IMG/VR virus record: IMGVR_UViG_3300008217_000125
Location: 1-20,422 of that record
DNA length: 20,422 nucleotides
Source: a virus
Reading direction: 5' to 3' (one strand)
The notes below the pieces were generated by a model. The model was not told where the DNA came from. It worked only from the letters and a program-made list of their open reading frames with translations, and did not search any database. The translations under genes were made by a program, and so were the position numbers. Below, piece by piece: positions 1-20,422 of the stretch. Position 1 is the first letter of the stretch. Each line of letters starts with the position of its first letter.

Positions 1-4
1 ATTT

Positions 5-88
5 TCATTTTGGTAAAAATAATCCCATGATTAAACAGGCCATAACAATAATAATAATTTCTTTATTTTCTATGATTAAGCTAGTCAT
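5..88 (-). CDS. 27-aa predicted membrane mini-protein
   Basis: Short reading frame starting at an ATG that overlaps the TGA of the upstream gene (ATGA at 85-88) and ending in TGA at 5-7. The product is 27 residues with a polar N-terminus followed by a hydrophobic stretch rich in Ile, Val, Met and Leu (about residues 10-25), long enough for one membrane span. I do not recognise it. Support comes from the tight translational coupling to the 57-aa gene, the same arrangement used elsewhere in this minus-strand cluster, and from the hydrophobic profile. It could still be a chance frame because it is so short. Confidence 0.4.
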   Translation of the reverse strand: MTSLIIENKEIIIIVMACLIMGLFLPK

Positions 89-258
89 TTTGCATCCTTG
101 CTATCTTGACTAGCTTTTTTAATTTCTTTTTTTAAATAGAGTAAATCATTTGGATCATTAAGATTAACCAAATCATGAATAACATTTACTATCCATTTGT
201 GATAATCATTGCCTAGCCAGTATTTTATTTCTTGTTTTGTTATAGATTTAGTTGTCAT
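85..258 (-). CDS. 57-aa hypothetical protein of the minus-strand cluster
   Basis: Frame of 57 codons from ATG at 258 to TGA at 85-87. It lies 3 bases beyond the stop of the 58-aa gene, with GAGG (267-270 on the plus strand reads cctc) as ribosome binding site. The product is soluble-looking and charged, Lys/Asp-rich, with an aromatic patch (KYWLGNDYHKW, residues 12-22) and a helical Lys-rich tail. No family is recognised. Its start box is part of a 23-base repeat shared with the next upstream gene. The coupling at both ends and the good ribosome binding site make it a credible gene of unknown function. Confidence 0.6.
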   Translation of the reverse strand: MTTKSITKQEIKYWLGNDYHKWIVNVIHDLVNLNDPNDLLYLKKEIKKASQDSKDAK

Positions 259-274
259 TTTTTAAACCTCTTTT
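252..274. repeat. Start-junction repeat, copy 1 (23 bases)
   Basis: The 23 bases at 252-274 are identical to 432-454, offset by 180 bases. In minus-strand sense the unit reads AAAAGAGGTTTAAAAAATG followed by ACAA: a Shine-Dalgarno sequence, the end of one gene and the start of the next. In this copy the upstream gene ends GAG GTT TAA. Confidence 0.8.
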
Positions 275-438
275 ATTGTTCCATCTGGAATTAAAGCCTC
301 ACATCCTATTTCTTTTAAATAAAAATTATAGGTTGACCAGATATGCGGAGAACCTACAGTTTTAATAAAATGTAAAAGTTCTTTTCTTTTTTTTTCAGTT
401 TTTATTTTATCTTTCTTATTTTTTTCTTTATTTGTCAT
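262..438 (-). CDS. 58-aa hypothetical basic protein
   Basis: Frame of 58 codons from ATG at 438, overlapping the TGA of the 62-aa gene (ATGA at 435-438), to TAA at 262-264. The N-terminal 20 residues are almost entirely Lys, Glu, Asn and Asp. The rest (from about residue 21, LLHFIKTVGSPHIWSTYNFY) looks like a small folded or helical domain. I do not recognise it. The stop sits inside the ribosome binding region of the next gene (GAGGTTTAA then AAATG), so translation of the two is probably coupled. Confidence 0.6.
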   Translation of the reverse strand: MTNKEKNKKDKIKTEKKRKELLHFIKTVGSPHIWSTYNFYLKEIGCEALIPDGTIKEV

Positions 439-454
439 TTTTTAAACCTCTTTT
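432..454. repeat. Start-junction repeat, copy 2 (23 bases)
   Basis: Identical to 252-274, but the upstream gene is read in a different frame here (AAG AGG TTT AAA AAA TGA) and overlaps the downstream ATG. The same DNA is therefore used in two coding frames, which suggests that the translation-initiation element rather than the encoded peptide is what is conserved or duplicated. Confidence 0.8.
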
Positions 455-623
455 GCCATTGCTCTTGTTCTGCTAGTCTTGTGGTCAAATCTGGCTTTGA
501 TTTAATTTTATCCAATAGCCAGAAAACAACCACAAGAAAGCCGACAAATATTAATGCTTTCATCATTTCTTCTGTGAAGATATGCCAAAAATTAGGGTCT
601 TTAAAATGTTCTAGTAAAGTCAT
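435..623 (-). CDS. 62-aa single-span membrane protein
   Basis: Starts at ATG 623, overlapping the stop of the 151-aa gene (ATGA at 620-623), and ends with TGA overlapping the next start. Residues 22-38 (KALIFVGFLVVVFWLLD) form one clear transmembrane segment. The N-terminal part is amphipathic, and the tail after it is charged (Lys, Arg, Gln), so the C-terminus is probably cytoplasmic. A single-span protein of this size could be a holin-like or spanin-like component or a membrane-acting early protein, but nothing in the sequence decides this, and no endolysin is next to it. Function unknown. Confidence 0.7.
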   Translation of the reverse strand: MTLLEHFKDPNFWHIFTEEMMKALIFVGFLVVVFWLLDKIKSKPDLTTRLAEQEQWQKRFKK

Positions 624-1075
624 TTTTCTAGCCCTATTTTAGTTGCACCCTCTAATCTTCTTGATTTTTCTTCTTCGCTTAATGTATTCCAATCATTAGG
701 AAAATTTATTCCCTCAACTTTGTCAAAAAATTTCTTTTGATATTTATTCTTAGTTTTAATATCATTTTGACACATTAAGCCAAACACAGCAGAAACCATT
801 GAAACCGATTTCATAAAATTTGGTTCTGGTTTATGTTGTTTTACAAGCTGATTAAATTCCTCTCTTTTTAATCTGCTTTTTTTGTTTCCTCCATCTATCC
901 AAGTTAAATGACGACCTGTCGTCACACTCCATTGATTTTCAGAAACTTTTAACACTCCATCTATTTCAAAAGCAACTGGAGTAGTATAAGAATAATAAAC
1001 CTTTAAATTTGGTTTTTCTTGCTTATAGTATAAATTCCTAGTTGTTCTTAAATATACTTTTTTATTATCTACCAT
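620..1075 (-). CDS. 151-aa phage protein of unknown function
   Basis: I place the start at the ATG at 1075 rather than at the in-frame ATG 30 bases upstream, because a strong GGAGG (cctcc, 1085-1089) lies 9 bases before it and would otherwise be inside the gene. Residues about 20-60 contain a pattern of the form Y-x-T-P-V-A-F-x-x-x-G-V-L, then W-S-V-T-T-G-R-H-L. I associate this from memory with a widespread uncharacterised phage domain, without a firm name. The C-terminal half is Lys-rich and helical. It is the largest gene of the minus cluster and has its own upstream gap with two CTATTGACA boxes. Confidence 0.75.
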   Translation of the reverse strand: MVDNKKVYLRTTRNLYYKQEKPNLKVYYSYTTPVAFEIDGVLKVSENQWSVTTGRHLTWIDGGNKKSRLKREEFNQLVKQHKPEPNFMKSVSMVSAVFGLMCQNDIKTKNKYQKKFFDKVEGINFPNDWNTLSEEEKSRRLEGATKIGLEK

Positions 1076-1093
1076 TTTATTTACCTCCATTAT

Positions 1094-1127
1094 TGTCAAT
1101 AGCATTAACTCTTATTCTTGTCAATAG
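1094..1127 (-). promoter_or_regulatory. Paired CTATTGACA boxes upstream of the 151-aa gene
   Basis: On the minus strand, CTATTGACA occurs at 1127-1119 and again at 1102-1094, 25 bases apart. Each contains a perfect sigma70-type -35 hexamer TTGACA. From the upstream copy, 17 bases lead to TATTGA (1101-1096), a poor -10 that is itself part of the second copy. The second copy sits only 18 bases before the start codon of the downstream gene. Position in a true intergenic gap, repetition and the -35 match support a promoter or operator; the weak -10 leaves the exact role open. Confidence 0.45.
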
Positions 1128-1131
1128 CTAA

Positions 1132-1296
1132 TTATATTTGTTTTTCTATACTTGGGATCATTAAGCAAAACTTAATAATGAAAAATACAAACATTGAGAT
1201 CCCTAGCCAAAAACTTAAATGTATTGCTATGATTAGGCCTAAAAATGCTCCTGCAAAATGCAGGGCAAAATATACTGCGTAAAATAGTTCTTTCAT
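1132..1296 (-). CDS. 54-aa two-span membrane protein
   Basis: The start is set at ATG 1296 (MKELFYAVYF) because GAGG lies just upstream at the end of the preceding gene (GAGGTTAAAATG). The longer frame beginning at 1332 would run deep into that gene. The product is very hydrophobic, with two probable membrane spans (about residues 5-27 and 30-48) and a charged end (IEKQI). The short two-helix layout resembles small holins in size, but small phage membrane proteins of other kinds look the same. Function unknown. It follows the 68-aa gene with one base between stop and start. Confidence 0.65.
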   Translation of the reverse strand: MKELFYAVYFALHFAGAFLGLIIAIHLSFWLGISMFVFFIIKFCLMIPSIEKQI

Positions 1297-1297
1297 T

Positions 1298-1504
1298 TTA
1301 ACCTCTAATTGTTTGTGTATAAAAATCAGCATTTAAATTTTCTAAAGCTGATTGGCTTGTTTCAAAATCTAAACCTTCAATAAAAGATTTAAACTCATTA
1401 GATGAATTGCTAATAATGTCTTGATTGTCAGCAACCCATAGCTCTTGATCGTAGCAATCCATTTTAAGAATTTTACTTTCAAGCTTTTTTTCATTTTTAA
1501 CCAT
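1298..1504 (-). CDS. 68-aa hypothetical acidic protein, first gene of minus cluster
   Basis: Starts at ATG 1504 with AAAGG about 8 bases upstream and ends in TAA at 1298-1300, one base before the next ATG. The product is hydrophilic and acidic, with many Asn, Ser, Asp and Glu after a Lys-rich first 14 residues. It has no membrane segment and no recognisable motif. It is the promoter-proximal gene of the minus-strand cluster, immediately downstream of the divergent control region with the CTATTGACA repeats. Function unknown; an early host-interaction protein would fit the position, but that is only a guess. Confidence 0.65.
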   Translation of the reverse strand: MVKNEKKLESKILKMDCYDQELWVADNQDIISNSSNEFKSFIEGLDFETSQSALENLNADFYTQTIRG

Positions 1505-1555
1505 ATTTTTAACCTTTCATTTGTTTAAATGTTAATATATAAATAAACATAGCTA

Positions 1556-1588
1556 ACAATAATCCTGTCAATAGGATTTGTCAATAGC
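1556..1588 (-). promoter_or_regulatory. Probable promoter/operator for the minus cluster
   Basis: Two CTATTGACA boxes lie 13 bases apart on the minus strand, with TTGACA at 1584-1579 and at 1571-1566. From the first, exactly 17 bases lead to TATTGT (1561-1556), a 4-of-6 match to the -10 consensus, giving a plausible sigma70 promoter firing towards the 68-aa gene. The second TTGACA is enclosed by a perfect inverted repeat, AATCCT-GTCAAT-AGGATT on the plus strand (1561-1578), which overlaps the promoter and could be an operator. Confidence 0.5.
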
Positions 1589-1604
1589 AATAATAATATA
1601 TTTA

Positions 1605-2021
1605 ATGAGTAATACAACCAAACTAAAACCAGACGTTTTAAGCTCTATTTTTGAAGAATTAGCAAAAGGAGAGCAAAGTATAAAAGCTATATTAAAAGAT
1701 AGAAACATAACTTATGAAGCATTAAGAAAGTTATTAAACAAAAAGCCTAAAATTAGGGAAGAATACGATTTAGCAGTACAAGACGGAATAAGTCTGGCCC
1801 TTGATACGGCTGTTTTTAGAATAAAAGAAACAATAGAAGATTTAAAAAATCATCCTAATCAAAGGAGTAGTCTGGCCATATCTAACCTAGAAAAAGAAAT
1901 AAACAGCATGATTAAGTACAGAAGTTCAGCACTTTTAAGCAAGTATCAGCCTAAAAGTAGTCTAAAATTAGGCAATATTAATGATAATAAACCCCTTTTA
2001 GTTAAGTGGTTAAGCAAGTAA
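1605..2021 (+). CDS. terS: Probable terminase small subunit
   Basis: A 138-aa protein that by position and fold pattern is the likely small terminase, the DNA-recognition partner of the large terminase that starts packaging. I start it at ATG 1605 (MSNTTKLKPD); the longer frame from 1578 would run over the promoter repeats. Residues about 17-60 read as a helix-turn-helix module: a helix with EELAKGEQSIKAIL, then DRNITYEALRKLL, then KIREEYDLAV, as in many phage small terminases. The middle is a long helix suited to oligomer formation, and the C-terminus is basic. No Shine-Dalgarno is visible before the start. The assignment rests on pattern and synteny, not on a unique motif. Confidence 0.6.
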   Translation: MSNTTKLKPDVLSSIFEELAKGEQSIKAILKDRNITYEALRKLLNKKPKIREEYDLAVQDGISLALDTAVFRIKETIEDLKNHPNQRSSLAISNLEKEINSMIKYRSSALLSKYQPKSSLKLGNINDNKPLLVKWLSK

Positions 2022-2071
2022 AACATATTAAAAGATTAATAATATCAATGCTTTTAGTTTGTTTCTGCCCT

Positions 2072-2110
2072 ACCTTTGTAAACAAAGGTTGTGCTACAAC
2101 CTATATAGGT
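2072..2110. repeat. Chain of three overlapping palindromes
   Basis: Three perfect inverted repeats share their ends: ACCTTTGTAAACAAAGGT (2072-2089, 8-bp arms with 2 central bases), AGGTTGTGCTACAACCT (2086-2102, 7-bp arms with a 3-base loop) and ACCTATATAGGT (2099-2110, a perfect 12-bp palindrome). The shared blocks alternate ACCT, AGGT, ACCT, AGGT. As RNA, the middle hairpin excludes the two outer ones, so the element could switch between two folds. Confidence 0.9.
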
Positions 2111-2132
2111 AGATAAAAGAAAAAAAATAAAC

Positions 2133-2158
2133 TTAAACTAGAACCATGTTCAGTTTAG
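2133..2158 (+). other. Bulged hairpin in the leader
   Basis: Positions 2134-2144 pair with 2148-2157: TAAACT, a bulged A at 2140, then GAAC, against GTTCAGTTTA, with a three-base loop CAT. This gives ten Watson-Crick pairs, plus a T-G pair at 2133/2158. No T-run follows, so it is not a classical terminator. It lies 22 bases after the palindrome chain. Confidence 0.6.
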
Positions 2159-2168
2159 GTTCATATTA

Positions 2169-2261
2169 TTAGCGTAAAAAGTAGTACCGATAAATAAAGA
2201 TTATCAAACCTAATAGTAATGAACTGAAAAAACCAAAAGGTACGCCGTCAAATAAAGCCAT
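2169..2261 (-). CDS. Possible 30-aa membrane mini-protein
   Basis: A complete frame on the minus strand from ATG 2261 to TAA 2169-2171. After a short polar start (MALFDGVPFGFF), residues about 10-23 are a hydrophobic segment (SSLLLGLIIFIY), followed by a short tail with two arginines (RYYFLR), as expected for a small single-span protein with a positive inside end. There is no good Shine-Dalgarno before the start (GCGGTGGT). It lies antisense to the late-operon leader, so it may be a chance frame. I list it because this phage carries several genuine mini membrane proteins. Confidence 0.25.
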   Translation of the reverse strand: MALFDGVPFGFFSSLLLGLIIFIYRYYFLR

Positions 2262-2299
2262 ACCACCGCAGGAAATTGGCGTACGTAATAGACGTTATT

Positions 2300-2305
2300 A
2301 GGAGG
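2300..2305 (+). promoter_or_regulatory. Strong Shine-Dalgarno (AGGAGG) far from its start
   Basis: AGGAGG at 2300-2305 is as strong as any ribosome binding site in the window, yet the next ATG in any useful frame is at 2331, 25 bases downstream. No ATG, GTG or TTG stands at the usual 5-10 base distance, and an in-frame TAA (2322-2324) rules out an upstream extension of the 2331 gene. The TAG at 2299-2301 overlapping it mirrors the TAG/AGGAGG junction at 19286-19292. Confidence 0.55.
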
Positions 2306-2330
2306 TAAACACAACCAACTTTAAAAAACC

Positions 2331-2534
2331 ATGTTTGAATTTTTAGACAACGGCCACATTTCGGCCATAGTTCTGATCTCAGAGAAAAACCAGTCTGTGA
2401 GTATTCATTTCTCAGGATTCGACAGCTATGAACAAGCCAAGAAGTTCAGTACGTTCATGGTGGAAGAACTAGGAATTAAAACCTACGATCAATTTAACTC
2501 CTTGCAAATCCCACCAAATACAACTATTCATTAG
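2331..2534 (+). CDS. 67-aa hypothetical protein
   Basis: First gene after the structured leader. ATG 2331 is the earliest possible start because of the in-frame stop at 2322-2324. The product has an alternating beta-like N-terminal half (HISAIVLISEKNQSVSIHF) followed by a helix (YEQAKKFSTFMVEELG) and a polar tail. This could be a compact alpha/beta fold, but no family is recognised. It ends one base before the ATG of the SET-domain gene, so the two are probably translated together. Function unknown. Confidence 0.65.
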   Translation: MFEFLDNGHISAIVLISEKNQSVSIHFSGFDSYEQAKKFSTFMVEELGIKTYDQFNSLQIPPNTTIH

Positions 2535-2535
2535 C

Positions 2536-2862
2536 ATGGCTAATTACAAGCCGTTGCCTTTTGGGCTAACGATTAAATCCAGCTCTATTCAAGGACTGGG
2601 GGTTTTTACTACAATTCCTATTAAACAAGGAACCAACTTGGGAATGTCTCATCTACAATTTGGTTCACAAATTATTCGTACACCGCTTGGTGGTTTTATT
2701 AATCATTCTGAAAAGTCTAACTGTGAAAAGGTGAAGCTACGCTTTACTAATGAAGATGATCCTAAATTACGCTATGATTTTAAGAAGTGGAATTTAATAA
2801 CAATTCAAGACATTAAACCTGAAGAAGAACTGACTATAGAATATGAATGGTATAAAGTATAA
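2536..2862 (+). CDS. SET-domain protein (putative protein lysine methyltransferase)
   Basis: A 108-aa protein that is essentially a bare SET domain. The visible family marks are the N-terminal GLGVFTTIPIKQG (residues 20-32, the G-x-G-v-f-a block that contacts S-adenosylmethionine), the NHS..NC block (residues 56-63, GGFINHSEKSNC, matching the R-F-x-N-H-S-C-x-P-N core) and the C-terminal IKPEEELTIEYEW (residues 93-105), whose tyrosine would be the catalytic one. SET enzymes transfer methyl groups to lysine in proteins. Length is close to the small viral SET enzymes and lacks pre- and post-SET zinc regions. The substrate is unknown; being between terS and terL, a virion or packaging protein, or a host protein, is possible. 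The NHS motif lacks the usual Cys right after Ser, so activity is unproven. Confidence 0.8.
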   Translation: MANYKPLPFGLTIKSSSIQGLGVFTTIPIKQGTNLGMSHLQFGSQIIRTPLGGFINHSEKSNCEKVKLRFTNEDDPKLRYDFKKWNLITIQDIKPEEELTIEYEWYKV

Positions 2863-2880
2863 TGGGGGGTTTTGTTTTAA

Positions 2881-4149
2881 ATGCCTGAAGTCGTTATTCC
2901 CTACAAGCCAAGGAAACTTCAAAAATTTTTGCACAATCAAATCCTTAAGCACCGATTTAATGTTATTATTGCACATAGGAGGTCTGGCAAAACGGTGTTG
3001 TGCATCAATCATCTGATTAGAGCCGCCCTGATTAATACGCAGCCAAATCCCAGGTACGCCTTTATCGCACCCACTTTTAAACAAGGCAAAAGTACGGCAT
3101 GGGACTATATTAAAAATTATTGCAGAAATATTCCTTATATAAAATTCAACGAATCAGAACTGAGGTGTGATTTTCCTAACGGTTCTAGGATTACTATACT
3201 AGGTGCCGAAAATGACCAAGCGTTAAGGGGTATCTTTTTAGATGGATGTGTCTTTGATGAAACCCAGAACATTAGTCCAGTCCTTTTCCCAGAAATTATC
3301 CGACCTTCTTTAGCTGATCGAAAAGGTTGGTGCATTTTTATCGGTACACCCAAAGGTCAGAATTATTTTTATAAACTTCACAAACAGGCTTTGGAGGAAG
3401 AAGATTGGTGGACAGGCACTTACAAAGCCTCCCAGACTAAAGTGCTTGATGATAAGGAATTGTCAGCCGCACAAAGGGTAATGTCGAAAGATTTGTACGA
3501 ACAGGAGTTTGAATGTTCATTTCAGGCAGCTATTACTGGCTCTTACTATGGAAAAATCATTGAGGAGCTTGAAAAATCTAATCGCATTACCGATGTTCCT
3601 TACGATGAAAATTTAAAAACTGAAACCTGGTGGGACTTGGGTCTTAAAGATTCTACTGCTATTTGGTTTGTTCAGCGTTTGCAAAGCCAACTAAGGATCA
3701 TAGACTACTATGAAAATTCTGGAGAAGGTCTGGATTTTTATGCTGACGTTCTGGATTCAAAACCTTATAAATATGATAGACATATAGCTCCGCATGATAT
3801 AAAAGTAAGAGAATTAGGAGCTTATGGTAAATCAAGGTTGGAAACAGCTTTGGAATTGGGTATATCATTTGATATAGCTCCGAAACTTTCAATCGAAGAT
3901 GGAATTGAAATGGTGCGGAAAACTCTACCCCAATGCTATTTCGACCAAAACAAAACTTATCAGGGAATTGAAGCGTTGAAGGCTTACCAAAAAAAATGGG
4001 ATGAAAGAAATCAGTGCTTCAAGAACCGACCAACGCATAACTTTGCTTCTCATCCATCTGACGCTTTTAGAACAGGGTGTACTTTTTTCGGAGGAAAAGT
4101 TAGCGACTGGAAAAAGAAAATTAAAGTTGATACAAGTTACGTAGTTTAA
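2881..4149 (+). CDS. terL: Terminase large subunit (packaging ATPase and nuclease)
   Basis: A 422-aa protein with the two-domain layout of phage packaging motors. ATPase domain: an adenine-binding region with RKLQKFLH near residues 11-18, Walker A at residues 31-38 (AHRRSGKT), Walker B at about 120-127 (LDGCVFDE, with the catalytic Glu) and the coupling motif GTPKG at 155-159. RNase H-like nuclease domain: acidic residues in WWDLG (D252), APHD (D306) and HPSDAFR (D394). It translocates DNA into the prohead through the portal and cuts it. The start is forced by a TAA directly before the ATG; a G6 run at 2864-2869 may serve as a weak ribosome binding site. Confidence 0.95.
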   Translation: MPEVVIPYKPRKLQKFLHNQILKHRFNVIIAHRRSGKTVLCINHLIRAALINTQPNPRYAFIAPTFKQGKSTAWDYIKNYCRNIPYIKFNESELRCDFPNGSRITILGAENDQALRGIFLDGCVFDETQNISPVLFPEIIRPSLADRKGWCIFIGTPKGQNYFYKLHKQALEEEDWWTGTYKASQTKVLDDKELSAAQRVMSKDLYEQEFECSFQAAITGSYYGKIIEELEKSNRITDVPYDENLKTETWWDLGLKDSTAIWFVQRLQSQLRIIDYYENSGEGLDFYADVLDSKPYKYDRHIAPHDIKVRELGAYGKSRLETALELGISFDIAPKLSIEDGIEMVRKTLPQCYFDQNKTYQGIEALKAYQKKWDERNQCFKNRPTHNFASHPSDAFRTGCTFFGGKVSDWKKKIKVDTSYVV

Positions 4150-4150
4150 T

Positions 4151-4160
4151 CATGGCAAAA
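4151..4160. repeat. Direct repeat flanking the XF1762-like gene, copy 1
   Basis: CATGGCAAAA at the start of the XF1762-like gene is identical to 4620-4629 at the start of the portal gene. Recombination between the two would remove the inserted gene and leave terL joined cleanly to the portal. Confidence 0.7.
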
Positions 4161-4619
4161 GATTTAAAAATTATACCACTATCATTAAAAGAAGCTAATG
4201 AATTTGTAATAAAATATCATCGTCATAACAAAAAATGTCAAGGCCATAAATTTAGTTTAGGAGCTGAATATAAAGGTAAATTAGTTGGTGTTGTAATTGT
4301 AGGCAGACCAGTTGCTAGAAAATTAGATAATAAATTAACTTTAGAAATAAATCGTAATTGTGTTTTGGAAGATGCTCCAAAAGGGACTTGTAGTTTTTTA
4401 TATGCAAAAGCTATGCAAGTGTGGCAAAGTATGGGTGGTAAAAAAATTATTACATATACTTTATCCACTGAAAGTGGATCAAGTTTAAAAGCTGTAAATT
4501 TTAATAAAGAAACAATGGTACAGATTTTTAAAAAAAATACTGGTTGGACAACAAGAGCCAATAGAATTTGGCAACAAGTTCAATCCATTCCCAGAATAAG
4601 ATGGGGAAAAGAATTATAA
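4152..4619 (+). CDS. XF1762-family protein (GNAT-like, function unknown)
   Basis: A 155-aa protein with the signature of the XF1762 family known from phages and mobile elements: HRHNKKCQGHKFSLGA (residues 23-38), VGVVIVGRPVARKLD (45-59), LEINRNCV (64-71), a Tyr-containing helix (LYAKAMQVW), then ITYTLSTESGSSLKAV (100-115) and GWTTR near the C-terminus. The fold is related to GNAT acetyltransferases, but no reaction has been assigned to it as far as I know. It is inserted between the large terminase and the portal, which are usually neighbours, has no visible Shine-Dalgarno, and looks more AT-rich than terL. The flanking repeat CATGGCAAAA marks it as a possible cargo gene. Confidence 0.8.
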   Translation: MAKDLKIIPLSLKEANEFVIKYHRHNKKCQGHKFSLGAEYKGKLVGVVIVGRPVARKLDNKLTLEINRNCVLEDAPKGTCSFLYAKAMQVWQSMGGKKIITYTLSTESGSSLKAVNFNKETMVQIFKKNTGWTTRANRIWQQVQSIPRIRWGKEL

Positions 4620-4629
4620 CATGGCAAAA
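4620..4629. repeat. Direct repeat flanking the XF1762-like gene, copy 2
   Basis: Second copy of CATGGCAAAA (first at 4151-4160), spanning the portal start codon. Ten bases at a start codon can recur by chance because many proteins here begin Met-Ala-Lys, so the significance is moderate. Confidence 0.7.
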
Positions 4630-6837
4630 AAAATTCTAAAATTAGAAGACCCAACCTTACGAAGTATTCTTCAAGGACAAATCACTAATGCGATTGGGTA
4701 TCTAGGAGGTCTCCTTTCCGATCAAAGGGAAAAATCTTTAAAATATTATCAAGGCGATCCATTAGGAAATGAAATGGCTGGAAGAAGCCAAGTCGTTAGT
4801 ACCGATGTCGCTGATACGATTGAAAGTTTATTACCAAATTTATTAAGAGTTTTTACTTCATCAGACAAAGTGGTGCAGTGCGAACCAGTTAGAGCTGAAG
4901 ATGCACCGTTAGCCGACCAGGCAACCGCTTATCTCAATCATATTTTCTATAAAGAAAACGATGGCTTTACCCTTTTATATAATTTTTTCAAAGATGCCTT
5001 AGTAGAAAAAAATGGAATCCTAAAAATCTTCTATGATGAAACTGAAGAAGTCGAACATGAAACTTATAAAAACCTAACCGATGAAGAATATAAAGTTTTA
5101 ACCGACAATCCTGAAGTTGAAATTTTAGAACATGATGAAAAGGAAGATGAACAGGCCGATCAAGCTATAGAACAATTTGAAGAACAAATGGCAGCACAAG
5201 GAATGGACATGGATATTCCTTTACCTAAACTCCATGATTGTCGAATTAAACGAACATCTAAAAAAGGAAAAATCAAAGTAGAGTCTATTCCGCCAGAAGA
5301 ATTTTTAATTGATAAGGATGCGGTTAAACTAGAGGATGCTTTATATGTAGCTCACAGGGTTGAAATGAGTAGAACTCAATTAGTTGAAATGGGTTATGAT
5401 AAAGACGAAGTTTATAATTTACCAACCTCTGATGCAACGATTATCAATATGGAAAAATTAGCAAGATTTAGAAATATTGAAGACTATCCTTACGATACCT
5501 CCAACGATCCTTCTACACAAAAAATTCAAATTTATGAAAATTATATTCGTTATGATTATGATGGCGATGGTATTGCCGAATTAAGAAAAGTCGTTTCGGT
5601 TGGATCATCAGGTTATTATATTTTAGAAAATATGCCATGCGATCAAATTCCTTTCGTTTCGGTTACACCGATTCCAATGCCGCATAGATTTTATGGAAGA
5701 TCTGTGGCTGAATTAGTAGAAGACATCCAGTTAATGAAATCCACAGTGATGAGACAATTGTTGGATAATATGTATCTAACCAACAACAACAGAGTGGCAA
5801 TCATGGATGGTATGGTGAACATGGATGATATTCTTACAACTAGACCTGGAGGAATTGTTAGAACCAAACAACCACCGAACCAAGTCATGCAGCCGATACA
5901 GGCTCAACCGATTTCACAACAGGCTTTTCCTTTATTGGAATACCTGGATCAAGTCAGGGAAGTACGAACTGGCGTTACTAAATATAATCAAGGATTAGAT
6001 TCTGAAAGTTTAAATAAAACGGCAACAGGCATTAATGCTATTATGAATCAAACGCAAATGCGTTCTGAATTAATTGTTAGAATTTTTGCTGAAACAGGCG
6101 TTAAGGATTTATTTAGAAAGATGTTTGCCCTTTCAGTTAAATATCAGGATAAAGAAAAAATTATTAAACTCAATAATGAATATATCCCAGTATTGCCGAC
6201 AGAATGGAAAGACCGTTTTAATATTTCAATTTCCGTAGGATTAGGCACAGGCACAAAGGAACAACAAGTGGTGATGTTGAATAATATTTTACAAAAACAA
6301 CTTCAGGCTTTTGAACTTCAAGGCCGTAGGGACTATCCAATGGTAACGATGAAAAATATGTATAACACCTTATCAAAGATGGTTGAAAATGCTGGATTAC
6401 AAACAGTGGAAAGTTATTTCATTGATCCTATTAAAGGACAACAACTGGTAACACCTCCACCACCTCCACCAGTTTCTCCAATAGAGAAAATTGAAATGGC
6501 TAGAATTGACTCAGAAAACAAGAGAAAACTTGCTGATTTAGACTTACGTAATAAGGAAGCTGACTTAGATCATCAAGCCGAACTATTAGACTTTGAAGCA
6601 AAAATTAAAGATATGTCTTTAAAATATAATACTCAATTAGATACGACTAAAATAAAAGCCGATGCCGAATTAGACAGGGTGATTATTGCACAGGGATCGA
6701 AAAACCTTGAACAAGCAGAAAAAAGTGCTAGTATGTTCACCAAGCGTTTTGAAAATATAAATGGACAGCAAAGACCAAGACAAGCGGCTCAAGGAATTGA
6801 GCAGATCATCTCAAGCCAAACAGATATTACAGAATAA
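4621..6837 (+). CDS. Portal protein, P22-like
   Basis: A 738-aa protein with the sequence character of P22-type portals: N-terminal DIESLLPNLLRVFTSSDKVV-like region (residues about 65-85), a GNGILKIFYDE-type strand, a wing domain with an acidic stretch (about 155-200), then PFVSVTPIPMPHRFYGRSVAEL (about 348-370), the region before the channel helix, and NQGLDSESLNKTATGI (about 458-473). It forms the dodecameric ring at the unique vertex, docking the terminase and later the tail adaptor. A proline run (TPPPPPP, about 611) separates the core from a long charged coiled-coil C-terminus. The gene follows the XF1762-like gene by one base. Confidence 0.93.
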   Translation: MAKKILKLEDPTLRSILQGQITNAIGYLGGLLSDQREKSLKYYQGDPLGNEMAGRSQVVSTDVADTIESLLPNLLRVFTSSDKVVQCEPVRAEDAPLADQATAYLNHIFYKENDGFTLLYNFFKDALVEKNGILKIFYDETEEVEHETYKNLTDEEYKVLTDNPEVEILEHDEKEDEQADQAIEQFEEQMAAQGMDMDIPLPKLHDCRIKRTSKKGKIKVESIPPEEFLIDKDAVKLEDALYVAHRVEMSRTQLVEMGYDKDEVYNLPTSDATIINMEKLARFRNIEDYPYDTSNDPSTQKIQIYENYIRYDYDGDGIAELRKVVSVGSSGYYILENMPCDQIPFVSVTPIPMPHRFYGRSVAELVEDIQLMKSTVMRQLLDNMYLTNNNRVAIMDGMVNMDDILTTRPGGIVRTKQPPNQVMQPIQAQPISQQAFPLLEYLDQVREVRTGVTKYNQGLDSESLNKTATGINAIMNQTQMRSELIVRIFAETGVKDLFRKMFALSVKYQDKEKIIKLNNEYIPVLPTEWKDRFNISISVGLGTGTKEQQVVMLNNILQKQLQAFELQGRRDYPMVTMKNMYNTLSKMVENAGLQTVESYFIDPIKGQQLVTPPPPPPVSPIEKIEMARIDSENKRKLADLDLRNKEADLDHQAELLDFEAKIKDMSLKYNTQLDTTKIKADAELDRVIIAQGSKNLEQAEKSASMFTKRFENINGQQRPRQAAQGIEQIISSQTDITE

Positions 6838-7054
6838 ACTTTTTCAAGATTCGTTTAAGGAACTTAAAAAAATTTATTCAGAAGCTCTGCTAGATAGGAC
6901 TGCGGTTAGAGAATCTGAGGCCAGAGAAAAATATTGGTTAGCCTATCAAGTTTTAAAAAAGGTAGAGCAACATTTTAAAGAAATTCTTGAAACTGGAAAG
7001 TTAGCAGAAAAACAAATTGATGACTTCCAGAAATCTAAAGAAAAGAAATTCTAA
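6761..7054 (+). CDS. 97-aa conserved post-portal protein
   Basis: Begins at the only ATG in its frame, inside the end of the portal gene (77-base overlap in a different frame), and ends before the scaffold leader. The protein is mostly helical and charged, with SRSSQAKQILQNKLFQDSFKEL (split: SRSSQAKQIL, then QNKLFQDSFKEL) and a second helical pair ending in a Lys-rich tail. Genes of this size and helical pattern often sit directly after the portal in short-tailed phages, usually without known function; a role in head assembly or packaging is inferred only from position. The portion beyond the overlap is clearly coding; the exact start is less certain. Confidence 0.7.
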   Translation: MDSKDQDKRLKELSRSSQAKQILQNKLFQDSFKELKKIYSEALLDRTAVRESEAREKYWLAYQVLKKVEQHFKEILETGKLAEKQIDDFQKSKEKKF

Positions 7055-7114
7055 TCATCAAGGTTAGAATAAGCCAACCCAAATCAGGGAGCTTAAACAC
7101 ACAGGAGGACATTT

Positions 7115-8152
7115 ATGTCTGACGTAAATCCATTACTGTCTACAAGGACAGTTGAAGGTGCTGCTGGTGCGGTTGAGTCATTGTTAGATCAGGGTAAGAT
7201 TAACAAACCGATAACTAAACAAACTCAAGAAGCAAAAGCAGACAAGGTTGTTCAAAAGAAAAAAACAGAGGAAGCCAAACCTACCCAGGAAGCTACCGAA
7301 ACAAAAACTGAAGAACAACCACAATCCGAAACTCAATCTGAAGAAATTCAGAAAGTTGAAGATCAAGTAAAAGCATCCGAAGCGGAAAACGCTGAAGAAA
7401 CTCAAGATACCAGTCTTTACCAAGTCACAGTAAATGGTGAAAAGATTGATGTAAACCTTGATGAACTAAAAGCAGGTTATCAAAAAGATGCCGACTATAG
7501 ACGAAAGACAGAAGAATTGGCTATTGAAAAAAGACAATTAATTTCTGACAAAGATCGTCTAACAAAAGACTATTCAACTAAGTTAGAAAATTTGAATAAT
7601 CTGACAGCGACTTTAAACGCTGAAGCAAGTAGCGAACTTAATTCAAAAGAATTAGACAAGCTATTTGATGAAGACCCAAATGAAGCTGCAAAAATTGAGA
7701 GAAAAATAAGGCGAAGAAAAGAAACAATCGCACAAGCTCAAAGAAAGCTAAGAACTCAACAACAAGAGCAGTTTCAAAGTGTTTTAAGGGAAGAACAAAT
7801 GAAGGTGAGATTAAAACATCCTGATTTTGGTGATCCTGTTAAAGGAGCTACCTTACAAACTAATTTGCGAAACTACATGGTACAAAGAGGTTTCAACGAC
7901 AAAGAAATCGCTGGTATTTATGATAGTCGTATATTTGATGTGGTTTTAGATGGTATGAACCATCGCAACAATATGAATAGGCCGAAACCAAATTTGGCTA
8001 AAAAAATTGTTAAACCTACTCAAGTGGTCAAGCCAGGCGTTAAAGTTAATCAAGATGAAAAAATGAGTCAAATGAGGTTGGATAAAATTAATCGTCTGAA
8101 GAAAAGCGGAAATCCTAGAGATGCTGCTGATCTTTTGACAAAATATATGTAA
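7115..8152 (+). CDS. Capsid scaffolding protein
   Basis: A 345-aa protein preceded by a strong AGGAGG (ACAGGAGGACATTTATG). Residues about 30-100 are a disordered, charged Lys/Glu/Gln/Thr-rich segment. Residues 101-135 hold a small conserved block (LYQVTVNGEKIDVNLDEL then AGYQKDADYRRKTEEL) typical of scaffolding proteins that precede podovirus capsid genes. The rest is largely coiled coil, with a basic C-terminus (RLDKINRLKKSGN), as expected for the coat-binding end of a scaffold. It guides assembly of the procapsid and leaves before or during packaging. It lies 22 bases before the capsid gene. Confidence 0.85.
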   Translation: MSDVNPLLSTRTVEGAAGAVESLLDQGKINKPITKQTQEAKADKVVQKKKTEEAKPTQEATETKTEEQPQSETQSEEIQKVEDQVKASEAENAEETQDTSLYQVTVNGEKIDVNLDELKAGYQKDADYRRKTEELAIEKRQLISDKDRLTKDYSTKLENLNNLTATLNAEASSELNSKELDKLFDEDPNEAAKIERKIRRRKETIAQAQRKLRTQQQEQFQSVLREEQMKVRLKHPDFGDPVKGATLQTNLRNYMVQRGFNDKEIAGIYDSRIFDVVLDGMNHRNNMNRPKPNLAKKIVKPTQVVKPGVKVNQDEKMSQMRLDKINRLKKSGNPRDAADLLTKYM

Positions 8153-8174
8153 CAACCAACAAGGAGAAAAACAA

Positions 8175-9128
8175 ATGGCTGTATTAACTACTTACAATAC
8201 AACAGGTAGAAGGGAAGATTTGGCTGATATTATTTATAATATATCACCGTCAGATACCCCTTTTATGTCAGGCGTTGGTAAGAACAAAGCGACTAACACT
8301 CAACACTCATGGCAAACAGATACTCTGACTGCTGTGGCTGCTAATGCGAAAGCTGAAGGAGCTACGATTTCATATCCTACGCTTACTTCGTCTACCAAAG
8401 TCAGCAACTATACTCAAATTTCTTCAAAAGCTTGTCAAGTGTCTGGAACAGATGACGCTTCGAATTTAGCTGGTAGAAATACTGAGTTAGCATACCAGGT
8501 GGCAAAATCTGCAAAAGAACTAAAAAGAGATATGGAAAATGCTCTTTTAGCTAATGTGGCGGCTGCTGCTGGAACTTCAGGTTCACCAACAAGATATTTA
8601 GGAGGATTACCAACTTGGTATTCAACTAACGTCTCTGCTGGAACTGGCGGTTCTGGAGCTGGTGGGGGAGCTATTAGAACAGATGGAACTCAAAGGGCGT
8701 TCACAGAAACTTTACTGCGATCAACTTTGAAGACTACTTGGGACAGTGGCGGAAACCCTAATGTAATCATGCTTAATGGTTTCAATAAACAAAAACTATC
8801 CTTCTTCACAGGTGGAGCAACTAGATTCGACAAAGCAGAAGATAAAAGACTTATGACTTCTATCGATGTTTACGAATCAGATTTTGGTACGATGCAAGTC
8901 ATACCGAATCGTTGGATTAGAAAAGCTAATTCAACTGCCGCTAAAAGAGGACAGGATGTTCACTTACTAGAAATGGATTTCTGGGCAGTGTCGTTCTTGA
9001 GAGATTTCAAACTTCAAAATCCTGCACAGACTGCTGATGCAGATCAAAGATTTTTGGTAGTTGAATATACTCTTGAAGCGAAGAATGAACTATCAAGCGG
9101 ACTGGTTACAGACGTAACTACTTCGTAA
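8175..9128 (+). CDS. Major capsid protein, SU10-like
   Basis: A 317-aa protein matching the SU10-type HK97-fold coat family (DUF5309): N-terminal GRREDLADIIYNISPSDTPF (residues 11-30), then TNTQHSWQTDTL, a spine-helix region with VAKSAKELKRDMENALL (about 109-125), RYLGGLPTWYST, a glycine-rich loop (GTGGSGAGGG), PNVIMLNGFNKQKLSFF, and a C-terminal domain with WAVSFLRDFKLQNPA. It builds the icosahedral or prolate head. A good ribosome binding site (AAGGAG) lies 8 bases before the ATG. A GC-rich hairpin follows the stop, suggesting extra transcript for this most abundant protein. Confidence 0.92.
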   Translation: MAVLTTYNTTGRREDLADIIYNISPSDTPFMSGVGKNKATNTQHSWQTDTLTAVAANAKAEGATISYPTLTSSTKVSNYTQISSKACQVSGTDDASNLAGRNTELAYQVAKSAKELKRDMENALLANVAAAAGTSGSPTRYLGGLPTWYSTNVSAGTGGSGAGGGAIRTDGTQRAFTETLLRSTLKTTWDSGGNPNVIMLNGFNKQKLSFFTGGATRFDKAEDKRLMTSIDVYESDFGTMQVIPNRWIRKANSTAAKRGQDVHLLEMDFWAVSFLRDFKLQNPAQTADADQRFLVVEYTLEAKNELSSGLVTDVTTS

Positions 9129-9142
9129 TACTTAACAGTGTG

Positions 9143-9172
9143 AGGGGAGTAATCTAAAAAATCTGCTCCCCT
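9143..9172 (+). terminator. Terminator-like hairpin after the capsid gene
   Basis: AGGGGAG (9143-9149) pairs perfectly with CTCCCCT (9166-9172), seven GC-rich pairs with a 16-base A-rich loop, followed by TGCATTTATATT. The trailing T-run is broken, so it may be a leaky terminator, an mRNA 3'-end stabiliser or a processing site between the capsid gene and the next gene. Confidence 0.55.
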
Positions 9173-9235
9173 TGCATTTATATTAACATTGAAGTCCTGA
9201 GATTAGATTAAGGGCGGAACAATGAGGATAAAAAC

Positions 9236-9583
9236 ATGAGAACACTTAACGACTATTTTATAACTGCAAAGATTGCAGACATCAGTACAGCATCTTCAAC
9301 ATTTGTTGGAATACCTGATGGTGGGAGAGTCATCAAAATCATAACAGCCCTTCAAGGTGCCATTGGAACAGCAAATGGAGCAATCACTTTTGAAATTGGC
9401 GGAACAGCTATGACCGATTCAGCAATTACGGTTGCTTATTCTGGTTCTGCGGCTGGAGACGTAGATACATCTGAACCAACTGCGGCAAACACAGTTTCGG
9501 AAGATGGAACTATTGAAATGATTACCGATGGTGCTTCAACTAATGCGGTTGTACTTTACGTAACATTTGTTATTAGAAGATAG
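9236..9583 (+). CDS. 115-aa probable head decoration/structural protein
   Basis: A 115-aa beta-rich protein with an N-terminal MRTLNDYFITAKIADISTAS, then a strand pattern FVGIPDGGRVIKIITAL, GAITFEIGG and a C-terminal strand AVVLYVTFVIRR. The middle is rich in Ala, Thr, Gly and Ser. It sits directly after the capsid gene, where short-tailed marine phages often carry a small capsid-associated protein, so a decoration (cement) or fibre-like role on the head is inferred. There is no catalytic motif. It is isolated by hairpins on both sides, which suggests an mRNA level of its own. Confidence 0.7.
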   Translation: MRTLNDYFITAKIADISTASSTFVGIPDGGRVIKIITALQGAIGTANGAITFEIGGTAMTDSAITVAYSGSAAGDVDTSEPTAANTVSEDGTIEMITDGASTNAVVLYVTFVIRR

Positions 9584-9616
9584 TATTTGCTATTTGAAAA
9601 TAGTATAAACAAAATT

Positions 9617-9651
9617 GGGGGTGGCTCTGACCTAGCGGTTTTTCCACCCTC
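9617..9651 (+). terminator. Terminator-like hairpin after the decoration gene
   Basis: GGGTGG (9619-9624) pairs with CCACCC (9644-9649), extended by a G-T pair (9618/9650) and G-C (9617/9651), with a 19-base loop. The sequence after it (TAAAATTAAATAGGAG) lacks a T-run and runs into the ribosome binding site of the next gene. Probably an mRNA structure or weak terminator comparable to the one after the capsid gene. Confidence 0.5.
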
Positions 9652-9677
9652 TAAAATTAAATAGGAGAAAAAAATAA

Positions 9678-9953
9678 ATGGCTTATAATTATGGATTAGC
9701 ACCAGGCACAACGCACAAAGTATCGCCATCAGGATCAAGTGCTGCGGCATCTGCTGCTTTTAATGCAGACACAGTCTTTGTAAGAATTGTTGCAACGGCT
9801 GCTATGAATATAACTTTTGCTGCAACACCTACGGCAACTGCGGCAGACTTATATATACCTGCGGCTACAGTAGAAATACTTAAAGTTCCTGAGCAGGGAG
9901 TTAAATTTGCTGCTATTGGTACTGGCGATTGTTATGCTACTGAAATGTCTTAA
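9678..9953 (+). CDS. 91-aa probable structural protein
   Basis: A 91-aa Ala/Thr-rich protein with an AGGAG ribosome binding site upstream. After a short N-terminus (MAYNYGLAPGTTHKVSPSG) it shows alternating beta-strands (FVRIVATAAMNITFAA, then VEILKVPEQGVKFAAI) ending in a cysteine-containing tail. The pattern is that of a small beta-sandwich accessory head or fibre protein. It has no enzyme motif. It follows the 115-aa gene across a hairpin and is coupled by TAATG to the next, very basic gene. The structural role is inferred from position and composition. Confidence 0.65.
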   Translation: MAYNYGLAPGTTHKVSPSGSSAAASAAFNADTVFVRIVATAAMNITFAATPTATAADLYIPAATVEILKVPEQGVKFAAIGTGDCYATEMS

Positions 9954-10078
9954 TGGCTAAACCCAGATCGTATGGGTATGTTCATGTTAAGCAAACTAGG
10001 AGAAAAAGACCAGGTCGTCATGCAAAATCGTATTCCAAGAGAATACCAAAAAGAAAAAAAACTAGAGGTCAAGGTTAA
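9953..10078 (+). CDS. 41-aa very basic protein
   Basis: A 41-codon gene whose ATG overlaps the preceding stop (TAATG, 9951-9955) and whose own stop directly abuts the next ATG. About 17 of its 41 residues are Lys, Arg or His, with Gly and Pro between: MAKPRSYGYVHVKQ, TRRKRPGRHAKSYSKR, then IPKRKKTRGQG. No hydrophobic core is possible, so it is probably a nucleic-acid-binding or acidic-protein-binding peptide. From memory, similar mini-proteins recur in uncultured marine phage genomes next to capsid genes, with no known role. DNA condensation in the head is one possibility. Confidence 0.75.
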   Translation: MAKPRSYGYVHVKQTRRKRPGRHAKSYSKRIPKRKKTRGQG

Positions 10079-10417
10079 ATGAAAAAAGAAACACAGGTCG
10101 ATGGTTTAAATAAAACCACTTTTGTTAAAGAAGAATTGGAGAATGGTGGTGAAATTGGTATTATAGACGAACAGAACATCAATCCCCACCTTAAACACAA
10201 CAAAGAACTTTATAATCTTAACGATGGTTATTCTAAAAGCAGGGCATGGAAAAGGGTAGCTTCTATTCCTACTTTAGCATTACAAATCTGGGCAATGGAA
10301 GAAACTGGTGATAACAACTGGTATCGTATTCCGAAAGAAATTCAAAACAAAATTCTAAAAAAGAAATTGAATAGCAACGAATATCAATACTTTAAAACTG
10401 CACCAGGTAATATATAA
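10079..10417 (+). CDS. 112-aa hypothetical protein of the head-tail region
   Basis: A 112-aa protein starting immediately after the stop of the 41-aa gene. The N-terminal 45 residues are polar and probably flexible. The C-terminal part (NLNDGYSKSRAWKRVASIP, TLALQIWAMEE, then NNWYRIPKEIQNKILKKKL) has a Trp- and Lys-rich helical pattern that recurs in phage head-region proteins of unknown function. It has no membrane segment or enzymatic motif. Overlaps with genes on both sides place it in the same translational chain as the adaptor. A virion or assembly role is inferred only from context. Confidence 0.7.
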   Translation: MKKETQVDGLNKTTFVKEELENGGEIGIIDEQNINPHLKHNKELYNLNDGYSKSRAWKRVASIPTLALQIWAMEETGDNNWYRIPKEIQNKILKKKLNSNEYQYFKTAPGNI

Positions 10418-10602
10418 TGGCTAAAAAGAATTGGATTCAAGGAGCAATTAAAAAGCCTGGAGCTTTAAGGAAATCTTTAAAGATTAAAAAAGGACAAAAG
10501 ATTCCCCTAAAGAAACTACAGGCGGCTGCCAAGAAAGGCGGCAAGTTAGGGAAAAGGGCTAGACTAGCCTTAACACTAAGAAGATTAAGAAGGAGCATAT
10601 AA
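10417..10602 (+). CDS. 61-aa very basic Lys/Arg-rich protein
   Basis: A 61-aa gene in a TAATG overlap on both sides. The product is highly basic: AIKKPGALRKSLKIKKGQ, IPLKKLQAAAKKGGK, then LGKRARLALTLRRLRRS. It combines a likely loop-helix N-terminus with a Leu/Arg amphipathic C-terminal helix. The KKPGALRKSL and IPLKKLQAAAKK parts resemble a small family I have seen near the adaptor gene of other short-tailed phages, function unknown. The charge suggests binding to DNA, RNA or an acidic partner; a minor virion protein packaged with the DNA is plausible. Confidence 0.75.
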   Translation: MAKKNWIQGAIKKPGALRKSLKIKKGQKIPLKKLQAAAKKGGKLGKRARLALTLRRLRRSI

Positions 10603-11279
10603 TGGCACTATCAACTTACGCAGAATTAAAAACATCCATAGCGAACTGGCTAAATCGTTCTGATTTAACCGATGAGATTGCTAACGATTTTATTAAATTG
10701 GTTGAATCAGAATATAATTCTAAATTTAGAATTAGAAAGATGCTTACTTCCGATACTTCTTTTACAATAGATTCAGAACTGGAAGCATTACCCACAGGAT
10801 TTTTACAAGTCAGGGATTTTTTTATTGTTTCTGGATCGACTAAATATTCCTTAACTTATATGGCTCCAACGCAAATGGATCAAACGAAGGGGGGTAGTAC
10901 CTCTGGAAGACCGAATACTTATACAATACTGGGAGATAATTTTAGATTTGCACCCACACCAGATGGAACCTACACCGCAACTATTAATTATTATAAAGCG
11001 ATAGATGCTTTATCCGACTCTACTACTACTAATTATATTTTAGCCAACCATCCAGGTATTTATTTATACGGATCACTTTATCATGCGGCTAATTTTTTAG
11101 GAGGTATTGAACCCTCTAAATTACAAAACTGGTCTCAGCTTTATGCAACTAGCATGGAACGACTGGAAAGAAACGACAAAGAAGATACTTGGAGTGGAAC
11201 ACCTTTACAGGCTAGATCGGATGTTACAGTGGGTTCACCTTTTGTAGATAGAACAACCGTTATATCAAATAATAGTTAG
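10602..11279 (+). CDS. Head-tail adaptor protein
   Basis: A 225-aa protein of the SU10/P22-type phage adaptor family, which forms the ring below the portal. It starts in a TAATG overlap. The N-terminal helical part (YAELKTSIANWLNRSDLTDEI, split: YAELKTSIANWLNRS, DLTDEIANDFIKLVE) is the typical start of these adaptors. It is followed by a beta part (LPTGFLQVRDFFIV, RFAPTPDGTYTATINYYK) and a helical C-terminus (HPGIYLYGSLYHAANFLG, then LYATSMERLERND). Together with the following large protein it closes the head after packaging. Confidence 0.85.
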   Translation: MALSTYAELKTSIANWLNRSDLTDEIANDFIKLVESEYNSKFRIRKMLTSDTSFTIDSELEALPTGFLQVRDFFIVSGSTKYSLTYMAPTQMDQTKGGSTSGRPNTYTILGDNFRFAPTPDGTYTATINYYKAIDALSDSTTTNYILANHPGIYLYGSLYHAANFLGGIEPSKLQNWSQLYATSMERLERNDKEDTWSGTPLQARSDVTVGSPFVDRTTVISNNS

Positions 11280-11287
11280 GGGAAATA

Positions 11288-13099
11288 ATGCAATTACCTT
11301 TTGGAGAATGGCTACCAGATCAACCCAAGTTTATGAATCCTGGTGCAAATGTAGCAAAGAATGTTTATTTTGCTGCTAGAAGCTACAAGCCTTTTCCATC
11401 TTTAACATCTTATAGTACCAATACAATTGCGGATTTATCAAAAGGAGCTGGTTCATTTCGATCAACAGGTAATACCAGTTATAACTTTGCAGCGACCAAA
11501 GAAACGATTTATCAATTATCAGCAGGAGCATTTACTGATAGGGGTGCTGGTGGAAAATTATTAACTACTTCTTATGCAACTTGCACAATAACAGTTTCAG
11601 ATTATGCAAGTATTGGTGCTGACAAAACTATTACTTTAAAAAAAAATGATGGATCAACAATTGTATTTACTTCAACAACAGGAACGGCATCTGGACTTTT
11701 ATTTAAAGTAGAAACAAATAATGATACTACTGCTACAAATTTAAAAAATACTATTAATGGTCATGCCGATTTTTCAGCAACAGTAGCATCAGCAGAAGTA
11801 ACTGTTACAAGAGCAACAGTTGGAAATGAAAATTTAACTAATGTATCATCTGATACAGCAAGATTAACAACTACAAATTTTTCTGGGGGAACACCTTTAA
11901 CAGGTAGTAATACCGATTTTATTACCTTTACTCAATTTGGAGATTATCTCATTGTTAGTAATGGAGTAGATGCTCCTCAATATTATTTAATGGGAACTTC
12001 AACGAACTTTGCCAATCTCTCAACAATTGCAACCGATGGAACTCCACCGATATTTAAAGTATCAGGAGTGATAAGAGATTTTTTAGTAACAGGAAATATT
12101 AGTGGTGCAACAAACAGGGTTCAATGGTCAGGTATTAATGATATTACCACTTGGACAGCAGGATCAAAACAAGCCGATAGTCAAGACCTTCCAGGTTCAG
12201 GCGGACAGATTGTAGCCATCACTTCAGGTGAATATGGTTATATTTTTAGACAAAATGAAATAGTGCGTTTAGACTATGTGGGCGGAACAACTATCTTTAG
12301 ATTTTCTGTGGTATCTCCTAACAGGGGTGCGGTTTATGGAAAAACAGTTTGCCAAGATAACCGAAGGGTTTTCTTTTATGCTGATGATGGTTTCTTTGAA
12401 GTTCAAGGAGATAATATTAAACCAATTGGTGCGGAAAAAGTAAATCGTTTTTTTGATATAGATTTAGACAAAGCCTACTCCGACAGAATTGTGGCTGCGG
12501 TAGATCCTTTTAATACGTTGGCTATTTGGCTTTATCCTAGTGCAGATAATCAGGCGAATACGACTGGTATTTGCGACAAACTTTTAATTTATAATTATGT
12601 TACCGAAAAATGGTCTTTTGCTAATGCGTCAGCTAGTACAATTTTTTCTCAATTTGTTGGAGCTTACACTGTTGAAACAATGGATTTAATTGATTCAAGT
12701 ATAGATAATATTAATATTGCTTTAGATACTGATTTTTGGCTAGGCGGTCAAAGATATTTAGGTGCGATTGATGGAGATAATAAAGCGGCTATTTTTTCTG
12801 GGAATAGTAATGAAGTTGAAATAGAAACAAGTGAAATAGAGTTGTTTCCAGGTTTAAGATCAGATATAACAGAAGTCAGACCCATTGTAGATGCTACTGC
12901 GACAGTTGCAATTACAACAAGGGAACGATTAGCCAATAGTGCCTCAACATCTTCTTATAGTTCAATGGTAACAAGTGGTACAGTTCCAGTTAGACAATCA
13001 GGAAGATACGTTAGGGCGAATGTTAAAATTGCAGCAGGTTCAACTTGGACTCATGCACAGGGAGTTGATTTTGTAGCAAGTAGGGCAGGACAAAGATAA
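11288..13099 (+). CDS. Tail nozzle/stopper-like protein with inserted domain
   Basis: A 603-aa protein with a weak ribosome binding site (GGGGA). The N-terminus (LPFGEWLPDQPKFMNPG) and core blocks (FGDYLIVSNGVDAPQYY, RVQWSGINDITTW, GYIFRQNEIVRLDYVGG, NRRVFFYADDGFF) are those of the large beta-propeller-like tail protein that follows the adaptor in P22- and SU10-like phages (nozzle, or tubular protein B analogue). Between about residues 95 and 203 there is an extra domain with the pattern ADKTITLKKNDGSTIVF, TNLKNTI and TTTNFSGGT, of a kind that recurs as a module in phage structural proteins. It interrupts the usual run from the IYQL strand to the FGDYL strand. Confidence 0.8.
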   Translation: MQLPFGEWLPDQPKFMNPGANVAKNVYFAARSYKPFPSLTSYSTNTIADLSKGAGSFRSTGNTSYNFAATKETIYQLSAGAFTDRGAGGKLLTTSYATCTITVSDYASIGADKTITLKKNDGSTIVFTSTTGTASGLLFKVETNNDTTATNLKNTINGHADFSATVASAEVTVTRATVGNENLTNVSSDTARLTTTNFSGGTPLTGSNTDFITFTQFGDYLIVSNGVDAPQYYLMGTSTNFANLSTIATDGTPPIFKVSGVIRDFLVTGNISGATNRVQWSGINDITTWTAGSKQADSQDLPGSGGQIVAITSGEYGYIFRQNEIVRLDYVGGTTIFRFSVVSPNRGAVYGKTVCQDNRRVFFYADDGFFEVQGDNIKPIGAEKVNRFFDIDLDKAYSDRIVAAVDPFNTLAIWLYPSADNQANTTGICDKLLIYNYVTEKWSFANASASTIFSQFVGAYTVETMDLIDSSIDNINIALDTDFWLGGQRYLGAIDGDNKAAIFSGNSNEVEIETSEIELFPGLRSDITEVRPIVDATATVAITTRERLANSASTSSYSSMVTSGTVPVRQSGRYVRANVKIAAGSTWTHAQGVDFVASRAGQR

Positions 13100-13245
13100 T
13101 GGCTAAAGATATTAATATAGAAAATGTGCGTTATAGCATGGAACACCAAGAGTTCTTTCAAAGACAAATTGAAGAAGCGGTGAATGTTTTAATAAATAAA
13201 AACAACGATGAGAACGCTAAAGCGTTTGCATGGTTTATAAATTAG
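13099..13245 (+). CDS. 48-aa hypothetical protein
   Basis: A 48-codon gene whose ATG overlaps the stop of the nozzle-like gene (TAATG, 13097-13101). The product is short, helical and charged, with EHQEFFQRQIEEAVNVLIN in the centre and an aromatic end (AFAWFIN). It has no recognised family. The TAATG coupling and the position between two structural genes make it likely to be translated. The function is unknown; small coiled-coil proteins at this location may be fibre or tail chaperones, which is a guess. Confidence 0.6.
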   Translation: MAKDINIENVRYSMEHQEFFQRQIEEAVNVLINKNNDENAKAFAWFIN

Positions 13246-13253
13246 AAAATTAA

Positions 13254-14381
13254 ATGGCAACAAACATAAAAGATTATTCAACAACCCAAGCCAGCAATAC
13301 AACATTAAATACGATTAATATTGCGGAGGGAATGTTACCTAGTAATTTAAACAATGCCATTAGAGCATTAATGAAAAATACTAGAGATTGGTTTAACGAT
13401 GCTCAATGGATTGAATATGGAGACGGTTCAGCGTCTTATACTGCAACGTATGTTTCAGGAACAGCTTTTACTATTGATGGTGCTGATGTAACTGCGGTTT
13501 ATCATGCGAACCGTAGAGTTCAAGTGGTTGATTCGGCTGCAACTTTGTACGGCACAATTTCCAGCACTTCTTTTTCTACCAACACTACCGTTAATGTAAC
13601 TTGGGATTCAGGCAGTCTAACTTCAGGTGCAATTACTTCGGTTTATATCGGAATAGTAAGTGCAACCAATACTTCTTTACCCCCAGTTATTATTGACGGC
13701 ACTATCGTTAATGCAGATATTAATGCTGCGGCAGCCATAGAATTTTCTAAAATGGAGGATCTTACTGTATCAAGAGCTTTAGTTTCTGATGGCAGCGGAG
13801 ATGTTTCGGTAAGTGCAGTTACTTCAACGGAAGTAGGATATTTAGATGATGTTTCTTCAAATATTCAAACTCAATTAGATGCCAAACAAGCAACGATTAC
13901 AGGTTCGGCAACAACCATAGACACAGAATCTTTAACGGCAAGTAGAGCCGTTATTTCAAATAGTTCGCAAAAAATTGCAGTATCAGCAACAACCGATACT
14001 GAACTAGGATATGTCAGTGGAGTAACCTCTGGTATTCAAGCTCAAATAGACGGTGTAACGGCTGGTACGGTAACAACTATTGATGATGATAACTTTACTT
14101 TACAAGATAATACTGATAATAGTAAAAAGGCACAGTTTCAATGTTCAGGCATATCCGCATCAACAACAAGAATTTACACACTACCTGATGCCGATACCAC
14201 TTTAGGAGAAGGTGGAGCAATATCAACCGCAGGATCAACTTTTACTAATTACAATGAAATTAGTTCTTCAGTTGATACTACAATGGTTGCAACCAAGAAT
14301 TATATGCTTATAGGAGCAATAGACGTAACAGGTTCAGCGGTATGGGATGTTAAAGGTTCTGGGGCTTTAACTATCATATAA
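13254..14381 (+). CDS. Tail fibre-like protein with internal repeats
   Basis: A 375-aa protein. The N-terminal 60 residues (MATNIKDYSTTQAS, LPSNLNNAIRALMKNTRDW, IEYGDG) are a common virion-anchoring region of marine phage fibres. Then comes a Ser/Thr/Ala-rich beta region and two related units (about residues 173-211 and 230-267) sharing SRA[LV][VI]S, TE[VL]GY and Q[TA]Q[LI]D blocks, the kind of repeat that forms trimeric fibre shafts. The C-terminus (RIYTLPDADTTL, NYNEISSSVDTTMVATKNY) is beta-rich. Probably a virion fibre, possibly for host binding. No depolymerase motif is visible. Confidence 0.75.
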   Translation: MATNIKDYSTTQASNTTLNTINIAEGMLPSNLNNAIRALMKNTRDWFNDAQWIEYGDGSASYTATYVSGTAFTIDGADVTAVYHANRRVQVVDSAATLYGTISSTSFSTNTTVNVTWDSGSLTSGAITSVYIGIVSATNTSLPPVIIDGTIVNADINAAAAIEFSKMEDLTVSRALVSDGSGDVSVSAVTSTEVGYLDDVSSNIQTQLDAKQATITGSATTIDTESLTASRAVISNSSQKIAVSATTDTELGYVSGVTSGIQAQIDGVTAGTVTTIDDDNFTLQDNTDNSKKAQFQCSGISASTTRIYTLPDADTTLGEGGAISTAGSTFTNYNEISSSVDTTMVATKNYMLIGAIDVTGSAVWDVKGSGALTII

Positions 14382-14434
14382 TGGATAAAAATAATTATTT
14401 ACTTAAATTTTAAATTAATATAAAAAGGACAATC

Positions 14435-15367
14435 ATGGCAAGTGAAATAAAATCAGATAAATTAAGTCCATCCACAGGAACAGCATTACAAATAGGTGAT
14501 GCTTCCGATACTATTACTATTCCTACTGGAGCAACTTTTACCATTACCGATGGCTTGGGAGTAGCAGGTGGAGGAACTGGATTAACAGGTTTTACGGCAG
14601 GAGATGTTCTCTATGCTACAGGAACAACAACATTAGCAAAATTAGCAAAAGGAACAGCCGAACAAGTTTTGGCTATGAACTCAGGAGCAACAGCTCCAGA
14701 TTGGGGTTCAGTAGATTTAACAGTTTTACCAACAATCACAGTCGCTAAAGGTGGAACAAATCTTTCTAGCTTTACAGCAGGAGATATTTTGTATGCAACA
14801 GGTTCAACGACTTTAGCAAAATTAGCAAAAGGGTCTGCGGATGATGTTCTTACAATGAACTCTGGTGCTACTGCTCCTGAATGGGCGGCGGCGGCAGGTG
14901 GTGGAAAACTTTTACAATGTGTTGGAACCTCTAAAACTGATAGAGCATCAACAACTTCAACATCTTGGGCGGATACAGGATTGTCTCTTGCTATAACACC
15001 TACAGCGGCTTCATCAAAAATTGTGATTAATGCTAGTGTAAACTTTTATCAAGGAGGCTTTGGGATATGGAAAGTTGTAAGAGATATTGATAGTGGTGGT
15101 TATGCAGACATTACTGGAACAATTGGAGATCAAGTAGGTAGTAATAGACAAAGATCGACTACTGGTGCAAATCTTACTCAAATGTTTACACCTTCACTTA
15201 CTTTTTTAGATAGTCCAAGTTATACATTAACTGATGTTCTTACTTATAAAGTGCAATGGATGACAGAAAATACTATTACAACCTATCTTAATCATAAAAA
15301 TGATTCTGATAATGTTTATCATACTACAAATGCTTGTACGATTACTTTAATGGAAATAGGAGCATAA
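14435..15367 (+). CDS. Tail fibre-like receptor-binding protein with 60-residue repeats
   Basis: A 310-aa protein with an AAGGAC ribosome binding site. Two nearly identical units with a period of 60 residues (about 43-90 and 103-150) share GGTxL, FTAGD[VI]LYATG, TTLAKLAKG, and VLxMNSGATAPxW. This is a well-known phage fibre shaft module, often present in different copy numbers. The C-terminal half (SKTDRASTTSTSWADTGLSL, TPTAASSKIVINASVNF) resembles knob or tip domains of marine phage fibres. It probably contacts the host surface. It is followed by a small fibre-associated gene, as is common. Confidence 0.78.
   Translation: MASEIKSDKLSPSTGTALQIGDASDTITIPTGATFTITDGLGVAGGGTGLTGFTAGDVLYATGTTTLAKLAKGTAEQVLAMNSGATAPDWGSVDLTVLPTITVAKGGTNLSSFTAGDILYATGSTTLAKLAKGSADDVLTMNSGATAPEWAAAAGGGKLLQCVGTSKTDRASTTSTSWADTGLSLAITPTAASSKIVINASVNFYQGGFGIWKVVRDIDSGGYADITGTIGDQVGSNRQRSTTGANLTQMFTPSLTFLDSPSYTLTDVLTYKVQWMTENTITTYLNHKNDSDNVYHTTNACTITLMEIGA
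14633..14832 (+). repeat. Tandem 180-base unit inside the fibre gene
   Basis: A 20-base segment is identical at 14633-14652 and 14813-14832, exactly 180 bases (60 codons) apart. The surrounding protein repeats (GATAPxW, TTLAKLAKG) have the same spacing, so this is one duplicated coding unit that has diverged at many third positions. Confidence 0.85.
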
Positions 15368-15711
15368 TGACCGATATAGCAAAAACAATACTAACAATTA
15401 GAAAAGAACAAGATGGCGTTCATGCACAAGTAAGTGTTAACGATGAAGATATTAATCAAATAACTTGGCATGATGGCAATCCGACTAACATTACTAATGC
15501 ACAAATCACAGCTAAACAGGCTGAACTACAAGCTGAATATAATGCTAAACAATATCAAAGAGATAGAAACCTACCAGAAAGATATGGTGGAACGAATACC
15601 TATCCAGCAATCGGTGATCAATTGGATATGATCTATCATGATCAAGTGGATGGTACGACAACATTTAAGGATACAATAAAAGCAGTAAAAGACGCTAATC
15701 CAAAACCCTAA
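15367..15711 (+). CDS. 114-aa XkdW-like fibre-associated protein
   Basis: I place the start at ATG 15367 (MTDIAKTILTI), which overlaps the fibre stop (TAATG) and has AGGAG 5 bases upstream; the longer frame from 15334 lies inside the fibre gene. The protein has a beta N-terminus, a helical Gln/Ala-rich middle (QITAKQAELQAEYNAKQY), and a C-terminal block YPAIGDQLDMIYHDQV with TTFKDTIKAVKDANPK. That block is the hallmark of the small XkdW-like proteins found after fibre genes in many phages. The role is unknown; a fibre-tip or assembly function is likely by context. Confidence 0.75.
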   Translation: MTDIAKTILTIRKEQDGVHAQVSVNDEDINQITWHDGNPTNITNAQITAKQAELQAEYNAKQYQRDRNLPERYGGTNTYPAIGDQLDMIYHDQVDGTTTFKDTIKAVKDANPKP

Positions 15712-15719
15712 TTTTGTTG

Positions 15720-15950
15720 ATGAAAACAAGAATTGAATCGTTAAGCAAACATTACGAATCAAAAATCTTAGAAGCCAACGAAAACATCAAACTTCTTTTA
15801 AATACCACAACCATTTTACCAGACCATACCGATATTAATAAGGAGCTGGATAAATGGATTGATATTAGAACTTCTAATTGGGGTAAGCTGCAACATCTTG
15901 TGACTTACTTACCGCCAAAACCTAAAACTGAAAATAAAGATGGCAAATAA
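15720..15950 (+). CDS. 76-aa hypothetical helical protein
   Basis: A frame from ATG 15720 (MKTRIESLSKHYESKIL) to TAA at 15950; a TTG at 15714 is a less likely start. No Shine-Dalgarno is visible, so it may rely on coupling to the stop 9 bases upstream. The protein is mostly helical and charged with a Trp-containing segment (INKELDKWIDIRTSNWGKL) and a Pro/Lys tail. It overlaps the next gene by 11 bases. Similar small helical proteins are found between fibre genes and ejection proteins in short-tailed phages, without known function. Confidence 0.65.
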   Translation: MKTRIESLSKHYESKILEANENIKLLLNTTTILPDHTDINKELDKWIDIRTSNWGKLQHLVTYLPPKPKTENKDGK

Positions 15951-16266
15951 TTACAAATTTACAGGTGTTGCTTTAGCCGTTACCGATCAGACCGCTATCA
16001 TAACGGCAGCTAGTGGTGAAAATATTATCATTAAATCTATCATCATTACCAATAATACCGCTAATACCCCTACGGTTACGCTGGATGTTACCGATACTTC
16101 AGCTAGTGCCACTTACCAAATTTTAAGAACCCATGCTTTAACCGCCAATACTTCAGAAGAATTAATAACCAAACCCCTAGTTTTGGAGGCAACTGACATT
16201 TTAAAAGCGACAATGAGTTCTACCGATTCAGTTCATATTGCCGTAAGCTATTTAGTAATAACTTAG
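15940..16266 (+). CDS. 108-aa beta-rich structural protein
   Basis: A 108-aa protein overlapping the previous gene by 11 bases. It is rich in Thr, Ala, Ile and Val with regular strand patterns (NIIIKSIIITNNTANTP, TVTLDVTDTSAS, YQILRTHALTA, DSVHIAVSYLVIT), as in small beta-sandwich domains of phage virions. It resembles in style the two small proteins after the capsid gene. No catalytic residues are apparent. It is likely a minor tail or fibre component. Confidence 0.65.
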   Translation: MANNYKFTGVALAVTDQTAIITAASGENIIIKSIIITNNTANTPTVTLDVTDTSASATYQILRTHALTANTSEELITKPLVLEATDILKATMSSTDSVHIAVSYLVIT

Positions 16267-16295
16267 TTGTTTTTAAATGAGTTTTGGTGTAATTT

Positions 16296-16742
16296 ATGGA
16301 GCTAGTCAGAATACCCACAAAAGAACTTGATAAGGTATGGGGATTAATTGAAAAAGATATTAGAAAAGCCCTACTTTTTTCAGGTCAACTTTCAGATTCA
16401 GCGTTTGTTTTAAAGACGGCCAAGGAAGGCAAATTTCAGATTTGGATTCTTTGGGATAAAGTTCAAAAAACAAGTGTCGAAAAATATTTCGGTGTTGTTA
16501 TTACTGAGATAGTAGAAAAACCGCTAGGAAAAGTCTGCCACATCTATATGATGACTGGCAGACAAAGACATAAGTGGCAATATTTAATTAAAGATATTGA
16601 AAAGTTTGCACAAGAAGAAAAATGTTCAGTTATGGAATTAATAGCAAGACCAGGATGGCAAAAAATTTTAAATCAATTCGGCTACAAACGAACCCATGTG
16701 GTTTTAGAAAAACAAATCAAACAGGAGATAAAAGATAAATGA
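16296..16742 (+). CDS. GNAT-fold protein, internal virion protein A-like
   Basis: A 148-aa protein with a strand-helix arrangement like GNAT acetyltransferases: an N-terminal helix pair (KELDKVWGLIEKDIRKAL), central strands (KFQIWILWDKV, YFGVVITEIVE, KVCHIYMMTGRQ) and the ending SVMELIARPGWQKILNQFGYK followed by HVVLEKQI, the typical last strand-helix-strand. Proteins of this size and pattern stand first in the ejection-protein block of T7-like and marine short-tailed phages, so it is probably virion-associated rather than a metabolic enzyme. Its acetyl-CoA-binding loop is poor in the usual R/Q-x-x-G-x-G/A signature. No Shine-Dalgarno is obvious at this start. Confidence 0.65.
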   Translation: MELVRIPTKELDKVWGLIEKDIRKALLFSGQLSDSAFVLKTAKEGKFQIWILWDKVQKTSVEKYFGVVITEIVEKPLGKVCHIYMMTGRQRHKWQYLIKDIEKFAQEEKCSVMELIARPGWQKILNQFGYKRTHVVLEKQIKQEIKDK

Positions 16743-17452
16743 GTTTTTTAGGAGGAGGATCAGGCGGAGGTGGAGGTCAAACACAGGTTGTTAATAGAGA
16801 CCCTTGGAGTCCAGCTCAACCAGCATTACAACAAATCATTTCAGAAGCAGGTAAAGTTTATGGAGGTGGCGTAGGACAATACGTTGCTCCCACTACACAA
16901 ACTTTAACTGGCCTATCCCAACAGGAAGCGGATGCGGCAGCAGCCAGATCACAACTTCAATCCACATTAGCTGGTGGTTATGTCAATCCTTATCTTAATC
17001 CCTTAATTCAACAAGCGGCAGGGGATGTTTATACCAATGTGGCTTCACAATTTTCTGGAGCTGGAAGAACACCAGGTTCACCAGTTTCTCAACAACAGGT
17101 GGCAACTCAAACCGCTTTAGCGGCTTTGCCTTACGCCTTTCAAAATGTAAATACTGAAAGAGCTAGACAATTACAAGTGGCTCAACAAGCTCCCACTTTA
17201 TTACAAACAGGACAAGGATTAGAAGCTTTAACTAGACAAGCTCAAATGGCTCCCTTTCAAAATCTACAGGCGTATGGATCACTTATAAGTCCAATCGCTT
17301 CTGGATTCCCTTCTCAACAACAACAAGTCAATTATCAAACCAATCCTTTAACGACAGGTATGGGAGGAGCAATGTTAGGTTATGGTTTAGGTGGAGGAAC
17401 TGGAGCTTTGCTTGGGGGTGTCGGAGGATTACTAGGAGGATTATTATTATAA
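16739..17452 (+). CDS. Internal virion (ejection) protein with Gly-zipper C-terminus
   Basis: A 237-aa protein starting in an ATGA overlap. A Gly-rich start (FLGGGSGGGGGQ) is followed by QVVNRDPWSPAQPALQQII, a pattern found in small internal proteins of short-tailed phages. The middle is Gln/Ala-rich and helical (YLNPLIQQAAGDVYTNVAS, TERARQLQVAQQAP). The last 30 residues (about 208-237) are a hydrophobic glycine-rich segment (MLGYGLGGG, LLGGVGGLLGGLLL), suited to insertion in a membrane. It is probably injected with the DNA and forms part of the trans-envelope channel, like T7 gp14 in role, inferred from order and composition. Confidence 0.7.
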   Translation: MSFLGGGSGGGGGQTQVVNRDPWSPAQPALQQIISEAGKVYGGGVGQYVAPTTQTLTGLSQQEADAAAARSQLQSTLAGGYVNPYLNPLIQQAAGDVYTNVASQFSGAGRTPGSPVSQQQVATQTALAALPYAFQNVNTERARQLQVAQQAPTLLQTGQGLEALTRQAQMAPFQNLQAYGSLISPIASGFPSQQQQVNYQTNPLTTGMGGAMLGYGLGGGTGALLGGVGGLLGGLLL

Positions 17453-17553
17453 TGGAAAAAATTAAACAAGTATGGGCGTTAGCAAAAGCTCATCCTAAAA
17501 TTGCTACTGCTGTAGTGGTCGTAGTGATTGCCATTTATTTTTTAGTAAATTAG
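17452..17553 (+). CDS. 33-aa single-span membrane mini-protein
   Basis: A 33-codon gene whose ATG overlaps the stop of the ejection protein (TAATG, 17450-17454), with AGGAGG 12 bases upstream. It reads MEKIKQVWALAKAHPK then a hydrophobic run IATAVVVVVIAIYFLVN that reaches the C-terminus. A single membrane anchor with a short positively charged N-terminal part suggests an N-in, C-out topology. It shares the block KAHP before its membrane span with the next mini-gene. A role in DNA entry, or as a small holin-like protein, is possible. Confidence 0.7.
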   Translation: MEKIKQVWALAKAHPKIATAVVVVVIAIYFLVN

Positions 17554-17565
17554 AAATTTTAAAAA

Positions 17566-17676
17566 ATGAAAAAGATAAGTAAATTATATTATGACTTGGA
17601 AGTTAGAGTCAAAGCTCATCCAATGAAATATTTGGTGGGCTTATTAATTTTAGTCATTATAGCAATAGCAATTTAA
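17566..17676 (+). CDS. 36-aa single-span membrane mini-protein
   Basis: A 36-codon gene 12 bases after the previous stop. The product begins MKKISKLYYDLEVRVKAHPM, then KYLVGLLILVIIAIAI to the last residue. As in the preceding gene, a charged helix ending in KAHP leads into one membrane span at the extreme C-terminus. The ribosome binding site is weak (AATTTTAAAA precedes). The following gene has a strong AAGGAG overlapping the end of this one. The two mini-genes look like divergent paralogues. Confidence 0.65.
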   Translation: MKKISKLYYDLEVRVKAHPMKYLVGLLILVIIAIAI

Positions 17677-17684
17677 GGAGAACA

Positions 17685-18527
17685 ATGCCACCACCACATG
17701 GAACAGCAGCAGAGGCAGCAGCATATTCAGGAGGAAATTCTGGTAGAGATACAGGATCAGATTATGGACAATTTGATAGAGCTGTTTCTCAAGCTGCAAA
17801 CAATCCTCCAACATCACAACCTAGTGGTGGAGATGGTTCTTATGCAGACGAAGAAGCCAAGGCTTTATCGTATGCGGTAGATGTTCCTGTAGAAGTAGAA
17901 AAAAATACTTTTATAGATGACGTTATTGAAAATTATAAGAAAGCTGAAATACCTATCAAGGCAACAAATCTTCTTCTATCTGCCGATCCTTTGAGTATGG
18001 CTTATAATGCCTATCAATTAAACAAAGCCATAAATGAAAAACAGGCGGCTTATGATGCTTACATTGCTTCACTGCCAACAGGCGAAGATGCTCTAGGTGG
18101 AGGAGACTATGTGGAAGATGTGCAGGAATATTCTGAAAGGGTTTATGATACCGACTATTCGGCCTTAGATACAGAATCCCAGTCAGAATTAGATGACGCT
18201 TATGCCAGACAATATAATTTGGAATATTATAATCCCATTAGGGATTTAACTGGAACTCAGGAACAGGAATATTTAACAGGAACTTTAGAAGGTGAAACAC
18301 AGGAATTAATTAATGATTTAGTGCCTTATGCCAGTGCAGTGATTGGAGGATCTGAATTGCCTCCATCGGCTTATGACTTGCATTTTTCAAACATAGCCGA
18401 AGCAGGGCAAACGATTATGGACAACTACAATACGGCAAAAGCAAAAACAAACAATTTTATAACAACACCTATGACAACAGCATCCTACGGAATTTTTGAA
18501 GATGCTAAATTAAGAGGATTAATATAA
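17685..18527 (+). CDS. 280-aa probable internal virion protein
   Basis: A 280-aa protein with a strong ribosome binding site (AAGGAGAACAATG). The first 60 residues are disordered, rich in Pro, Gly, Ser and Ala. Then come helical stretches (FIDDVIENYKKAEIP, LSMAYNAYQLNKAINEKQA) and an acidic Tyr-rich middle (YVEDVQEYSERVYDTDY, ARQYNLEYYNP). No recognised domain. Position between the Gly-zipper protein and two more large virion proteins, and the disordered low-complexity N-terminus, point to an ejection or internal head protein. Function not established. Confidence 0.6.
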   Translation: MPPPHGTAAEAAAYSGGNSGRDTGSDYGQFDRAVSQAANNPPTSQPSGGDGSYADEEAKALSYAVDVPVEVEKNTFIDDVIENYKKAEIPIKATNLLLSADPLSMAYNAYQLNKAINEKQAAYDAYIASLPTGEDALGGGDYVEDVQEYSERVYDTDYSALDTESQSELDDAYARQYNLEYYNPIRDLTGTQEQEYLTGTLEGETQELINDLVPYASAVIGGSELPPSAYDLHFSNIAEAGQTIMDNYNTAKAKTNNFITTPMTTASYGIFEDAKLRGLI

Positions 18528-19288
18528 TGGCTTGGGAATGGCTTGAAAAATATTTAAAAGGTAGCATGGTACAACCTGATGTACCAGATGTTATTGCTGG
18601 TGCAGCAACAGAACCTAGACAAGGATTGTTTGGTACTGGAGGAAATTGGGGTCAAGGAGGATTACTAACGACCTTCAATCAACCTAGCGATCCAGGCAAA
18701 GGAATGTTGGATTTATTTTCCAATCTTCCTGCGGTGACTGGCATGGAAATTATACAAAGTGGAGTGAAAGGAAAACCTATTGAACAAACCATATTACCTT
18801 CTTTTAAAAAAGGTTTAGTAACAACGTCAGCCGTTGAGAAAGTTAAAGCATCAAAACGAAAACAAAAATTTATTAAAGATTATAAAGATCAAGTTCCTGA
18901 AAAAGATATGGAATTATTTTTAGCCTTTCCTGAAAAATATGTTTCAGCAATACTTATGGAAAGAGTAAAAACTCCTACTTTAAGCAAAGAGGCTTGGGCT
19001 TTATATACTGAAGCTAAAAAGCATGGTTCAGGAGATGATTTTAAAGAATGGTTTAAAACATTACCTAAAGCAGATCAAGATTTATATAATAAACAAATTA
19101 GACCTGTTAGAAGTAGATTAGAAGCAATTTTATCAGCAGGTATAGATAAGAGAGACAAACTTAAAGAAATAAGAAACCCAACCGCTTCAGAATTAAAAAC
19201 TCTAAAAGAAGCAAATCCTGGTAAATCTGACGAAGAATTAATTAAATGGTTTAGAGATAATTGGGAATCTATTAGTGCTAATTTATAG
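18527..19288 (+). CDS. 253-aa probable internal virion protein
   Basis: A 253-aa protein whose ATG overlaps the previous stop (TAATG). The N-terminal 70 residues are Gly/Pro-rich (LFGTGGNWGQGGLLTTF). The C-terminal two thirds are charged and helical (KASKRKQKFIKDYKDQ, DDFKEWFKTLPKADQDLYNK, then ASELKTLKEANPGKSDEEL). No enzyme motif or membrane segment is seen. Order and composition suggest a member of the set of proteins ejected with the DNA. The stop TAG (19286-19288) overlaps the AGGAGG for the next gene. Confidence 0.6.
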   Translation: MAWEWLEKYLKGSMVQPDVPDVIAGAATEPRQGLFGTGGNWGQGGLLTTFNQPSDPGKGMLDLFSNLPAVTGMEIIQSGVKGKPIEQTILPSFKKGLVTTSAVEKVKASKRKQKFIKDYKDQVPEKDMELFLAFPEKYVSAILMERVKTPTLSKEAWALYTEAKKHGSGDDFKEWFKTLPKADQDLYNKQIRPVRSRLEAILSAGIDKRDKLKEIRNPTASELKTLKEANPGKSDEELIKWFRDNWESISANL

Positions 19289-19296
19289 GAGGAGCT

Positions 19297-20422
19297 ATGG
19301 TTGTAGTAAATCCTTTTGTTCCAGAAATTCAAAATCCCTTTAAAACAAAAGAAAAAGAAGAAGAAGAAAAGGTTGTTGATCCTTTTAAAGAATCTATTAA
19401 AGAAGTTACTATTTTTGGAAACACCTTTAATGTTGATACTGGCGAATATATCCCTGAAGCAAAAAAAATTACCATTGATAATCCTTTTAAAATTGAAAAT
19501 CCATTTGAAGAAAAAGAAAAAGGAATTATAGATGTTTCTAATAATCCTTACGAAAATTATGACAAAAGATGGCTAAAAGATTTTTGGCAAATTTTTGGTG
19601 GAGCTGGTAGAGATGTTCTACAGTCCACTAGAGATTTAGGAAATTTATTATTACCTGGTGATCCACTAGGAAAAACCCCACTCCCTGAAGTTATGGAACC
19701 TGAATCAATGGCTGGTTCTTTAATTAGAGATGTGGCAGGATTTATGGTTCCTTATGCTGGATGGACTAAGGTGGGAAAGTTAGGAAAACTTCCTGAAGTT
19801 GGTAAAAAAGTAACTAAACTTTTGGGTGATAAAAAGGGTTGGTTATTCAAAACTTCGGTAAAGGGTGCAGCAGCAGAACCGTTTGCCTTTTCTCCCTTTC
19901 AAGAAAGAATATCTAATTTAATTGAACAATATCCTAATTTAAGAAATCCTGTTACTGAATTTTTAAAAGCTGATACAGAAGATTCAGAAGCTAAAGCCTA
20001 TTCTAAAATGGCAATCGAAGGAGCTATTTTAGCTTTACCCCTTGATTGGTTATTTTATTCTTTAGGAAAAGTAAAACAATCAGGCACTAAAGAAATCAAG
20101 TATAAAATTACAGACAAAAAACTTTTTGCTAAAAAATTAAAAGAGCAAAATAAGATTTTAAAACAAGAAGGAGAGAATGTCGAAAATATTATTGGTAAAA
20201 AACCAAGATCATTAGATGGGGAGATTATTCCTCAAGAATTATCTCAACCAGTTATTAAACCCAAATTAAGAAAAAAAATAGAGGGTTTTGCTTTAGAACT
20301 TTTTGAAAAAGGAAAGGTTACTAGAAATAAATTTTTAGACTTAAATGAACAAATTGCTGATTTATTAATTACTAATAGAATTGGTGATGATGAATTTAGA
20401 GCTTTATTAAAAAAACATAATA
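19297..20422 (+). CDS. Large internal virion/ejection protein (N-terminal 375 codons; continues past the window)
   Basis: Open from ATG 19297 (AGGAGG 4 bases upstream) to the window end without a stop. Residues 1-90 form a charged linker carrying six Asn/Asp-Pro-Phe/Tyr motifs (at about 5, 13, 28, 62, 68, 83). Then comes a block that recurs at the start of large internal proteins of marine short-tailed phages: WQIFGGAGRDVLQSTRDLG, LPEVMEPESMAGSLIRDVAG, TSVKGAAAEPFAFSPFQERI and EQYPNLRNPVTEFL, followed by a hydrophobic helix (AIEGAILALPLDWLFY). Probably the largest ejection protein (T7 gp15/gp16 analogue in role). Any lytic transglycosylase or peptidase domain would lie beyond the window. Confidence 0.75.
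   Translation, partial: MVVVNPFVPEIQNPFKTKEKEEEEKVVDPFKESIKEVTIFGNTFNVDTGEYIPEAKKITIDNPFKIENPFEEKEKGIIDVSNNPYENYDKRWLKDFWQIFGGAGRDVLQSTRDLGNLLLPGDPLGKTPLPEVMEPESMAGSLIRDVAGFMVPYAGWTKVGKLGKLPEVGKKVTKLLGDKKGWLFKTSVKGAAAEPFAFSPFQERISNLIEQYPNLRNPVTEFLKADTEDSEAKAYSKMAIEGAILALPLDWLFYSLGKVKQSGTKEIKYKITDKKLFAKKLKEQNKILKQEGENVENIIGKKPRSLDGEIIPQELSQPVIKPKLRKKIEGFALELFEKGKVTRNKFLDLNEQIADLLITNRIGDDEFRALLKKHN

Follow-up and report, generated by a model that had tools for sequence, protein, structure and literature searches.

In lambdoid phages the late genes are preceded by one promoter, pR', with a leader of ~200 nt. The activator-dependent late promoters of phages Mu (C protein) and P2 (Ogr), of which each phage has several, carry a dyad upstream of the -10 box, and in lambda, HK97, P22 and Sf6 the cos or pac regions lie beside the terminase genes. 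Here we describe a chain of palindromes between the terS and terL genes of a virus contig, IMG/VR record IMGVR_UViG_3300008217_000125, whose full 20,422 nt are called the window below. The TerL encoded here shares 59% identity with its counterpart in Pelagibacter phage HTVC106P, and the Pfam matches of the portal and capsid proteins are to SU10-type families; on these sequence comparisons the contig is related to HTVC106P, in the pelagiphage group, and its relatives are ocean viruses related to SAR11 phages. We see about an even chance that the palindromes belong to a single-copy promoter/operator, one that would drive ORF67, terL and the structural genes, a late-type control, in the HTVC106P-related pelagiphages. 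This arrangement would be like that of pR' in having a single candidate promoter and some 200 nt of leader ahead of late genes, but its place is between terS and terL instead of in front of lysis genes, and no terminator was found in the window leader. As far as the literature on pelagiphage cos sites, promoters, packaging and intergenic regions could be searched, this region is not described.

The features of the locus are collected in Table 1. A first, sequence-only reading had placed the chain before the packaging operon, which holds for ORF67, the SET-domain gene and terL, all downstream, but not for terS, which lies upstream on the same strand. The SET-domain gene is missing from two of the relatives (L012 and L013). 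Between terL and the portal gene, at 4152-4619, is a gene for a DNA modification protein of the Mom type, matching PHROG 1384 (E 3e-33) and Pfam Mom. Around the divergence in gene direction, TTGTCAATAGC occurs in three exact copies on the + strand (1093-1103, 1118-1128 and 1578-1588); with one mismatch allowed there are four matches, a number reached by 0 of 100 shuffles, and these copies are likely early promoter or operator repeats.

Table 1. Coordinates of genes, palindromes and motifs at the terS-terL locus of the window.
Feature	Position	Strand	Remarks
terS, Sf6-like terminase small subunit (138 aa)	1605..2021	+	Sf6 terminase-small-like; PHROG 1482 'terminase small subunit'; upstream border
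Non-coding gap, terS to ORF67	2022..2330	+	309 nt; length kept among relatives
Enclosing pair CTACC / GGTAG	2070..2112	.	arms 2070-2074 / 2108-2112
Palindrome 1	2072-2089	.	ACCTTTGT-AA-ACAAAGGT; 8-bp arms, 2-nt centre; operator candidate
TAAACA	2079..2084	+	putative weak -35-like hexamer, by reading; 4/6 consensus bases; 17 nt before TATATA
Palindrome 2	2086-2102	.	AGGTTGT-GCT-ACAACCT; 7-bp arms, 3-nt centre; hairpin potential limited to window's clade
Palindrome 3	2099-2110	.	ACCTATATAGGT; true 12-nt palindrome, 6-bp arms; intact in window alone
TATATA	2102..2107	+	putative -10 element; at the place of relatives' TATA(A/G)
GATAA-N7-TTATC inverted repeat	2189..2205	.	GATAAATAAAGATTATC; kept in most groups of relatives; gives the gap's strongest structural signal
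GTACGCC / GGCGTAC	2240..2284	+	7-bp inverted repeat, arms 2240-2246 / 2278-2284; most relatives have GGGGGTTTTAAAA...ATACC here
Conserved motif	2290..2313	+	AGACGTTATTAGGAGGTAAACACA; family consensus tAAtATTgATAGgAGGTATA-ACA; ~42 nt before ORF67
ORF67, small protein of unknown function	2331..2534	+	ahead of terL in every relative as well as in HTVC010P-type phages
SET-domain protein, 108 aa	2536-2862		between ORF67 and terL; Pfam E 1.8e-8
terL, terminase large subunit	2881..4149	+	

Relatives were gathered through TerL and TerS, giving 156 distinct loci with terS and an ORF67 homologue, some of them near-duplicates. The gap measures 254-344 nt in 152 of these 156 (308 nt, at the same place, in HTVC106P, accession MN698244), and its sequences have largely diverged into ~ten groups that align poorly with one another; one set of gap groups rests on a single alignment. 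The longest ORF inside the gaps has a median of 29.5 aa, against 27 aa in shuffled sequence, and the gap is therefore a non-coding element kept at constant length. The window does have a 36-aa frame (2006-2116) that spans the palindromes; a conserved coding sequence, which the first reading held would refute it, is ruled out by indels of 1-4 nt among relatives at this very stretch, together with the shuffled-like ORF lengths. A tRNA was also looked for, and none was found.

The chain itself agrees with its first description in coordinates and arms, in the 4 nt by which neighbouring palindromes overlap (AGGT, 2086-2089; ACCT, 2099-2102) and in the enclosing CTACC/GGTAG pair. Only the third palindrome is perfect, however; in the first two, short centres separate the inverted arms. 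The chain had further been called far from random, which is true of the sharing of ends but not of mere clustering: at least three palindromes inside 45 nt are common (72 of 200 random 20-kb sequences), whereas an end-sharing chain of three appears in 3 of 400 random sequences of window length, one with an arm sum of at least 21 in 1 of 400 such 20-kb sequences, and a chain of three in 5 of 20000 random sequences as long as the gap, all figures being post hoc, for a pattern picked after it had been noticed. Given that choice, the chain is still more than chance, because end-sharing triples, and those as strong as this one, are so rare. Mostly functionless symmetry in AT-rich DNA is accordingly an improbable explanation: the full chain does occur in the window alone, with palindrome 3 lost in every relative, but against this stand the rarity of end-sharing chains and the coincidence of palindrome 1 with a dyad conserved in 49 relatives, described below. 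Palindrome 1 has no second copy in the window, even with 3 mismatches allowed, and it is therefore not part of a multi-site operator in this contig.

Motifs were searched for in 82 diverged gaps and then, at fixed width, in clusters 1-7; because the seed was chosen by eye and the relatives have a common ancestry, the scores make the evidence look stronger than it is. The diverged gaps contain ordered motifs at fixed spacing, among them a TTGC-containing motif ~250 nt before ORF67, which the fixed-width search sharpened to A(G/C)TTG(C/T)(C/G)(C/T)-N8-TATA(A/G) in clusters 2-6 and part of 7. This site is found in 49 diverged relatives, at the place of the palindromes and mostly at -222 to -254 nt from ORF67. 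Seven of 12 records have exactly one match per genome, in the gap (a reversed-pattern control gave fewer), and the other five, the window included, have no exact match. In the window's clade the same letters occur with a spacer 1 nt shorter (AAGTTGCTTTGCAATCTATAAG in the relatives, AAGGTTGTGCTACAACCTATATAGG in the window), and it is due to this spacing change that the window scores poorly against the motif. Group 10/11, to which HTVC106P belongs, has a differing arrangement, with TTGCACACA and a later TATA.

A dyad scan of the 49 relatives, all outside the window's clade, over 40 nt to either side of the motif placed the two best centres next to each other and directly upstream of it, with 54% and 45% complementary cells where the mean over all centres is 28% (sd 7.6%). 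The letters of this dyad, CAA-N-CTTT...AAAGTTG, fall at the place of palindrome 1, which is the form that the conserved dyad takes in the window. Its paired letters are mostly fixed, not covarying, as expected of a dyad bound by protein, whereas covariation is expected of an RNA stem. The TATATA of palindrome 3 likewise falls at the place of the TATA(A/G) box of the relatives (TATAAG or TATAGT there). Four functions were first proposed for the chain: transcription attenuator, protein operator, recombination or resolution site, and pac signal. Of these, that of a protein operator gains support from this conserved DNA motif with its dyad centred just upstream.

The promoter/operator could work as follows. 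TATATA would serve as the -10 box for a transcription start near 2114, and a dimeric protein, of the phage or the host, may bind palindrome 1, centred ~33 bp before the start and over the weak -35, to switch late transcription on or off; a poor -35 hexamer, its position covered by a dyad, suggests that an activator or a repressor would be in control. Palindrome 2 would be an elaboration of the window's clade and palindrome 3 one of the window itself. The ~215-nt leader would then carry three more conserved motifs. Such a promoter is favoured by a conserved motif whose place is fixed within non-coding sequence ahead of an operon. Consensus sigma-70 hexamers are absent, the best matches to a generic matrix do not cluster here, and a promoter scan lists none at 2079-2107; because only the TATA-like box is clear, this would be at most an activator-dependent or non-consensus promoter. 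As a counterpoint to any separate promoter, transcription from the upstream terS could be read through into terL.

Letters such as TTGCCCTGACACTATATAAG hint at a T7-like promoter, for which the phage would have to encode a single-subunit RNA polymerase (PF00940); a search for this gene gave no match in 8 records, a weak result since the control genome was also silent. Skadi, of the neighbouring HTVC010P type, is reported to have no RNA polymerase of its own and to use that of the host (PMC10504331).

Alternatively, the palindromes might act in RNA, as an attenuator or two-state switch within a terS-terL transcript, which we consider unlikely. The segment 2060-2125 does fold well (-16.8 kcal/mol, z -3.5), fold z is negative in all ten members of the clade (-1.1 to -5.4), and in the clade alignment (n = 10) one pair of the middle hairpin is compensated (7 CG, 2 UA, 1 GC), scoring above all shuffles. 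But at this place fold z is near zero in clusters 2-7, with averages of -0.9 to +0.3 for five multi-member groups, and the fold profile of the family has no peak at the palindromes, its one clear signal being at GATAA-N7-TTATC (mean z ~-1.3, 100-160 nt before ORF67). RNA folding potential at the palindromes is thus confined to the window's own clade, for which a peculiar hairpin is possible. Even there, 4 of the 7 middle-hairpin pairs depart by unpaired cells only; one pair is GC or GU in all sequences but one, and another is broken in 8 of 10. The first reading took arms changing without compensation as grounds for its refutation, and this is seen in part, most pairs of the middle hairpin either breaking or staying fixed and one being compensated.

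The best fold of the window sets palindrome 2 within the CTACC/GGTAG stem and does not oppose palindromes 1 and 3 to palindrome 2. The two-state switch in particular is not supported, because palindrome 3 is confined to the window, the 3' arm of the enclosing stem (GGTAG) changes uncompensated in 5 of 10 clade members, and a single middle pair is compensated. A scan of the + strand of the gap revealed no intrinsic terminator, and Rfam gave nothing above threshold, only sub-threshold chance matches. A consensus RNA structure was also sought and rejected: RNAalifold on the first alignment reached -3.9 kcal/mol, and folds made per cluster had no common structure.

The best-conserved inverted repeat of the gap is GATAA-N7-TTATC (family motif CTGATAA-N7-TTATCAG, ~150 nt before ORF67), which makes a stronger structural candidate than the palindromes first noted. 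At times it occurs as two in tandem with differing flanks (in L188, TTTCCGATAACGATTAATTATCGGAA followed by TTACTATTGATAG...TTATCGTTAGTAA). Some 90 nt before ORF67 most relatives have GGGGGTTTTAAAA..ATACC, a G-run/C-run element that is kept in the closest relative, L268 (as GGGGCGGTTTTAAATGCAACCCCCC, 1037-1072), and swapped for GTACGCC/GGCGTAC in the window; judged from the two sequences, this is a module exchange within the gap.

Such motifs bear on the main rival of the promoter/operator, a packaging-initiation site (pac or cos) at which TerS would bind the repeats and dyads of the gap, the palindromes providing half-sites, and TerL would cut nearby. We regard this as possible, if somewhat unlikely. 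The gap sits between terS and terL, is single-copy in each genome, keeps its length even where sequence diverges, and holds several motifs whose order and spacing are fixed, among them GATAA-N7-TTATC, which is symmetric, and the G-run/C-run element. However, the gap is internal in long contigs (31-38 kb), and the ends of contigs are distributed more or less uniformly across the 0-2000 nt upstream of terL, with those close to the gap beginning at differing places. A fixed genome end (cos) at the gap would make contig ends pile up there; the lack of a pile-up argues weakly against cos and not against a headful pac site, which would leave none; metagenome contig ends are an indirect and weak proxy for genome ends.

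Perhaps the entire terS-terL gap, with four ordered motifs common to a very abundant pelagiphage group, serves as late promoter and packaging-initiation site in one, so that late transcription would be tied to packaging through TerS bound at the dyads, but we hold this to be unlikely too. A replication origin or other DNA-processing site, with initiator-binding dyads and an AT-rich stretch, is very improbable. The gap is indeed AT-rich and non-coding with several dyads, and some relatives have letters like a DnaA box (HTVC106P TGTGGATAA, HTVC010P TTATCCACA), but these are not kept in other groups, and the skew change falls outside the gap, near 1500-1600, at the turn in gene direction.

Returning to the promoter/operator, a single length-conserved element with named motifs is a short stretch to aim at with primer extension, TerS-binding assays and reporters. 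As in the promoters served by Mu C and P2 Ogr, a dyad stands at a constant distance from a TATA-like -10 and the -35 is slight or absent, but the sequence of the dyad and its distance (here centred at ~-33) differ, and in contrast to the several late promoters of Mu and P2, exact site matches here are single-copy. The gap resembles the cos/pac regions of lambda, HK97, P22 and Sf6 as a non-coding region adjoining terminase genes with several ordered motifs; it differs in its position between terS and terL, and in that no fixed genome end was detected from contig ends. Palindromes like TATATATACATGG and GGGACTCGAGGACTCCC also precede the ORF67 homologue in HTVC010P-type phages (L049-L051, L056 and L057), with no adjoining terS annotated. 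Phages of this type have no terS annotated directly before the stretch, and inspection by eye did not show the A(G/C)TTG...TATA site there, but they share with our locus a non-coding stretch directly before a short ORF (ending ..IH) and terL, with TATATATAC and C-run elements.
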